Source: Rhodococcus sp. RD6.2
GTDB lineage: Bacteria > Actinomycetota > Actinomycetes > Mycobacteriales > Mycobacteriaceae
Length of the DNA: 64,000 nt
Direction: 5' to 3'
Assembly: GCF_001040705.1 (NCBI RefSeq)
Contig: NZ_CVQP01000002.1
Coordinates: 62,001-126,000, forward strand
Made by a program: the position numbers and the translations under genes. The notes beneath the pieces are model-generated. The model worked only from the letters and a program-made list of their open reading frames with translations, searched no databases and was not told the origin of the DNA. Shown here piece by piece: positions 1 to 64,000 of this stretch; positions within the stretch are counted from its first letter, which is position 1, and each line of letters begins with the position of its first letter.

Positions 1-87
1 TCGGTTCCCGTTCTCTCCGCGTTCGTCGAGCTGTCAGCGGGAGCCGTGAATCGCGGCGAGCACATATACTGCCGCGTCATCGTCTGA
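1..87 (+). CDS. possible 3' end of an unidentified gene
   Basis: Frame 1 is open from the window edge to a TGA at 85-87 and reads 28 residues ending in EHIYCRVIV. It stops three bases before the 3' end of the convergent XRE regulator gene, as expected for a tail-to-tail gene pair. Nothing in so short a tail identifies a family, and it could be a chance open frame. Confidence 0.3.
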   Translation, partial: SVPVLSAFVELSAGAVNRGEHIYCRVIV

Positions 88-90
88 GGT

Positions 91-738
91 TCAGCCCTGG
101 TGGTTGTCCGGGTAGGCGGTGATCGCGAGGAAGCGAATCGGCAACTCCACCAACTCGTTCGGGCCGTGCAGGCCCTCCCCGTCGAGGAGCAGTGCGTCGC
201 CCGGCTTGAGTCGGTACTCGCTCTCGCCGTGCCCGTAGACCATCTCCCCCTCGAGCATGTAGAGCAGTTCGGTACCCGGATGCTGGAAGAGCGGAAACAC
301 CTCGCTGGCGTTCGTCAGCGTCACCAGTACCGGTTCGAGGCGCTTGTGCTGCCCACGCAGCGCGCCGAGCATCTCGTAGTGGTGGCCGACGCGGGTGCCT
401 CGGCCGACGATCTCGGCGCCCTGCCCGGCGGAGGTGAAGACGGCGTCCCGTGTCGAGTCCGCGCCGCGGAACAGGGACGTCACGGGAACGTCGAGGCCGG
501 CGGCGAGCCGCGCCAGCGTCGAGAGGCTGCACGAGGTCTGCGCGTTCTCGATCTTCGACAGCATCGCCTTCGAGATGCCGATCTTCGTCGCCATGTCGCC
601 GACCGACAGCCCGGTCGCCAGCCGGAGCTTGCGCACCTGCCCGGCGATCACGCGTTCGAGATCGACGCCGGTCGGTGTGTCCGCCGGAACTTCACGCGGC
701 TCGGTGTCGTGGTGCACGGGGCGGTTGGGGCTGGACAT
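91..738 (-). CDS. XRE-family regulator with C-terminal cupin domain
   Basis: A 215-residue transcription factor. Residues about 30-85 form a helix-turn-helix of the XRE/Cro type (LRLATGLSVGDMATKIGIS, then KAMLSKIENAQ). Residues about 135-205 form a cupin sensor barrel (FQHPGTELLYMLEGEM and YRLKPGDALLLDGEGLHGP). Proteins of this build usually repress or activate small catabolic operons and sense a metabolite through the cupin. The methylated-amine gene block begins 4.5 kb away and has no other obvious regulator, but nothing in the sequence ties the two together. The effector is unknown. The gene is transcribed alone and is convergent with the open frame at the window edge. Confidence 0.85.
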   Translation of the reverse strand: MSSPNRPVHHDTEPREVPADTPTGVDLERVIAGQVRKLRLATGLSVGDMATKIGISKAMLSKIENAQTSCSLSTLARLAAGLDVPVTSLFRGADSTRDAVFTSAGQGAEIVGRGTRVGHHYEMLGALRGQHKRLEPVLVTLTNASEVFPLFQHPGTELLYMLEGEMVYGHGESEYRLKPGDALLLDGEGLHGPNELVELPIRFLAITAYPDNHQG

Positions 739-846
739 TCACCCAGGATAGCGACGGGTTTCTCCACAGTGGACGCGGCGCGCGATGAGTTCCGGGCCCT
801 CGCGGCGTCCACCCTGTAGTGGGACACTCACGCGAGGAGGCGTGTC

Positions 847-1125
847 ATGGGCACTGCACTGGACAGAGAGTTCGTCGCCACCCTGGTCAAGAGCCCCGCG
901 AAAGGCGGCTGGACGTACCTGGTGTGGCCGGAGTCCGTCGAGTACTTCGGCACCCGCGGCCTGGTCAAGGTTCGCGGCACCGTCGACGGGCACCCGTTCG
1001 AGAGCTCGTTCATGGCGCTCGGCAACGGCGCCCACAAGCTGCCGGTCAAGGCGTCGGTGCGCGACGCGATCGGCAAGCAGGTGGGTGACGAGGTGACGGT
1101 GCGACTGCTCGAACGCCTCGCCTGA
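847..1125 (+). CDS. DUF1905 domain protein
   Basis: A 92-residue protein matching the DUF1905 family. This is a small beta-rich domain recognisable from the N-terminal pattern [18 protein letters not shown] and the central [18 protein letters not shown] and [15 protein letters not shown] segments. The family has no established biochemical role and often occurs fused to YdeI-like domains; here it stands alone. A strong ribosome site (GAGGAGG) lies about 7 bases before the ATG. It converges on the TetR gene that ends at 1135, leaving a 9-bp gap. Confidence 0.85.
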
Positions 1126-1134
1126 ACAGCCCGG

Positions 1135-1740
1135 TCAGCGGTCTGCGGCCCCCGCTGCGGCGATGAGATCGGCGGCCAGGGAGCGCAGTTCGCCTGCGGG
1201 GCCGTTCGCCGGATAGAGCCCACCCGTCGTCAGCGCACCCACGATCACCAGGTGGAGCCGGTCGGCCAAGCGGTCACTCTCGGCGATGCCGAGCCGCCCG
1301 GTCGCCTCTCGCAGCCGGCGCCGGAGTTCGTCCTCGTGCGCTAGGCAGCGTTCCCTGATCTCGGGCGACTCGTCGCCGTCGAATTCCGCTGCGGTGTTCA
1401 CGAAAGCGCAGCCACGATAGCCGTGCAGGGTCGCGAGATCCTCGATCCACGACAGCTGGGCATCGAGCTGCTCACGCGGGTCGGGTCGGCGCACGGCGGT
1501 GGCATCCCACTGTGCCCAGAACAGGTCGTCGCGCCGCTGCAGCACGGCGAGAACGAGGTCGTTCTTGTGTGGGAACCAGCGGTACAGGCTCGCTTTCGCG
1601 ACCCCGGCCCGCCGGACCACCTCGTCGACCCCGACGGCACGAACACCGTTGGCGTAGAACAGCTCCGCTGCGATGTCGACAAGCTTGTCCCGCAGCGCCT
1701 GTCCCCGTACCTGCTTGGACTCCTCACCCACCGGCCTCAC
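1135..1740 (-). CDS. TetR-family regulator
   Basis: A 201-residue TetR regulator, third gene of the SnoaL/quinone-oxidoreductase/TetR operon. The DNA-binding domain is clear near the N-terminus (DIAAELFYANGVRAVGVDE, then VVRRAGVAKASLYRWFPHK). The rest is helical, as usual for ligand-binding domains. The GTG start at 1738-1740 is chosen because it overlaps the upstream TGA as GTGA, implying translational coupling. A perfect 16-bp palindrome before the first gene of the operon (3197-3212) is the natural candidate for its autoregulatory operator. The ligand is unknown, but co-transcription with a quinone/alkenal-type reductase suggests an electrophile or quinone (inference). Confidence 0.88.
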   Translation of the reverse strand: MRPVGEESKQVRGQALRDKLVDIAAELFYANGVRAVGVDEVVRRAGVAKASLYRWFPHKNDLVLAVLQRRDDLFWAQWDATAVRRPDPREQLDAQLSWIEDLATLHGYRGCAFVNTAAEFDGDESPEIRERCLAHEDELRRRLREATGRLGIAESDRLADRLHLVIVGALTTGGLYPANGPAGELRSLAADLIAAAGAADR

Positions 1741-2687
1741 GGTACGCCCGTCACGATCGCGGCCTTGCCGAAGCCGGCCCGGTTCTGCACCCACTGCTGG
1801 GCTTCGACGGCGCGGGACAGGTCGAACTCCGCGCCGACGACCACCCGAAGTCGGCCCGTGTCGGCTAGGGCGGCGATCGCCCGCAGTGCCTCGGGATCCG
1901 GTTCGACGAGATACGAGACCGCCCGGATCCCGTACGTCGCGGCGGCGGCCTCGTAGTCGGGGATCGACCACGCGTTCGCCAGCGAGATCGAGCCCCCGGC
2001 AGCGACGAGGCCGAACAGCGACCGGCCGAACTCGCGACCGACGAGATCGACCACGGCATCGACCGTTCCGATGGCCGCGACCGCCGCCGGGTCGGTGTGG
2101 TCCGCGCACGAGTGTGCGCCCAGTTCGTACAGGGCCGCGTGATTGCCGGGCCGTGCGAGGGCGACGACGGTGGCGCCCCGCGCGGCCGCCAACTGCACGG
2201 CCAGGTGCCCGACCCCGCCGGAGGCGCCGCTGACGAGAACGCGATGCCCGGCGAGGTCCCGAGTGCCGTTCGCGGCGACGGAGTCCAGCATCTGCCACGC
2301 CGTGAGCGCCGCCATCGGCAGGCACGCTGCTTCGGTGAACGACAGCGATGCGGGCATTGCTGCCAGGTGGTGCGCGGGGACCGTCAGGTACTCCGCGTAG
2401 GTTCCGGCGGGTTGCGGGAACGACGCCAGTCCGAAGAGTCGGTCACCGACGGCATGGCGGGTCACGCCGTAGCCGACCGAGTCCACGACGCCCGCGACAT
2501 CCCAGCCGGGGATGCACGGCAGCTGCATGGACTGTTCGTAGCCGACGTTGTACCCGGTGTAGATGTCGATCGGATTCACGCTTGTCGCCTGCACCGCGAT
2601 ACGTACCTCACCCGCTGCGGGTTCGGGCCGGGGAACCTCGGCGATCTCGAGCGCCGCACCCCACTCACGATGCAGTGCCGCGCGCAT
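1737..2687 (-). CDS. NADP-dependent quinone oxidoreductase (zinc-less MDR family)
   Basis: A 316-residue medium-chain reductase of the quinone oxidoreductase type. It shows the GroES-like N-terminal domain (VQATSVNPIDIYTGYNVG, IPGWDVAGVVDSVGYG) and a Rossmann domain with HRVLVSGASGGVGHLAVQLA, the usual NADP-binding glycine motif. The catalytic-zinc cysteines of true alcohol dehydrogenases are absent, so reduction of quinones or conjugated carbonyls is the likely chemistry. ATG 2687 fits the family's usual MRA-type N-terminus. A GTG at 2723 that overlaps the upstream stop as GTGA would add 12 residues and is a real alternative. The 3' end overlaps the TetR start. Confidence 0.85.
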   Translation of the reverse strand: MRAALHREWGAALEIAEVPRPEPAAGEVRIAVQATSVNPIDIYTGYNVGYEQSMQLPCIPGWDVAGVVDSVGYGVTRHAVGDRLFGLASFPQPAGTYAEYLTVPAHHLAAMPASLSFTEAACLPMAALTAWQMLDSVAANGTRDLAGHRVLVSGASGGVGHLAVQLAAARGATVVALARPGNHAALYELGAHSCADHTDPAAVAAIGTVDAVVDLVGREFGRSLFGLVAAGGSISLANAWSIPDYEAAAATYGIRAVSYLVEPDPEALRAIAALADTGRLRVVVGAEFDLSRAVEAQQWVQNRAGFGKAAIVTGVP

Positions 2688-2719
2688 CGTGGCGCTGCTG
2701 GGTCGGCGGCCACCGACGA

Positions 2720-3166
2720 TCACGACGCCGCCACCAGGTCGGATGCCTCGACGCCGCACTGACGAGCGACCCCGGCGACGTCGAAGTGGAAGCTCTCGTA
2801 ACTCACGCGGCCGTCCTCGAATCGGAACAGCATGAAGACCGGCACCGTTGCCCGCACCCCGTTCAGTGCGACCCCGGTCCACGTGAACGACGGAGTGAAC
2901 GAGATCTCGCCACAACAGCACAACGTCTCGCCGTGCAGTCCGTGACCGTCGACGCGAACGGTGTAGTCGGGTGCGAATGCGAACCACCCCACGACCGCGT
3001 TCTCGACCTCGGGCCCCGCGTGCCGAGTTCCCAGCGGCGGTGACTCGAGTACCGCGTCGGGGTGGTAGACCGCCATCGCCGCAGTCACGTCCTGCCGGCT
3101 CTTCGCCTGCGCCAACCGTTCCACGATCCCCATCGCATCGGTGGCCGAAATGAATTGTTCGATCAT
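2720..3166 (-). CDS. SnoaL-like / NTF2-fold protein
   Basis: A 148-residue protein of the SnoaL/nuclear-transport-factor-2 fold, seen from the N-terminal helix pattern (IVERLAQAKSRQDVTAAMAVYHPDAVLE) and the cone-forming strands further on (VPVFMLFRFEDGRVSYESFHFD). Such proteins act as small isomerases or hydrolases, or bind polyketide-like ligands; the substrate cannot be read here. A run of three cysteines (CCC, about residues 83-85) is unusual. A purine-rich ribosome site (AGGGGAGG) precedes the ATG. It is the first gene of the operon with the quinone reductase and TetR genes. Confidence 0.75.
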   Translation of the reverse strand: MIEQFISATDAMGIVERLAQAKSRQDVTAAMAVYHPDAVLESPPLGTRHAGPEVENAVVGWFAFAPDYTVRVDGHGLHGETLCCCGEISFTPSFTWTGVALNGVRATVPVFMLFRFEDGRVSYESFHFDVAGVARQCGVEASDLVAAS

Positions 3167-3196
3167 CCTGCGTTCGCCTCCCCTGAAGTCCGTATC

Positions 3197-3212
3197 GAGA
3201 CAGATCTGTCTC
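3197..3212. promoter_or_regulatory. perfect 16-bp palindrome, probable TetR operator
   Basis: GAGACAGATCTGTCTC reads identically on both strands and lies about 30 bp upstream of the SnoaL-like gene, whose operon ends in a TetR gene. The position, perfect symmetry and length fit an autoregulatory TetR operator. The assignment to that regulator is inference. Confidence 0.6.
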
Positions 3213-3239
3213 TATTTAGCATCGGGGAGGCAGGTCGTG

Positions 3240-4115
3240 TCAATGGGACGCGAAGGCGCGGCGACCGTGCGCGACGAGTTCGCGGACCGCCGGGCGCACC
3301 GCGTCCTTCCACACCAGGGCCAGCAGCGCGGGCGCCCCCGCGTCGTCGATCCTGCGGGCGACCAGATCGGGGTAGGCGGTGGCCATCGACTCGCTGAGGA
3401 TCGCCACCCCCAGTCCGCGCGCGGCGAGGTCGGCGATGGCGTCGGAAGCCCCGGCCTGCAATGCGATCCGTGGGGTGAGACCCGCTGTGGTACAAGCATT
3501 GTCGAAGACGGCGCGCAGGCCGGTTCCCGGCGGCATGCACACGACGGTGTCGGCGCACACGTCCCGCAGGCTGACCCGGCGTCGTCGGGTCAGGGGGTGA
3601 TCCGCGGGCGTGACGACGACCAGAGGCTCGCTGACGACGGTGATCGATTCGAGGTCCGTGGGGGGCGCCGCCGTGCCGATCAGTGCGAGGTCGACGGTGC
3701 CGTCGCGGACGGAGTCGAGCAGGCGGTCCGAGTTGTCCTCGAGCAGGCTGAGTTCCACGCCGGGGTGCGCACGATGGAACCCTGCGAGTGCATCGAACAG
3801 TGGGGTGACCGTGCATCCGACGACCATCCCGATGGTCAGTTCGCCGCGGATCAGATCGGTGACCTCGCCGACTGCCTGCGTGAGTGCCTCGGCCGACGCG
3901 AGCGCGGCACGGGCGTGGGCGAGTGCGGCCTTGCCTGCGACGGTCAGGGTCGCGGTGCGGGCGGAGCGGTCGAACAGTTCGGCGCCGAGTTCGCGTTCGA
4001 GCGAACGGATCTGAGCGCTGACCCCGGACTGGCTGATGTGCACCCGCTCGGCGGCGCGGGTGAAGTTTCGTTCCTCGGCGACCGCAACGAAGTACTCGAG
4101 CTGCCTCAGTTCCAT
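3240..4115 (-). CDS. LysR-family regulator
   Basis: A 291-residue LysR-type transcription factor. Residues 1-60 carry the winged helix (MELRQLEYFVAVAEERNFTR, AAERVHISQSGVSAQIRSLE). Residues about 90-285 are the periplasmic-binding-like effector domain (GELTIGMVVGCTV). It is divergent from the SnoaL-like gene at 4215. The 99-bp intergenic region contains short dyads (TTCTAGAA at 4125-4132, CTGATCAG at 4133-4140), the usual location of LysR sites. Divergent LysR genes normally activate the neighbour and repress themselves, so the 4215 gene is the expected target (family knowledge). Confidence 0.88.
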   Translation of the reverse strand: MELRQLEYFVAVAEERNFTRAAERVHISQSGVSAQIRSLERELGAELFDRSARTATLTVAGKAALAHARAALASAEALTQAVGEVTDLIRGELTIGMVVGCTVTPLFDALAGFHRAHPGVELSLLEDNSDRLLDSVRDGTVDLALIGTAAPPTDLESITVVSEPLVVVTPADHPLTRRRRVSLRDVCADTVVCMPPGTGLRAVFDNACTTAGLTPRIALQAGASDAIADLAARGLGVAILSESMATAYPDLVARRIDDAGAPALLALVWKDAVRPAVRELVAHGRRAFASH

Positions 4116-4214
4116 AACTAGTAATTCTAGAACTGATCAGAACCATCTGTTGGACTTCTCGTCGGGGGGCGGCGACGCTGGAAGACGAACCGAACGCGAG
4201 GACAGGAGAACGTC

Positions 4215-4577
4215 ATGTACGAGAAGGCCATGCATCCCGAGGACATCACCCGGCTGTTCGTCGAACGGTCCAATGCAGGCGACGCGGCCGGCGTCGCGGC
4301 GCTGTACGCGGAAGACGCGGTGATGGCCTACCCGCCCGGCAGTCGGACCGTCGGCCGCGCCGCGATTGAGGAGTTGTGGGCAGCCGTCCTGGCTGGGCGC
4401 CCCCACTTCGTGCCCGAGGAGTCGTTGCCGACGCTGATCAGCGGCGACCTCGCCCTGACGTCCACGCCGCCGCGAGACGGTGCGGGCGCCCGCGCTCAGG
4501 TCGTCCGGCGTCAGCCCGACGGGAGCTGGTTGCGGGTCCTCGACCAGCCGGAATTCGTGCCAGTCAGCGTCGAGTGA
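4215..4577 (+). CDS. SnoaL-like / NTF2-fold protein
   Basis: A 120-residue protein with the SnoaL/NTF2 N-terminal signature (LFVERSNAGDAAGVAALYAE, DAVMAYPPG) and a C-terminal strand pattern ending GSWLRVLDQPEF. Many relatives are uncharacterised and are annotated as putative steroid-isomerase-like or ketosteroid-isomerase-like proteins. ATG 4215 follows an AGGACAGGAG ribosome site; a second ATG at 4230 is possible. Its last 14 bases overlap the 3' end of the convergent NAD(P)-binding protein gene. The divergent LysR gene is the likely regulator. Confidence 0.75.
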   Translation: MYEKAMHPEDITRLFVERSNAGDAAGVAALYAEDAVMAYPPGSRTVGRAAIEELWAAVLAGRPHFVPEESLPTLISGDLALTSTPPRDGAGARAQVVRRQPDGSWLRVLDQPEFVPVSVE

Positions 4578-5214
4578 GCGCTTCCGCGATCGGTGTGCCG
4601 CCGTTGTTGAACCCGATGGTGCGGCCGACGGTGGTCGGGTCGGCGAGGGTAGCCGCGACCACCGCGGCGACGTCCTCGCGCGACACCGACGTGGCTGCCG
4701 GAGTCGGGCTCACCTCGATGCGCCCGGTGCCCGGCTCCAGGGTGAGGGTCCCGGGTCCCAGAACCGTCCAGTCCAGGTCGGTGCCGCGCAGGTGCTCGTC
4801 GGCCGCTGCCTTCGCTTCGGCGTAGGCGAAGAACGAGTTGTCCTGAGGGACACCGTGGTCCGTGCGCGCACCGAGGTACGAGACCATCACGTACCGGCGC
4901 ACTCCGGCGGCCGCGGCAGCGTCCATCGAACGGATCGCGGCGTCGCGGTCGACGGCGTAGGTGCGTGCGGGGTCGCCGCCGCCTGCACCCGCGGACCACA
5001 CGACCGCATCGTGGCCGTGCAGGACATCCGCGATCTGATCGGTGGTCATGTTCTCGACGTCCGCGACCTGCGGCCGTGCGCCCGCCGCCTCGATGTCGGC
5101 GGCGTGGTCGGGGTTGCGTATCAGTGCGGTCACCTCGTCACCGCGTTCGCTCAGGATTCGTTCCAGGTGCAGGGCCACCTTGCCGTGGCCACCGATCACG
5201 ACGACACGAGTCAT
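4564..5214 (-). CDS. NAD(P)-binding SDR-like reductase (atypical, NmrA-like)
   Basis: A 216-residue Rossmann-fold protein beginning MTRVVVIGGHGKVALHLERI, the glycine-rich dinucleotide motif of atypical short-chain dehydrogenases. RYVMVSYLGA and FAYAEAKAAADEHL, with a YxxxK-like arrangement, follow later. Members bind NAD(P)H and include NAD(P)H-dependent quinone or flavin reductases and redox sensors. The substrate is unknown. It lies 27 bp downstream of the flavoprotein gene on the same strand and may be read through from that operon, though nothing else links it to amine metabolism. Confidence 0.82.
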   Translation of the reverse strand: MTRVVVIGGHGKVALHLERILSERGDEVTALIRNPDHAADIEAAGARPQVADVENMTTDQIADVLHGHDAVVWSAGAGGGDPARTYAVDRDAAIRSMDAAAAAGVRRYVMVSYLGARTDHGVPQDNSFFAYAEAKAAADEHLRGTDLDWTVLGPGTLTLEPGTGRIEVSPTPAATSVSREDVAAVVAATLADPTTVGRTIGFNNGGTPIAEALTRR

Positions 5215-5241
5215 GCGTCCAACGCTACGGCGGCGAAGCGG

Positions 5242-6435
5242 CTACCGCATCTCGCCGGCGCCCTCGTACGGGTTGAGACTGAGCAGCAGATCGCCCTCCG
5301 CGAACCGGGAGTACCGGAAGTCGTGCGGGTTCACGTTCGGAAGGGTGGTCGCGCCGTCGTCGAGGAGCATGTCGGCGACTAGCTTGCCGACAGCGGGGGA
5401 GATCTTGAAGCCGTGCCCGGAGAAGCCCGTCGCCAGGAACAGGCCGTCGACAGGTGCCGGGCCGATGATCGGGTTGTAGTCCGGTGTCACGTCGTACGCG
5501 CCGACGTAGCTGCTGGTGATGCGCGGATCGGGCATGTCCGGCAGGCGGTTGCCCAGCTTCATGATGTTCTTCTCGATCGTGCTGTCGTCGGCGCGGTTGC
5601 TGTAGTTGTCCGGGTCGATGTACTCCGGTGCCTGGTGATCCGAATTCCCGACCAGCAGTTCACCGTTCGGCTCCCGGCAGATGTACTGCAGGCCCGCGAG
5701 GTCAGACAGGACCGGGACCTCCGGGGTGGGGACGCCCTGATCGACGAGGACCAGCTGCGCGCGTTGGGCCTTCACGTCCACGTCGACACCGACGCCCGCC
5801 GTCAGCGCAGGCGTCCACGGCCCGGCGGCGACGATGACGTGCTCGGCGTGCACCTCGGAACCGTCGGCGAGGACAACGCCGTACACGCGTCCGACCGCGT
5901 TCTGCAGCAGTGATGCGACCGGCGTCGACTGCCTGATCCTGACGCCCATCTTCCGGGCGGTCGCCGCGAACGCCATGCCCGTCATGTACGCCTCACCGCG
6001 ACCGCCGAGCGGCTCGTACGCGAACAGCGCGAAGTCGTCGAGGTGCATGCCAGGCCACAGGTCGGCCATGGTGTCGTGGTCGATGAATTCGGTGGCAATG
6101 CCGAGTCCCTGCATCATCTCGATGTTCGCCTCGAGTGGCTTGACGTTGTTCTCTCCGACGCCGACCACGTAGCCGCACTGCCGGAATGCCATGTCGTCGC
6201 CGAAGATCTCGGTCGCACGGGTGAAGATGTCGACGCCGTACCAGGACATCGCCGCCAGGGATGGCGTCCCGTAGTGGCAGCGCACGACGCCGCTGGATTT
6301 GCCGGTCATGCCGGAGCACAGCGTGTCGCGCTCGAGCACCAGCACGTCGGACTCGCCTCGGTCGGCGAGCGAGTAGGCGATGGCCAAGCCTTCGAGGCCG
6401 CCGCCGACGATCAGGAACTTGGTTGTCTGCGTCAC
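5242..6435 (-). CDS. FAD-dependent amine oxidoreductase, sarcosine-oxidase-beta-like (candidate N-methylglutamate dehydrogenase)
   Basis: A 397-residue flavoprotein of the DAO/sarcosine oxidase family. The N-terminus holds the FAD motif FLIVGGGLEGLAIAYSLADR with an acidic residue ending the second strand (VLVLERD). SSGVVRCHYG and the C-terminal GLFLATGFSGHGFKISPAVG are typical of sarcosine oxidase beta chains. The gene is the last of the minus-strand operon that makes the N-methylglutamate synthase pieces. Oxidation of N-methylglutamate to glutamate plus formaldehyde is therefore the most economical role (inference). The described N-methylglutamate dehydrogenase has four subunits, and no alpha, gamma or delta partner is present here. 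Dimethylglycine- or sarcosine-type oxidation is an alternative. Confidence 0.8.
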   Translation of the reverse strand: MTQTTKFLIVGGGLEGLAIAYSLADRGESDVLVLERDTLCSGMTGKSSGVVRCHYGTPSLAAMSWYGVDIFTRATEIFGDDMAFRQCGYVVGVGENNVKPLEANIEMMQGLGIATEFIDHDTMADLWPGMHLDDFALFAYEPLGGRGEAYMTGMAFAATARKMGVRIRQSTPVASLLQNAVGRVYGVVLADGSEVHAEHVIVAAGPWTPALTAGVGVDVDVKAQRAQLVLVDQGVPTPEVPVLSDLAGLQYICREPNGELLVGNSDHQAPEYIDPDNYSNRADDSTIEKNIMKLGNRLPDMPDPRITSSYVGAYDVTPDYNPIIGPAPVDGLFLATGFSGHGFKISPAVGKLVADMLLDDGATTLPNVNPHDFRYSRFAEGDLLLSLNPYEGAGEMR

Positions 6436-6466
6436 GTGAGGATCCTTTGAACGGTGGTCGGGAGAT

Positions 6467-7024
6467 TCAGGAGTGGAGACGGATGCGAACGAGCAGACCC
6501 CGTGCGTTGCCTCGCAACGGGACTTCGCCCTGACGGACGACGAGGCAGTCGCCAGGCTCGGCCCGGTGGACCTCGGCGATTGCGGTGCCCGTGTGGACGA
6601 ACAGTGCCGTCACCTCGGCGGGTCCGGTGACGATCGGGCCGATGTCGAGATCGACGGTCGTGACCGCGGCGTCCGCGGCTCCGGCAGCCACCATGACGTT
6701 CAGTGCGCTGGTCGCGCCCGCCGGAATGCAACGCGGTGCCTGCCCGCCTGCGAACGAGTGCGGGCACCACGGCGGCACCGTCGCGCAGTGCGTGTCCCAC
6801 TCCAGCGTGACGCCGTGGTCGCCGACGACCGTGAAAACCCGGTCGACGCCGTCGAACGCGGAGAATGCGGTCGGTGATTCACCCAGATCGGCGAGACTGA
6901 TCCGCCAGAGCGGCGCTCCCGCAGCGGTGTCGGGGCAGGCGGCGATCTGCTCCGTGAACCCGGCGCCGTTCCGCCACGCGACACGACGACGATCCGCGGC
7001 GCGGACCAGGCGAACTGTCGCCAT
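6467..7024 (-). CDS. hutD: HutD-family cupin protein
   Basis: A 185-residue HutD protein, a two-lobed cupin family recognised from VAWRNGAGFTEQIAACP, PLWRISLADL and the later FDGVDRVFTVVGDHGVTLEW. In pseudomonads HutD tunes histidine-utilisation operons and is thought to bind a pathway intermediate such as formylglutamate. No hut enzymes are present here, so the protein seems to have been recruited to another glutamate-yielding pathway (inference). Its ATG shares one base with the stop of the upstream amidohydrolase gene (TGATG), so the two are probably translationally coupled. Confidence 0.82.
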   Translation of the reverse strand: MATVRLVRAADRRRVAWRNGAGFTEQIAACPDTAAGAPLWRISLADLGESPTAFSAFDGVDRVFTVVGDHGVTLEWDTHCATVPPWCPHSFAGGQAPRCIPAGATSALNVMVAAGAADAAVTTVDLDIGPIVTGPAEVTALFVHTGTAIAEVHRAEPGDCLVVRQGEVPLRGNARGLLVRIRLHS

Positions 7025-8253
7025 CACGCACCGGCCGTCCAGTCCGCCATCACGTCCGCGAGAGCCTCGGCGCCGATGTTGCAGTCGTCCGGCTCGGCGA
7101 ACTCGTGGGGTGAATGCGAGACCCCGGTCGGATTGCGCACGAACAGCATTGCGGTCGGCACCTTCTCCGCAAGGATGCCTGCGTCGTGTCCGGCCTGGGT
7201 GGGCAGGACCGGGATGTCGCCGAGGTGGGAGAGGGCGCGCCTCAGACGTTCTCGCGGTCCGGAGGGAAACTCGACGATCGGCGTAATCGACTCGGCGAAC
7301 ACGTCGAGTGCGATGTCGTCGACGGACGAGTGGCGACGCGCCTGCGCCTCGATCTCGGCGACCAGTGTGGTGAGCGTTTCCTCGTCCGCGGCGCGGGCGT
7401 CCAGCCACGCCTTGATCTCCGACGGAATGGCGTTGGCGCCGTTCGGGAGAACTTCGAGCTTGCCGAACGTCGCGACGGCACCGAGGTCGGCGGCGCACGA
7501 TCGTGCGCTGTGCACCGACGACGCGTAGGCCAGCATCGGGTCGCGGCGGTCCACCAGACGCGTCGCACCGGCGTGGTTGGCCTCACCGGTGAACGTGAAC
7601 TGCCACCGCCCGTGCGGCCAGATCGACGACGCGACCGCGACCGGCGCGTCCACGAGGTCGAGTGCCCGGCCCTGCTCGACGTGCAGTTCGACGTACACGC
7701 CGACCCGGGCGACCAGCGTGGGGTCGGCGCCGACGTGCTCGGGGAGGCGTCCGGCGCGGGTCATGGCTTCCGCCAGCGTGATTCCGTCCCGATCTCGCAA
7801 CCCCAACGCCCTGCCTGGTGCCAACCCGCCGGTGGTGAGTTGGCTGCCGATGCACGCGACCCCGAATCGGGCGCCCTCCTCGTCCGAGAATGCGGTGATC
7901 GCGATCGGGACGGTCGGGATGACTCCGCGGGCACGCACGATGTCCACGGCGGCGAACGCCGACACGACCCCGAGTGGGCCGTCGAAGGCGCCGCCGTCGG
8001 GCACCGAGTCGAGGTGTGATCCGGTGACGAATGCGTCGGTCGGGTCGCCCACCCAGCCCTCCGGAAGCCACCACGCCCACAGGTTCCCGTTGCGGTCCTC
8101 CTCGGCATCCATGCCACGCTCGGCGGCGCAGCCACGGAACCACTCGCGGAGCGTGAGGTCGGCGTCGCTCCAGGCGAAGCGGCGGTAGCCGCCGGTGGTC
8201 GCGTGCTTGCCGACATCGATGATCGACGCCCAGAGTGAGTCGAATGCGGTCAT
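7024..8253 (-). CDS. M20-family Zn amidohydrolase (allantoate / N-carbamoyl-amino-acid hydrolase type)
   Basis: A 409-residue binuclear-zinc hydrolase of the M20 family. Metal-ligand motifs are in place: GSHLDSVPDGGAFDGPLG (His and bridging Asp) and FSDEEGARFG (catalytic and metal Glu). The dimerisation lid domain follows (FTGEANHAGATRLVDRRDPM), then a C-terminal AGHDAGILAEKVPTAMLFV with the last His. The family hydrolyses allantoate, ureidoglycolate or N-carbamoyl amino acids. Inside this operon it could cleave an N-acyl, N-formyl or N-carbamoyl derivative of glutamate or a methylated amine, but the substrate cannot be read from sequence. The previous gene ends 34 bp upstream and the next overlaps. 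Confidence 0.85.
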   Translation of the reverse strand: MTAFDSLWASIIDVGKHATTGGYRRFAWSDADLTLREWFRGCAAERGMDAEEDRNGNLWAWWLPEGWVGDPTDAFVTGSHLDSVPDGGAFDGPLGVVSAFAAVDIVRARGVIPTVPIAITAFSDEEGARFGVACIGSQLTTGGLAPGRALGLRDRDGITLAEAMTRAGRLPEHVGADPTLVARVGVYVELHVEQGRALDLVDAPVAVASSIWPHGRWQFTFTGEANHAGATRLVDRRDPMLAYASSVHSARSCAADLGAVATFGKLEVLPNGANAIPSEIKAWLDARAADEETLTTLVAEIEAQARRHSSVDDIALDVFAESITPIVEFPSGPRERLRRALSHLGDIPVLPTQAGHDAGILAEKVPTAMLFVRNPTGVSHSPHEFAEPDDCNIGAEALADVMADWTAGA

Positions 8254-8287
8254 GAACAGCTGTCCTTCCGACGAGAATTCCTGGAGC

Positions 8288-9613
8288 TCAGTACTGGCCG
8301 GGAATCCAATTGGTGCCTGCCAGCGGTACGCGGGCCATCGCGGACGCCTCGACGGTCAGCGCGACGAGGTCCTGGGGCTCGAGGTTCCGCAGGTGCGACT
8401 TGCCGCAGGCTCGGGCGATGGTCTGTGCCTCCATCGTGAGCACCCGCAGGTAGTTCGCGAGACGGCGGCCGCCCTCGATCGGATCGAAGCGCGCCTGCAG
8501 CTCCGGATCCTGGGTGGTGATGCCTGCCGGATCCTTCCCGTCTTGGAAGTCGTCGTAGAAGCCGGCGGCCGACCCCAGCTTCTCGTACTCGGCCTGGTAC
8601 CTCGGATCGTTGTCGCCCAGCGCGATCAGAGCGGCGGTGCCGATCGCGACGGCGTCGGCGCCCAGGGCCATCGCCTTGGCGACGTCGGCGCCGGACCGGA
8701 TACCGCCCGAGACGATCAGCTGCACGCCACCCGGAGTGCGGTGCATTCCCATCTCCTGCAGTGCCTGCACCGCCTGCGGGATGGCGGCCAGCGTCGGGAT
8801 GCCGACGTGCTCGATGAACACGTCCTGGGTGGCGGCGGTGCCGCCCTGCATGCCGTCGACCACGACGACATCGGCGCCTGCCTTCACCGCGAGCTTGACG
8901 TCGTAGTAGGTGCGGGTGGCACCGACCTTGACGTAGATCGGCTTCTCCCAGCCGGTGATCTCCCGCAGCTCGACGATCTTGATGGCGAGGTCGTCCGGGC
9001 CCGTCCAGTCCGGGTGCCGGCACGCGCTGCGCTGGTCGATGCCGACCGGCAGGGTGCGCATCCCTGCGACCCGCTCGGTGATCTTCTGGCCCAACAGCAT
9101 TCCGCCACCGCCCGGCTTCGCGCCCTGGCCGAGCACGATTTCGATCGCGTCGGCCTTGCGCAGGTCGTCCGGGTTCATGCCGTAGCGGGACGGCAGGTAC
9201 TGGTAGACCAGGTTCTTCGACTGCCCGCGCTCCTCGGGCGTCATGCCGCCGTCGCCGGTGGTGGTCGACGTCCCGACCTCGCTCGCCCCGCGACCCAGCG
9301 CCTCCTTGGCGCGGCCCGAGAGCGCACCGAAGCTCATCCCTGCGATGGTGACCGGAATGTCCAGGTGCAGTGGAAACTTCGCGTTCCGGTCACCGAGCAC
9401 GACATCGGTGTCGCACTTCTCGCGGTAGCCCTCGAGCGGGTAGCGGGACATCGATGCGCCGAGGAACAACAGATCGTCGAAGTGCGGGAGCTTGCGCTTC
9501 GCGCCCCAGCCGCGGATGTCGTAGATGCCGGTCTCGGCGGCGCGCTGGATGTCGTGGATGACGCCGCGGTCGAAGGTGGCCGACTCGCGCAGTCCGGGCT
9601 GGAACGTCGTCAT
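8288..9613 (-). CDS. mgsC: FMN-dependent glutamate-synthase-like subunit (GlxD/MgsC type)
   Basis: A 441-residue TIM-barrel protein homologous to the FMN/synthase domain of glutamate synthase. Key segments are PVTIAGMSFGALSGRAKEAL, GQGAKPGGGGMLLG, VDGMQGGTAATQDVF and LIVSGGIRSGADVAKAMALG (phosphate/FMN binding). Together with the preceding two genes it makes a split GltB: amidotransferase, synthase, and the beta-helix domain encoded separately. That is the layout of N-methylglutamate synthase (MgsABC) in methylamine users and of GlxBCD. Next to a GmaS-like ligase, MgsC is favoured. The stretch that normally carries the three 3Fe-4S cysteines reads KDPAGITTQDPELQ with no Cys. It starts 49 bp after the beta-helix gene. 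Confidence 0.85.
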   Translation of the reverse strand: MTTFQPGLRESATFDRGVIHDIQRAAETGIYDIRGWGAKRKLPHFDDLLFLGASMSRYPLEGYREKCDTDVVLGDRNAKFPLHLDIPVTIAGMSFGALSGRAKEALGRGASEVGTSTTTGDGGMTPEERGQSKNLVYQYLPSRYGMNPDDLRKADAIEIVLGQGAKPGGGGMLLGQKITERVAGMRTLPVGIDQRSACRHPDWTGPDDLAIKIVELREITGWEKPIYVKVGATRTYYDVKLAVKAGADVVVVDGMQGGTAATQDVFIEHVGIPTLAAIPQAVQALQEMGMHRTPGGVQLIVSGGIRSGADVAKAMALGADAVAIGTAALIALGDNDPRYQAEYEKLGSAAGFYDDFQDGKDPAGITTQDPELQARFDPIEGGRRLANYLRVLTMEAQTIARACGKSHLRNLEPQDLVALTVEASAMARVPLAGTNWIPGQY

Positions 9614-9662
9614 GGTGTACTCCTGAAGTGTTCGCGGAAGTGGCGGGGTAGGGGCGCCGGGA

Positions 9663-10364
9663 TCAGTACGCGGACGTGTTGTCGACGTGGAAGTGGTAGA
9701 GACTGCGGGCGGATCCGTAGCGGGTGAAGTCGGCCGGGTCGGCGTCGAGACCTGCGGCCGTCAGCAGTTCGCGTAGTTCGTCCAGGTGCTCCGGCCGCAT
9801 GTCCTTCTTGACGCAGTCCGCGCCGAGCGAGGCGACGGTGCCCCGCACGTAGATACGCGCCTCGTACAGCGAATCACCGAGCGCCTCACCGGCATTGCCG
9901 AGAACGACGAGGCGTCCGGCCTGGCCCATGAAAGCGCTCATGTGTCCGATGTCGCCGCCGACCACGATGTCGACGCCCTTCATCGAGATACCGCAGCGGG
10001 CTGCGGCGTTGCCCTCGATCACCAGCAGTCCGCCGTGCGCGGTGGCGCCCGCGGACTGCGAGGCGTCACCGGTGACCCGGACGGTGCCCGACATCATGTT
10101 CTCGGCGACGCCGACGCCGACGTTGCCCTCGACGGTGACCGACGCGTGCTTGTTCATGCCTGCGGTGTAGTAGCCGGTGTGGCCCTCGATGGTGACGTCG
10201 ACGGGGCGGTCGAGGCCGCAGGCGAGTGCGTGGGCGCCCTGCGGGTTGACCGCCCGCACGGTGGCGGGAGACTCGGTCGCGTGCAGCGCGGCGTTGAGCT
10301 CACGCGTCGAGATCTCCGCCAGGTCGTAGGTGGTGGTGACGGTGGGGGTGTCGGTCAGTGTCAC
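9663..10364 (-). CDS. mgsB: glutamate-synthase beta-helix subunit (GlxC/MgsB type)
   Basis: A 233-residue protein equivalent to the C-terminal right-handed beta-helix (GXGXG) domain of glutamate synthase. Repeated turns are visible as VDVTIEGHTGYYTAGMNK, ASVTVEGNVGVGVAENMMSG, GGLLVIEGNAAARCGISMKG and GHMSAFMGQAGRLVVLGNAG. This domain is structural and holds the synthase and amidotransferase parts together. GTG 10364 is used because an in-frame GGAG lies 8 bases upstream; the open frame continues further but loses family resemblance. It is flanked by the amidotransferase and FMN subunit genes on the same strand. Confidence 0.85.
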   Translation of the reverse strand: MTLTDTPTVTTTYDLAEISTRELNAALHATESPATVRAVNPQGAHALACGLDRPVDVTIEGHTGYYTAGMNKHASVTVEGNVGVGVAENMMSGTVRVTGDASQSAGATAHGGLLVIEGNAAARCGISMKGVDIVVGGDIGHMSAFMGQAGRLVVLGNAGEALGDSLYEARIYVRGTVASLGADCVKKDMRPEHLDELRELLTAAGLDADPADFTRYGSARSLYHFHVDNTSAY

Positions 10365-10441
10365 GGTCGGCTCCGGAAGGTCAGGGGTGGTCGGGTCAGC
10401 TACACGGGACGCAGAGCGCCGGCGCCATCGAGCGCAGGACG

Positions 10442-11329
10442 TCAGCGGTTCCAGACGTAGACGCGGTCCGGTTCGGGTTCGAACAGGTGCGCGTCCGCGA
10501 TGCCAGGGAGGTGGGCCAGGGCGCGGAACTCCGACGCCATCGCGACGTAGGCGTCGGTTTCGGCGACGATCGCGGGCTTGCAGGCGATCGGGTCCCGCAC
10601 GACGGCAAAGGAATCGGCGGTGGAGACCAGCAGGGTGTAGAAGCCGTCGAACCGCTCGCCGAGCAGGCGGAGCGCCTTCTCGAGGTCCGCTCCCTCGGCG
10701 AGGTGCTTGGCGACGAAGCGGGCACCGACCTCGGTGTCGTTCTCGCTGTCGAACTGCACGCCTTCGGCCTCGAGTTCGCGCTTGACGGAGAGGTGGTTCG
10801 AGAACGAGCCGTTGTGCACCAGGCACTGGTCGGGTCCGACGGCGAACGGGTGCGAACCGGCGGCAGTGACCGCGGATTCCGTGGCCATGCGGGTGTGCCC
10901 GACTCCCTGCCAGCCGGAGGCTGCGGGCAGGCCGAATCCGCGGGCCAGGTCCAGCGGATCGCCCATGCCCTTGAGGACGGTGACCTCCTCGCCGAGGCCG
11001 ATGACGGTCGCACCGGGGTCGACGGACCGGATGACCGCGGTCAGTTCGTGTGCCGGAACGGGGGCGTGCAGCACGGTCGTCGGCGGGAGGTCGATGGCTG
11101 CCACGTCCACTCCGAGGACGGCGCCTGCGGCGGCCGCCAGGCCGGTGTCGGCACCGAGCACGGACACCGACGCGTGGCCGGCGGGGGAGAAGATGGGGTC
11201 GCCGTAGATCGCCATACCCGCGGAATCCGGTCCGCGGTCGACCATTTCACCGAGCATTCCGGTCAAGAGTTCACCCAGTCGAGGGTGGAGGGAGGGCTCA
11301 CGCAGGTGGAGCCCGACGATGCCGCACAT
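10442..11329 (-). CDS. mgsA: class II glutamine amidotransferase subunit (GlxB/MgsA type)
   Basis: A 295-residue Ntn-type amidotransferase. It starts MCGIVGLHL, leaving Cys2 as the N-terminal nucleophile after Met removal. GHTRMATESAV, HPFAVGPDQCLVHNGSFSNH and the ENDTEVGARF segment are the glutaminase-site motifs of class II enzymes. In N-methylglutamate synthase this part would act on gamma-glutamylmethylamide instead of glutamine, delivering methylamine to the FMN subunit (family knowledge plus inference from the GmaS-like neighbour). It starts 49 bp downstream of the ligase gene; the beta-helix gene follows after 77 bp. Confidence 0.87.
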   Translation of the reverse strand: MCGIVGLHLREPSLHPRLGELLTGMLGEMVDRGPDSAGMAIYGDPIFSPAGHASVSVLGADTGLAAAAGAVLGVDVAAIDLPPTTVLHAPVPAHELTAVIRSVDPGATVIGLGEEVTVLKGMGDPLDLARGFGLPAASGWQGVGHTRMATESAVTAAGSHPFAVGPDQCLVHNGSFSNHLSVKRELEAEGVQFDSENDTEVGARFVAKHLAEGADLEKALRLLGERFDGFYTLLVSTADSFAVVRDPIACKPAIVAETDAYVAMASEFRALAHLPGIADAHLFEPEPDRVYVWNR

Positions 11330-11378
11330 GGCAGTCTCCTAGTTGTGTTGGACGCAGTGGGGGTCGGTTTTCGGGGGC

Positions 11379-12743
11379 CTAGAAGGCGGTGAGGTAGGTG
11401 TCGACCTCCCACGGCGTCACCGTGTTGTGCCACGAGAAGAACTCCTCGCGCTTGAGGCCGGCGAAGTAGTCGGCGACGCCGGGACCCGCGGCGTCGAGTG
11501 CCCCGCAGACGACGGGATCGGCAGCGAGTGCGTCCATCGCGTGCAGCAGCGTCATCGGCAGCGTGTCCGGGCCCGATCCCGCTCCGGGCTCGCCCGGGTC
11601 GAGGTCGCGGTCGATGCCGTCGAGTCCGGCCCCGATCGCAGCGGCCGCGGCGAGGTACGGGTTCGCGGAGCCGTCGCCGCCGCGCAGTTCGACTCGGTTG
11701 TGGTCCGGCACGCGCAGGTAATGGGTGCGATCGTTGCCGCCGTAGGTGGCGTAGCGGGGTGACCAGGTGGCGCCGCTGCTCGTCGCGGTGGCACCGGTTC
11801 GCTTGTAGGAGTTGACGGTCGGCGCGATCACGCCCTGCAACGCGCAGGCGTGTTCGAGGATCCCCGCGATGAACGAGTAGGCGGTCTTCGACAGACCGAG
11901 GCCGCGCGGGTCGGAGGCGTCCGGGAACGCGGATTCGCCGTCCCTCCACAGGGACAGGTGCATGTGGAGGCCGCTGCCGGTGCGGTCGGCGAACGGCTTC
12001 GGCATGAACGTGGCGGTCATGCCGCGCTCCTCGGCGAGTACCGAGATCAAGTAGCGCAGCGTCACGACGCGGTCGGCGGTGGTCAGGGCGTCCGCGTAGT
12101 TGAAGTTCTGCTCGAACTGACCGTTGCCGTCCTCGTGGTCGTTGGCGTAGTTGCCCCAGCCGAGGGAGTTCATCGCCGCGGAGATGGACGTCAGGTGCTC
12201 GTACATGCGGGTGACGTCGCGGGCGTCGTAGCAGGGCTGCCGAGAGGTGTCGAGAGCGTCGGCGGTGCGCAGTCCGCCCGTGTCGTCCTTGTTGACGAGG
12301 AAGTACTCGATCTCGGCGCCGATGTTGACGTCGAGGCCCTTCTCGGCCGCTTTGGCCAGCATGTTCTTGAGGATGACGCGGGGCGCGAACGGCCAGGGCC
12401 TGCCCTCGACGTGCGGGTCGCAGTGCACGAGCGCGAGGCCGGGCCGGACGAACGGGATCGGGGTGAAGGAGGACGGGTCGGGAACGGCGACGAGGTCGGG
12501 GTCCTTCGGCTCCTGGCCCATCGCGCCCGCCGCGTAGCCGGCGAAGCCGACGCCGTCGGTGGCCAGCTCGTCGACGGCCTCGACGGGAACCAGCTTCGCA
12601 CAGGGCTTGCCGGCCAGGTTGACGAAGATCGCCAGGATGAAGCGGGTACCGGTGGCGTGGGCGAGGCCGGCGAGGTCGGTGGGTGCCGTGTGGGACGACG
12701 AGGGTAGACGCGTCACGTTCAGGTCGGTGGTGTCGAGCGTCAT
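11379..12743 (-). CDS. gmaS: type III glutamine-synthetase-like ligase, probable gamma-glutamylmethylamide synthetase
   Basis: A 454-residue member of the glutamine synthetase family, in the GlnT branch that includes gamma-glutamylmethylamide synthetases. Recognisable motifs are IGAEIEYFLV (metal ligands), GQFEQNFNYADAL, SGLHMHLSLW (ATP/ammonium site) and the arginine loop NRVELRGGDGSANPYLAAAA. The likely reaction is ATP + glutamate + methylamine to gamma-glutamylmethylamide. It heads the operon carrying the three N-methylglutamate synthase pieces, which argues against a plain glutamine synthetase. ATG 12743 is chosen because AGGAG lies 6 bases before it; an upstream ATG at 12779 has no ribosome site. 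Confidence 0.82.
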   Translation of the reverse strand: MTLDTTDLNVTRLPSSSHTAPTDLAGLAHATGTRFILAIFVNLAGKPCAKLVPVEAVDELATDGVGFAGYAAGAMGQEPKDPDLVAVPDPSSFTPIPFVRPGLALVHCDPHVEGRPWPFAPRVILKNMLAKAAEKGLDVNIGAEIEYFLVNKDDTGGLRTADALDTSRQPCYDARDVTRMYEHLTSISAAMNSLGWGNYANDHEDGNGQFEQNFNYADALTTADRVVTLRYLISVLAEERGMTATFMPKPFADRTGSGLHMHLSLWRDGESAFPDASDPRGLGLSKTAYSFIAGILEHACALQGVIAPTVNSYKRTGATATSSGATWSPRYATYGGNDRTHYLRVPDHNRVELRGGDGSANPYLAAAAAIGAGLDGIDRDLDPGEPGAGSGPDTLPMTLLHAMDALAADPVVCGALDAAGPGVADYFAGLKREEFFSWHNTVTPWEVDTYLTAF

Positions 12744-13046
12744 CAGGGCTCCTGGTCTCGGCTGCGAGTCGTTCTGCATGTCGTTTCACTGTGTGAATCG
12801 CTGTCGAATACCAGGAAACATAACATCCATGACGGGCGTGTTACGGATGCGTCAGGTTGTCGTGACGAGCCCTCGGGTGGCCGGGTTGTCGAATTCGGTT
12901 GAGCGAGAGAGGAATCGGTTACACGAGTTAACCGCCGCGCAATTGCCGGGAGGGTTTCCTCTCAGTAGCGTCTGTTTCACGCCAGCGATTCGGCGCTTTC
13001 CTCCACCCCCGCCGGCCCTCACCCGGCCCCATCGCCAGGAGCAGTC
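12744..13046. promoter_or_regulatory. divergent promoter region of the two amine-catabolic operons
   Basis: This 303-bp gene-free stretch separates the gmaS operon (minus) from the cupin-dmm operon (plus), so a shared control region is expected. It is more AT-rich than its neighbours. It contains two inverted repeats: TTCAC-N3-GTGAA at 12785-12797 and CGGTTA-N7-TAACCG at 12916-12934. Which, if either, is an operator is not decidable from sequence. The cupin gene's own ribosome site (AGGAG) lies at its end. Confidence 0.5.
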
Positions 13047-13481
13047 ATGGCAGACGTCACCACCACCGTTCGCGCCAGCAGCGACACCACGGCGGTTCCC
13101 GCCAGCAGCGACACCACGGCGATTCCCGCCTTCCGGGTCACCTCCGGCTTCTGGAAGTCCCTCCCGCAGATGCCGGTGGCCGAGTTCCCCGGCACCGAGG
13201 GCTACATCGACGACGTCTACCCGAACCCCGAGGGCTCGGAGATGGCCGCCGGCTACTTCAAGCTCGACCCCACCGACGCGCCCCTCGACTACACCTACGA
13301 GTACGACGAGATGAAGGTCGTCCTCGACGGCGAGTTCCGCCTCGAGAACCTCGACACCGGGCAGGTCGAGACCGCGGGGCCGCGCGACGCGATCTTCTTC
13401 CCGAAGGGCTCCCGAATCCGGTTCACCACTCCGGCCGGAGCGCTTGCGTTCTACGTCGGCCAGCGCAGCTTCGCGCCGTAG
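13047..13481 (+). CDS. cupin-domain protein, first gene of the dmm-like operon
   Basis: A 144-residue single-domain cupin of the EutQ/DUF861-like kind. The barrel shows YEYDEMKVVLDGEFRLENLD, then GPRDAIFFPKGSRIRFTTPAG. Clear HxH metal ligands are missing, so a binding or chaperone role is as likely as catalysis. Residues about 10-27 are a tandem duplication of a nine-residue unit (ASSDTTAVP, then ASSDTTAIP) encoded by a 27-bp repeat. It is followed after 10 bp by the DmmA-like gene. Cupins of this sort are found in amine-oxidising clusters, but the exact function is unknown. Confidence 0.72.
   Translation: MADVTTTVRASSDTTAVPASSDTTAIPAFRVTSGFWKSLPQMPVAEFPGTEGYIDDVYPNPEGSEMAAGYFKLDPTDAPLDYTYEYDEMKVVLDGEFRLENLDTGQVETAGPRDAIFFPKGSRIRFTTPAGALAFYVGQRSFAP
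13074..13127 (+). repeat. 27-bp tandem duplication inside the cupin gene
   Basis: Two adjacent 27-bp units, 13074-13100 and 13101-13127, are identical except for one base (GTT versus ATT codon). The length is a multiple of three, so the frame is kept and nine residues are duplicated near the N-terminus. The near-identity suggests a recent slippage event. Confidence 0.9.
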
Positions 13482-13491
13482 GGGTCCGGCC

Positions 13492-14025
13492 ATGACCGTC
13501 TGTATGGGCACGACCACCGTCGGACGGTGGCACGCCGAGCGGACCGCCGTCGCCGACGGCGGCCGCACGGTCACCGTCCTCTCGTTCGGCGCCGCGGCCG
13601 GACGCCGCGCACAGGAACTCGTCGGCAGTTTCGCCGGCACCCGCGTGGACTGGCTCCGGCTGCCGCCGGACTGGACGCAGATCGCGTCCGACGTCCTCGA
13701 TCGCAGGCTCGCCGCCGCCCGGGTCGGGTGGCGGCTGGTCCTCGTCGGCGCCGAGGCGCCGGTGCTCGCTGCCCAGGCGAGAGCGCAGGGCGCGGGCCTG
13801 CTCGATGCGGAGATCCTCGCCGAGGTCGTCGACGACGGAGGCCCCGATGCCGACATCCGCAGCGTCCACTGCGCGCACTGCGCCACCGTCCACCTCGCGG
13901 CGGTGCCCGTCGGCGGACTCACGCGTTGCCCCGAGTGCGCCGCCGATCTGATCGTGTACCACCATCTCTCGCGCCGAACCGGCGCCTACCTCGGCTACAT
14001 GCACGATGCGGAGGAATGCCCGTGA
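13492..14025 (+). CDS. dmmA: DmmA-like subunit of dimethylamine monooxygenase
   Basis: A 177-residue protein of the DmmA-like family. The N-terminal part (GRWHAERTAVADG to LPPDWTQIASDVLDRRL) is followed by GWRLVLVGAEAPVLAAQA. The C-terminus is a zinc-ribbon or rubredoxin-like knot with two CxxC pairs (CAHC and CPEC) and ends GAYLGYMHDAEEC. DmmA is a component of bacterial dimethylamine monooxygenase, which converts dimethylamine to methylamine and formaldehyde. The next two genes supply a flavin/2Fe-2S reductase and the DUF3445 heme subunit, completing the set. AGGGG precedes the ATG; a second ATG at 13504 is possible. Its stop overlaps the next start. Confidence 0.75.
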   Translation: MTVCMGTTTVGRWHAERTAVADGGRTVTVLSFGAAAGRRAQELVGSFAGTRVDWLRLPPDWTQIASDVLDRRLAAARVGWRLVLVGAEAPVLAAQARAQGAGLLDAEILAEVVDDGGPDADIRSVHCAHCATVHLAAVPVGGLTRCPECAADLIVYHHLSRRTGAYLGYMHDAEECP

Positions 14026-15011
14026 CCCTGACATCCGACCTGCCGGTCCGCGGTGACGCCGCTACACGCCCCGTCGTCGTCGACGCCGTCGACACCCCGG
14101 TGGACGGCGTCCGCCACGCGAGATTCACCGACCCCGGCGGCGCACCCCTGCCGTCCTTCACCCCGGGTAGCCACATCGTGGTGTCGTGCGGAATCGCCGC
14201 CGACGGACGGCCCCGACGCAACTCGTACTCGCTGACCGGACCCGAATTCGAGCCCGACGCCTACGAGATCTCCGTCCGCCTGAACCCCACCGGGCGCGGC
14301 GGATCACGATGGATCCACGACCTCGCCGTCGGGGACGTCGTCGAGATCAGCCGTCCCCGAAGCACATTCGCCCCCGTTCTCACGGCCCGTCATCACCTGC
14401 TCGTCGCGGGCGGTATCGGCGTCACGCCGATCCTGTCGCATGTCCGGGCGGCCGTGGCCTGGGGTCGGTCGTTCGAGGTGCACTACACCTTCCGGCCCGG
14501 CGACGGTCCGCACCTGGACGAGCTTCGCGAGCTGTGCGGCGACCGGTTGCACTGCTACCACACGCCGGACGAGTTCTGGGGTGCACTCGGACCCGCGCTG
14601 TCCGACAGCCCACTCGGAACCCACCTGTACGCATGTGGTCCTGGTGTCCTCATCGACGATCTCGTCGCGCGAGCGGGTGCGGCCGGCTGGCCCGGTGCTC
14701 GAATCCACTACGAACACTTCGGTGTCGGCGACCTCGACGCGGGCGAACCGTTCACGCTACGACTGCGGCGCAGCGGCATCGACGTCCCAGTACCAGCCGG
14801 GGTCAGCGCGCTCGACGCGCTGGAACAGCAGGGTGTCCCGGTCCCGAACCTGTGCCGCCAGGGCGTCTGCGGCGAGTGCCGCACTGCAGTCGTCGGTGGT
14901 ACGCCCCTGCACCGCGACCTCTATCTGACCGACAGGGAGAAGGAGTGCGGCGGCCACTTCATGCCCTGCGTCTCTCGCGCCGACGGCAACCGAATCGAGG
15001 TCGACCTGTGA
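14022..15011 (+). CDS. PDR/VanB-type flavin-2Fe-2S reductase subunit
   Basis: A 329-residue electron-transfer reductase with the order flavin domain, NAD(P) domain, ferredoxin domain. It shows RNSYSL (flavin binding), LLVAGGIGVTPILSHVRAAV (pyridine nucleotide) and a C-terminal plant-type 2Fe-2S motif CRQGVCGECRTAVVG with the fourth Cys in HFMPCVSR. It would pass electrons from NAD(P)H to the DUF3445 heme subunit encoded next. GTG 14022 overlaps the dmmA stop (GTGA), and GGAGGA lies 6-7 bases before it. An ATG at 14016 would put that site too close. This is the beta/reductase part of the demethylase complex. Confidence 0.85.
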   Translation: MTLTSDLPVRGDAATRPVVVDAVDTPVDGVRHARFTDPGGAPLPSFTPGSHIVVSCGIAADGRPRRNSYSLTGPEFEPDAYEISVRLNPTGRGGSRWIHDLAVGDVVEISRPRSTFAPVLTARHHLLVAGGIGVTPILSHVRAAVAWGRSFEVHYTFRPGDGPHLDELRELCGDRLHCYHTPDEFWGALGPALSDSPLGTHLYACGPGVLIDDLVARAGAAGWPGARIHYEHFGVGDLDAGEPFTLRLRRSGIDVPVPAGVSALDALEQQGVPVPNLCRQGVCGECRTAVVGGTPLHRDLYLTDREKECGGHFMPCVSRADGNRIEVDL

Positions 15012-16003
15012 CAGCCTTTGCCCTGCCCGCCCGCGTGGCCCGATTCCCGTTCCCCTTCCCGCACGAGACCTACCGCTACAGCACCAACGTCGAGCCGGCA
15101 GGTACGCGGGCCGTCACCGCCGCGGGAAGCTGGGGCGAGGATCCCGTTGACGTCGACGAGTTCTACCTGGGCGATCTGGCGGAGCGTGACCGCATTCTCG
15201 GCGCCGATCCGGATCGCTTCCAGGCGCTGCCGCACATGGAGGCCGCGCAGTGGGAAACGATGACGACGCTCATGCGGATGCTTGCCGACGCCCACCCCGA
15301 CCGGTTCTCCCTGGCTCGGGACGGCGACCGATGGCATTGGCGCAATGGTGAACTCGGATGGGATCAGTCCTTCGTCGTCGGGGTCGCCGACAGTCTGCCC
15401 GAGCCGCCACTGCGGTACATCGGAAGGCAGGTCCAGGAGGACGTCGTCCTGCTCGACCAGCGTGAGGGCGCGCTGTGGGGTGACGCAGGTCTGGTCACCT
15501 TCGCTGCCGACTGGTCGTTGCGGTTCGATGTCGGGATGAGCTTCCTGCAGATCCACGGACCCGTTCCCCGCGTCCACGAGGAGGGCGTCATTCCGCGGGC
15601 GCAACAGTTCCTGATGGGACTGCAAGCGGGACAACGGTACCGGCGCACCAACTGGACGCTGACCGTCGACCGCAGGCTCGACACCGCCACCGAGACCTAC
15701 CCTGACTGGGGTCGCGACCGGCGTCTGCTCGGGGAAGGCCCGTTGGCCGACGTCGGACGACGCCTGCACCTGCGAGTCGAGGTACAGCACCTCATCCGCC
15801 TGGGCGCGTCCAATGCCATCCTGTTCCTCATTCGCACCCACCTGCTGCCGTTCGAGGACGTCGCGTTGGTTCCCGAATGGGCGCAGCGACTTCACGACAT
15901 CCTCGTCGAACTGCCCGACGACATGGCCGACTACAAGGGCATCGCCCGCACCCGAGGACCCGGAATCGACTGGCTCCGTGCCCATACGGGGGTGAACGCA
16001 TGA
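15008..16003 (+). CDS. heme-dependent oxidative N-demethylase catalytic subunit (DUF3445)
   Basis: A 331-residue DUF3445 protein. The family includes the PAS-fold heme subunit of an oxidative dimethylamine N-demethylase. Typical segments are FPFPHETYRYSTNVEPAG near the start, SLPEPPLRYIGRQVQEDVVL, FAADWSLRFDVGMSFLQIHG, and IHGPVPRVHEEGVIPRAQQF. YRRTNWTLTVDRRLDT and RVEVQHLIRLGASNAILFLI follow in the C-terminal half. Expected chemistry: dimethylamine + O2 + reductant to methylamine + formaldehyde. The GTG start overlaps the reductase stop (GTGA). The ATG of an eight-codon frame overlaps its own stop. Confidence 0.85.
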   Translation: MTAFALPARVARFPFPFPHETYRYSTNVEPAGTRAVTAAGSWGEDPVDVDEFYLGDLAERDRILGADPDRFQALPHMEAAQWETMTTLMRMLADAHPDRFSLARDGDRWHWRNGELGWDQSFVVGVADSLPEPPLRYIGRQVQEDVVLLDQREGALWGDAGLVTFAADWSLRFDVGMSFLQIHGPVPRVHEEGVIPRAQQFLMGLQAGQRYRRTNWTLTVDRRLDTATETYPDWGRDRRLLGEGPLADVGRRLHLRVEVQHLIRLGASNAILFLIRTHLLPFEDVALVPEWAQRLHDILVELPDDMADYKGIARTRGPGIDWLRAHTGVNA

Positions 16004-16026
16004 GCATCGGATTCGACCACCTATAG
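16000..16026 (+). pseudogene. eight-codon remnant after the DUF3445 gene
   Basis: An ATG overlaps the DUF3445 stop as ATGA, as in the other couplings of this operon, but the frame (MSIGFDHL) ends at a TAG after eight codons, 27 bp before the convergent transpeptidase gene. The coupling suggests that a further operon gene once started here and was lost. A chance ATGA is the alternative. Confidence 0.35.
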
Positions 16027-16053
16027 GTCGCAGGCCATCCCACCGGGCAGTGC

Positions 16054-17274
16054 CTACAGCGCGCTGCCCGCGCGCCACTGGTCCCAGGGCAGGCTCCAGT
16101 CTCCGTTCTGCCACACCTCCAGCGGTGCGCCGCCGGTGTTGCGGACCTCGACGACGTCTCCCGGCTGCGAGAAGCCGAAGAACCACTGCGCGTTCTCGGG
16201 ATTGAGGTTGAGGCAGCCGTGTGAGGTGTTGGTGTTGCCCTGCGCCCACACGCTCGACGCCAGCTCGTGCAGGTAGATGCCGTCCGAGCTGATCCGCGTT
16301 GCCCAGTTGATCGTCTCCTTGTATCCGAGCCGCGAATTGATCGGCAGCCCATACGTCGACGAGTCCATGATCACCGGGTTCGCCTTGTCCATCACCGTGT
16401 AGACCCCGGGTTGCGTCCAGAACGACAGCGTCGTGTCGCCGATCGTCTCCGTGCCACCCATGCCCATCGACGTCGGCATCTCCCGAACCACCTGGCCGTT
16501 CTCGTAGACGGTCACCATCTTGGTGTTGTCGTCGGCGATCGAGACGTGGGAGTCGCCGATCCGGAAGGACACCGCCTCGTCCTGCTCGCCGTACAGGCCG
16601 TTGCCGAGATCGGTGCCGTAGATCTTCGCGTCGACCGACACCGTCGTGCCGGGCGCGTAGTACTGCTGTGGGCGCCAGTGCGCGTTCTGGTCGTCGACCC
16701 AGAACCACGAGCCCTGGACCGGTGGATTCGTCGTCACCGCCATCGCCTTCTCCGCGGCGGCACGGTCCCCGATCGGCTCGTCGAAGTGCCCGACGACGAC
16801 CAGTCCGACGCCGTAGGTGCCGCCGTCGACGAGGGACTGTCCACCGGTGGTGTTCAGGTACAGGCGGGTCTGGTTGTTCGGGGTCACGGTGGTGAACGTG
16901 GCGTCCCGAGACGTTGCGACGCCGCGACCGTCGACCGCCTGCGCGGCCAGGTCGTACGTCTTCCCGTAGCCGAGAGGCTCGCCCGGCTTCCACGACGTCT
17001 CGTCCGGCGTGGTGATGCCCTCGATCACCTTGCCCTCCGGGTTGGTGAGCGTGACCGATGTCAGTGACCCGTCCGCCACGTCGACGGTGATCGGGCTGAG
17101 CGGGTCCACCGGCGCCGTGAGGTCGGCGGGGGTGAAGGTGATCGTCGCGTCGGAGTCCTGCGAGCCCGACGCGGCCGGACCGGACGAGTCGGAGCCGCCC
17201 GAGCATCCGGCCACCAGCACGACCGCTGCGACTGCAGCCGCGAGGGCGATGGACATTCGACGAAGATTCGGCAC
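16054..17274 (-). CDS. L,D-transpeptidase lipoprotein (Ig-like plus YkuD)
   Basis: A 406-residue cell-wall cross-linking enzyme. A lipoprotein signal sequence ends at LVAGC (lipobox, about residue 24), followed by a Ser/Gly linker. Ig-like domains run to about residue 245 (ITFTPADLTAPVDPLSPITV onward). The catalytic YkuD domain covers about 250-380 and has NTSHGCLNLNPENAQWF with the nucleophilic Cys. It makes 3-3 peptidoglycan links and resembles the mycobacterial LdtB/LdtMt2 group, including the C-terminal tail GDWSLPWDQWRAGSAL. It is monocistronic and convergent with the dmm-like operon. Confidence 0.92.
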   Translation of the reverse strand: MPNLRRMSIALAAAVAAVVLVAGCSGGSDSSGPAASGSQDSDATITFTPADLTAPVDPLSPITVDVADGSLTSVTLTNPEGKVIEGITTPDETSWKPGEPLGYGKTYDLAAQAVDGRGVATSRDATFTTVTPNNQTRLYLNTTGGQSLVDGGTYGVGLVVVGHFDEPIGDRAAAEKAMAVTTNPPVQGSWFWVDDQNAHWRPQQYYAPGTTVSVDAKIYGTDLGNGLYGEQDEAVSFRIGDSHVSIADDNTKMVTVYENGQVVREMPTSMGMGGTETIGDTTLSFWTQPGVYTVMDKANPVIMDSSTYGLPINSRLGYKETINWATRISSDGIYLHELASSVWAQGNTNTSHGCLNLNPENAQWFFGFSQPGDVVEVRNTGGAPLEVWQNGDWSLPWDQWRAGSAL

Positions 17275-17417
17275 GAGACGCCTCCCAGGTTCGAACTGTC
17301 CGACCAGCCTATAGACGGACCGGGAACAGGTGTTTTCCGCTGGTGGGCGGGCTCGCGACCGTTGCGTTCGGACACGGGGGAGTGATGGAGGTCACCGTGG
17401 GGCCTCGGAGCTTCGGG

Positions 17418-17447
17418 TTGACAGCCGCTCGGCAAGGCTGCCATTCT
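17418..17447 (+). promoter_or_regulatory. probable promoter of the SAM-IV riboswitch transcript
   Basis: TTGACA at 17418-17423 and CATTCT at 17442-17447 are spaced by 18 bp and place a start site close to 17454, where the riboswitch fold begins. The -35 matches consensus exactly; the -10 is a weaker match. Confidence 0.6.
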
Positions 17448-17453
17448 CGCTGC

Positions 17454-17573
17454 AGGTTATGAGTGCCAGCGCTTAGCCCCGGCTTGCTGGCCGGCAACCC
17501 TCCACCGCGGTGGGGTGCCCCGGGTGACGACCTGGCCGTGAATCCAACACCGGACACGGCAAGCGCGGACTCG
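17454..17573 (+). ncRNA. SAM-IV riboswitch
   Basis: The RNA GGUUAUGAGUGCCAGC, then GCCCCGGCUUGCUGGCCGGC, then CCGCGGUGGGGUGCCCCGGG follows the actinobacterial SAM-IV consensus almost base for base, with the trailing GGCAAGCGCGG segment that completes the second pseudoknot region. SAM-IV RNAs bind S-adenosylmethionine and shut off downstream sulfur genes. Here the target is the cysteine-desulfurase-like gene starting 48 bp later. In the terminal P1 helix, one pair that is canonical in the mycobacterial RNA becomes a U.G wobble and the next an A.C mismatch. Confidence 0.9.
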
Positions 17574-17621
17574 ATGCACAACCACCTCACGCACGGGTCC
17601 CTGAGTTCAAGGGATGACGCC

Positions 17622-18902
17622 ATGACCGCAGTTCTGGAATCCACCGCCTGTGCCGACCTCTCGGTCAATGAAAATGCGTGCGACACTGCCGCTTTCGCTC
17701 CCGTGTGCGGATCCGACCTCGTCGCCCCGCTCGCCGACGGAACCTCCGCCACGTACGCGAACTTCGATTACGCGGCCAGCGCTCCCGCACTGACCGCGGT
17801 CGCGGAAGCCGTGCAGAACCTGCTGCCCTTCTACGCCAGCGTTCATCGCGGCGCGGGCTTCGCATCGCAGGTGTGCACCGAGCGGTACGAGGGTGCGCGC
17901 GGCGTTGTCGCGAACTTCGTCGGAGCCCGTGAGGACGACGTCGTCGTGTTCACCCGCAACACCACCGACGCCCTCAACCTGCTGGCCTCCTGCGTGCCTG
18001 GCGACACCGTCGTCCTCGACATCGAGCACCACGCAAACCTGTTGCCCTGGAACCGGAATGGCGCCCGGGTCGTGCGGTCCGCCGATACGGTCGAGGAGAC
18101 CATCCAGCGGATCGTCGCCGAGCTCTGCACGCGTCCCGCCGCGCTGCTCGCCGTCACCGGGGCGTCGAACGTCACCGGTGAGGTCCTGCCGATCGCCCGC
18201 CTCGCCCGCATCGCACACGAGTGTGGTGCGCGCATCGTCGTCGACGGCGCCCAGCTGCTGCCGCATCGTCGCGTCGACATCGCCGAACTCGGCGTCGACT
18301 ACCTCGTCTTCTCCGGGCACAAGCTCTACGCACCGTTCGGTGCCGGCGCCCTCGTCGGCCGCGCAGACTGGCTCGACGCCGCCGAGCCGTACCTTTCGGG
18401 CGGCGGCGCCACCAAGAACGTCGACCTCGACGACGTCCAGTGGGCCACCGCACCGCAGCGGCACGAGGCGGGCACCCCGAACGTTCTCGGTGCCGTCGCC
18501 ATCGCCGCTGCATGCGAGGCGCTCGCCGGATTCGACGCCGACGAGGCCGAGCTCCACGAGCGGATTCTGTGCGACCGGCTCACGGTCGGACTCTCCGACA
18601 TCGACGGCGTCGAGATCCTTCGGATCTGGCCCGACTCGCCGGACGCGGTCGGCATCGTCACCTTCACCGTTGCGGGCGCACAGCCCCGCGAGGTCGCGAC
18701 GTTCCTGTCCGACGGGTACGGCATCGGTGTGCGCGACGGCCGCTTCTGCGCCCACCCGCTGCTCGCACGTCTCGGGCACGTCGAGGGGGCCGTTCGTGCC
18801 AGCCTCGGACTCGGCAGCAGCAGTGGCGACGTCGACCGGTTGGTCTCCGCCATCGCGGATTTCGTTCGTGAGCGCGCGACGACCTCCGCAGCGGGACGCT
18901 AG
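17622..18902 (+). CDS. cysteine-desulfurase-like class V aminotransferase, SAM-IV controlled
   Basis: A 426-residue PLP enzyme of aminotransferase class V. It shows VFTRNTTDALNLLASCVPG, DIEHHANLLPWN, VDGAQLLPHRRVDI and the Schiff-base Lys in DYLVFSGHKLYAPFGAGAL. A Cys-containing loop (GVRDGRFCAHPLLARL) corresponds to the active-site loop of SufS-type desulfurases. It probably removes sulfur from cysteine or a related thiol. Control by a SAM-sensing RNA and the adjacent Cys-rich leader peptide place it in methionine/cysteine supply. AAGGGA precedes the ATG. An in-frame extension of about 40 N-terminal residues before the usual fold start is unexplained. Confidence 0.82.
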   Translation: MTAVLESTACADLSVNENACDTAAFAPVCGSDLVAPLADGTSATYANFDYAASAPALTAVAEAVQNLLPFYASVHRGAGFASQVCTERYEGARGVVANFVGAREDDVVVFTRNTTDALNLLASCVPGDTVVLDIEHHANLLPWNRNGARVVRSADTVEETIQRIVAELCTRPAALLAVTGASNVTGEVLPIARLARIAHECGARIVVDGAQLLPHRRVDIAELGVDYLVFSGHKLYAPFGAGALVGRADWLDAAEPYLSGGGATKNVDLDDVQWATAPQRHEAGTPNVLGAVAIAAACEALAGFDADEAELHERILCDRLTVGLSDIDGVEILRIWPDSPDAVGIVTFTVAGAQPREVATFLSDGYGIGVRDGRFCAHPLLARLGHVEGAVRASLGLGSSSGDVDRLVSAIADFVRERATTSAAGR

Positions 18903-18912
18903 TATCGGGCGC

Positions 18913-19005
18913 ATGACTTCGGAAGCGGCAGAGACGATCGGCGGCCAGTGGTGCCGCAGGCATGTCGATCTGTGCCGCACCGCGTCGGGCATCTGTCCGG
19001 TCTGA
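18913..19005 (+). CDS. cysteine-rich leader peptide (RRHVDLCRTAS type)
   Basis: A 30-residue mini-gene encoding a peptide with CRRHVDLCRTASGIC near its end, the hallmark of actinobacterial putative leader peptides that precede sulfur-metabolism genes. Ribosome stalling at the Cys codons is believed to report cysteine supply and alter folding of the following leader RNA. It starts 10 bp after the desulfurase-like gene and ends 49 bp before the luciferase-like gene, so it could regulate that gene separately from the riboswitch upstream. Confidence 0.8.
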   Translation: MTSEAAETIGGQWCRRHVDLCRTASGICPV

Positions 19006-19054
19006 GTATCACCTCGACCGCCCCGATCATCCCCGTCACATTCCGAGGACAGTC

Positions 19055-19672
19055 ATGTCTGCTTCCTTCTCGAACCCGTCGTCCAGGCCGCTGCACGTGG
19101 CCGTCGAACTCTCCGGTGCCGGTCGTCACCCGGCTGCCGCCGCCCACACCGACTTCCGAATTCCACTCGGCCTCAGCGACTACTGGGTCGAACTGACGTC
19201 GTCGACCCTCGACCTCGCGGGCGACCCCGACTCCGTTGTCAGGATTCGCGCGCACGACCTGGGGGAAGCGCAGCGTCGGCGCGACGTCGCCCGAGCCCGC
19301 GCCGAACGCGACGGCCGCGATCCCGATTCCGTTGCCGTTCTGCTCGACGTCGAGGTGCTCCTCGCCGACGACCATCGCGGAGCCCGACGCGAACTTGCCC
19401 GGCTCGACGCGGGACTGCGTGAACCTCGTGTGCCGGAATCGATCTCGTACGTCGGCACTGCGTCCGGGCTGGTGGGTCTGCTCGCGGACATCCGGGCCGC
19501 GGGTGTCGCGGACGGCGTCACCCTGCTCCCGCTCGTTCTGCCGCAGGTGCTCGACAGGGTCGTCGACGACGTCCTACCGGTGCTGCACGAGCAGGGGGTG
19601 ACCCGGCCGTCGACGGTCCTGGGCGAGATCCTCGGCCGGTTCGGCCTCACCACGCGCGCCCTCGCCTCCTGA
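19055..19672 (+). CDS. short luciferase-like (LLM-class) flavin-dependent oxidoreductase protein
   Basis: A 205-residue protein whose start (PLHVAVELSGAGRHPAA) resembles the first strand of LLM-class FMNH2-dependent monooxygenases. After the segment ending STLDLAGD it goes straight to the late part of such a barrel (VVRIRAHDLGEAQRRRDVAR). Full-length relatives are about 350-450 residues, so the middle of the barrel is absent. Either this is a recognised short subfamily or an old in-frame deletion. Monooxygenases of this class desulfonate organosulfur compounds, which fits the leader peptide upstream. GAGGA precedes the ATG. Confidence 0.6.
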   Translation: MSASFSNPSSRPLHVAVELSGAGRHPAAAAHTDFRIPLGLSDYWVELTSSTLDLAGDPDSVVRIRAHDLGEAQRRRDVARARAERDGRDPDSVAVLLDVEVLLADDHRGARRELARLDAGLREPRVPESISYVGTASGLVGLLADIRAAGVADGVTLLPLVLPQVLDRVVDDVLPVLHEQGVTRPSTVLGEILGRFGLTTRALAS

Positions 19673-19683
19673 CCTCCGCTTCG

Positions 19684-19749
19684 ACCCCTCGGGGTGAGGG
19701 GAGCCCTGCCCGGTCCGACCGCCTTCGGGTTCCCCTGACACCGAGGGGT
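19684..19749. terminator. possible bidirectional terminator between convergent genes
   Basis: The 84-bp gap between the luciferase-like gene and the convergent ybaK gene contains several G/C hairpins. ACCCC-TC-GGGGT lies at 19684-19695, and the segment 19684-19692 (ACCCCTCGG) can also pair perfectly with 19741-19749. There is no T-run, so factor-independent termination is uncertain. Confidence 0.4.
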
Positions 19750-19756
19750 GGGGTGC

Positions 19757-20230
19757 TCAGTCGACGTCGATGGGCAGGCCCGCGGTGATGCGGACCAACT
19801 CGCGGAAGGTCGTTCGGAACACCGCGTCGGGGTGGCCGGCGGCCGCCCACAGTTCCGGAAACGCCTCGAGCGAGGCGTCGACGTAGGTGGACAGGTTCGT
19901 CGGATGACCGACCGGGGCAACCCCGCCGATCGGTTGCCCGGTCACCTCGCGCACGAGCGACGCGGGTGCTCGCGCCAACGTCCCCTCGAGACGTTTACCG
20001 GTGCGCTCGGTGTCCACCTGATGTGCTCCGGAGACGAGCAGCACGACGGGCTCGTCGTCGAGCAGGAACACCAGCGACTTCGTGATCGCGCCGATGTCGA
20101 CGCCGAGGATCGCGGCCGCCTCCGCCGCGGTGTGGGTCGGCTGGTCCAGCGTGACCACCACCCCGTGGTGGCCCCGCGCGATCAGCGTCCTCGCGACGTT
20201 CGCCGCGTCCGGATGCAGTGTCCTCGCCAT
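19757..20230 (-). CDS. YbaK/ProX-type aminoacyl-tRNA deacylase
   Basis: A 157-residue editing domain protein of the YbaK/EbsC family. It shows THTAAEAAAILGVDIGAITK with the conserved catalytic-pocket lysine, then SLVFLLDDEPVVLLVSGAHQ and GQPIGGVAPVGHPTNLSTYV. Such proteins hydrolyse mischarged tRNAs (for example Cys- or Ala-tRNAPro) in trans. It is a single gene. Its neighbours in both directions are convergent or separated by 48 bp from the next gene on the same strand. Confidence 0.88.
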   Translation of the reverse strand: MARTLHPDAANVARTLIARGHHGVVVTLDQPTHTAAEAAAILGVDIGAITKSLVFLLDDEPVVLLVSGAHQVDTERTGKRLEGTLARAPASLVREVTGQPIGGVAPVGHPTNLSTYVDASLEAFPELWAAAGHPDAVFRTTFRELVRITAGLPIDVD

Positions 20231-20278
20231 GACCCACCTTAGGACGTGAGAGGCACCGCTCGCTCGGCGAAACGTTCG

Positions 20279-21358
20279 TCAAGCGGAACGTGTCCGCCGA
20301 GATCGGACGGCGGTGAATCCGAACACGGCCGCGAGGCCGGCGACTGCGTACACGACCAGTGTCACGACCGGCTGCCCGAGCCCGGTTCCGTGGAAGTACA
20401 CGATGCTCCGCACACCCTCCGTCCCGGCTCCCGGCGTGATCCACCGGCCGATCGCGGCGTAGAACGAGGGCAGCACATTCGACCCGAATGCGCCTCCTGC
20501 GCTGGGATTTCCGAGCACGACGAAGATCAGGATCGCCAGCGGAACGGCGAGGATGCCGATCGCCGCCCGCAGACCCATCGTGAACATGCCGGTCGCGAAC
20601 ACCACTGCCGCGCCCAGCAGGGACAGGGGCAGCAGATGCCCGGTGAACGTGCCGAGGATGTTGGTGGCGATGAGCGCGCCGAGGAATCCCGACACCACCG
20701 CGTACGCGGCCATGAGCGCGGTGTGCACACCAGCTTCGCGCAGCGTCCTCGGTGCCCCGATGAGCAGGCCGATCGCGGCTGCCAGCAGGTATCCGCCGAC
20801 CACCCAGCCGATCGACAGGTAGAACCCGGACAGGCCACGGTTGTCGTGCGCCCCGACGGGTACCTCGTCGCGGACGACGAACTCCCTCCCCATGTCCGCT
20901 GTCGCGGAGGTGAAGATGCCCTCGAGCGCGGTCGCTGCGGAACTGCCTGCTCCGCTCGCGACGATCAGGGTGTCGGGGCCGGATGACGCGATGACGTATC
21001 CGCCCATGACCTCCCGCGCGCCGATCAGGGTGCGTGTCTCGTAGGTGCCGGCGGCGAGCCGCGCCTGGACCGGATGCCCGTCGATCGCGTTGAGGCGGTC
21101 GACGACCTGCTGGCCGGTGCCCGCCGGCAGTGCGGAGTCCGCGACCACGGTGATCGGGATGTCCCGCGGGGTCGGCTGATGGAAGGCGGCGACGTAGCTG
21201 GTGATGAAGCCGATCTGCAGCAGCAGGACGCCGATCGCGACGGCGACCAGGATCTGTCGCTGGCTGTACCTGTCGGTGGGGCTGGTGGATCGGTGCGCCA
21301 CCGTGTCCTCCCGAATCGCGCTCGTCTCGCGCGCGTTCGCGTCGACTGTCGTGCTCAT
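20279..21358 (-). CDS. multi-pass membrane protein with large external domain (DUF3533/YhgE-like)
   Basis: A 359-residue membrane protein. One N-terminal segment (ILVAVAIGVLLLQIGFITSY, about residues 36-56) is followed by an extracytoplasmic domain of about 130 residues and then five hydrophobic segments (for example GWVVGGYLLAAAIGLLIGA and LPLSLLGAAVVFATGMFTMG). The layout matches DUF3533/ABC-2-type permease-like proteins whose role is often given as efflux or envelope maintenance. No ATPase gene is adjacent. It is divergent from a TetR gene across a strongly symmetric operator, so it is the probable target of that regulator. Confidence 0.7.
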   Translation of the reverse strand: MSTTVDANARETSAIREDTVAHRSTSPTDRYSQRQILVAVAIGVLLLQIGFITSYVAAFHQPTPRDIPITVVADSALPAGTGQQVVDRLNAIDGHPVQARLAAGTYETRTLIGAREVMGGYVIASSGPDTLIVASGAGSSAATALEGIFTSATADMGREFVVRDEVPVGAHDNRGLSGFYLSIGWVVGGYLLAAAIGLLIGAPRTLREAGVHTALMAAYAVVSGFLGALIATNILGTFTGHLLPLSLLGAAVVFATGMFTMGLRAAIGILAVPLAILIFVVLGNPSAGGAFGSNVLPSFYAAIGRWITPGAGTEGVRSIVYFHGTGLGQPVVTLVVYAVAGLAAVFGFTAVRSRRTRSA

Positions 21359-21374
21359 GTACGCCCCTGCCTTG

Positions 21375-21409
21375 TCGATACCTGAAGTATTGAATACCGT
21401 AGGTATCGA
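21375..21409. promoter_or_regulatory. 35-bp nested palindromic operator between membrane protein and TetR genes
   Basis: Outer arms TCGATACCT (21375-21383) and AGGTATCGA (21401-21409) are perfect inverted repeats. Inside them GTATT-G-AATAC (21387-21397) is a second perfect repeat. Both share the same centre, base 21392. The element sits 17 bp from the membrane-protein start and 25 bp from the TetR ATG at 21434. This is a near-ideal site for one or two TetR dimers controlling both genes. Confidence 0.8.
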
Positions 21410-21433
21410 AAATTGGAGTCGTCAAGCCGGAAA

Positions 21434-22099
21434 ATGGACATCGTGGAAACTGAGTCGAGCGCGACACCGGACCAACTGCCGCGGATTGCGCCACACGGCG
21501 AGCCGATCGCCCGCCCGTCGCGCAACGAGGTGCGACGGCGGATCCTGGGTGCCGCGGCCGAGGAATTTGCCGTTCGAGGCTTCGCGGCCGCCAAGCTCAC
21601 CGAGATCGCGCGGCGTGCGGGCTTCACCAAGGGGGCCGTCTACTCGAACTTCGAGTCCAAGCAGGACCTCTTCGCGGAACTGTTCGCCGAGCGCTCACTC
21701 GAACTCGCGGGCCGGGTCCTCGCGGAGATCGCGGACCTCGACATCGCCGATGCCGTCGGCCGCGGCGGCGAGACGATCAGCACCTGGCTCGTCGGGGAAC
21801 CCGGATGGGCGTTGCTCGTCCTCGAATTCGGAGTCCAGGCCGCACGCGAACCGGCCATTGCCGAGGCGTACCTGCGGGAGCGGCGATCGCTGCGGAGCCA
21901 GCTCGAGGACCTCATCGCCGGACGAGCCGACGCGTGGGGCATCGCGGACCGTGTCGACGCCCACGTCCTCGCGATCACGATCATGGCGCTGATCTCGGGG
22001 CTCATGCTCGAACACGCCGTCGACCCCGAACAGGTCGATCAGCAGGCGGTGCAGTCCGCCGTCGCGGGAGTGTTCGCCGGCGCCTTCGCGCGGCCCTGA
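21434..22099 (+). CDS. TetR-family regulator
   Basis: A 221-residue TetR regulator. After an about 35-residue N-terminal extension comes the DNA-binding domain (RRRILGAAAEEFAVRGFAAA, KLTEIARRAGFTKGAVYSNF). An all-helical ligand domain follows. It is divergent from a membrane protein gene, with a nested perfect operator between them, so local repression of that gene and of itself is expected. An in-frame TTG at 21413 would add seven residues but lies almost against the operator; ATG 21434 is preferred. The ligand is unknown. Confidence 0.88.
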   Translation: MDIVETESSATPDQLPRIAPHGEPIARPSRNEVRRRILGAAAEEFAVRGFAAAKLTEIARRAGFTKGAVYSNFESKQDLFAELFAERSLELAGRVLAEIADLDIADAVGRGGETISTWLVGEPGWALLVLEFGVQAAREPAIAEAYLRERRSLRSQLEDLIAGRADAWGIADRVDAHVLAITIMALISGLMLEHAVDPEQVDQQAVQSAVAGVFAGAFARP

Positions 22100-22112
22100 C
22101 CTGCGAATATCC

Positions 22113-22637
22113 TCAGTAGTAGTTGTCGTAGCCGCCCTCGGGCCCGAGCATGCGCCGGATCCTTGTCCGGTTGACCTTCGCCAGTTCGCCGAGCATCGTC
22201 TTGCGCTCGATGTCGGGGGAGTGGGACATGCGCAGGTCGAGGTCGCCGAGCAGATCGACGGCGTCACGTCCGGATGCGCACCACAGGTACGGGTATCCGA
22301 ACTGGCGTAGGTAGCGGTCGCATGCGGCGACGACGGCGAGCATCGTCTCCTCGTCGGGCGCCCAGACCGCGCACTGTTCGAGCGACGAGGCGGTCGTGCG
22401 AACCCGGTGCGCAATGCCCCGGTGTGAATGCAGAGCGGTGTCGACGGCCTCCGGGGAGAGCTCGAAGAGTTCGGAGTCCGCCCTGGTCAGAAGGGCGTCG
22501 TGGGTGGCGTAGGGGCGGCCGGACGCGAGTGCGCCTGCCCAGATCACCGAGGAGCAGCATTCGAACAGGGCATGGGTCGCCCGGCGCTCGGACAGGGTGT
22601 TGAACCCGTCGAGTCCGATTCCCTGGTGCATCAGCAT
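22113..22637 (-). CDS. OHCU-decarboxylase-like protein (UraD family)
   Basis: A 174-residue all-helical protein matching the family of 2-oxo-4-hydroxy-4-carboxy-5-ureidoimidazoline decarboxylases of urate breakdown. It has FNTLSERRATHALFECC, ASGRPYATHDALL, CDRYLRQFGYPYLWCASGRD and KTMLGELAKVNRTRIRRML. The family's catalytic HPxIG motif appears as LHSHRGIAHR, which departs from it. AGGGAGG before the ATG supports this start. No uricase or transthyretin-like hydrolase gene is adjacent, so a role in purine breakdown is uncertain. It converges on the TetR gene ending 13 bp away. Confidence 0.72.
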   Translation of the reverse strand: MLMHQGIGLDGFNTLSERRATHALFECCSSVIWAGALASGRPYATHDALLTRADSELFELSPEAVDTALHSHRGIAHRVRTTASSLEQCAVWAPDEETMLAVVAACDRYLRQFGYPYLWCASGRDAVDLLGDLDLRMSHSPDIERKTMLGELAKVNRTRIRRMLGPEGGYDNYY

Positions 22638-22783
22638 GTGGCCTCCCTGCGATGCGGCCGCCCGTCACATCGGATCGGCGGTGGTCCCTTCATCCTGAGC
22701 GGTGGTCGCCGGTCGATCCAGCGGAAATCGATGAAGTTTTCCCAGGCTTAACGGGCGCCCGGCGCGAAGGTTACTCTTGAGTA

Positions 22784-23611
22784 ATGACTCAACATTCCTG
22801 GAAGGCCTTCACGGTCGACATCAAGGACAACGTTGCTCAGGTGACGCTGATCGGTCCCGGTAAGGGCAACGCCATGGGCCCCGACTTCTGGGACGAGCTG
22901 GTGCCGCTGTTCGCCGAACTCGACGCCGACCCCGAGGTTCGCGCCGTCGTCCTCGCCGGCGAGGGCAAGCACTTCTCCTTCGGTCTGGACCTCCAGGCGA
23001 TGGCACCCGCCATGGCACCGGTGCTCGCCGACAAGGCGCAGGCCGCGCCGCGCACCGACTTCCACGGCGTCATCCGGAAGATGCAGAACGCCATCACCGC
23101 CGTCGCCGACTGCCGCAAGCCGGTTGTCGCGGCCGTCCAGGGCTGGTGCATCGGCGGCGCCGTCGACCTCATCACCGCCGCCGACATCCGCTACGCCAGC
23201 GCCGACGCGAAGTTCAGCGTCCGAGAGGTCAAGGTCGCGATGGTCGCCGACGTCGGAACCCTCGCTCGACTGCCCCGGATCATCGGCGACGGTCACCTGC
23301 GTGAACTCGCCCTCACCGGCAAGGACATCGACGCCGCCCGCGCCGAGAAGATCGGTCTGGTCAACGACGTGTACGCCGATGCCGAGGCCACCCTCGCCGC
23401 TGCGCACGAGACCGCCGCCGCGATCGCCGCCAACCCGCCGCTCGTGGTGCAGGGCGTCAAGCAGGTCCTCGACCACACGCGCAAGCCCGCCGTCGACGAC
23501 AGCCTCCGCTACGTCGCCGCGTGGAACTCCGCCTTCCTGCCCTCCGAGGACCTCGGCGAGGCCATCGCCGCCGTGTTCCAGAAGCGGGCACCGGAGTTCA
23601 AGGGCCGCTAG
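22784..23611 (+). CDS. crotonase-family enzyme (enoyl-CoA hydratase / dienoyl-CoA isomerase type)
   Basis: A 275-residue crotonase. The CoA and oxyanion-hole segments are AVVLAGEGKHFSFGLDLQAM and VVAAVQGWCIGGAVDLITAA. FSVREVKVAMVADVGTLARL has the Glu and Asp positions seen in delta3,5-delta2,4-dienoyl-CoA isomerases, in place of the two Glu of hydratases. It therefore probably shifts double bonds during breakdown of unsaturated fatty acids. It resembles mycobacterial EchA21. It is transcribed alone; the MarR gene 151 bp downstream is separate. Confidence 0.85.
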   Translation: MTQHSWKAFTVDIKDNVAQVTLIGPGKGNAMGPDFWDELVPLFAELDADPEVRAVVLAGEGKHFSFGLDLQAMAPAMAPVLADKAQAAPRTDFHGVIRKMQNAITAVADCRKPVVAAVQGWCIGGAVDLITAADIRYASADAKFSVREVKVAMVADVGTLARLPRIIGDGHLRELALTGKDIDAARAEKIGLVNDVYADAEATLAAAHETAAAIAANPPLVVQGVKQVLDHTRKPAVDDSLRYVAAWNSAFLPSEDLGEAIAAVFQKRAPEFKGR

Positions 23612-23762
23612 AAGCGAGGGTCAGCCGAGAGGCTTCGGGTGACCGGCCGAACATCCCCAGCGTGCGGGCGTGCTGGTGGATGCGTCGGCTGGTTGCCCGA
23701 GTGACGGGGAACACCACATACTTGCCGTCAGCACACAGTTGGTGAGGCCCCGAGGAGTGACA

Positions 23763-24269
23763 GTGACAACCCCGCCCGACCGCGAGATCGAGCCGACGTC
23801 GGACGACGTCGACTCGCTCGCAGACCGCATCGGCAACCACCTCGTCCGACTGCAACGGGTTCGGGACCGGACCATCGCGCACGCGAAGGCCACCGACGGG
23901 ATCGACCCCGCGGCGTACGCCTGCCTGTTCCGGCTGATCCACGACGGACCGATGCGGTCGGGCGCGCTCGCAGAGGTCATGTACTCCGATCCGTCGACCG
24001 TCAGCAGGCAGGTCACCCAGCTGGTCGAGCGCGGCCACGTGGAGCGCCAGCCCGACCCGACGGACGGTCGCGCCAGCGTCCTAGCGGTCACCGAGAGCGG
24101 AAGGGCAGCGGCCACACGAATCCGCGCGCTCCGCAACGAGAAGCTGGGCCAGGTCGTCGCGGAGTGGTCCATCGACGACCTCAACGAGTTCACGCGCCTG
24201 CTCGACCGCTTCGTAGAGGACTACGAACGAATGCGGCCGATCTTCGACCGGGCGCGGGACGCGCGATGA
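23763..24269 (+). CDS. MarR-family regulator of the adjacent exporter
   Basis: A 168-residue winged-helix regulator: YACLFRLIHDGPMRSGALAE, VMYSDPSTVSRQVTQLVERG (recognition helix), HVERQPDPTDGRASVLAVTE (wing). The GTG start follows GAGGAG; another in-frame GTG lies six bases upstream. Its stop overlaps the ATG of an exporter gene (ATGA), so repressor and pump are co-translated, the classic MarR-pump layout. It probably represses its own operon until a drug-like ligand binds (family knowledge). Confidence 0.88.
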   Translation: MTTPPDREIEPTSDDVDSLADRIGNHLVRLQRVRDRTIAHAKATDGIDPAAYACLFRLIHDGPMRSGALAEVMYSDPSTVSRQVTQLVERGHVERQPDPTDGRASVLAVTESGRAAATRIRALRNEKLGQVVAEWSIDDLNEFTRLLDRFVEDYERMRPIFDRARDAR

Positions 24270-25987
24270 CCCTGGCGGAAGCCGCAGACCAGAACGCACC
24301 AGAACGCACCGAGAGCCACCCGACAGGGGACGAGGCTCCGGCGTCCGAGGGCGTTTTCACGCATCGGCAGATCCTGGTCGTTCTGTCCGGGCTGATGCTC
24401 GGCACGTTCCTCGCCTCGCTCGACGAGATGATCGTCGCCACCGCGATCCGCACCATCGCCGACGACCTCGACGGCTATGCCATGCAGGCCTGGGTGACGA
24501 CCGCATACCTGGTCACCGCAACGCTGGCCACCCCGCTGTACGGCAAGCTCTCCGACATGTACGGCCGAAAGCCGTTCTACCTGGCGGCGGTCACGATCTT
24601 CGTGGCCGGATCGCTGCTGTGCACCCTCGCACAGTCGATGTACATGCTCGCCGCGTTCCGGGCGATCCAGGGACTCGGTGCGGGAGGACTGCTGGCGCTG
24701 GGCCTGGCGATCCTCGGTGACATCGTCGCGCCGGCGGATCGGGCCAAGTACCAGGGCTATTTCCTCGCCGTGTTCGGTTCGTCCGCCGTACTCGGACCGG
24801 TGCTCGGCGGAGTGCTCGCCGGGCAGGACGTCATCGCGGGGATCACAGGCTGGCGCTGGGTGTTCCTGGTCAACGTCCCGATCGGTGCGTTCACCCTGGC
24901 CGTGGTGTGGAAGGTGCTGAACCTGCCGAAGACGCGCCGATCGGGGGTCCGGATCGACTGGTGGGGTACCGCGGCGCTGGTGGTCGGCCTCGTCCCGCTG
25001 CTGGTCGTGGCCGAACAGGGACGCATCTGGGGTTGGGGGAGCAGCCGATCGATCGCCTGCTACGTCGTCGGCGCGGTCGGCGTGTGCGTGTTCGTTCTCG
25101 TCGAGCGGCGTATGCGGGACGCGGCCGTGATCCCGTTGCGGATGTTCCGCAACTCCACCTACGCGCTGGGCGTCGTCATCTCGATCGTCGTCGGCGCCGC
25201 GATGTTCGGCGCCATCGCCCTGCTCCCGCAGTACCTTCAGGTGGTCCAGGGGTCGAGTCCGACCCTCGCCGGCTTCCAGATGCTCCCGATGATGCTGGGT
25301 ACGGCGACAGGCTCGATCCTCTCCGGGCAACTGATCGCCAGGACCGGCAGCTACCGGATCTACCCACTGATCGGCGCCGCGACGCTCACCGTCGGGGCGT
25401 TCCTGCTGCACTACGTCACCGCCGACAGTCCACTCGCTCTCGTGATGGCGGGCATGGCGATCATCGGGTTCGGTCTCGGCAACCTGATGCAGCCGCTGAC
25501 CCTCGCCATCCAGAATTCGTTGCCGCCGCAGGACATGGGGGTGTCCACCGCATCGGCCACCTTCTTCCGGCAGATCGGCGGCACCCTCGGCGTCGCGGTC
25601 TTCCTGTCCATCCTGTTCGCACAGCTGACGCCGAACATCACCGGTGCGTTGCACTCCGCCGCCGCCGATCCGGCGTTCCGTCAGACCGTCATCGACAGCC
25701 TGCACAGTGACAACCCCACCGACGCCGCGCTCGCCGCCGGCCTCGTGAGCGGTGACACCTCCGCCGCTGCCGAGGTACTGGACGACAGTTCGGTGATCCA
25801 GCAGCTCAGCCCTGTGTTGTCGAAGCCGTTCAAGGTCGGCTTCGCCGAGTCCATGTCGGCGGTGTTCCTCGGCGTGACCGTCATGTCGCTGATCGGTCTG
25901 GTGCTGGTGGCCTTCTGGAAGGAGGTGCCGCTGCGCACCGGCGGTGGTCTCGCCGCCGCAGCAGCAGAACGCGACAGGCGCGACTGA
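24266..25987 (+). CDS. MFS drug exporter, DHA2 (14-TM) family
   Basis: A 573-residue major facilitator of the EmrB/QacA type. The first helix carries LGTFLASLDEMIVATAIRTI (motif D1), and the loop 2-3 motif is LYGKLSDMYGRKPFYLA. Helix 5 has FGSSAVLGPVLGGVLAG (motif C, antiporter). Length and hydrophobic spacing fit 14 transmembrane helices, with a soluble loop before the last. It exports hydrophobic drugs or metabolites by proton antiport. It is controlled by the MarR gene, with which it overlaps by four bases. Confidence 0.9.
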   Translation: MTLAEAADQNAPERTESHPTGDEAPASEGVFTHRQILVVLSGLMLGTFLASLDEMIVATAIRTIADDLDGYAMQAWVTTAYLVTATLATPLYGKLSDMYGRKPFYLAAVTIFVAGSLLCTLAQSMYMLAAFRAIQGLGAGGLLALGLAILGDIVAPADRAKYQGYFLAVFGSSAVLGPVLGGVLAGQDVIAGITGWRWVFLVNVPIGAFTLAVVWKVLNLPKTRRSGVRIDWWGTAALVVGLVPLLVVAEQGRIWGWGSSRSIACYVVGAVGVCVFVLVERRMRDAAVIPLRMFRNSTYALGVVISIVVGAAMFGAIALLPQYLQVVQGSSPTLAGFQMLPMMLGTATGSILSGQLIARTGSYRIYPLIGAATLTVGAFLLHYVTADSPLALVMAGMAIIGFGLGNLMQPLTLAIQNSLPPQDMGVSTASATFFRQIGGTLGVAVFLSILFAQLTPNITGALHSAAADPAFRQTVIDSLHSDNPTDAALAAGLVSGDTSAAAEVLDDSSVIQQLSPVLSKPFKVGFAESMSAVFLGVTVMSLIGLVLVAFWKEVPLRTGGGLAAAAAERDRRD

Positions 25988-26078
25988 ACGAGCCGGGCGT
26001 GGCGTGCCGTTCGTGCGGCACTCAGGTGGGAGGATCGGCGCGAGCGGGACTCCAACCGGACGAGGCTCGGGAGTGCAC

Positions 26079-26702
26079 ATGACGTCAACGGACACGCTTC
26101 GGTCAAGAAGATGCCGCCGCCGAACACCCTGTACACCCGCGACACCACGCGCTGGCTCTACAGCGGCGTCACACTCAATCCCCTGTACTGGCCTGCGCGG
26201 CACGACGAGACCCTGCTGATGCATGCGATCTACCGATTCCATCCCGACTTCACCGATGCCACCGTGTGGTGGGGTGGTGCCGAGAAGGACTGGGGATTGG
26301 CGACTTTCGAAGGTGGCGACGTGATGCCGGTCGGCAACGGCGCGGTACTCAGGCATCCACACCTTTTCGCTGCGGCCCGGTGACAAGGTGCCCGAGGTGA
26401 CCGAGGAGACCAAGCCGTTCGTTGACGTGGTTGCGGAGGCGCTGAACTTCGACAAGCTCCGTGTGGTGCCGACCGGAGGCGGCTACTACGCCAACGAACG
26501 GCAGCAATGGGACAGCGGCAACAACCTCGTCGCGGTCGAACCGGGTGTGGTGTTCGCGTACGACCGCAACACCCACACCAACTCGGCGCTGCGCAAGGAG
26601 GGGGTCGAGGTGATCACGATCGTCGGAGCCGAACTCGGCCGCGGACGTGGCGGCGGACATTGCATGACCTGTCCGATCGTCCGCGACCCCGTCGACTTCT
26701 GA
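26079..26702 (+). pseudogene. arcA: decayed arginine deiminase gene with two internal deletions
   Basis: Three pieces of one arginine deiminase are strung together in changing frames. An ATG at 26079 gives MTSTDTLRS, an N-terminus like that of ArcA. From 26111 the frame shifts and gives [18 protein letters not shown] and [19 protein letters not shown], the middle of the enzyme. From about 26355 the frame shifts again and gives [20 protein letters not shown] through the active-site Cys segment [18 protein letters not shown] to the natural stop. About 140 codons are missing at the first junction and about 65 at the second. A working enzyme of about 400 residues cannot be made. Confidence 0.88.
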
Positions 26703-26710
26703 CGTCCGCC

Positions 26711-27403
26711 TCAGAGGCGGCGCATCACCGAGACGACGCGACCGAGGATCGCGGCCTCGTCACCGTCGATGACCGGGTATGCGTCGTTGCGCGGTTCGAG
26801 GGTGACGTGCCCACCGCGGCGGCGCAGCACCTTGACGGTGGCTTCGCCGTCGATCATCGCCGCCACGATCTGTCCCGAATGCGCCTCCTGCTGCTGGCGC
26901 ACCACGACGATGTCGCCGTCGCAGATGGCGGCATCCACCATCGAGTCGCCGCGCACCCGCAGGCCGAACACCGTGCCGGAGCCGACCAGGTCGCGCGGCA
27001 GGGACAGCACGTCGTCGGTGTGCTGCTCGGCGAGGATCGGGGTTCCGGCCGCGATGTCGCCGACAACGGGGACCTCCACCGACGCGTCCGAGGCGGAGCG
27101 TGCCGTAGTGCCCTGCAGGAAGGGGCGCACGTCGATCGGTCGCGACACCGCGGGGCTGCGTCCGAGGAAGCCCTTGTCCTCCAACGACTTCAGATGCTTC
27201 GACACCGTCGACGTCGACTGCAGGCCGACTTCGTCCGCAATCTGCCGGGTGCTCGGCGAATATCCGTGCGCGACAACCCAGTCCCGGATCGTGGCGAGGA
27301 TGCGCTGCTGGCGTTCGGGCAGCGCGCTGGGGTCGAGGCCGCCGAAGGGGTCGAGGTCGTCGTATCCGGTCACGTCGCGAATCGTAGTGGCGACCACCGA
27401 CAT
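26711..27403 (-). CDS. lexA: LexA SOS repressor
   Basis: A 230-residue LexA. The N-terminal winged helix shows PERQQRILATIRDWVVAHGY, SPSTRQIADEVGLQSTSTVS. The autocleavage site is the Ala-Gly pair in VVGDIAAGTPI. The catalytic Ser is in RGDSMVDAAICDGD, and the Lys in GEATVKVLRRR. It represses DNA-damage genes and cuts itself when RecA is activated. ATG 27403 (MSVVATTIRD) is preferred over 27427 because the upstream one lies inside the hairpin after ppa. No obvious SOS box (TCGAAC-N4-GTTCGA) was seen in the short upstream gap. Confidence 0.95.
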   Translation of the reverse strand: MSVVATTIRDVTGYDDLDPFGGLDPSALPERQQRILATIRDWVVAHGYSPSTRQIADEVGLQSTSTVSKHLKSLEDKGFLGRSPAVSRPIDVRPFLQGTTARSASDASVEVPVVGDIAAGTPILAEQHTDDVLSLPRDLVGSGTVFGLRVRGDSMVDAAICDGDIVVVRQQQEAHSGQIVAAMIDGEATVKVLRRRGGHVTLEPRNDAYPVIDGDEAAILGRVVSVMRRL

Positions 27404-27416
27404 ACCCCGAAACGAC

Positions 27417-27458
27417 AAGTGCGGCATTCCTCCGGTTTCCGGGGGGAATGCCGCACTT
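27417..27458 (-). terminator. 14-bp stem-loop after ppa
   Basis: AAGTGCGGCATTCC (27417-27430) and GGAATGCCGCACTT (27445-27458) are perfect inverted repeats with a 14-nt loop, located between the ppa stop and the lexA start, both on the minus strand. The stem would end ppa transcripts or reduce read-through into lexA. No long T-run follows. Confidence 0.7.
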
Positions 27459-27469
27459 CTCGGATGAAC

Positions 27470-27961
27470 TCAGTGGCCGCCGTTGGCCTTCAGGCGCTCG
27501 AACGCCTCCGCGATGACCTTCTCGGCCTCCTCGCGTCCGACCCAGTCGGCGCCGGTGACGTGCTTGTTCGGCTCGAGGTCCTTGTAGTGGACGAAGAAGT
27601 GCTTGATGGCATCCAGCTCGAACTGCGAGACGTCCGAGATGTCCTGGACGTGATCCCAGCGCGGGTCGCCTGCAGGCACGCACAGCACCTTGTCGTCGCC
27701 GCCTGCCTCGTCGACCATCTTGAACATGCCCACGGGGCGGGCCTCGACGATCACGCCCGGGTACACGGACTCGGGCAGCAGCACCATCGCGTCCAGCGGA
27801 TCGCCGTCCTCGCCGAGGGTGTCCTCGATGTAGCCGTAGTCGGCGGGGTAGCCGAACGACGTGTACAGGTAGCGGTCGAGCTTGACGCGTCCGGTGACGT
27901 GGTCGACCTCGTACTTGTTGCGCTGACCCTTGGGGATCTCGATGGTGACGTCGAACGACAC
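27470..27961 (-). CDS. ppa: inorganic pyrophosphatase
   Basis: A 163-residue family I soluble pyrophosphatase, hydrolysing pyrophosphate to two phosphates with Mg2+. Signature segments are [40 protein letters not shown] (metal-binding Asp cluster) and [16 protein letters not shown]. Length is typical. In mycobacteria it also lies next to dacB and divergent from it, as here (61 bp between starts). It pulls biosynthetic reactions, including those of the folate and CoA genes in this window, by removing pyrophosphate. Confidence 0.97.
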
Positions 27962-28021
27962 GCGTCTTCCTCGCTTTGTCTCGGTGAATGGTGCGACGAA
28001 CAGGGTAACCGGTCAGGGATA

Positions 28022-29497
28022 ATGGCGGACAAAGTACGACATGCAGCGTCCGGAGCCACGCGCCCGGACCATCAGATCATCGGAGGGATGTTGGGCAACG
28101 CAGGGGCGAAGGACCGCAAGATCGGGTCCCTGGCCGCACGACGGCGCACACGGGTCCGGCTCCTGCTCGGGGTGGCCGCTGTCGGCGTCCTCGCCGCGCT
28201 CGCCGCGGTCGTCGTGATCCAACAGCCCGGATTCGGGGCCGACGCGACGACCGCCACCACGGTCGCGGCGCCACCACCGGTCACCGCGCAACCGCAGGTG
28301 GCGCCCGTCTCCGACGGCGCACCGACGCCGACACCCGAAGCGCTGGCAGCCGCGCTGGCGCCCGTCGTCGGCAACCCGGACCTCGGCGCATTCACCGGAG
28401 TCGTGTCCGACGCGGTCACCGGGAAGGTCCTGTGGAGCCAGGGGCCCGACATCCCGATGATCCCGGCGTCGACCGCGAAGGTGCTCACCGCCGCGGCCGC
28501 GCTCCTCACGCTGCCACCCGAACACCGCGTCGCGACCCGAGTGGTGCAGGGCACCGAGCCCGGCCAGATCGTGCTGGTCGGCGGCGGCGACCCCACCCTG
28601 ACAGCGCAACCGGCCGGTCAGCCCGGCTACTACCCCGGCGCTCCACGGCTCGACGACCTCGTCGCCCAGATTCGCGGCACCGGCACCGCCGTGACGTCCG
28701 TCGTCGTCGACAGCAGTGCCTACGTCGGTCAGGCGATGGCCCGCGGCTGGATGCCGACGGACATCGCCGCCGGCTACATCGCACCGATCGAGCCCGTGAT
28801 GCTCGACGGTGCCCGCCGCGAAGCGCTCGTCGACGAGTCGTCCCGCAGCGCGACCCCCGCGCTCGACGCGGGCCACGCGCTCGCCGCCGCCCTCGGAGTC
28901 GCACCCGAACGGGTCACCGCGGGTGTCGCGCCGTCGGGCGCCGCACCCCTCGCCTCCGTCGAATCCGCGCCGCTGCGGAACCGTATCGGCCAGATGATGG
29001 AGCACTCCGACAACGTGCTCGCCGAGACGATCGGCAGGGAGATCGCGGCAAAGGTCGGTGCCGAGCCGTCCTTCGCGGGCGCGACCGCGGCGATCGTGCA
29101 GGTCCTGGGCGACGCCGGGTTCGACGTCAGCGGCGTCGCGCTGTACGACGCGAGCGGGCTGTCCGTCGACGACCGCATCCCCGCCCGCCTGCTCGACGAG
29201 ATCCTCACCGCTGCGACCGGCGACAGCATGCCCGAACTGCGTCCGATGCTCGACGACTTGCCGGTCGCGGGCGCGACCGGAACCCTCTCCGCGCGCTACG
29301 GAACCGGTGCCGGAGCCGGCTGGGTGCGCGCGAAGACCGGGACGTTGTCGCAGGCCAGCGCGCTCGTCGGATACGTCACCGATGTCGGCGACCGCGTCCT
29401 CGCGTTCGCGCTGATGTCCAACGACCGGTCGCCGGACGTGAGTCGTCCCGCTCTCGACGCCATCGCATCGACCCTACGGTCCTGTGGGTGCACTTAA
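28022..29497 (+). CDS. dacB: D-alanyl-D-alanine carboxypeptidase/endopeptidase (PBP4-type)
   Basis: A 491-residue class C penicillin-binding protein. One membrane segment (RLLLGVAAVGVLAALAAVVV, about residues 45-65) anchors it, followed by a Pro/Ala/Thr linker. All three active-site motifs are present: SxxK in IPASTAKVLTAAA, SDN in MMEHSDNVLAE, and KTG in VRAKTGTLSQAS. It trims peptidoglycan stem peptides outside the membrane. The gene ends SCGCT-stop exactly where the TnpB element begins, so the last codon or two and the stop may have been altered by the insertion. An internal ATG at 28088 is an alternative start. Confidence 0.92.
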   Translation: MADKVRHAASGATRPDHQIIGGMLGNAGAKDRKIGSLAARRRTRVRLLLGVAAVGVLAALAAVVVIQQPGFGADATTATTVAAPPPVTAQPQVAPVSDGAPTPTPEALAAALAPVVGNPDLGAFTGVVSDAVTGKVLWSQGPDIPMIPASTAKVLTAAAALLTLPPEHRVATRVVQGTEPGQIVLVGGGDPTLTAQPAGQPGYYPGAPRLDDLVAQIRGTGTAVTSVVVDSSAYVGQAMARGWMPTDIAAGYIAPIEPVMLDGARREALVDESSRSATPALDAGHALAAALGVAPERVTAGVAPSGAAPLASVESAPLRNRIGQMMEHSDNVLAETIGREIAAKVGAEPSFAGATAAIVQVLGDAGFDVSGVALYDASGLSVDDRIPARLLDEILTAATGDSMPELRPMLDDLPVAGATGTLSARYGTGAGAGWVRAKTGTLSQASALVGYVTDVGDRVLAFALMSNDRSPDVSRPALDAIASTLRSCGCT

Positions 29498-29540
29498 CGC
29501 TTCCCATGCCTGAAGGCAGGAGATTCCACGCTCAGACCGC
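29495..29540 (-). ncRNA. candidate omega RNA 3' end / right-end hairpin
   Basis: By analogy with other TnpB loci, the guide RNA scaffold overlaps the 3' end of tnpB and ends at this hairpin (29502-29511 pairing with 29514-29523, 8 of 10 pairs). The guide would then be read from the flank, here the last bases of dacB. The 5' end of such an RNA cannot be located by eye, and transcription is not shown. Confidence 0.4.
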
Positions 29541-30689
29541 AACCCGACCAACTCCTGGAGGGAGGTGATCAGATTGACTGACATCGTCAACACGTGTGTG
29601 GCCGCGCTCTGCCACAGCCAGGACCACCCCGGCAGCGTTCCGATCCCGACCCTCTACATGACCACAGGACCAGCATCGGAAGACTCGTTCACCGAGCCCG
29701 AGGCGCTGCTTGGCTCTCGCGAAACACCTCGAACACGTCATGCTCGTGTACGTGGGCCGCACCAACACCACCTTCCGGCCGGCCCGCACGCCCCGTTCGA
29801 TCAACTCTCGCTTCGCGCCGCCGATCGCAGCATCGGCGGCCTTGCGCGCCATCGTCGACTTTGCCAGGAATCTCGGCGTGAAATCCTCCACCGCGATCAA
29901 CTCGTGACTGTCGACGACGCGTTTCGCCCACACCCGCGAATCGTGTGCGGTCTGTCGGGCCGCTTGCTTCTGCAGCCTCGCGGCCTGACGCTTCGCCCGC
30001 CCGTAGCCCTTGGATTGCGGGCCCCGCTTTCCGGTGTGGCGGCGGGCCATTGTCCGCTGCGCCTTCGCCAACTCCGCCGCACACCGCTTCCGGTGGCCGA
30101 GATACGCCAGGTCGAAGGCGGCGTCGGTGGTGGTGGCCGTGGTCGTCACACCCCAGTCGATGCCGATCCCACCCGTCGCATCCGGGACAGGTGGAACCTC
30201 GCGTCGGACGACGAACGAGGCGTACCAGTGGCCGAGCGAATCCCGGGTGATCTGGACACTCGACGGCTCCGACGGCAACTCCCGCGACCACACCACGGGA
30301 ACGGAAACGCCTTTCGGCAGAATCAGCCGACCGTCGTGGATCCGGAATCCACGACGCGTGAACTCCAACGTCAGAGGTGCCTTCTTGCGGGCTTTGAATG
30401 TCGGCCGGCCACGACCCTTCAGCGTGAACGACTGATCAAGCGCCCGCGCATGCGTGCGCAGCATCTGCTGCTGCGCGACTTGCGATCCCTCCCGAAGCCA
30501 GGCGTTACGCGCCCTCGCCTTCGTCAGCATCTTCGACAGGGTTCCGAGTGTCGGCCGTGTGCCCGACTTCTGTTGGTGGACGGCCTCGTTCCACAGGAAT
30601 CGGCACCGATCCCACTCCGCGACCAGGGCATGCTCCGCCTGAGCGCCGGGCCGGAGCCGGAACGTGTACCGAACGACCTCTTCCCCCAT
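29532..30689 (-). CDS. tnpB: TnpB RNA-guided nuclease (OrfB, RuvC-like)
   Basis: A 385-residue TnpB that looks intact. The RuvC triad is visible: Asp178 in GGIGIDWGVTT, Glu268 in HELIAVEDFTP, Asp349 in HVEGRDRNAAG. The zinc finger has Cys319, Cys322, Cys339 and Cys342 (CSRC and CWSC). The N-terminal RNA/TAM-binding part includes RYTFRLRPGAQAEHALVAEW and the conserved GRGRPTFKARKK. TnpB proteins cut DNA matching an omega RNA made from the element's right end, which favours element retention. ATG 30689 is chosen because MGEEVVRYTF matches the usual start. Base composition is like the host's. Confidence 0.92.
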   Translation of the reverse strand: MGEEVVRYTFRLRPGAQAEHALVAEWDRCRFLWNEAVHQQKSGTRPTLGTLSKMLTKARARNAWLREGSQVAQQQMLRTHARALDQSFTLKGRGRPTFKARKKAPLTLEFTRRGFRIHDGRLILPKGVSVPVVWSRELPSEPSSVQITRDSLGHWYASFVVRREVPPVPDATGGIGIDWGVTTTATTTDAAFDLAYLGHRKRCAAELAKAQRTMARRHTGKRGPQSKGYGRAKRQAARLQKQAARQTAHDSRVWAKRVVDSHELIAVEDFTPRFLAKSTMARKAADAAIGGAKRELIERGVRAGRKVVLVRPTYTSMTCSRCFARAKQRLGLGERVFRCWSCGHVEGRDRNAAGVVLAVAERGHTRVDDVSQSDHLPPGVGRVAV

Positions 30690-30738
30690 GCACGGCAACG
30701 TATCGGAGACCCCCGACAGACAGGAGGATGGCGCTTTC

Positions 30739-30760
30739 ACTCTCCCGTGAACGAGGGAGT
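30739..30760. repeat. left-end hairpin of the TnpB element
   Basis: A stem CTCCC (30742-30746) with GGGAG (30755-30759) lies between the tnpB start and the metalloprotease gene, where the left end of an IS605-type element should be. It marks the probable boundary region but does not define the end base. Confidence 0.45.
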
Positions 30761-30778
30761 ACCCGCGCCAAACATCTG

Positions 30779-31831
30779 ATGACCGATGACCGGACCGGTG
30801 GACTCGGTGGGGCGGTGGACTGGGATGTCGCCGCACGCACCGGTGTCCGGCTGGTTCGGTCCGGGCCGCGCATCACCAGGGAGGAAGCCGAACGGGTCGT
30901 CGACGACCTGGCGGATGCGTCGATCCGTGCGGAAGGACCGGTCCGTGACGTCACCGGACTCGCCGACGGACTGCCGGTCCCGCAGGCCCGGATCGTGGAC
31001 AGGAGCGGCTGGATCAGGGCAGCGTCCGCGTCGATGGCGCACCTGACCGGTGACGACACCCCAGGAAGGACCGGGCTGCTCGGTGGGCGCCCGGCCGGGG
31101 TCCAGGCAGGCGCGATGCTGGCCTTCCTGTCGTCCGCGATCCTCGGCCAGTACGACCCGTTCACCGGCGAACACGGCACCCTGCTGCTGGTCGCGCCGAA
31201 CGTCGTCTCGGTGGAGAAGTCCCTCAAGGTGCCGTCCGCCGACTTCCGGTTGTGGGTGTGTCTGCACGAGGTCACCCACCGGGTGCAGTTCTCGTCGGCG
31301 CCGTGGATCGCCGACTACATGCGGGAGACCGTCGCGACGCTCGGGGAGATCGGCGACGACTCGATCCTCGATCTCGCGGGCCGACTCACGGGAGCGCTGC
31401 AGTCGCGGCGTCAAGGCGCGGACCAGCCGCCCGAGGAACGCGGCATCGTCGGCCTCCTCCGAGCCACCCAGGCGCAACCCCAGCGGGACGCCCTCGACCG
31501 GTTGCTCATGCTCGGCACCCTGCTCGAGGGGCACGCCGACCACGTGATGGACGCCGTCGGACCCGACGTCGTTCCGTCGGTGGCCCTGATCCGCCGCGCC
31601 TTCGACCGGCGCCGCGCCACCCAGAGCAATCCGGTGCAGCGACTGCTGCGTGCGCTGCTCGGCATCGACGCGAAGATGGCGCAGTACGTGCGAGGCAAGG
31701 CATTCGTCGACGCGGTGGTCGAGCAGGTCGGGATGGCCGAGTTCAACACCATCTGGACGGGTCCGCAGACGCTTCCGCGCACCCAGGAGATCGAGAACCC
31801 GCAGGCGTGGATCGACCGGGTCCTGGCATGA
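30779..31831 (+). CDS. zinc-dependent metalloprotease-like protein (DUF2342, Rv3626c-type)
   Basis: A 350-residue protein of the actinobacterial DUF2342/zinc-dependent metalloprotease family, also called coenzyme-F420-biosynthesis-associated. The metal motif HEVTHRVQF (HExxH) lies at about residue 163, with GTLLEGHADHVMDAV supplying a further Glu/His downstream. The family occurs between dacB and tilS in mycobacteria, as here apart from the TnpB insertion. Its substrate is not established. Its stop overlaps the tilS start (ATGA). The TnpB left end lies immediately upstream, so the native promoter may have been displaced. Confidence 0.85.
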   Translation: MTDDRTGGLGGAVDWDVAARTGVRLVRSGPRITREEAERVVDDLADASIRAEGPVRDVTGLADGLPVPQARIVDRSGWIRAASASMAHLTGDDTPGRTGLLGGRPAGVQAGAMLAFLSSAILGQYDPFTGEHGTLLLVAPNVVSVEKSLKVPSADFRLWVCLHEVTHRVQFSSAPWIADYMRETVATLGEIGDDSILDLAGRLTGALQSRRQGADQPPEERGIVGLLRATQAQPQRDALDRLLMLGTLLEGHADHVMDAVGPDVVPSVALIRRAFDRRRATQSNPVQRLLRALLGIDAKMAQYVRGKAFVDAVVEQVGMAEFNTIWTGPQTLPRTQEIENPQAWIDRVLA

Positions 31832-32841
31832 CCGAAACGCGCGGACGCCTGCCCGAAGGGCCCGCGCTCCTCGAGGTTCGGCACGGAATCCGGCGCTGGC
31901 TCGCCGCCCACGATCCGGTCGACGGTGTCGCGGTCGCGCTGTCGGGGGGAGCCGACTCGCTGGCGCTCACCGCCGCGGCGGTCGCCGAGATCGGAGAAGT
32001 ACACGCCCTCGTCGTCGATCACCGACTGCAGGCAGGCTCGGGCGATGTGGCGCAGCGGGCAGCGGACCGGGCGCGGACGCTCGGCTGCGCCTCCGCTCGG
32101 GTGTTGGCCGTCGACGTGACCGGGCGCGGTGGTGTCGAGGCGGCCGCTCGTTCCGCCCGCTACGCCGCGCTCGACGGCGCCCGCGCGAACCGTCCGGTGC
32201 TGCTCGGACACACCCTCGACGATCAGGCGGAGACCGTCCTGCTCGGGCTCGCCCGCGGCTCCGGGCCCAGGTCGATCGCGGGCATGCGGGACTGGGACGA
32301 GCCGTGGGGACGGCCCCTGCTCGGGGTGCGGCGCGACACGACCGAACGGGCGTGCGGCGAACTGGGACTACAGCCGTGGCACGACCCGCACAACGCCGAT
32401 CCGGCGTTCACGAGGGTCCGGCTCCGGACCGAGGCCCTGCCGCTGCTCGAGCAGATCCTCGGCGGCGGTGTCGCGCAGGCCCTCGCCCGGACCGCGGCCC
32501 AGTTGCGCGAGGACGGGGAGGTTCTCGACGCGTCCGCGGCCGAATTGCGACGAGCCGCGACGGTGCATTCGGAGACGGGGGGTGACGAACTCGACACCGA
32601 CGTCCTCGGTGCCGCACATCCGGCGATCCGCAGGCGAGCGATGCGAGAATGGCTGCAGGTCAGTGGGGTCGTCGGTCTCACCGACGTCCAGTTGCGGGCC
32701 GCCGACGACCTGGTCGGTCGGTGGCGCGGGCAGGGTGGTGTCGCGCTCGGTGGCGGTCGTCACGGCGCCAGGTTGGTGCTCACGCGGCGGCGTGGCAGGC
32801 TGTCGGTCGGGTTCGTCACGAGTGAACCCGCAGGTCGATGA
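31828..32841 (+). CDS. tilS: tRNA(Ile)-lysidine synthetase
   Basis: A 337-residue N-type ATP pyrophosphatase. The PP-loop is [36 protein letters not shown] and [20 protein letters not shown] are diagnostic for TilS. It adds lysine to C34 of tRNAIle(CAU), changing its decoding to AUA, and is essential in most bacteria. The protein is shorter than E. coli TilS and ends with a small C-terminal domain, as usual in actinobacteria. It is coupled by 4-bp overlaps to the metalloprotease gene before it and to hpt after it. Confidence 0.95.
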
Positions 32842-33413
32842 ACGAAGGGGCTAACGCCGTGTACGAAGGCGACATCGCATCGGTTCTGATCTCCGAAGAG
32901 GAGATCCGCGACAAGACGGCCGAACTGGCCGCAGCGATCGCCGAGAAGTACCCCGAAGGTGCGCCCGAGGGTGACCTGCTCCTCGTCGGCGTGCTCAAGG
33001 GCGCGATCTTCTTCATGACGGACCTCGCGCGGGCGCTGCCGATCCCGACGCAGATGGAGTTCATGGCCGTCAGTTCCTACGGCTCGTCGACGTCCTCCTC
33101 CGGTGTCGTCCGGATTCTCAAGGACCTCGACAAGGACATCGCCGGGCGCAACGTCCTGATCGTCGAGGACATCATCGACTCCGGTCTCACGCTGTCGTGG
33201 CTGATGCGCAATCTGTCCACCCGGAACCCGGCGTCGCTGACGGTCGTGACGTTGCTGCGCAAGCCGGAGGCCACCAAGATCGACGTCAACGTCGAATGGG
33301 TGGGCTTCGACATCCCCAACGAGTTCGTTGTCGGCTACGGCCTCGACTACGCGGAGCGGTACCGCGACCTGCCCTACATCGGCACCCTCGAACCGAGTGT
33401 CTACGGCGGCTGA
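32838..33413 (+). CDS. hpt: hypoxanthine-guanine phosphoribosyltransferase
   Basis: A 191-residue purine salvage enzyme converting hypoxanthine or guanine plus PRPP to IMP or GMP. It shows [20 protein letters not shown] (flexible-loop side), [14 protein letters not shown] and the PRPP motif [20 protein letters not shown]. The start ATG overlaps the tilS stop; a GTG at 32859 ([10 protein letters not shown]) is closer to the usual N-terminus and is a fair alternative. The tilS-hpt-ftsH arrangement is common in Gram-positive bacteria. Here accessory genes separate hpt from ftsH. Confidence 0.95.
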
Positions 33414-33442
33414 GCCCGTCTTCCTCCGCGCATAATCGGGTG

Positions 33443-34777
33443 ATGGACCCGGATTTCACCGCCACTTCCATCGCCCGTCGAGTACGCGCGGGGACGTTGA
33501 CGCCGGTCGACGCCGTCGACGATGCGTTGGCCCGGATCGCGGCCAGGGATCCGCGGCTCGGGGCGTTCGTTGCCGTCCGGGGCGAGCAGGCCCGCGCCGA
33601 GGCCGCGGCGGTGTCCGCACGGCCCGATCTGGCATCGCTGCCACTGGCCGGAGTCCCGATCGCCGTCAAGGACAACGTCCCCGTCGCCGGTCACCGGCTC
33701 GGCAACGGTTCGATGGCGTCGTCGGCCGAGCCCTCCGAAGCCGACCATCCCGTCGTCGCGCGCCTCCGGGCCGCAGGCGCCGTCGTCGTCGGGCTCACCG
33801 CCGTTCCGGAACTGTGCGTGTGGGCCGCGACGGACACCCCGGACGCCGTCACCCGCAATCCCTGGAACCCCGGGATCACCTCGGGTGGCTCGTCCGGGGG
33901 GTCCGCGGTCGCGGTCGCGTCCGGAATGGTTCCCGCTGCGCACGGCGCCGACGGGATGGGGTCGATCCGTATCCCCGCCGCGGCGTGCGGGGTGTTCGGC
34001 ATCAAACCGGGGCGCGGGGTGGTGCCGGCGGAGTTGGGCGTCGACTCCTGGTTCGGGATGTCGGAGAACGGGCCGATCGCGACGACGGTCGCCGACGCGG
34101 CGCTGTTGCTGTCGGTGATGGCGGACCGGCCCGACCTCGCCGACATCGAGGACCCGGGCCGCTTGCGGATCGCGGTGTCGGTACGTTCGCCGCTGCCGGG
34201 CGTGCGCGTCGATCCACACTGGCGGGCGGCGGCCGAGCGGGCCGCGGCGGCGCTGGGCGCCCTCGGTCACCACGTCGCCACCGCGCCGCTGCCCTATCCG
34301 GCGAATCCGGTTCCGCTGCTGTCGCGGTGGACCGCCGGAACGGCCGCGGACGCCGCCGGTCTCGACAGAGCGCTGCTGCAGCGTCGCACCCGAGGTCACA
34401 TCGCTGCGGGAAAAGTGATGCGCCGCTGGGTGAATCCCGCACAGGTGGAGTCGGTCGACCGAGTTCTGCGTCGCTTCTTCACCGACCATGACGTCGTCAT
34501 CACGCCGACGCTCGCGTCCGTTCCCATCGCGGCGGAGCGCTGGAGTGACCGCTCGTGGCTCGCGAACCTGGTCGCCAACATCCGGTACGCGCCCTTCCCG
34601 TCGCTGTGGAACTTCGCCGGGTGGCCTGCCGCGAGCGTGCCACTCGGAATCCACCCCGAGACGGGCACTCCGCTCGGGGTGCAGATCGCCGCGCCTCCTG
34701 GTGGGGAGGCGCGGATCCTGGCGGTGGCGGCGCAGTTGGAGTCGCTGTTGCCATGGCCGCGGGTCGCGGCGGTGTGA
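33443..34777 (+). CDS. amidase (amidase signature family)
   Basis: A 444-residue amidase. The Ser-cisSer-Lys triad is readable: Lys in PIAVKDNVPVAGHRLG, the cis-Ser and nucleophile in ITSGGSSGGSAVAVASG and GADGMGSIRIPAAACGVFG. It hydrolyses an amide to acid and ammonia; the natural substrate is not predictable. It lies in the accessory block between hpt and ftsH. Its stop codon lies inside a 24-bp tandem repeat, so the C-terminal residues (RVAAV) derive from the repeat unit and the original end may have differed. Confidence 0.9.
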   Translation: MDPDFTATSIARRVRAGTLTPVDAVDDALARIAARDPRLGAFVAVRGEQARAEAAAVSARPDLASLPLAGVPIAVKDNVPVAGHRLGNGSMASSAEPSEADHPVVARLRAAGAVVVGLTAVPELCVWAATDTPDAVTRNPWNPGITSGGSSGGSAVAVASGMVPAAHGADGMGSIRIPAAACGVFGIKPGRGVVPAELGVDSWFGMSENGPIATTVADAALLLSVMADRPDLADIEDPGRLRIAVSVRSPLPGVRVDPHWRAAAERAAAALGALGHHVATAPLPYPANPVPLLSRWTAGTAADAAGLDRALLQRRTRGHIAAGKVMRRWVNPAQVESVDRVLRRFFTDHDVVITPTLASVPIAAERWSDRSWLANLVANIRYAPFPSLWNFAGWPAASVPLGIHPETGTPLGVQIAAPPGGEARILAVAAQLESLLPWPRVAAV

Positions 34778-34824
34778 GAGCAGCGGGTCGCGGCGGTGTG
34801 AGAGCAGCGGGTCGCGGCGGTGTG
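34760..34824 (+). repeat. 24-bp tandem repeat across the amidase stop codon
   Basis: Two full identical 24-bp units (34760-34783 and 34784-34807) are followed by 17 matching bases of a third (34808-34824). Each unit begins CGGGTCGCGGCGGTGTGAGA and carries an in-frame TGA, so copy-number change would not extend the amidase. It looks like slippage expansion. Confidence 0.9.
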
Positions 34825-34841
34825 CTGTCGTCGCGCCAGCC

Positions 34842-35429
34842 CTACTCGGCGGGCAGGACGCGTTCGACGACGGCGGTGATCAGCTCGCCCATGCGGTCCC
34901 CGGGGAAGACGTCGGGCAGGGTGAGGTGTTCGACGATGAGCCAGTTCATCGCGAGGTACAGCGTGAGCACCGTGGTGGCGTCGCCGGGGAGTCCGGAGTC
35001 GAGGTGGTAGGCGACGTTCGCGTCGACGTCGGCGCGAATCCTGTCGGTGAGGACGGTGCGGAGTTCCGGCCGTCGGGTCGCCTCCAGCCGTAGTTCGAGC
35101 AGCGCGAGGTAGCCGGTGCGGAAGGCGCTGATCCGATCGACGAGTTCGTGCATCAATTCGACGACGCGGGCGCGGTCGCGGGGACCCGCCAGGCTGCCGG
35201 CGAGGGTCGGTGCATCCGGTTGGAGCCGCTGGTAGATGCGGCTTCCCGCCTGGGTGAACAGGTCGTCGCGGTTGGTGAAGTAGTTCGATGCGGTGCCTGC
35301 GGGCACGTCGGCCTGGGTGTCGACGGATCGGAAGGTGAGCCCGCGGGCACCTTCCCGTGCCAGGACTTCGATCGCGGCGTCGACGAGTGCTGCACGACGT
35401 TCCGGGTTTCGCCTCACCATTGACACCAC
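34842..35429 (-). CDS. TetR-family regulator
   Basis: A 195-residue TetR protein. The DNA-binding part is RRAALVDAAIEVLAREGARG, LTFRSVDTQADVPAGTASNYF; the remainder is helical. It is divergent from the DHFR-family gene at 35495, and the 65-bp gap has a 10-bp palindrome plus an inverted repeat, so it probably controls that gene. MVSMVRR offers two ATG starts (35429 and 35420). The ligand is unknown. Confidence 0.88.
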   Translation of the reverse strand: MVSMVRRNPERRAALVDAAIEVLAREGARGLTFRSVDTQADVPAGTASNYFTNRDDLFTQAGSRIYQRLQPDAPTLAGSLAGPRDRARVVELMHELVDRISAFRTGYLALLELRLEATRRPELRTVLTDRIRADVDANVAYHLDSGLPGDATTVLTLYLAMNWLIVEHLTLPDVFPGDRMGELITAVVERVLPAE

Positions 35430-35436
35430 TCCATCT

Positions 35437-35472
35437 GTAGTACTACGTTGCTACCACTTCAACTATAGTGGT
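35437..35472. promoter_or_regulatory. two dyads between TetR and DHFR-family genes
   Basis: GTAGTACTAC (35437-35446) is a perfect 10-bp palindrome. ACCACT (35453-35458) and AGTGGT (35467-35472) form a perfect inverted repeat with an 8-bp AT-rich spacer. Both lie in the divergent promoter gap and are candidates for the TetR site; the second has the size typical of TetR operators. Confidence 0.55.
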
Positions 35473-35494
35473 TTGGCAACGAACGGGGTGGAGC

Positions 35495-36064
35495 ATGCGC
35501 AAGCTCGTGTATTACGTGGGAACGTCCATCGACGGCTACATCGCAGGACCGGAAGGAGAGTGGGATTTCTACCCGGTCGGTGCCGACCTCGCCGAGTACA
35601 TGAACACCCAGTTCCCGGAGGTGGTCCCGGCGCACGTCCGCGAGGCCATCGGCCTGGAGGCCGACCCGATCCGCTACGACACCCTGGTCATGGGCCGCGG
35701 CACCTACGAACCGGCGCTCGCCGTCGGGATCGCGAGCCCGTACTCGCCCCTGCGGCAGTACGTCGTGTCCTCCACCCTCGGCGCGGTCGATCACCCGGAT
35801 GTGGAGGTGTACTCCGGCGACCCGGTCGACCTCGTGCGCCGACTCAAGGGCGAGGACGGTCGGGACATCTACCTGGCGGGCGGAGGCCGGCTGGCGGCTG
35901 CACTGCTCCCCGAGATCGACGAGATGATCGTGAAGCTGTATCCGGTGGTCGCGGGTACCGGAATCCCCATGTACTCCGGAGGATTCCGGCCCACCGCCTT
36001 CACGCTGACCGGCTCGCGCACCTTCGACAACGGCACAGTGGTGCTGAACTACGCCAGGACGTGA
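35495..36064 (+). CDS. dihydrofolate-reductase-family protein (RibD C-terminal-like)
   Basis: A 189-residue protein of the RibD C-terminal/DHFR-like fold. It shows KLVYYVGTSIDGYIAGPEGE at the start, YDTLVMGRGTYEPAL, DIYLAGGGRLAAALLPEIDE and KLYPVVAGTGIPMYSGG. These are NADPH-dependent reductases of unknown physiological substrate, often placed under TetR or ArsR control as stress genes. The divergent TetR gene is the likely regulator. ATG 35495 follows GGGGTGGAG. It converges on the kinase gene with a 4-bp gap. Confidence 0.85.
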   Translation: MRKLVYYVGTSIDGYIAGPEGEWDFYPVGADLAEYMNTQFPEVVPAHVREAIGLEADPIRYDTLVMGRGTYEPALAVGIASPYSPLRQYVVSSTLGAVDHPDVEVYSGDPVDLVRRLKGEDGRDIYLAGGGRLAAALLPEIDEMIVKLYPVVAGTGIPMYSGGFRPTAFTLTGSRTFDNGTVVLNYART

Positions 36065-36068
36065 CGCG

Positions 36069-38084
36069 TCAGTCGGAACGTGACGCGGTGTCGTGGGAGA
36101 CGACGCGCTCGAGTGCCTGCAGATCCGTTTCGAGTTGCCGGAACAGCCAGTAGGCGCCGACGAACGCGAAGATCGCACCCACCGACAACACCCTGACCGC
36201 GCCGATCACCTCCCCGATCTGCGCGGGGGTCAGGAACGTCACTCCCGCGACCGCGACCAGCGGCACGGACGCGGCCACCGCGAGATAGCGGGTGCTGCGG
36301 CGATCCAGACCGCGGAGTTCACGGTCGTCGTCGCTGCTGGTGATGCCGAGCGGCAGCAACACCGGATACAGGTAGCGCACGGCGTAGAAGGTGACGAAGA
36401 AGAACGGGTACGCCACCGCGATCGCCCCACACACCAGCAGTGACCCGACGAAGTGCAGATACGCACTCGGTGGGATGCCGCCCGCGATGATCTGCAGTGT
36501 CACCGGGTACACGAGGCCCGCGATCGCCCACAGCGTGAACACGACCGCCACGACCCTGTCGCCGAGCAGCAGGGTGTCGGTGCGGGCCCGCGCGAGGGTC
36601 GGGGCGTCGTAGCGTCTGCCCTTGCGCAGCCCGCGCGGCACGGTCAACGGATAACGACACAGGTAGAGCAGGATGGCCGCGCCGAGCGGGAACGCGATCG
36701 CGTTGATCACGTACTGGATCTGGTCGAAGTTCCGTTGTACGAGTGGGTCGAGATTGTCGATGATCAGCGTCTTGTTGTGGTGGTAGTTGTAGGCGCCCGC
36801 GAGGGCGTTCGGGACGGCGACCGCCGCGATCAGGATCGGAACCGTCCAGCGCTGAAGCAGTCGGCGGCGCCGGCTCGGAGGCGGGTCGACCAGGTCACGG
36901 GCGTGCGGGTCGAGGCACAGATCGAACTGGCGCGCCAATTCGGCGCCGCTCGGCCAGCGCCCTTCCGGATCGGGATCCAGGCAGGTGCGCAGGACCCGCA
37001 CGAGGGTCGCCGGGCAGTCGGAGGGCAATGCTGCCTGCGCGTCGCCGCGGACCCCGGACTCGCGCAGTGCCAGCATCCCGTCCAGCGGATCGGCGTCCGG
37101 TACGTCGGGGAAGGGCCGGCTCCCGGCGAGCAACTCCCACAGCACGACGCCGAGAGAGTAGACGTCGCTGCGGGTGTCGAGGTCGGCGGCCGTGCATGCG
37201 CGGCCGGGGTGACAGGCCCGCAACTGCTCGGGCGACATGTAGGCGAGGGAACCGCCGAAATAGGCGACGGGGCTGGTGTCGGCGACGGATTCGCTGAAAC
37301 TGATGTTGAAGTCGGCGAGCTTCGGCACACCCTCCGCCGTCAACAGCACGTTCGCCGGTTTCACGTCGCGGTGCAGAACCCCGCGACGGCCCGCGTAGTC
37401 GAGTGCGTCGGCGAGTCGTCGGCCGAGCCAGGCGACGGTCTCCGGCCACGACAGCGCCGCGATCTCGGCCCGGACGCTGGAATCGGTCGGCACGATCTCG
37501 CCCTTCGCGGCGAGTGTCGCGTCCACGGCCTCGAGCAGCAGCGCACCCGACCGCTGCTCAGGCGGCGTCTGCCGGACGCGTCGCAGCACCGACAGCAGCG
37601 TCCCGCCCGGGACGTACTGCATGTACAGCACCTTCATCTCCAGATCGGGGACGAGGCGCTGATCGAAGACTCGGACGATGTAGTCGTGGTCGAGTTGTGC
37701 GAGGGTCTGTGGCTCGGTGCCGTGGTCGCGGGAGATCTTCACCGCCACCATGCGCTGCATCGATCGCTGCCGGGCCAGGAACACCCGCGCGAACGCCCCC
37801 CGGCCCAGTGCGACGAGGAGATCGAAGTCGTCGACACGGTCACCGACGTCCAGGTCGTCGAGTGTGACGCCGTCTCCCGCGGGGCGAGTGGTTGTGGCAC
37901 CGCCCGCGGAGCGGGTGGTCGGGTCGTGATCGTCGGCGGGCGCCGTGGCGGTCGTCGGGTCGAGTGCGGTGGCGGTCGCGACCTCCGTTGCCTCGGCGTC
38001 GTGGGGTGCGGGCGACCCCACCGTGGCGGTCGCCGCCACGGTTTCGTCGGGAACGGATCGTGCTCGGCGCTGTTTCACGAACAC
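36069..38084 (-). CDS. membrane Ser/Thr protein kinase with atypical DFN motif
   Basis: A 671-residue protein. Residues 1-75 are a low-complexity Ala/Thr/Asp tail. The kinase domain (about 85-395) has ALGRGAFARVFLA (P-loop), catalytic Lys116 in VAVKIS, HRDVKPANVLL (238-248), and DFN in place of DFG at 258-260. An insert of about 40 residues lies between the N- and C-lobe motifs (PPEQRSGALLLEAVDATLAA onward). The C-terminal third has about five hydrophobic segments starting near 412 (VPILIAAVAVPNALAGAYNY), so the kinase faces the cytoplasm and has no extracellular PASTA-type sensor. Its partners are unknown. Confidence 0.88.
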   Translation of the reverse strand: MFVKQRRARSVPDETVAATATVGSPAPHDAEATEVATATALDPTTATAPADDHDPTTRSAGGATTTRPAGDGVTLDDLDVGDRVDDFDLLVALGRGAFARVFLARQRSMQRMVAVKISRDHGTEPQTLAQLDHDYIVRVFDQRLVPDLEMKVLYMQYVPGGTLLSVLRRVRQTPPEQRSGALLLEAVDATLAAKGEIVPTDSSVRAEIAALSWPETVAWLGRRLADALDYAGRRGVLHRDVKPANVLLTAEGVPKLADFNISFSESVADTSPVAYFGGSLAYMSPEQLRACHPGRACTAADLDTRSDVYSLGVVLWELLAGSRPFPDVPDADPLDGMLALRESGVRGDAQAALPSDCPATLVRVLRTCLDPDPEGRWPSGAELARQFDLCLDPHARDLVDPPPSRRRRLLQRWTVPILIAAVAVPNALAGAYNYHHNKTLIIDNLDPLVQRNFDQIQYVINAIAFPLGAAILLYLCRYPLTVPRGLRKGRRYDAPTLARARTDTLLLGDRVVAVVFTLWAIAGLVYPVTLQIIAGGIPPSAYLHFVGSLLVCGAIAVAYPFFFVTFYAVRYLYPVLLPLGITSSDDDRELRGLDRRSTRYLAVAASVPLVAVAGVTFLTPAQIGEVIGAVRVLSVGAIFAFVGAYWLFRQLETDLQALERVVSHDTASRSD

Positions 38085-38177
38085 CTGCTCCGCAGTTGTT
38101 GTGTCATGAACACCCTGCCGGACCGCTGTGTGCCGGCATCGACTCCTCGGGCCTGAACCCTCAGGATAGTCCCGGAG

Positions 38178-38810
38178 TCAGAACGGCCAGGTGGGAACGG
38201 TGGGGAGGTCGGGCCGGGTGGGACGACCGATCAGCCATGCCAACAATTCGGCGCGTGGCAGCGCAGGCGGCACGAGGTCCGGTGCCAGCGCAGCCAGTGC
38301 CGGCAGTTCGGTGGCGAGCGTGGACTCGACGAACGCGGAGGGCCAGTCATCGCAGGTGTAGCCGACAGCGAGGTCGAGATGGTGGATCTCCAGCTCCCGC
38401 CAGCGGAGGGCCGGGATGAACCGGGCGGGCACAGGAGTGCGCCACTTCACCGGGGTGTCGAGGCCGGTGGACCCGACGGCCCGCAGGTCGTCGATGAGGC
38501 GGCCGCCCGCGAAGCGGAGATCGGCTGCGAGCAGGTCGACGGGACGGTCCGCGCCCTCCTCGATGGCGGCGGCACGCGCGTCGGGTCCGCCTGGGTACAT
38601 CTCGGATGGAACGCCGGACCGTACTCCGACGACGAAACGACGCAGGCCGTCGGCGTTGCGCGCGAGATGTGTCGCCACGTGCCCGCGACTCCAGCCGGGC
38701 AGCGCGGACGCGCCCCGCGCCTGCTCCTCGGAGAGCCCCGCCAGCGTCAGGTCCAGCCGCGCCTGCGACCGCTCGACATGGTCGATCGTGTCTTCGTATG
38801 TGTCCCCCAC
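38178..38810 (-). CDS. mycothiol-dependent maleylpyruvate-isomerase-like (DinB-fold) protein
   Basis: A protein of about 210 residues with the DinB-like four-helix fold of the maleylpyruvate isomerase N-terminal family: ARGASALPGWSRGHVATHLA followed by RNADGLRRFVVG, and the later LRWRELEIHHLDLAVGYTCD (metal-binding His pattern). Relatives use mycothiol, the actinobacterial thiol, as cofactor. The actual substrate is unknown. GTG 38810 gives the family's usual N-terminus; an ATG at 38873 would add 21 residues rich in Pro/Arg that look unlike the family. Neither has a strong ribosome site. Confidence 0.8.
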   Translation of the reverse strand: MGDTYEDTIDHVERSQARLDLTLAGLSEEQARGASALPGWSRGHVATHLARNADGLRRFVVGVRSGVPSEMYPGGPDARAAAIEEGADRPVDLLAADLRFAGGRLIDDLRAVGSTGLDTPVKWRTPVPARFIPALRWRELEIHHLDLAVGYTCDDWPSAFVESTLATELPALAALAPDLVPPALPRAELLAWLIGRPTRPDLPTVPTWPF

Positions 38811-39060
38811 AGTGGTCGAGAGTAGTGGGGGCGGCCGACATCGCGCGCCCGGAACCATCGCATCCGTCCGCACGTTGGTCTAGTGGAGTCGGTGTGGGAT
38901 CCTCGCCGGAACGCGGGTGACGTGGCCTCGGAGATCACCACCCCGGTTCGCGGTAATCTGAGGTGTCCGGTAAGCAGCCGGAAGCCGGCGCACCGAGCTC
39001 GACCCGAGCTGATTGGCTCGACCGGAACTGGAAAGGACTGGCCCTCGCGGCTGAACCTGT

Positions 39061-41379
39061 ATGAACCGTAAGACAGTGTTTCGCAACCTGGCGATCGTCG
39101 CCGGCATCCTGCTGATCATCTACGCGTTCAGCTACTTCGGCAACGACACCCGCGGGTACACGACCGTCGACACCTCGGTGGCGATCGCGCAGCTCGACGC
39201 GAAGAACGTCACAGACGCGCAGATCGACGACCGCGAGCAGCAGATCCGGTTGACCCTCAAGCAGGGCAACGATGCGACCGAGAACGCCACGCAGATCCTC
39301 GCCAAGTACCCGATGGCGGCGTCCGAGCAGATCTTCACCGAGGTCCAGGACGCCGGACTCGAGAACTACAACACCAAGGTCAGCACGCAGAGCTGGCTGA
39401 CCCAGATCCTGCTGTTCGTGCTTCCGATGATCATTCTGCTCGGCCTGTTCGTCTTCGTGATGGGCCGGATGCAGGGCGGCGGCCGCGGCGGCGTCATGGG
39501 CTTCGGGAAGTCGAAGGCCAAGCAGCTCTCCAAGGACATGCCCAAGACCACGTTCGCCGACGTCGCGGGCGCGGACGAGGCCGTCGAAGAGCTCTACGAG
39601 ATCAAGGACTTCCTGCAGAACCCGGCGCGCTACCAGGCGTTGGGCGCGAAGATCCCGAAGGGCGTCCTGCTCTACGGTCCGCCCGGAACCGGCAAGACTC
39701 TCCTCGCGCGCGCGGTCGCGGGTGAGGCCGGGGTGCCGTTCTTCACGATCTCCGGTTCCGACTTCGTCGAGATGTTCGTCGGTGTCGGCGCGTCCCGCGT
39801 TCGTGACCTGTTCGAACAGGCCAAGCAGAACAGCCCCTGCATCATCTTCGTCGACGAGATCGACGCGGTCGGCCGCCAGCGCGGCGCAGGCCTCGGCGGC
39901 GGTCACGACGAGCGTGAGCAGACCCTCAACCAGCTGCTCGTCGAGATGGACGGATTCGGCGACCGGCAGGGCATCATCCTGATCGCCGCGACGAACCGGC
40001 CCGACATCCTCGACCCGGCACTGCTGCGTCCCGGTCGCTTCGACCGCCAGATCCCGGTGAGCAACCCGGACCTCGCCGGTCGCCGCGCGATCCTGCGGGT
40101 TCATTCGCAGGGCAAGCCGCTCGACCAGCACGCGGACCTCGAGGGCCTCGCCAAGCGGACCGTCGGCATGTCCGGCGCTGACCTGGCGAACGTCATCAAC
40201 GAGGCGGCGCTGCTCACGGCCCGCGAGAACGGTGCCGTCATCACCGAGGCTGCGCTCGAGGAGTCGGTGGACCGAGTCATCGGCGGCCCCCGCCGCAAGA
40301 GCCGCATCATCAGCGAGCACGAGAAGAAGATCACCGCGTACCACGAGGGTGGTCACACCCTCGCGGCGTGGGCGATGCCCGACATCGAGCCGATCTACAA
40401 GGTCACCATCCTCGCGCGCGGCCGCACCGGCGGTCACGCCATGACGGTGCCCGAGGACGACAAGGGCCTGATGACCCGCTCCGAGATGATCGCGCGCCTC
40501 GTCATGGCGATGGGTGGCCGCGCGGCCGAGGAACTGGTGTTCCACGAGCCGACGACCGGTGCGTCCTCCGACATCGACCAGGCCACGAAGATCGCCCGCG
40601 CGATGGTCACCGAGTACGGCATGAGCGCCAAGCTCGGCGCGGTCCGCTACGGGCAGGAGGGCGGCGATCCGTTCCTCGGCCGGTCGATGGGTCAGCAGTC
40701 CGACTACTCGCACGAGGTCGCCCGCGAGATCGACGAGGAGGTGCGCAATCTGATCGAGGCGGCGCACACCGAGGCATGGTCGATCCTCAACGAGTACCGC
40801 GACGTGCTCGATGTGCTCGCAGGGCAACTCCTCGAGCACGAGACCCTCACACGCAAGGACCTCGAAGCGCTCTTCACGAGCGTCGAGAAGCGGCCGCGGA
40901 TCACCGCGTTCAACGACTTCGGTGACCGGGTGCCGTCGGAGAAGCCGCCGATCAAGACGCCGAAGGAACTGGCGATCGAACGCGGTGAGCCGTTGCCGGA
41001 GGAGCCCTCGCGCGTCCCGACGTATGCGAGTCGTGACACGGCGTCGCAGCCCGTCCCTCAGCAGCCCGCCCCGCCGCAGCCGCAGAACGGATACCAGGTC
41101 CCGCCCGCCGGGTACCCGCCGTACCCGCCGCCGCAGCACCAGCAGGCCCCGCAGGGATCGGTCCCCGACTACGGCGCCCCCGCCGGATGGTCGGCGCCGG
41201 GTTGGCCGCCGCGCGGAGACACGCAGCACGCGCGTCCCGCGACGAACCCCTACCCGGAGTCGGAGAATCCGTACGCCGGATATCCGCAGTGGAACCCGCC
41301 GCCGCAGCCGGCGCACCCTCCGGCCGACGACAAGGATGCGTCGACGCAGCGTTGGGACGGGCCGAACGGCAAGGAGTAG
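39061..41379 (+). CDS. ftsH: ATP-dependent zinc metalloprotease FtsH
   Basis: A 772-residue membrane-bound AAA+ protease that degrades misfolded membrane proteins and regulators. Two membrane segments flank a short external domain (about residues 8-25 and 112-135). The Walker A is [19 protein letters not shown] (about 203-221), Walker [16 protein letters not shown], and the zinc site [11 protein letters not shown] (about 427). The C-terminal about 120 residues form a Pro/Gln/Tyr-rich tail ([20 protein letters not shown]) typical of actinobacterial FtsH. It heads the folate gene string; folE starts about 70 bp later. Confidence 0.97.
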
Positions 41380-41451
41380 GCCCCGCTAGTGTTTGACGAG
41401 GTTCGCCGAGGTGCGGATCGGCGGTTCGAGCGAGGTGGAGGTGCGGTCCAG

Positions 41452-42093
41452 GTGTCGGTTCATCAACTCGGTGGCGCTGGAACAGGTGAGGCGGGCGACG
41501 TGTTGCAGTCGATCGAGTCGGGGCGTGTCTTCGACCAGCCGCGAGCCGAAGCAGCGGTCCGGGAACTGCTGATCGCGGTCGGCGAGGATCCGGACCGTCC
41601 CGGACTGCTCGACACCCCGGCGCGGGTCGCGCGCGCGTACCGCGAGGTGTTCGCCGGTCTCTACACCGATCCGGACAGTGTCCTCGACACCACTTTCGAC
41701 GAGGGACATCAGGAACTCGTGCTCGTGCGCGACATCCCTATGTACTCGACCTGCGAACATCACCTCGTCTCCTTCCATGGTGTCGCGCACGTCGGCTACA
41801 TTCCGGGACCGACCGGCCGGGTGACCGGCCTGTCGAAGCTGGCACGCGTGGTCGACCTGTACGCGAAGCGTCCGCAGGTGCAGGAGCGGCTGACGAGCCA
41901 GGTCGCGGACGCCCTGATGCGCAAACTGGACCCCCGCGGCGTCATCGTCGTCGTCGAGGCCGAGCACCTGTGCATGGCGATGCGCGGCATCCGGAAGCCG
42001 GGCGCCAGCACCACGACCTCCGCGGTCCGTGGCCTCTTCCAGACCAGCGCGGCCTCCAGGGCCGAGGCGCTGGACCTCATCGTCCGCAGATGA
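41452..42093 (+). CDS. folE: GTP cyclohydrolase I
   Basis: A 213-residue enzyme converting GTP to dihydroneopterin triphosphate, first step of folate synthesis. The zinc and active-site motifs are [20 protein letters not shown] and [39 protein letters not shown] is also diagnostic. GTG 41452 (MSVHQLGG) is chosen from the usual length and a GGAGG about 10 bases upstream; an in-frame GTG at 41389 would add 21 residues. The stop overlaps the folP ATG, and the four fol genes are chained by short overlaps, so they form one operon. Confidence 0.95.
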
Positions 42094-42941
42094 CCGTGCT
42101 CCCGACACCCGGACGATGCGTGGTGATGGGTGTTCTCAACGTCACCAGCGACTCCTTCTCCGACGGCGGGCGCTACCTCGACCGGGACGCGGCGATCGCT
42201 CACGGACTCGAACTGCGCAGGCTCGGTGTCGACATCATCGACGTCGGTGGCGAGTCGACGCGTCCCGGCGCACAGCGGGTTGATCCCGACGTCGAGGCGC
42301 AGCGCGTGGCCCCGGTCGTCGCCGACCTCGTCGCCGAAGGCATCCCGGTCAGTGTCGACACGATGCGGGCGTCGGTGGCGCAGGCCGCGATCGAGGCGGG
42401 TGCGCACGTCGTCAACGACGTGTCGGGTGGTCGCGCCGACCCGGCGATGGCGTCGGTGATCGCCGATGCAGGCGTGCCGTGGATCCTGATGCACTGGCGT
42501 TCGGCGGGGGAGTACGTCCACGCGGGCGGGGTCCTGCACTACGGCGATGTGGTCGCCGACGTCTGTGCCGAACTGACCGAGACGGTCGACGCCGCGGTGC
42601 GCGCGGGCGTCGACCCGTCGCAGTTGATCGTCGATCCCGGTCTCGGTTTCGCCAAGACGGCAGAACACAATTGGGCGCTGCTCGGTGCATTGCCCGAATT
42701 GCGGGCCCTCGGTTTCCCCGTGCTGATCGGCGCGTCCCGCAAGCGTTTCCTGGGCACACTGCTCGCCGACCGGGACGGCGATCGCGCCCCCGACGGCCGC
42801 GAGATCGCGACGGCGGTGGTGTCCGCGTTCGCCGCTCGCGGAGGAGCGTGGGGTGTCCGGGTGCACGACGTCCGAGGATCGCGGGACGCGATCGCGGTCG
42901 AGCAGGCATGGCGTGGCGCACAGGAGGCTCGAGGTGTCTGA
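42090..42941 (+). CDS. folP: dihydropteroate synthase
   Basis: A 283-residue TIM-barrel enzyme joining p-aminobenzoate to the pterin pyrophosphate; it is the sulfonamide target. Signatures are [36 protein letters not shown] and [17 protein letters not shown], plus [13 protein letters not shown]. Length is typical of FolP1. ATG overlaps the folE stop, and the 3' end overlaps folB by 8 bp. Confidence 0.97.
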
Positions 42942-43305
42942 CTGCATCGAACTACGTGGACTGCGGGTACGCGGGCATCACGGCGTCTTCGAGCACGAGA
43001 AGCGCGACGGCCAGGACTTCCTGATCGACGTCACTGTGTGGATGGACCTCGCGGGCGCTGCGGCGTCGGACGACCTCGCCGACACCCTCGACTACGGCGC
43101 GCTCGCGCAGACCGCGGCCGACATCGTCGCGGGGCCGCCGCGGGACCTGATCGAGACGGTTGCCGCCGAGATCGCCGACGCCGTGCTCACCGACGGTCGC
43201 GTCGCGGCGGTGGAGGTCACCGTGCACAAGCCGTCCGCTCCGATCCCGCTGACGTTTGCCGACGTTGCGGTGGTGGCGTACCGGTCGCGGACGGGGTCGC
43301 GCTGA
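42934..43305 (+). CDS. folB: dihydroneopterin aldolase
   Basis: A 123-residue aldolase that cleaves 7,8-dihydroneopterin to 6-hydroxymethyl-dihydropterin and glycolaldehyde. [20 protein letters not shown] is the family's N-terminal signature, [18 protein letters not shown] the substrate segment, and [19 protein letters not shown] the C-terminal one with the conserved Lys. GTG 42934 has a CAGGAGG site 7 bases upstream. It sits between folP and folK with overlaps on both sides. Confidence 0.96.
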
Positions 43306-43811
43306 TGGCAAGGGTGGTGCTGTCGATCGGTTCGAACCTCGGCGACCCCCTCGCGAATCTGCGTTCCGTGGTGGACGAACTCGGCCCGCGGCTCGTGGCG
43401 GTCTCGAGTGTCTACGCAACCGCGCCGTGGGGTGGCGTGGATCAGCAGGATTTCCTCAACGCGACGCTGATCGCGGATGACGACGAGCTGGACTGCCGGG
43501 GCTGGCTGCGATTCGGGCAGGATCTCGAACAGCGCGCGGACCGGGTGCGGGATGTGCGGTGGGGACCCCGGAGTCTCGACGTGGACGTGATCGACTGCGG
43601 CGGTGTCGTCAGTGTCGACCCGGAGTTGACGCTTCCCCATCCGCGGGCACATCTGCGGGCGTTCGTGCTGGTGCCCTGGTTGGAGATCGATCCGGACGCC
43701 GTGCTCACGGTCGACGGGTCGGCGGTCGGGGTCGCCGAACTCGCGCGGTCGCTGGACCCTGCGGACGTGGCCGGTGTCCGCCGCACCGACATGGTGTTGG
43801 CGGTGTCGTGA
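43305..43811 (+). CDS. folK: hydroxymethyl-dihydropterin pyrophosphokinase
   Basis: A 168-residue kinase transferring pyrophosphate from ATP to hydroxymethyl-dihydropterin, making the FolP substrate. It shows VVLSIGSNLGDPLANLRSVV, VSSVYATAPWGGVDQQDFLN, RWGPRSLDVDVIDCGG (metal-binding Asp pair) and LTLPHPRAHLRAFVLVPWLE. Its ATG shares one base with the folB stop, and its stop shares one base with the DUF3180 start. Confidence 0.96.
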   Translation: MARVVLSIGSNLGDPLANLRSVVDELGPRLVAVSSVYATAPWGGVDQQDFLNATLIADDDELDCRGWLRFGQDLEQRADRVRDVRWGPRSLDVDVIDCGGVVSVDPELTLPHPRAHLRAFVLVPWLEIDPDAVLTVDGSAVGVAELARSLDPADVAGVRRTDMVLAVS

Positions 43812-44278
43812 TGAAGCCGACACGGGGTCGTGACCTGGTGGCGTTGGCCGCATTCGCGGCCGTCGTGACGTGGATCCTCGTCCGGTCCTTCTACGGCTCA
43901 CTACCCCCGGTGTCCGTATTTGCCGGAGCCTCGCTGTATCCGGTGGCGCTGATCGAGTTCGTCCTGGCTTTCGTCATCCGCTCCCGGGTCGACGACCGCA
44001 GGATCGGGACGGACCGGCATCAGCTGCACCCCATCACCGCTGCGCGAGCCGTCGCTCTTGCGAAGGCGTCATCACTGGTGGGGGCGGCCAGTGCGGGTGT
44101 GTGGTTCGGCTTGCTCCTGTATCTCCTGCCGGAACGGGCCGAGGTCGATGCCGCGGCGCAGGACACCGCCGGAACCGTCGTCGGGTTGGTCGGCGGCGTG
44201 GTTCTGGTGGCGGCAGCGATGTGGCTGGAACATTGCTGCCGAACTCCCGACGAGCCGCCGGACGAGCCCGCGATGTAG
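43811..44278 (+). CDS. DUF3180 membrane protein
   Basis: A 155-residue membrane protein with about four hydrophobic segments (DLVALAAFAAVVTWILVRSF, VFAGASLYPVALIEFVLAFV, SLVGAASAGVWFGLLLYLLP, TVVGLVGGVVLVAAAMWLEH). It is the DUF3180 protein that always follows folK in mycobacteria and relatives (Rv3605c). Its function is unknown; fixed linkage to folate genes hints at an envelope or transport role. It is coupled to folK. Confidence 0.87.
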   Translation: MKPTRGRDLVALAAFAAVVTWILVRSFYGSLPPVSVFAGASLYPVALIEFVLAFVIRSRVDDRRIGTDRHQLHPITAARAVALAKASSLVGAASAGVWFGLLLYLLPERAEVDAAAQDTAGTVVGLVGGVVLVAAAMWLEHCCRTPDEPPDEPAM

Positions 44279-44346
44279 CTCGGTTCGGCCGGACATCGCG
44301 TTCCGGCGTCCCGGACTCCAGGCCGCCGACGGCTATCCTGGGCGCC

Positions 44347-45330
44347 ATGACGTTTTCTGGTCGCGCGGGTTCGATTCGAAGGAACAGGCGCAGCGCGAGC
44401 CAGGTCATCGTTGCCGGTCTCGTGGTGCTGGCGGTCGTCGCCAGCCTGTTCCTCATTTTCGGTGACAGCGTTCAGATTCTGCGGATCGGACTCGTCGCCG
44501 CCCTGTGGGCCGCCGTCGTCGGTGCCATCGCCATGACGAAGTACCGGCGCGAGTCCGCGGCGGACAAGGCGAAGATCCGGGACCTGCAGACGGTGTACCA
44601 ACTGCAGCTCGAACGTGAGGTGACCGCCCGCCGCGAGTACGAGGCCGGTGTCGAGGCGCGCGTGCGTAGCGAGACGAGCCTGGAGGCGTCCGAGATCGCC
44701 GCGCTGCGGGCCGAGCTTGCGGCACTGCGCGGCAGTCTCGAAGTGCTGTTCGAGGGCAGGCTCCCCGCCGACCGTGTCGCGATCGAATCGGAAGGAACGC
44801 GTCGAGGTGAGCTCGGTCCGGGTGCGGCCGGCGCCGTGCCCTTCGCCCCGAAACCCGCGTACGCGGATCCCGGAGCGGGCCCGAAGTTCGCCTCACCGGA
44901 CGACGAGCCCGTGACCGCCGAGGTGGACGTCGTGCCCGAGGACGAGACCGGGCCGATTCCCGTCCCGGGCCGCGCGCCCGATCCGGTCCCCGCCCGTGGG
45001 CGCGTGGACAGCAGTGCACCCGTCACCGCGAACGACGACAGGCCGCAAGCGCCGGAACCTCCCGACGAAACACCGTCGCCGGACGCCGAGGAGCAGGACG
45101 AACCCGACCTCGAGCCGGCCGAGCCCGACCCGACGGGCCAACCCGGTCCTACAGCGGAATCGCCGGCCCAGGCGCCGACGACTCGGGGTGGGCGGCGACG
45201 CGCCGCCGAGGGCGAGGAGGGTGACGGAGCACATTCGAGTGGACTCACCGTCGCCGAGATTCTCGCGAACGTACGCGCCGAGAAGTCCGACGCCGACGGA
45301 CCGCGACAGGGCCGTCGCCGTCGTGAGTGA
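44347..45330 (+). CDS. conserved actinobacterial membrane-anchored protein (Rv3604c-like, DUF6779)
   Basis: A 327-residue protein. Two hydrophobic segments near the start (VIVAGLVVLAVVASLFLIFG and RIGLVAALWAAVVGAIAM) are followed by a charged coiled-coil-like stretch (about 75-140, LQLEREVTARREYEAGVEAR). The rest is a long acidic, Pro/Glu-rich disordered tail ending SGLTVAEILANVRAEK. Its place between DUF3180 and the DUF2520-like gene matches Rv3604c of mycobacteria. The role is unknown; topology suggests a cytoplasmic scaffold hanging from the membrane (inference). Confidence 0.82.
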   Translation: MTFSGRAGSIRRNRRSASQVIVAGLVVLAVVASLFLIFGDSVQILRIGLVAALWAAVVGAIAMTKYRRESAADKAKIRDLQTVYQLQLEREVTARREYEAGVEARVRSETSLEASEIAALRAELAALRGSLEVLFEGRLPADRVAIESEGTRRGELGPGAAGAVPFAPKPAYADPGAGPKFASPDDEPVTAEVDVVPEDETGPIPVPGRAPDPVPARGRVDSSAPVTANDDRPQAPEPPDETPSPDAEEQDEPDLEPAEPDPTGQPGPTAESPAQAPTTRGGRRRAAEGEEGDGAHSSGLTVAEILANVRAEKSDADGPRQGRRRRE

Positions 45331-45440
45331 GCCGTAGATCACTGTTTCCACCGTGGCGGCGCGCTGGAGCGGCCGACTATCCTCGCTGTGAACGTCCGGT
45401 ACCCGCCATGCGGGACTGGAACGAACTGAGAGGAACAACG

Positions 45441-46382
45441 GTGACCTCTTCCGAGATCACTCGAGGTGGGTCCTTTTCGGACCCGGCGCCCGCACGGCTG
45501 ACGGTAGGAATCGTCTCGGCGGGACGCGTCGGCACCGCTCTGGGTGCAGCACTCGAACGCGTCGGCCACCTGGTCGTGGCATGCTCCGCCGTCTCCGAGG
45601 CGTCGGTGCGGCGTGCCCAGCAGCGCCTTCCCGACACCCAGATCCTGCCCGCCGCCGACGTCGCGTCGCGGTGCGAACTCCTGATCCTCGCCGTTCCCGA
45701 CGCCGAGCTCGCGGACCTGGTGCACGGTCTCGCCGCCACCGGCTCGCTCCGTCCGGGGACGATCGTCGCGCACACGTCCGGCGCCAACGGCATCGCCGTC
45801 CTGTCGCCCCTCACGGCGCGGGGTGCGGTTCCCCTCGCGATTCACCCCGCGATGACGTTCACCGGCCACGACGAGGACGTCTCCCGGCTCGCGTCGACCT
45901 GCTTCGGGATCACCGCCGCCGACGAGGTCGGGTACGCGATCGCGCAGTCCCTGGTGCTCGAGATCGGTGGTGAGCCGGTCCGCGTTCGTGAAGAGGTGCG
46001 GCCGCTGTACCACGCCGCTCTCGCGCACGGCAGCAATCACCTCGTCACCCTGGTCTCCGATGCCGTCGCCGCACTTCGCGTCGCGTTGTCGGGTGACGAA
46101 CTGTTCGGGCAGCAGGTCGTCGATGCCGCGCCGAACGGTGTCGCGGAGCGGGTGCTGGCACCGCTGCTGTCCGCGGCCCTGGACAACGCGCTGCGCCGCG
46201 GACCCGCGGCCCTGACCGGTCCCGTCGCACGCGGCGACCGGACCGCCGTCGCCACACACCTGCGGGTGCTCGGTGAGGTGGACCCACAACTTGCCGCCGG
46301 CTATCGGGCGTTGTCGCTGCGGTCGGCACAGGTCGCCGGGGCGGACCCGGCGTTGATCGAGTTCTTGGAGGACCAATCGTGA
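45441..46382 (+). CDS. Rossmann-like DUF2520 protein (Rv3603c-like)
   Basis: A 313-residue NAD(P)-binding protein with ketopantoate/pyrroline-reductase-like architecture. The N-terminal [20 protein letters not shown] is a dinucleotide motif, [20 protein letters not shown] follows, and the C-terminal helical DUF2520 domain includes [20 protein letters not shown]. It lies directly before panC and overlaps it by 4 bp. A ketopantoate-reductase-like step in pantothenate synthesis has been considered for this family because of that linkage, but is not demonstrated here. GTG 45441 has AGAGGA upstream. Confidence 0.85.
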
Positions 46383-47305
46383 ACGGCTACACGCGCGGCG
46401 AGCTGACCGTGCACCACGAACCCGCAGAGCTGACGCGGGTCACGCGGGCACTGCGCGGTGTCGGACGGCAGGTGGCGTTGGTGCCCACGATGGGCGCCCT
46501 GCATGCCGGGCACATCGAGTTGGTGCGTCAGGCCAAACTGCGCGGTGCGGTCGTGGTGGTCTCCATCTTCGTCAATCCGCTGCAGTTCGCCGCGGGCGAG
46601 GACCTCGATGCCTACCCGCGGACACTCGATGCCGACCTCGAACTGCTGCGCGGCGAGGGTGTCGAACTCGTCTTCGCTCCGTCGGCAGCGCAGATGTACC
46701 CGAACGGACCGCGCACCACGGTGCTTCCGGGCCCGCTCGGCGGCGAACTCGAAGGTGGCAGCAGGCCGACGCACTTCGCCGGGATGCTCACGGTGGTCGC
46801 GAAGTTGCTGCAGATCGTCGCCCCGAACACCGCGTACTTCGGCGAGAAGGACTACCAGCAGCTGACGCTGATCCGTCAGATGGTCCGCGATCTGAACTTC
46901 GACGTCGAGATCCGCGGAGTGCCGACTGTCCGTGAGCAGGACGGGCTCGCGCTCTCGTCGCGCAACCGCTACCTCGACGAGGAGCAGAGGGCCGCGGCGG
47001 CAACGATTTCCGCGGCCCTCGTCGCGGGTGCACACGCCGCTGCGGGTGGCGCCGAGGCGATCCTCGCGGTGGCGGGCGAGGTGCTTGCCACCACCCCGGA
47101 GATCGTCGTCGACTACCTCGAGGTGCGCGGCGTCGATCTCGGTCCGGCGCCCGAGCGGGGTGACGGGCGACTGCTGGTCGCTGTCCGGGTGGGAAACACC
47201 CGGCTCATCGACAACGTCGGTGTCGCCGTCGGCACCGGATTCCTCGAGCGGGACGAGGATCCCGCACTCATCTCCAATGTTGCCGACGATCAGATCGTTC
47301 GCTAG
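46379..47305 (+). CDS. panC: pantothenate synthetase
   Basis: A 308-residue ligase joining pantoate and beta-alanine with ATP. It shows [20 protein letters not shown] (HxGH nucleotidyl motif), [37 protein letters not shown] and [10 protein letters not shown] (KMSKS-like). The GTG start overlaps the DUF2520 gene's stop. panD follows after 18 bp, giving the usual actinobacterial panC-panD-coaX run that leads to coenzyme A. Confidence 0.97.
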
Positions 47306-47323
47306 AACCGTAAGGGGCAGTAC

Positions 47324-47764
47324 ATGTTTCGCACGATGATGAAGTCGAAGATCCACCGCGCCACCGTGACCCACGCCGACCTGCACTACGTCGGCTCCGT
47401 CACCGTCGACCAGGACCTGATGGACGCCGCCGATCTCCTCGAGGGCGAGCAGGTGTGCATCGTCGACATCGACAACGGTGCCCGCCTCGAGACCTACGTC
47501 ATCGCGGGGGAGCGCGGCACCGGCGTGATCGGGATCAACGGTGCGGCAGCGCATCTCGTCAACCCGGGCGACCTGGTGATCCTCATCGCCTACGGCGTGA
47601 TGAACGAGCAGGAGTGCCGCGACTACAACCCGCGCGTCGTGTTCGTGGACGCGGACAACAAGCAGGTCGAACTCGGGTCGGATCCCGCACACGCGCCCGA
47701 GGGCTCCGGTCTGATCACCCCGCGGATGCTGAGCACCCTCGAGAACACCTCGGCACTGGTGTAG
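47324..47764 (+). CDS. panD: aspartate 1-decarboxylase
   Basis: A 146-residue pyruvoyl enzyme making beta-alanine from aspartate. [20 protein letters not shown] precedes the self-cleavage site Gly24-Ser25 in [13 protein letters not shown]; the serine becomes the pyruvoyl group. [20 protein letters not shown] and VVFVDADNK are also typical. A GGGGCAG ribosome site precedes the ATG. coaX begins 3 bp after its stop. Confidence 0.97.
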
Positions 47765-47767
47765 GCC

Positions 47768-48583
47768 GTGCTCCTTGCGGTCGACGTCCGCAACACCACC
47801 ATCTCGCTCGGGGTGTTCACCGGATCAGGGGACAACGCTCGGCTGGAACAGGATTGGCGGATGCGCACCGATCCGCGGATGACGGCCGACGAGCTCGCCC
47901 TGCTGCTGCGCGGGTTGCTGGGGTCGCGGGTCGAGACGATCGTCGGCGTGTCGGCACTGTCGACGGTCCCGTCCGTGCTGCGCGAGCTTCGGGTGATGCT
48001 GAGCCGGTACTGGGATCACGTCCCGCATGTCGTCGTCGAACCCGGCGTCCGTACGGGTGTGCCGCTCCTCGTCGACAACCCCAAAGAGGTGGGTGCCGAC
48101 CGGATCGTGAACAGCCTTGCCGCGCATCATCTCTACGGTGGACCGTGCATCGTCGTCGACTTCGGTGTCGCGACGTGCGTCGACGTCGTGTCGGCGAAGG
48201 GGGAGTTCCTCGGGGGCGCGATCGCGCCGGGGCTGGAGACGTCCACCGACGCCCTCGCCTCCCATTCGGCCGCGCTGCGTCAGTTCGAACTGGTCCGACC
48301 ACGAGCGGTCGTGGGCAAGAACAGCGTCGAGTGCATGCAGTCGGGTGCGGTGTTCGGATTCGCCGGCCTGGTCGACGGATTGGTGCGCCGCGTGCGCGCC
48401 GAACTGCCCGCGTTCGCTGGGACGGACGTGACGGTGCTCGCGACGGGAGACAGCGCGCCGTTGGTGATGCCGGAGTCCGAGACCATTGCGCACCTCGAGC
48501 GTCACCTGGCGCTGGAGGGGCTGCGCATCGTCTACGAGCGCAACCAGGCCAGACGGGCCGCGAAACGCGCCCCCGTGGTGTGA
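47768..48583 (+). CDS. coaX: type III pantothenate kinase
   Basis: A 271-residue kinase of the ASKHA superfamily phosphorylating pantothenate, first committed step to CoA. The phosphate loop is [38 protein letters not shown] and [20 protein letters not shown] hold the catalytic Asp region, and [20 protein letters not shown] follows. It has a GTG start 3 bp after panD. It ends the pantothenate operon; the leaderless uORF of the cysteine dioxygenase operon starts 52 bp later. Confidence 0.96.
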
Positions 48584-48599
48584 GCTTGTCCCTGCACCC

Positions 48600-48628
48600 T
48601 TTGCCGATCCCGGATTCTGTGTCACACT
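48600..48628 (+). promoter_or_regulatory. probable promoter of the cysteine dioxygenase leader
   Basis: TTGCCG (48600-48605) and CACACT (48623-48628) are spaced 17 bp apart. They would start RNA at about 48636, exactly at the GTG of the Cys-Cys mini-ORF, giving a leaderless uORF as is common in actinomycetes. The -10 is a fair rather than a strong match. Confidence 0.5.
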
Positions 48629-48635
48629 TGTCGGC

Positions 48636-48677
48636 GTGATTGCTCGCATGGTTGCTCAGGAGTGTTGTCGAGGCTGA
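48636..48677 (+). CDS. Cys-Cys upstream mini-ORF (leader peptide)
   Basis: GTG at 48636 opens a 13-residue peptide MIARMVAQECCRG ending at TGA 48675-48677. It has two adjacent cysteine codons just before a run of mutually pairing RNA segments. Polycysteine mini-ORFs are known in mycobacteria to make downstream genes respond to cysteine. The next gene is cysteine dioxygenase, so the sensed amino acid and the enzyme's substrate match. Confidence 0.65.
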   Translation: MIARMVAQECCRG

Positions 48678-48719
48678 CTGCCGCCTCGATCTGTTCGAGG
48701 CATGTCCTTTGCCCTCGAA
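48668..48719 (+). promoter_or_regulatory. four-segment attenuator-like leader RNA
   Basis: Segment 1 TCGAGGC (48668-48674) pairs with segment 2 GCCTCGA (48683-48689). Segment 2 pairs equally well with segment 3 TCGAGGC (48695-48701). Segment 3, shifted by one base as TTCGAGG, pairs with segment 4 CCTCGAA (48713-48719). All are perfect 7-bp helices. Segment 1 begins at the last base of the second Cys codon of the mini-ORF. This is the 1:2, 2:3, 3:4 logic of amino-acid attenuators. No T-run follows, so control may act on translation. Confidence 0.65.
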
Positions 48720-48745
48720 CGATTCCACCTCCTGGAGCTGTTTCC

Positions 48746-49306
48746 ATGCTTTCCACACCTGTCTTTTCCGGGCCTCGTCCCGCGCGACCATCGGTGTCGC
48801 CCACCCGCCTCCGTCCCGCTGACCTGCTGCGTATCACCGATCAGGGTGCGCAGGACGTGCTCGACGGCCGTTTCGCCCACCTCATCCCCGGTGCGGACGA
48901 GTGGCCCGTCGCCGAGCGCTGGTCCTCCCGGTTGCACGCCGACGACGACGTCGACGTCTGGCTGATCAGCTGGGTTCCCGGCGAATCGACGGAACTGCAC
49001 GACCACGCAGGTTCCCTCGGTGCGCTCACCGTCCTCAGTGGAACGCTTGCCGAATACCGCTGGGGTGGAAGCGAACTCAAGTACCGCACGTTGGCCGCGG
49101 GCGACCAGGCGTCGTTCCCTCTCGGCTGGGTGCACGACGTCGTGCAGGCGCCCGACACCGAATCGGGTCCCGGTGCACCGACACTCAGCGTGCACGCGTA
49201 TTCGCCGCCGTTGACCGCGATGTCCTACTACGAGGTCACCGACCAGGGCAGCCTGCGTCGCACCCGCACCACACTGACCGATCTTCCGGAAGGGCTCTCG
49301 GCATGA
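48746..49306 (+). CDS. cysteine dioxygenase
   Basis: A 186-residue type I cysteine dioxygenase, a cupin that oxidises cysteine to cysteine sulfinate with Fe2+ and O2. It shows WLISWVPGESTELHDHAGSL with the HxH iron ligands, and GALTVLSGTLAEYRW. The third His is in FPLGWVHDVVQA. HAYSPPLTAMSYYEVTD is the C-terminal signature. ATG 48746 has GGAG 8 bases upstream. It is followed by an overlapping rhodanese gene and preceded by a Cys-Cys mini-ORF and attenuator. It lies between coaX and lysS, where mycobacteria have only a very short ORF. Confidence 0.92.
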   Translation: MLSTPVFSGPRPARPSVSPTRLRPADLLRITDQGAQDVLDGRFAHLIPGADEWPVAERWSSRLHADDDVDVWLISWVPGESTELHDHAGSLGALTVLSGTLAEYRWGGSELKYRTLAAGDQASFPLGWVHDVVQAPDTESGPGAPTLSVHAYSPPLTAMSYYEVTDQGSLRRTRTTLTDLPEGLSA

Positions 49307-49725
49307 CCATCGACGAAATGCTCGACGAGGCCCGGTCCCGCATCGACCGGATGTACGTGTTCGAGGTTGCCGACGCCGTTCGCCGTGGTGCCGTCTTCGT
49401 CGACATCAGGCCCCAGGCCCAGCGTGAACGCGAAGGCACCCTGCCCGGCGCGCTCGCGATCGAACGCAACGTCCTCGAATGGCGGACCGATCCGACCAGC
49501 AGCGCACACCTGGCCCTCGCCGTCGATCACGACGTCGAATGGGTGATCGTCTGCTCCGAGGGGTACACGTCGAGCCTTGCGGCGGCGTCGCTGCGTCAGC
49601 TCGGCCTGCACCGGGCGACCGACCTGGTCGGCGGCTACCAGGCGTTGCGGTCCGCCGGACTGCTCGGGGCGCTGATCGGGCAGACACACTGCACCCGCGA
49701 ACTGTCGACGGTCGCCGCACACTGA
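49303..49725 (+). CDS. rhodanese-like domain protein
   Basis: A 140-residue single rhodanese domain. The N-terminal strand is AVRRGAVFVDIRPQAQRERE, PGALAIERNVLEWRTD follows, and the active-site loop VIVCSEGYTSSLAAASLRQL has the catalytic Cys. It probably moves sulfane sulfur or handles persulfides arising from cysteine breakdown. Its ATG overlaps the cysteine dioxygenase stop, so the two are co-translated and share the Cys-responsive leader. Confidence 0.9.
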   Translation: MTIDEMLDEARSRIDRMYVFEVADAVRRGAVFVDIRPQAQREREGTLPGALAIERNVLEWRTDPTSSAHLALAVDHDVEWVIVCSEGYTSSLAAASLRQLGLHRATDLVGGYQALRSAGLLGALIGQTHCTRELSTVAAH

Positions 49726-49840
49726 CCATTTCGGGTTCAGCTGCAGTTCACCGACCGTCCAGTTCTGGTCTTCTGCCCCGGCTAGGGTCGCGGCGAGGAC
49801 GCGCCGCGTCCGAACCGCCGACCATCCAGGAGACCCGACA

Positions 49841-51079
49841 ATGCGTCTGACAGGACGTCCCGCCCTCGCCGCCATCGCGGCGGTGACCGTGTTCGGCGGC
49901 CAGCTCACAACCGCAGGTATCGCCGCCGCACAGGTACCGACCGGTCCGCAGGCCGTTCAGATCCAGGGCGGCGCCGCCGCCGCAATCGAGTCTGCACTCG
50001 GCTTGCCTGCAGACGGATACGGGCTCGACCAGCTCGCGCGCATCTACCCGTCGGACCTCCCGGCACGCGGCACCTACATCGCCCTGATGGACGGCTTCAA
50101 CGCTCTGCGCGCAGAGCGACCCGATGTCATCGCGAAGAACCTGCAGACGGTCGTCGACGTCAACAACTCCGCCGACACGCGGACAGTGGAGCGCGCGATC
50201 TTCGACAACTACGAGGACCGCGAGATCTCCCTCGCCGACTCGCTCGGCGACGAACTCGGTGCGGCGTTCCTCGACGCCTACGAGGGCGGGCGGCTTCCCA
50301 AGGTGAAGGCGTTGCTCGGGGGGTACCTCTCGCGGGCAGGCGGACTGGTCAACTCGTCGCTGATCGAGAAGACCGTCTACAACAATCCCCGCCCGTTCGT
50401 CGTCGACCCCGCCAGGATCGTGCGCCACGACGACGCCCGCGGCACCGTGTACTCGTCGGTCGAGTCGAGCGGCTCCTACCCGTCCGGCCACACCTCGGGC
50501 GCGTACCTGACGGCCTCGCTCCTCGCCACGATGGTTCCCGAGTTGGCGCCGAAGATCCTGACCCGCGCCTCCGAGATCGGCAACAGCCGCATCGTGCTCG
50601 GCGTGCACTACCCGCTCGACGTGATCAGCGGCCGCATGCTCGGCACCGCCGCCGCCGCGGACCGGCTCGCCGACCCGGCGTTCGCTCCGCTCGTCGACGA
50701 GGCAGGAGTCGAGCTGCGGACGGTGCTCGAACGCGAGACCGGCCGGCCGTTGTCTCAGGTGATCGCCGAGGACTCGGCCTACCTGTCGGCGGACGAGGCG
50801 ACGCGCGTCTACCGCGAGCGGATGACGTACGGGTTCGACCGGGTCGGGGCGTCGGGCGTGCCGATCGAGGTTCCGGCGGAGGCCGCCGCGCTGCTGCGCG
50901 GAGTGTTCCCCGACCTGACCGACGCGCAGCGCCTCCAGGTGCTGGCACAGACCGCCGCCGACTCCGGGTACCCGCTGGACAAGACGGGCCCGCAGGGTGG
51001 GTGGCAGCGCCTCGACCTCGCAGCCGCGTCGGCGGCAACGGTGACCGTCCGCCCGGACGGCTCCGTGGCGGTGTCCTGA
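49841..51079 (+). CDS. secreted PAP2-family acid phosphatase
   Basis: A 412-residue protein with an N-terminal Sec signal peptide ([20 protein letters not shown], cleavage near AAAQV). The PAP2/class A acid phosphatase motifs are [24 protein letters not shown] and [20 protein letters not shown], in order. About 130 C-terminal residues follow the catalytic core and are of unknown use. It should dephosphorylate organic phosphates outside the membrane. It is monocistronic. lysS begins 71 bp after its stop. Confidence 0.9.
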
Positions 51080-51150
51080 ACCGAGACATGTCCGACCGCC
51101 GCGCGGCCCAGCAGTCGCGCGGCGGTGGTGGCCCTATAGTCTTGGAGCCC

Positions 51151-52662
51151 GTGAGTGATGCACCGGCCCAGCATGTAGACGACACCCCCGAGCAGCTGCG
51201 TATCCGCCGGGAGAAGCGTGAGCGTCTCCTGGAACAGGGACTGGAGGCGTACCCCGTCTCGGTGCCCCGGACCCATTCGCTCGGCGAGATCCGCGCCAAG
51301 TTTCCCGATCTCGAACCCGACACCGCCACGGGCGAGCAGGTCGGCGTCGCGGGCCGCGTCATCTTCGTCCGCAACACCGGCAAGCTGTGCTTCGCGACGC
51401 TGCAGGAGGGTGACGGAACCCAGCTGCAGGCGATGCTGTCCCTCGCGAACGTCGGCGAGGACGCGCTGGCAGCGTGGAAGGCGGACGTTGACCTCGGTGA
51501 CCACGTCTTCGTCCACGGCGAGGTCATCAGCTCCCGTCGCGGCGAGCTCTCGGTCATGGCGGACGCGTGGCAGCTCGCGTCGAAGTCGCTGCGTCCGCTC
51601 CCTGTCGCTCACAAGGAGATGAACGAGGAGTCGAGGGTCCGCCAGCGGTATGTCGACCTCATCGTGCGGCCGGAAGCCCGCGAGACCGCGCGCAAGCGCG
51701 TCGCCATCGTCCGGGAACTGCGGAACGCGCTCGAGAGCCGCGGCTTCCTCGAGGTCGAAACCCCGATGCTGCAGACGGTCGCAGGCGGTGCGGCCGCGCG
51801 GCCGTTCGTCACGCACTCGAACGCACTCGACATCGACCTGTTCCTGCGTATCGCGCCCGAGTTGTTCCTCAAGAGGTGCGTCGTCGGCGGAATCGAGAAG
51901 GTCTTCGAGATCAACCGCAATTTCCGCAACGAAGGCATCGACTCGACGCATTCGCCGGAGTTCGCGATGCTCGAGACCTACGAGGCGTACGGCACGTACG
52001 ACGATTCCGCGACGATGATTCGTGAGCTGATTCAGGAAGTCGCGCAGAACGCTCTCGGGACGCAGGTCGTGACGCTGGTCGACGGTACCGAATACGACCT
52101 GAGCGGCGAGTGGAAGACGATGGAGATGTATCCGTCGTTGTCCGCGGCCATCGGTGTCGAGGTCACGCCGGACACGACCGTCGACGAGTTGCTCGCGCTC
52201 GCCGCGAGGGTGGGGCTCGAGGTTCCGAAGGACAAGGGCTACGGGCACGGCAAGCTCGTCGAGGAGTTGTGGGAGCACCAGTGCGGCGACCAGTTGCACG
52301 AGCCGACGTTCGTCCGGAACTTCCCGGTCGAGACGTCCCCGCTGACCAGGCAGCATCGATCGCTTCCCGGCGTCACCGAGAAGTGGGACCTGTACGTCCG
52401 CGGGTTCGAACTGGCCACCGGCTACTCGGAACTCGTCGACCCGGTGATCCAGCGTGAGCGGTTCGTCGATCAGGCGCGTCTCGCGGCAGCGGGCGACGAT
52501 GAGGCGATGGTCCTCGACGAGGAGTTCCTTGCGGCAATGGAACACGGCATGCCGCCGACCACCGGCACCGGTATGGGTATCGACCGACTGCTGATGGCAT
52601 TGACCGGATTGGGTATCCGCGAAACCATCCTGTTCCCAATTGTGCGTCCTTCTGCGCGTTGA
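51151..52662 (+). CDS. lysS: lysyl-tRNA synthetase, class II
   Basis: A 503-residue class II synthetase. The OB-fold anticodon domain (about 55-150, [20 protein letters not shown]) precedes motif 1 ([20 protein letters not shown]). Motif 2 is [20 protein letters not shown], and motif 3 [20 protein letters not shown]. The GTG start has TTGGAG before it; a longer frame with ATG 51088 exists but adds a low-complexity tail. It is placed before lsr2, as in mycobacteria. Confidence 0.97.
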
Positions 52663-52784
52663 TCGAATTACAACGGAATTCTCAGAATTCTCGGTAATCG
52701 TGATTCTTGTTCCGGGGGTAGACTCGCCGAAACCGGTTCACCGGGGTTGGTAATGATGCGCTCAATTCGAAGGGAACTCGACTC
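52663..52784. promoter_or_regulatory. AT-rich lsr2 upstream region
   Basis: This 122-bp gap between lysS and lsr2 is clearly more AT-rich than its surroundings and contains GAATTC-TCA-GAATTC (52676-52690). Lsr2 prefers AT-rich DNA, so autoregulation here is plausible, but no specific site can be assigned. Confidence 0.45.
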
Positions 52785-53129
52785 ATGGCGAAGAAGGTCA
52801 CGGTCACACTGATCGACGACGTGGATCAGGAGTCGGCTGCCGATGAAACTGTCGAATTCGGCCTTGACGGCGTGACCTACGAGATCGACCTGTCGTCCGA
52901 GAATGCGGAAAAGCTGCGTGACCAACTCGCGGTGTGGGTGACGCACGCGCGCCGCTCCACCGGTCGACGTCGCGGGAAGGTTGCTGCGCCCACCGGCAAG
53001 GCAAGGGCCGCAGTGGATCGTGAGCAGAGTGCCGCGATTCGCGAGTGGGCGCGTCGCAATGGTCATCCGGTCTCCGCGCGCGGTCGAATCTCCGCGGAAA
53101 TCACGGAACTGTACAACAAGGCGAACTGA
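52785..53129 (+). CDS. lsr2: nucleoid-associated xenogeneic silencer Lsr2
   Basis: A 114-residue Lsr2. The N-terminal dimerisation/bridging domain is [35 protein letters not shown]. The C-terminal DNA-binding domain ends with [20 protein letters not shown], where RGR is the AT-hook-like minor-groove contact. It coats and silences AT-rich, often horizontally acquired DNA. Length and both domains are standard. A long inverted repeat follows its stop. Confidence 0.97.
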
Positions 53130-53139
53130 CCCGCCGAGT

Positions 53140-53211
53140 TTTTCGTTCGTTCTGCCTGTTCGCGTTCGGCTCCCCTGTTAGCCTGCCGCGAACAGGCGGA
53201 ACGAACGAAAA
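53140..53211. terminator. 25-bp near-perfect inverted repeat after lsr2
   Basis: Bases 53140-53164 and 53187-53211 are inverted copies with a single mismatch and a 22-base loop. The arms contain CGTTCGTTCTGCCTGTTCGC and its complement. The element starts 10 bp after the lsr2 stop and ends at the first possible ATG of the lipase gene. A terminator is most likely; an operator or a remnant of a small mobile element is possible. Confidence 0.6.
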
Positions 53212-53222
53212 TGGGGGGCGCG

Positions 53223-54158
53223 GTGCGTGTTCGAAATGTAGTCGCGGCATTGGTTGGGGTGGCCGCACTATTCCTCGGGTCGGGTACGGCGGGCGCGGAT
53301 CCGCTGCCGGTTCCCTATCAGTTCCTGGCCGGAGTTCCGTTGGAACTGACCAATCCCGGCGGTTCCGCCCCCGGATCGAACGATTGGTCGTGCAGGCCCA
53401 CCGCGGAGCATCCGAATCCCGTCGTTCTCGTGCACGGCACCGCCGGTAACCGCCAGACCAACTGGGCGACGTACGCGCCCCTCCTTGCGAACGAGGGCTA
53501 CTGCGTCTTCTCGCTGACCTACGGGGCCCACGAAGAACTGCCCTGGCCGCTCAGCGCGATCGGCGGCATGAAACCGATGGATCAGAGCGCTGCGCAACTC
53601 GGCGCGTTCGTGGATCAGGTGCTCGCCGCGACCGGCGCAGAGAAGGTGGATCTCGTCGGCCATTCCCAGGGCACCCTGATGCCGACGTACTGGGTGAAGT
53701 TCCTCGGTGGCGCGGACAAGGTGGACAAGTACGTCTCGCTGGCTCCGGTCTGGAAGGGGGAAGGCGCCTTCGACCTCGATCGGAACGCTGCCGCGCTACG
53801 CGCAGGCGGCATAGACGTGGCCGGACCTGCGCTGGCGCCCCTCTGCGGTGCGTGCGGACAGCTGGTCGCGGGTTCGCCTTTCATGAACGCCGTCCGGGAC
53901 GGTGGAGTCTACGAACCGGGCATCACCTACACCAACATCATCACCCGCTACGACGAGATCGTGATCCCGTACACCAGCGGGTACGAAGAGGGACCGAACA
54001 CGACGAACCTCGTTGTTCAGGACTTCTGCGACCGCAACTTCGGCGAGCACCTCTCGATCGCCGGTGAGCCCGTCGCCGCGGCTCTTGTCCTCAACGCGCT
54101 CGATCCGGCGAATCAGCGTCCCGTGCCGTGCGTGTTCGTTCCACCGGTCTTCGGCTGA
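53223..54158 (+). CDS. secreted lipase/esterase (alpha/beta hydrolase)
   Basis: A 311-residue protein with a signal peptide (VRNVVAALVGVAALFLGSGT, cleavage near AGA-DPL). The hydrolase part shows NPVVLVHGTAGNRQTNWATY, the nucleophile elbow VDLVGHSQGTLMPTYWVK, and a likely acid and base near ITRYDEIVIPYTSG and GEHLSIA. It resembles the EstA/class 2 lipases of actinomycetes, acting on lipids or esters outside the cell. GTG 53223 has GGGGGG upstream; ATG 53211 lies inside the inverted repeat and would add four residues. Confidence 0.87.
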   Translation: MRVRNVVAALVGVAALFLGSGTAGADPLPVPYQFLAGVPLELTNPGGSAPGSNDWSCRPTAEHPNPVVLVHGTAGNRQTNWATYAPLLANEGYCVFSLTYGAHEELPWPLSAIGGMKPMDQSAAQLGAFVDQVLAATGAEKVDLVGHSQGTLMPTYWVKFLGGADKVDKYVSLAPVWKGEGAFDLDRNAAALRAGGIDVAGPALAPLCGACGQLVAGSPFMNAVRDGGVYEPGITYTNIITRYDEIVIPYTSGYEEGPNTTNLVVQDFCDRNFGEHLSIAGEPVAAALVLNALDPANQRPVPCVFVPPVFG

Positions 54159-54161
54159 CGA

Positions 54162-55136
54162 TCAGCCGAAGGTCAGCACCTGCGCGACCGGCCTACGCGG
54201 CGTGATGTTCAGCGGCGCCGGGTGGGTGGATGTGCCCACCCGGAGCAGCAGTTGCGGTACACCCGCACCGGGCGCGAGTGCCCGGATCGTGTCGCGGCTG
54301 CGTTCGATGTCGGTCAGGTGCGTCAACGGGCACGTCGCCAGGCGTTGCACCGTCGCCTCCAACGTCACCGCCGACATCGCCTCGCCGCATCGAATCCAGT
54401 CGGTGGGGGAGTCACCCGGTGTGCTGAGCAGCATCACCGTCGACTGGTCCGATGGTCCCGGCTCCGCGGACACGACCGCGTGCGAGTCCGGGAAGGCGCG
54501 GCCGACGGGCACCCGCTCGCGCTCGGCGCGCGAGGCCAGTGCGGTGTCCGGAATTCCCTCGGTGTCGAAACCGTGCCCGGCCCACCAGTGCAGTTCGGCC
54601 TGGTAGGACGCGTCGTAGCGGCGCACCGCGGAGCTCATTTCGGTGGCCGCCGCCAACGCGGGCCGCGTGTCCTCGCCGAGAACCGTCAGGGTCGCATCGG
54701 TGCCCGCGGCGGTCCGCAACAACTCGGGCAGCAGCGGGTTCACCGGCAACGGTTCGAACGGGGTGCGATCGGTGCGGCGGCGGCGGATGGCGGCGAGCAG
54801 GTCGAAGTCGTGGGACTGAGGGCGCGCATCGCGACTGAACGTGACCGACGCGACCAGTCGCGGCGCCAGCGGGTCGGGGAGCAGGCGAACGTGGGTACGC
54901 CAGCGCAGCGACGTCATCGCGACCGTCAGATGATGCAGTGCGGCGCCGCAACTGATGAGCAACTGACGTCCGCGGGGGTCGGCGGCGACGAGGAGTCGCG
55001 TCGGGTCGGCATACAGGTCGAGTCGGCCGGCGTCGTACCGCCACTGCCACGGCTGACTGTTGTGCACCGACGGTGCCCGGCACGCCAGATCCACCGCCGT
55101 GCGTACGACATCGGTATCGGGAATGAGCGCGTCCAT
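54162..55136 (-). CDS. Acg-type nitroreductase family protein
   Basis: A 324-residue member of the nitroreductase superfamily resembling mycobacterial Acg (Rv2032). N-terminal AVDLACRAPSVHNSQPWQWR is the family mark. LAAIRRRRTDRTPFEPLPV and a second half-domain (ALASRAERERVPVGRAFPDS, GEAMSAVTLEATVQRLATCP) follow. Acg proteins bind FMN tightly, appear to lack classic nitroreductase activity and are induced by hypoxia under DosR in mycobacteria. No DosR box could be identified by eye. It converges on the lipase gene with a 3-bp gap. Confidence 0.86.
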   Translation of the reverse strand: MDALIPDTDVVRTAVDLACRAPSVHNSQPWQWRYDAGRLDLYADPTRLLVAADPRGRQLLISCGAALHHLTVAMTSLRWRTHVRLLPDPLAPRLVASVTFSRDARPQSHDFDLLAAIRRRRTDRTPFEPLPVNPLLPELLRTAAGTDATLTVLGEDTRPALAAATEMSSAVRRYDASYQAELHWWAGHGFDTEGIPDTALASRAERERVPVGRAFPDSHAVVSAEPGPSDQSTVMLLSTPGDSPTDWIRCGEAMSAVTLEATVQRLATCPLTHLTDIERSRDTIRALAPGAGVPQLLLRVGTSTHPAPLNITPRRPVAQVLTFG

Positions 55137-55219
55137 GATCGGTCCTCACTGTGCGTCCTGATAACCAGTGTCGATCTGCTGGAATCGGGCGACTAGGGCC
55201 GATGGTCCCGACTTGGGCG

Positions 55220-55789
55220 CTACTTCCAGCCGAGTCGGGTGAGCATCTTCTCCAGCGTTGGGACGGCCTGCGTGCACCACGTCTCGTCGGGATCGAGGCC
55301 GGCGGCGGCGACCTTCTCCACGCTGGGTGAGACGAGAAGGAACAGGCCGCGCCCGTCCTCGAACCGTCCGTGTGCGAAGCATCGATCCGGTGATTCGGTC
55401 AGCACCACGTCGACACCCGCGATCTTCTGGGGGGCGGAGTCCGGGAGGCGCCCTGGTACGCCGATCACCACACCGATCATTCCCGCGGGGGCATTGTCGG
55501 GCGGAAGCCAGTCGCATGCGGCCCCTTCCTTGTCCGGCGGGACTTGCCTGCTGGGCGTCAGCGGTGCGAATCCGACTGCGTCCTGCGCCTCGGCGGCGGT
55601 CAGCAGAGTGCACGGGTCGATGCCGATTCGGTTGACGGCATCTTCGGCGGCTGGTGCTTCGGTCAGGCCGGTGCTTGTCGCGGTGGCAGTACTCGTCGCG
55701 TCTGCGTCGGATTCCGACGTGGAGCAGGCGGGCGCCACGGCGAGCGCAACGGCGCACAGTCCGAGCCCGGCGAAACGGCTGAACTTCAC
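55220..55789 (-). CDS. DUF3558-type lipoprotein
   Basis: A 189-residue lipoprotein: GLCAVALAVAPACS carries a lipobox-like end with the lipidated Cys near residue 22, then a Ser/Thr/Ala linker. The globular part has IDPCTLLTAAEAQDAVGFAP (start of DUF3558), GAACDWLPPDNAPA and a final PDETWCTQAVPTLEKML. DUF3558 lipoproteins are surface proteins of mycobacteria and relatives with no known function. The GTG start follows AGGAGA. It is the last gene of a four-gene operon with the WXG-containing protein. Confidence 0.83.
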   Translation of the reverse strand: MKFSRFAGLGLCAVALAVAPACSTSESDADATSTATATSTGLTEAPAAEDAVNRIGIDPCTLLTAAEAQDAVGFAPLTPSRQVPPDKEGAACDWLPPDNAPAGMIGVVIGVPGRLPDSAPQKIAGVDVVLTESPDRCFAHGRFEDGRGLFLLVSPSVEKVAAAGLDPDETWCTQAVPTLEKMLTRLGWK

Positions 55790-55812
55790 TGTTCTCCTGT
55801 CGAGGGGCGGGA

Positions 55813-56187
55813 TCATTCCCAAGGAATGCGGTACGGCTCGGGCTCGTCCGGCTCGAGAGCCGGCGGCGGTGTGGCGTTGGGATACCAGCGATAGATGCCG
55901 GAGTTCTTGATGTGGTCGACCTCGGGGGGAATGGGGTGGCACCGGGATTCGATTTCGTGCCAACGGCATTCGTCGGCCGCGACGCGCACGGCATAGGCGC
56001 GGATCGCGGGGGAGGCGTCGTCGAGCTGCGCGGTCCGTTCCATGATCGCGTCCGTGACGTCGATCAGATCGTCCCAATCGCCTTCGCGGACCTTCGCGGC
56101 ACGTATTCGGGCGGTGGCGGAAACGTCGATCGCGTCCATCAGACGGTTGTAGGCGGAGCGCAGGAAGGGTGGGATGTCCTCGGTCAT
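55813..56187 (-). CDS. hypothetical protein, partner of the WXG-containing gene
   Basis: A 124-residue soluble protein, helical in its first two thirds (FLRSAYNRLMDAIDVSATAR, LIDVTDAIMERTAQLDDASP). It ends with a short aromatic/proline tail (NSGIYRWYPNATPPPALEPD). I do not recognise a family. The start overlaps the stop of the WXG-containing gene (ATGA), so the two are made together. A chaperone, immunity or substrate-partner role is possible but unsupported. Confidence 0.6.
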   Translation of the reverse strand: MTEDIPPFLRSAYNRLMDAIDVSATARIRAAKVREGDWDDLIDVTDAIMERTAQLDDASPAIRAYAVRVAADECRWHEIESRCHPIPPEVDHIKNSGIYRWYPNATPPPALEPDEPEPYRIPWE

Positions 56188-57407
56188 GCTGCGTCTTCCC
56201 ATGGTTCGGTGCCGGCTCCCGGTGAGTAGTCCTCGTCGGGTCGGTGCAGAGGCCCGTCTGCGTCGGCAGCAGCCTTGATGTCCAAACCGATTTCGGCCTT
56301 CCGCCGCGTGTCCCGGACCCGCTCCGCGATCGGCCCCAGAGTTTCTTCGGAGATCGCGTTGGCGCTGTCGTTCATGGCGATGAGCGGTTCGAGGAAGCTC
56401 TTGATCGCGTCGACGATGCCCTGCACCTGTGCGACCAGCTGTTCGACCCTGCCCTTGACGCTGATGATGATGTCGTAGACCGCCCAGGCCTGGTAGGACG
56501 TCCCGACGACGGGAATCTTCTTCGCGAGCAACTTGACCAGGCTCTTGATGCTGTCGCCTTCCACCTCCTTGGCCAAGAGGTCGGCGAGCTGCCGCACGAC
56601 CTCGATGCATGCGTCCTGTATCTCGGTCCCGGCGGCGTCGAGGGCCTCCTTGGTGAGCCGTCCGACCGGCCCCTCCCACTTCATCGACTCGACCTGTCGG
56701 CGCGCGTAGTCCTGGAAGGACTCCTCTGCCTTTCCGCTCCAATGGTCGGCGACCTGCTCTGCGCCGGCCTCGAGGTTCTTGCCGCACTTCTCCATCGCTT
56801 CACCGGCGATCTTGTGCGACTCGCCGATTCGCTTGAGTTCGTTCCAGTTTCCGCTGATCGGCTTGATGACCTCTTCGAGCGCGGACCACTTGGTCACCGC
56901 CTTGACGGCGTCGTCGACGTCGCCGAGCCAGCCCGCCTCGTCGGCGATGATCTTTCGGATGTCCTCGGCTGCGGTCTCCGGCGGATCGAGCTTGACCGAC
57001 TCGCGCGCGACGTACCGGGCCGGGTTCTCGTAGTCGTTGGCGAGACCGGGGGCCGGCGCCGTGTCGCTGTAGCTCGCAGGGTCGAGGTTCTCGAGGCCGA
57101 TCACGTTCGCGTTGAGCGCGGCGTAGTTGCGGGCCTCCTGGTCGTGGTACATCCACGCCGTCCGGTTCAGGTTCACGCCGATGCCGCGGCAGTTCTCGTG
57201 GTTGGCGTCGTAACGTCGGACCACGGCGTCGCTGTACATGCCGAGTGGCTCGTACAGGGCCCACATCGCGCCGTCGCCGAAGTCGCCCAGAGGTGGTGTG
57301 TGACTGCGGGCGAAGTTGGTTGTCTCCCAGGCGTCGTCGGCAATCTTGTGGGCGAGGACCGACAGTCCGGCAATCTCGGTTGGTTCGGACTTGAATTTTT
57401 CACGCAT
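56184..57407 (-). CDS. large WXG100-like (ESX/type VII-related) protein
   Basis: A 407-residue protein without signal peptide. The N-terminal about 180 residues are unique (FARSHTPPLGDFGDGAMWAL). The middle forms a helical hairpin with a W-x-G turn (AGAEQVADHWSGKAEESFQD, about 225-245), as in WXG100 proteins and LXG/ESX effectors. Hydrophobic-amphipathic helices follow (KSLVKLLAKKIPVVGTSYQA). Type VII export is therefore plausible, but no ESX core genes are in the window and a clear YxxxD/E export tail is not seen. Its neighbours are a membrane-anchored protein upstream and a lipoprotein downstream. Confidence 0.65.
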   Translation of the reverse strand: MREKFKSEPTEIAGLSVLAHKIADDAWETTNFARSHTPPLGDFGDGAMWALYEPLGMYSDAVVRRYDANHENCRGIGVNLNRTAWMYHDQEARNYAALNANVIGLENLDPASYSDTAPAPGLANDYENPARYVARESVKLDPPETAAEDIRKIIADEAGWLGDVDDAVKAVTKWSALEEVIKPISGNWNELKRIGESHKIAGEAMEKCGKNLEAGAEQVADHWSGKAEESFQDYARRQVESMKWEGPVGRLTKEALDAAGTEIQDACIEVVRQLADLLAKEVEGDSIKSLVKLLAKKIPVVGTSYQAWAVYDIIISVKGRVEQLVAQVQGIVDAIKSFLEPLIAMNDSANAISEETLGPIAERVRDTRRKAEIGLDIKAAADADGPLHRPDEDYSPGAGTEPWEDAA

Positions 57408-57430
57408 GTCGGGGGTTCCCCTTTTCCATC

Positions 57431-58204
57431 TCAGGACGGGCGGAGGGTGCTGATGATCTGGTCGGCGACCGTCTCGTCGAGTGATTCGGGAAGGCCGAGC
57501 GCGCTGTCGATGACGAGGAGCATGACGTCGGCGGTCGCGAGGGCGGGGGTGGCGACGATGTCGTAGCGGGCCTCGGGTGGGTCGCAGTCGACTTCACGTG
57601 GCAGTCCCGTCACCGACAGAGTGATGCGGACGGCGGATCGGCCGTGAATCCGGACCTCGGTCGGTGCCGTGCGATGGAAGCGGATGTCCGGCGCCTCGGG
57701 TTCGGTGAGGCTGCGTTGGATCTTGTCGGCCTCGTCGACTGCGGCGGTGGCGGCGTCCATTCCGCGGCGGCCGGTGGCGCCGGACATGGCCAGTTGTGCG
57801 TAGCCGGATTCAGGGCAGTGATCGTCGCCGAAGAGTCCGACGGCACCGTACGCGACCGATTCCGAGTGGCCGTTCCAGCCGGCCACGCCGGTAGAGAAGT
57901 TCCGCCAGTCGGCGGGGATGTCGTAGGTGAGACCGAACTTGGTGGCGATCGGCTGGGGTTGCCCCTCCGGCACCTCGATCTTCGGTGGCGGTCGGTCCAT
58001 CGAGGGGAAGCCCGGAGGCAGCGGTGGCGGCGCCGAGGTCGCGACGGCTGCTGCGCTGGTGCTGGGGACCAGGGCAGTGGCGAGCGTGTCCACGTCCGGC
58101 ACGGCCTCGTTCTTCTGGTTCGCGACCTGGGTCACGCCCCAGACCACGACAAAGCTTCCGGCGATGATCAGCAGTCGGGTGCCGATGGACCGTTTCGAAC
58201 GCAA
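57431..58204 (-). CDS. membrane-anchored extracytoplasmic protein (unknown family)
   Basis: A 257-residue protein with one N-terminal membrane segment (TRLLIIAGSFVVVWGVTQVA, about residues 9-28). A Pro/Ala linker follows (APPPLPPGFPSMDRPPPKIE), then an external domain of about 170 residues with paired cysteines (DDHCPESGYAQLA and EVDCDPPEARYD). The fold resembles the external domains that follow TM segments in several nocardial type VII-linked loci (FGLTYDIPADWRNFSTGVAG), but I cannot name the family with certainty. It is first in the operon; the WXG-containing gene starts 23 bp later. Confidence 0.6.
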   Translation of the reverse strand: MRSKRSIGTRLLIIAGSFVVVWGVTQVANQKNEAVPDVDTLATALVPSTSAAAVATSAPPPLPPGFPSMDRPPPKIEVPEGQPQPIATKFGLTYDIPADWRNFSTGVAGWNGHSESVAYGAVGLFGDDHCPESGYAQLAMSGATGRRGMDAATAAVDEADKIQRSLTEPEAPDIRFHRTAPTEVRIHGRSAVRITLSVTGLPREVDCDPPEARYDIVATPALATADVMLLVIDSALGLPESLDETVADQIISTLRPS

Positions 58205-58510
58205 GGCGCCGTTCCCCCCGTGTGACCGCCGCCTCCCCCTGAGACGACCGGCGCGAGCGTAACAGGGTGATCGGTCTGAAATTGTGTCCGCTCAACCGGG
58301 CAAATCGGCCCCACAGGCGTGTTCGCTGCGGGCGTAGCGCTGATCGGGAAACGAAAGCCCTGGCTGCTGCGTTGGTACCCATGAGCAGGCAGACTGTCCG
58401 CAGTGAATGGGGATGGACACGGCGCAGCCCGTATCACCGGCCACTACAGTGGAGGTACGGCTCGTAAATCCCGCTTGGGGATCTACCCATAAAGAACGTG
58501 AGGGAGAGCG
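58205..58510. promoter_or_regulatory. divergent region upstream of clpC
   Basis: This 306-bp gene-free stretch separates the minus-strand ESX-like operon from clpC. It contains ATCCC-N5-GGGAT at 58468-58482, about 30 bp before the clpC start, and a GAGGGAGAG ribosome site at its end. ClgR commonly activates clp genes in actinobacteria, but a convincing match to its site was not recognised here. Confidence 0.4.
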
Positions 58511-61060
<2,550 letters not shown>

Positions 61061-61074
61061 CAAGCGCACGAACC

Positions 61075-61112
61075 GACGCCCCGCACGCATCGCGTGCGGG
61101 GCGTCGCGTTTT
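61075..61112 (+). terminator. intrinsic terminator of clpC
   Basis: GACGCCCCGCACG (61075-61087) and CGTGCGGGGCGTC (61093-61105) form a perfect 13-bp stem with a 5-nt loop, followed by GCG and TTTT (61109-61112). This is the clearest factor-independent terminator in the window. Confidence 0.9.
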
Positions 61113-61258
61113 CGGGCCCTCTCACGGCTGTCCACACACCTTTTCGAGTGTCCGCAGCGCTCTTGCCCGACGAAAAGGGGTGCGGACGCCGCAATAGGTG
61201 TGCGGACCTGGGCGGTCACGGCGAGCGGAAGTCGGTCTGATCGCGCACCATTGACTCT

Positions 61259-62848
61259 GTGACCACGCTCACCGACGGCCGCCCCGCGCGCGCAAACCTG
61301 GTTCTGGCGTCGCTGATTCTCGTCGCCGCGGTCGCGAATCTGAACCTCGCCGTCGCGAACGTCGCGCTACCCGACATCGGCAAGGCCTTCGACGCCAGCC
61401 AGACCTCGTTGAATCTGATCGCCGTCGGGTTCTCACTCGGACTCGCGGCCTCCGTGCTGTACCTCGGCGCGGTGGGCGACCGCTATGGGCGCAAGACGTT
61501 GCTCGTGCTGGGCATGTCACTGTCGGTCCCAGCGTCGCTGCTCGCGGGTTTCGCCCCCAACGAGCAGGTGCTGTTCCTGGCGCGGGTGATCGGTGGGCTC
61601 TCGGCAGGCATGGCGTACCCGACGACCCTCGCGCTCATCACGGCGTTGTGGTCCGGCGCGGGGCGGACCAAGGCGATCGCCCTGTGGTCGTCGATCGGCG
61701 GCGGCCTCTCCGCGTTGGGGCCGCTCGTTGCAGGTGCGCTGCTGGAGTGGTTCTTCTGGGGTTCGGTGTTCCTGGTGACCATTCCGCTCGCGGTGATCGC
61801 ACTGGGCATGACGCTCTGGTTGGTGCCGAGCCACGTCAACGAATCCACCGACTCCGTCGACCATTTCGGCGGCATGGTCTCGGTGGTGTTCGTCGGCGCG
61901 CTGGTGCTCGGAATCAACTTCCTGCCGATCGACGGGATGAAGACCACCGCGGTGATCTCGCTGGGAGTGGCGGTCGTGGCGGGAATCGTGTTCGTGCTGA
62001 GGCAGATGCGAGCCCGCAATCCGCTGTACGACCTGCACGTTGCGGCGCGGCGGATCTTCTGGGTTGCCGCTGTGGCAGGCATCGTCGTCTTCGGCACCCT
62101 GATGGGCGTCATGTACATCAGCCAGCAGTACATGCAGAACGTGCTGGCGTACGACACCCTCGAGGCGGGGTCGGCGGCGCTGCCCGCGGCGATCGTCATG
62201 GTCCTGGTGGCACCCCAATCGGCGAAGCTGGTGGAGGCCAGGGGCGCGCGATTCACGTTGCTCTGCGGATACGTCGCGATCCTGCTCGGTCTCGCAGTGG
62301 CGCTGCTGCTCTGGGACGAGAGCACCAGCTACTGGGCGATCGCGCTCGGGTTCATGTTCCTCGGTGCGGGCGTCGGGCTGGCCGGAACGCCCGCATCGCA
62401 TTCGCTGACCGGATCGGTCCCGGTGTCCCGGGCGGGAATGGCGTCGGGGACCGCCGATCTGCAACGCGATCTCGGCGGTGCGATCGTGCAGTCGATCCTC
62501 GGTGCCCTGCTCACCGCCGGGTACACGGCATCGTTCACGGCGACCGTTGCTGCGACGCCGCAGGCGGCATCGGTGAGCGAGCAGACGGAAGCCGCGTTGG
62601 AGAAGTCGTTCGCGGGCGCGGTGAACATCGCCGAACGCTATCCGCAGTACGCGCAGCAGATCATCGGTGCCGCGCGCTCCGCCTTCCTGGACGGGGATAC
62701 CCGCGCGTACACCGCGGCGATCGGGATCGTGCTGATCGGTGCGGTCCTCGTCTTCTTCGTCTTCCCGAAGCGTGACGAGGAACGTGCGCTGCTCGCCCGG
62801 TACCAGGCCGAGGACGAGTCGTCGGAGGGTGCCGTTCGCAACGTGTGA
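61259..62848 (+). CDS. MFS transporter, DHA2 (drug:H+ antiporter) family
   Basis: A 529-residue major facilitator with about 14 hydrophobic helices. The first is LVLASLILVAAVANLNLAVA with NVALPDIGKAFDASQTSLN after it, and the loop 2-3 motif is LGAVGDRYGRKTLLVLG. SIGGGLSALGPLVAGALLEW is motif C of antiporters. A 70-residue external loop lies before the last helix. It probably exports toxic organics. No dedicated regulator gene is adjacent. GTG 61259 gives the usual N-terminus. OsmC follows after about 80 bp and may be co-transcribed. Confidence 0.88.
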   Translation: MTTLTDGRPARANLVLASLILVAAVANLNLAVANVALPDIGKAFDASQTSLNLIAVGFSLGLAASVLYLGAVGDRYGRKTLLVLGMSLSVPASLLAGFAPNEQVLFLARVIGGLSAGMAYPTTLALITALWSGAGRTKAIALWSSIGGGLSALGPLVAGALLEWFFWGSVFLVTIPLAVIALGMTLWLVPSHVNESTDSVDHFGGMVSVVFVGALVLGINFLPIDGMKTTAVISLGVAVVAGIVFVLRQMRARNPLYDLHVAARRIFWVAAVAGIVVFGTLMGVMYISQQYMQNVLAYDTLEAGSAALPAAIVMVLVAPQSAKLVEARGARFTLLCGYVAILLGLAVALLLWDESTSYWAIALGFMFLGAGVGLAGTPASHSLTGSVPVSRAGMASGTADLQRDLGGAIVQSILGALLTAGYTASFTATVAATPQAASVSEQTEAALEKSFAGAVNIAERYPQYAQQIIGAARSAFLDGDTRAYTAAIGIVLIGAVLVFFVFPKRDEERALLARYQAEDESSEGAVRNV

Positions 62849-62929
62849 CGCGCACCTCGGTTCGGGAGAAGACAGTGCAGGGAAGATTCGTCGCCGGCCG
62901 GATGGCCGGCACCACGGAAAGGTTGGTCC

Positions 62930-63364
62930 ATGCCCACTCGTACAGCTCGCACCGCCTGGAACGGAACGTTGCAGGACGGTGGCGGCCAGACCGAACTCAC
63001 CAGCTCCGGACTCGCGACGTTCGACGTGTCGTTCCCCAAGCGTGCCGCCGACGACGCGAACGGTGCCACGAGCCCGGAAGAGTTGATCGCCGCCGCGCAT
63101 TCGGCGTGCTACGCGATGCAGTTGTCGGCACTGATCGGTGAGGCGGGCGGCGTCCCGCAGAGCCTGGAGGTGACGGCCGTCGTCGGGCTCGGCCCGGACA
63201 CCGTCGGCTTCAAACTGACCGGGATCACCTTGACGGTGCGCGGTGAGGTGGAGGGACTCGACGCCGACGGTTTCGCGCAGGCGGCGCAGGCTGCGAAGGA
63301 GACCTGCCCGGTGAGCAAGGCGCTGACCGGCGTCGAGATCACGCTGGACGCCGCCCTGGTCTGA
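62930..63364 (+). CDS. OsmC-family peroxiredoxin
   Basis: A 144-residue organic hydroperoxide reductase of the OsmC branch. Both redox cysteines are present, in ELIAAAHSACYAMQLSALIG and AAKETCPVSKALTG. The N-terminal RTAWNGTLQDGGGQTELTSS matches the family. It reduces organic peroxides, probably with mycothiol- or lipoyl-linked reductants in actinomycetes. A hairpin terminator follows. Confidence 0.93.
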   Translation: MPTRTARTAWNGTLQDGGGQTELTSSGLATFDVSFPKRAADDANGATSPEELIAAAHSACYAMQLSALIGEAGGVPQSLEVTAVVGLGPDTVGFKLTGITLTVRGEVEGLDADGFAQAAQAAKETCPVSKALTGVEITLDAALV

Positions 63365-63377
63365 GCCGTTCACCCCG

Positions 63378-63404
63378 GGGGTGTCGCGACGGTCGCGGCA
63401 CCCC
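63378..63404 (+). terminator. stem-loop terminator after osmC
   Basis: GGGGTGTCGCGA (63378-63389) pairs with TCGCGGCACCCC (63393-63404), eleven Watson-Crick pairs and one G.U, with a three-base loop. It is followed by TGTTCTT, a short T-rich run. Confidence 0.75.
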
Positions 63405-63422
63405 TGTTCTTCGCGATCGCTA

Positions 63423-63452
63423 TTGACGTTGACGTCAACGTCAACACATACT
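63423..63452 (+). promoter_or_regulatory. perfect 22-bp palindromic operator over a leaderless TetR promoter
   Basis: TTGACGTTGAC (63423-63433) and GTCAACGTCAA (63434-63444) are exact inverted halves. The first half begins with TTGACG (-35), and CATACT (63447-63452, -10) follows with 18-bp spacing. Start of transcription would fall at about the GTG start at 63459. Repressor bound here would cover the -35, so tight autoregulation is expected. Confidence 0.75.
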
Positions 63453-63458
63453 GTGACA

Positions 63459-64000
63459 GTGACCACGAGCGAGCAGCAGGAGCAGGCGAGGTCGGCGCGA
63501 CGCGCGTCCGACGGCCGGCGCCGCCGGGACCTGCTCGAGGCCGCGACGTCGTGCTTCGGCGAGCTCGGCTACGAGGCGACAACCGCGCAGGCGATCACGG
63601 CGAGGGCGGGAGTTTCCCGGGCCACCTTCTACGCCTACTTCTCCTCCCGCGAGGAGATCTTCGGTGCGGTCGCCGGGCAGGTGTGCCAGGAACTCCTCGA
63701 CGCCCAGCATCTCGAGGGGGCGATCGTCGACGACCTGCGCGAGGTCCTGCGTGCCACGACGACCGCCGTGATCACCGCATACTTCCGGCACGGCGCGATC
63801 GTCGGACTCGTCGACCACCGTGCGCGGCTCGACCCGGCGATCGGAGACCTGTGGTCGTCCGTCCGGGAGCGGCTCGTCGCCCGCTACGCGCGGTTCATCT
63901 CCCGAATCGCGGAAGCGGGGGAGGCGACGCCGTGTGCTCCGCCCGCGACGGTGGCGCAGACCCTTGCCGACGCGCAACTCGTCGGCTCCGCTCGGCTCGC
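63459..64000 (+). CDS. TetR-family regulator (3' end beyond window)
   Basis: The first 180 codons of a TetR regulator that runs off the window. The DNA-binding domain reads RRRDLLEAATSCFGELGYEA, TTAQAITARAGVSRATFYAY. A helical ligand domain follows and is still open at the edge. GTG 63459 is chosen because the promoter would start RNA there, with no ribosome site visible, which suggests a leaderless message; an in-frame GTG at 63453 overlaps the -10. The perfect palindrome immediately upstream is the likely autoregulatory operator. Confidence 0.87.
   Translation, partial: MTTSEQQEQARSARRASDGRRRRDLLEAATSCFGELGYEATTAQAITARAGVSRATFYAYFSSREEIFGAVAGQVCQELLDAQHLEGAIVDDLREVLRATTTAVITAYFRHGAIVGLVDHRARLDPAIGDLWSSVRERLVARYARFISRIAEAGEATPCAPPATVAQTLADAQLVGSARL

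Follow-up and report, generated by a model that had tools for sequence, protein, structure and literature searches.

An upstream open reading frame (uORF) with two adjacent cysteine codons precedes a predicted thiol dioxygenase gene in Rhodococcus and is predicted to fold back on the ribosome-binding site (RBS) and start codon of that gene. From this arrangement, its conservation and fold modelling, we consider it probable that the leader is a cysteine-responsive translational attenuator that would be ON when cysteine is low. The element lies in a stretch of 64,000 nucleotides (the window), where coaX (type III pantothenate kinase, 47768-48583) is followed by the 13-codon uORF, a gene of the CDO_I family and a rhodanese gene. 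The source organism is near R. triatomae, and its dioxygenase is 91% identical to the counterpart at locus L002. Mycobacterial uORFs of the polycysteine class respond to cysteine. The leader and the two genes behind it are on the plus strand.

The uORF (48636-48677) encodes the putatively leaderless peptide VIARMVAQECCRG* and reads GTG ATT GCT CGC ATG GTT GCT CAG GAG TGT TGT CGA GGC TGA. Its putative sensor codons, the TGT TGT of Cys10 and Cys11, occupy 48663-48668. Upstream lies a candidate promoter (48601-48628) consisting of a -35-like TTGCCG (48601-48606), a 16-nt spacer and the -10 element CACACT (48623-48628), which is directly preceded by TGT and ends 7 nt 5' of the GTG. A strict sigma-70 scan made no call at this TTGCCG/CACACT promoter, and the -10 element with its 7-nt spacing to the uORF start was found again in nearly all of 98 relatives. 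We infer from this spacing that the transcript starts at the GTG of the uORF, i.e., that it is leaderless. The 13-codon GTG mini-ORF with two Cys codons and a -10 element 7 nt upstream, as described in an earlier note on this DNA, is thus confirmed from the sequence. The leader folds at -50.1 kcal/mol, compared with -35.3 +/- 3.8 for shuffled sequences (z = -3.9), and a search of 48500-48900 against Rfam 15 returned zero matches up to E = 1.

Upstream regions of orthologs were drawn from 80 named genomes and 61 relatives, giving 105 loci with at least 55% protein identity, about 10 of which were fetched twice. In 98 of these 105 loci, spanning Rhodococcus, Nocardia, Williamsia, Gordonia and Mycobacterium, the gene is preceded by a Cys-Cys uORF whose -10-like element stands at the spacing seen in the window. 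The Nocardiaceae uORFs mostly have 13 codons and end in ECCRG; elsewhere the ends read ECCRP or ECCRA (Mycobacterium) and MCCC or MCCR (Williamsia). The tandem Cys codons stay close to the uORF stop in the 98 loci (in the window CC is followed by R, G and the stop), and the pair is kept over the five genera even where the fold-back described below is lost, while the N-terminal codons of the uORF vary. Both codons are invariant as TGT in every row of the two Nocardiaceae alignments introduced below, whereas in genes of the window Cys is encoded by 13 TGC codons and a single TGT. Judged by this recurrence, the promoter-spaced Cys-Cys uORF is not a chance occurrence, and the class to which the earlier note had assigned it, a Cys-Cys uORF with a hairpin that starts at the second Cys codon, is conserved in relatives. 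The record of one locus, titled Kitasatospora arboriphila (L049), is nearly identical to the Williamsia muralis loci L050 and L051 and looks mislabelled.

The Nocardiaceae mRNA is predicted to fold, between uORF codon 4 and the start codon of the dioxygenase gene, into a single long interrupted hairpin comprising three helices, each of which appears in the minimum free energy (MFE) fold and shows covariation. P1, also seen in the pair table, joins the 5' arm GCATGG in codons 4-6 (48646-48651) to the 3' arm CCATGC (48744-48749), which includes the ATG start codon at 48746-48748; its consensus pairs GCATG(G/A) of the uORF with (C/T)CATGC of the start region. P2 is formed by GCTCAGGAG in codons 7-9 (48654-48662) and CTCCTGGAGC (48729-48738), the latter including the Shine-Dalgarno GGAG at 48734-48737, and has the consensus GCYCAGGAG opposite the Shine-Dalgarno region. 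P3 corresponds to the pairing of segments 1 and 2 (1:2) of the earlier note and consists of GTCGAGGC (48667-48674) and GCCTCGAT (48683-48690), with the consensus TCGAGGC opposite GCCTCGA or GCCTTGA and a compensatory change to CGGGGC/GCCCCG at locus L094.

For covariation analysis, we separated 32 distinct leaders lacking an extra hairpin (alignment A1) from 8 distinct leaders that carry it (A2). In A1, 92.6% of cells are paired, compared with 36-43% when the arms are slid against each other. Five pairs are changed on both sides, with 14 such cells against 2.7 in shuffled alignments, and the covariation score was reached by 0 of 500 shuffles; since P1-P3 sit in coding sequence from few lineages, part of this covariation reflects shared ancestry. 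Because relatedness inflates counts, we regard the double changes as better evidence than the percentages. The clearest case concerns uORF base 14 and the first base of the start codon, which form UA 18 times, UG 10 times and CG 3 times and are unpaired once among the 32 A1 leaders. The C-G pair is of the R. jostii/opacus/koreensis type (L024 and L029 in A1) and also occurs in L094: a change of the start codon from AUG to GUG is accompanied by a T-to-C change in the uORF. RNAalifold recovered P1 and P3 unprompted, and, on the group that includes the window, P1, P2, P3 and the pairing of segments 3 and 4 (3:4). The conserved Nocardiaceae element is therefore best described as a uORF fold-back on the RBS including the start codon, a reading that is well supported in silico.

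To gauge the consequence of this fold for translation, we calculated the energy needed to open the RBS from -14 to +5 relative to the start, with a ribosome represented by a mask that covers 15 nt on the 5' side and 16 nt on the 3' side of the P-site and, for the stalled state, with Cys10 in the A site. For the window RBS, the calculated cost is 14.2 kcal/mol when the leader is free of ribosomes, 6.9 when one is stalled at Cys10 and 9.8 when one is at the stop; shuffled sequences give 8.1 +/- 2.0. Across 38 Nocardiaceae-type leaders, the corresponding means are 14.9, 7.3 and 8.4 kcal/mol, with 9.0 for shuffled sequences and a mean z of 3.6. As the energies of the stalled leaders lie near those of shuffled sequences, a stalled ribosome would return the RBS to the unstructured level. 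The fold model thus predicts an RBS hidden by leader RNA and opened by a ribosome stalled at Cys codons, a feature of the known class, and expression is predicted to be ON when cysteine is low. The earlier note had expected the opposite sign of control, which the drop from 14.2 to 6.9 kcal/mol on masking at the Cys codons does not support.

These energies have to be read with the behaviour of the model in mind. The mean unpaired probability of the Shine-Dalgarno, our initial measure, showed no increase when the ribosome was stalled (0.31 to 0.27); we replaced it by the opening energy after seeing this result, since that probability is dominated by weak local pairing once the structure is open, and only the opening energy shows the effect. 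The leaders of nirA and cysA2 from the same genome, used as positive controls, gave no clear opening at their Cys codons in the fold model, which failed to reproduce their regulation. In the window, placing a ribosome on nearly any of uORF codons 4-13 is enough to open the RBS; the Cys codons have no special standing in this respect, and cysteine would therefore have to act through dwell time. When uORFs and RBSs were swapped between leaders, cognate pairs required 15.9 kcal/mol and non-cognate pairs 13.8, and foreign uORFs often lock too because the pairing core is shared.

We propose the following sequence of events. While the uORF is free of ribosomes, P1-P3 would lock the RBS. With plentiful Cys-tRNA, ribosomes would clear the uORF fast and the lock would re-form; with scarce Cys-tRNA, a ribosome would halt at Cys10 or Cys11, cover all three 5' arms and free the RBS, allowing synthesis of the thiol dioxygenase and of the rhodanese, the translation of which overlaps with it. 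An operon that is ON at low cysteine would therefore belong with nirA-cysH and cysA2. Other polycysteine leaderless uORFs occur in the same genome, at L145 (minus strand, 3182-3271) before nirA-cysH-cysDN and at L146 (minus strand, 1223-1309) before a DUF4395-like/cysA2 operon, both operons being assimilatory. A genome-wide pattern search for further Cys uORFs proved too unspecific to be of use.

The downstream gene (48746-49306) encodes a cupin of the cysteine/ergothioneine dioxygenase superfamily that matches Pfam CDO_I with 39.7 bits (cut-off 23). Its predicted Fe ligands H85, H87 and H130 and the residues S148, H150 and Y152 are kept in relatives, and R58 and R62 are invariant in 13 relatives near the position of the carboxylate-binding Arg60, where the alignment is ambiguous. 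The CDO_I match, the HxH...H ligands and the SHY motif are common to ergothioneine dioxygenases as well and hence not specific to cysteine dioxygenases. By both sequence and fold, the nearest solved structures are those of the ergothioneine dioxygenase from Thermocatellispora tengchongensis (8QFL-8QFR), with Z 18.0 and 31% identity for an AlphaFold2 model of pLDDT 82.8; the B. subtilis cysteine dioxygenase follows with Z 14.7 and 21%, and the mammalian enzymes with about 13 and 17%. We rejected a direct assignment as ergothioneine dioxygenase, since true orthologs of that enzyme (60-70% identity to 8QFL) form a paralog group of their own without a rhodanese, and one genome (G032) carries both kinds. 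The ortholog loci L150, L153 and L155 adjoin an amidohydrolase-like gene, and L153 and L155 also a histidine-ammonia-lyase-like gene, neighbourhoods that are possible ergothioneine-degradation clusters; several loci of this ortholog group come from genomes without egtD. By sequence and fold, the window enzyme has ergothioneine dioxygenase and not one of the cysteine dioxygenases as its closest relative, although it belongs to a separate subfamily that is paired with a rhodanese. This placement speaks against the premise of the earlier note that the target destroys cysteine, and the paradox of a cysteine sensor that switches on a cysteine-destroying enzyme at low cysteine would be a product of annotation.

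The partner gene (49303-49725) overlaps the dioxygenase gene by ATGA and encodes a rhodanese-like protein (Pfam Rhodanese) with the catalytic Cys84. It follows the dioxygenase gene in 104 of 105 loci, and its catalytic Cys is retained at all loci that have both genes. A covariance model of the leader found matches in 20 of the 61 relatives. In five of these (L179 in G031, L178 in G018, L177 in G023, L175 in G035 and L174 in G019), the leader lies directly before a rhodanese-like gene at the coaX-lysS locus and the dioxygenase is missing; in three of the five (L177, L178 and L179), the catalytic Cys of the rhodanese is replaced by Ser. A weak leader match in G028 (L176, 911-1006; E 0.012) precedes a dioxygenase-like gene without metal ligands, with the rhodanese Cys kept. 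Catalytic residues are otherwise intact where both genes are present (112 loci). The two enzymes therefore seem mutually dependent, and the leader outlives them, with degenerate genes retained behind it.

The switch originally envisaged for this leader differs from the one proposed here. Read from the sequence, the four segments of the earlier note are TCGAGGC (segment 1, 48668-48674), whose first base is the third base of the second Cys codon; GCCTCGA (segment 2, 48683-48689); TCGAGGC (segment 3, 48695-48701; TTCGAGG at 48694-48700 in the 3:4 register); and CCTCGAA (segment 4, 48713-48719). As had been stated, all three pairings (1:2, 2:3 and 3:4) are perfect over 7 bp. In a four-segment attenuator of reversed sign, low cysteine would stall the ribosome and the 2:3 pairing would stop expression, whereas high cysteine would favour 3:4 and expression would continue, which would suit a cysteine-destroying target. 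The 2:3 hairpin with the weak T-rich stretch that trails it is the sole terminator-like match in the region (1 against 0.2 expected), and 2:3 and 3:4 are both retained within the subgroup of 8 A2 leaders, where 3:4 is maintained partly via G-U changes. Only pairing 1:2, however, is general. The extra 3:4 hairpin (TTCGAGG/CCTCGAA, 48694-48719) is absent from the 32 A1 leaders, so that, of about 40 distinct leaders from Nocardiaceae, no more than 8 have segments 3 and 4, and it is a lineage-specific insert found only in the R. triatomae group and in some Nocardia. Its arms look like a second copy of the P3 arms; because of this resemblance, 2:3 complementarity is automatic and its conservation uninformative, and among the 8 leaders with the insert 2:3 shows zero double changes. 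We also rejected 2:3 as a terminator, as it is a single weak match in the window and its T tract is missing in L002 and L004, the nearest relatives with the insert. Neither hallmark of a trp-type attenuator was found: a 3:4 terminator with a U tract is not conserved, 3:4 being missing from 32 of 40 leaders and followed by no T tract in the window, and an alternative 2:3 pairing is confined to the 8 insert leaders. With 3:4 limited to these leaders and terminator features weak or unconserved, the conserved core would work without segments 3 and 4, and the sequestering helices P1 and P2 predict the other sign, which together make the four-segment switch highly improbable.

Three further explanations were weighed. 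If the enzyme were a true cysteine dioxygenase, as the Pfam call CDO_I would have it, overflow control could raise its synthesis at high cysteine through reinitiation after completion of the uORF, and a ribosome at the stop does partly open the RBS (9.8 versus 14.2 kcal/mol). Stalling at Cys opens it more (6.9 kcal/mol), 68 nt with intervening hairpins separate the uORF stop from the start codon, and both sequence and fold are nearer ergothioneine dioxygenase; we regard this explanation as unlikely. A general switch, in which any active translation of the uORF would hold the RBS open with only a minor part for the Cys codons, would fit the opening by a ribosome at almost any of codons 4-13. 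It is very unlikely given that the Cys-Cys pair persists over five genera, also without the fold-back, while N-terminal codons vary, that TGT is fixed against genome preference and that other leaders of this genome are polycysteine too. A read-out by Rho, or transcription-translation uncoupling, would have the same sign as the attenuator: at high cysteine, release of the ribosome at the uORF stop would expose the leader to termination, from which a stalled ribosome would protect it. Such a mechanism has been proposed for mycobacterial cys leaders (PMC1262725) and would account for the retention of the uORF in Mycobacterium, where the RBS fold-back is missing. In 27 Mycobacterium leaders the RBS is no more hidden than in shuffled sequences (7.4 versus 7.7 kcal/mol, z -0.2) and the uORF is equally conserved; in Williamsia and Gordonia the fold-back is weak despite the conserved Cys uORF. 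RNAalifold on the mycobacterial alignment A4 found a small hairpin around the Cys codons (columns 38-43 with 57-62) with a C-G/G-C swap (7 + 7 sequences), which suggests a structure different from that in Nocardiaceae. A mini-ORF without conserved pairing, which the earlier note would have counted against the attenuator, is therefore found in Mycobacterium as regards RBS sequestration and not in Nocardiaceae. Rho-dependent termination is one candidate for the mycobacterial read-out. For the window leader, which is only 110 nt long, it would leave unexplained the helices that target and covary with the Shine-Dalgarno and start codon, and we consider it unlikely.

Returning to the cysteine-responsive translational attenuator, the most speculative step concerns the substrate. 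The sulfite that the enzyme pair may free for cysteine synthesis would come from some organic thiol, perhaps ergothioneine, and not from free cysteine, and sulfur salvage from another thiol would fit the ON-at-low-cysteine sign. The co-occurrence of egtD with a close ortholog of the dioxygenase (23 of 24 genomes, versus 24 of 37 genomes without one; counts that ignore kinship) is suggestive. Taken as a whole, the picture of a uORF that serves both as sensor and as an antisense lock co-evolving with the AUG/GUG start, and that governs salvage of sulfur from ergothioneine or another thiol under cysteine starvation, is offered tentatively. Should the prediction of the sign hold, this would argue for a sulfur-salvage role of an enzyme that is widely annotated as "cysteine dioxygenase", and if the salvage reading is true, actinobacterial enzymes carrying this annotation have another job. 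The co-evolution of lock and start codon is open to testing at the level of single bases.

In the model for mycobacteria reportedly put forward by Canestrari et al. 2020 (Mol Microbiol 114:93-108), whose work covers six loci of M. smegmatis, the RBS is concealed by RNA unless a stalled ribosome blocks that RNA. Translation attenuation of mycobacterial polycysteine-uORF genes is summarised in PMC13236596, and Cys-uORF operons in mycobacteria are also assimilatory (PMC4633059, Shell et al. 2015). The window leader resembles these attenuators in its GTG/ATG uORF at the inferred transcript end, consecutive Cys codons near the stop, a sulfur gene downstream and the predicted sign of control. It differs in that its uORF is very short with only two Cys codons, is itself predicted to pair with the Shine-Dalgarno and start codon, and precedes a thiol dioxygenase-rhodanese pair instead of an assimilation gene. 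Cysteine-responsive ribosome attenuation would thereby extend from mycobacterial assimilation genes to a thiol dioxygenase-rhodanese operon across Mycobacteriales.

Other described systems share single features with this locus. The actinobacterial candidates of Seliverstov et al. 2005 (PMC1262725) likewise combine a short ORF, a run of Cys codons near its stop and a cysteine-related gene downstream, but precede cys/cbs genes, had no conserved hairpin and were proposed to act through Rho, whereas the window leader has a covarying, predicted RBS-sequestering structure. The uORFC-8-2 motif before cysS in Rhodobacterales (PMC8632094) also has tandem Cys codons in a uORF and adjacent stems; unlike the window leader, it has an intrinsic terminator and a tRNA synthetase target and belongs to another bacterial class. 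On the enzyme side, the window protein shares its fold, the HxH...H ligands and the SxHAYSPP motif with the ergothioneine dioxygenase of 8QFL-8QFR, from which it is set apart by the identity of about 31% and by its rhodanese partner, which true orthologs of 8QFL lack. By comparison with these systems, we regard the leader as a well-conserved variant of the mycobacterial-type cysteine switch and not as a new type of switch; what appears to be new is the lock, the small size and the target.
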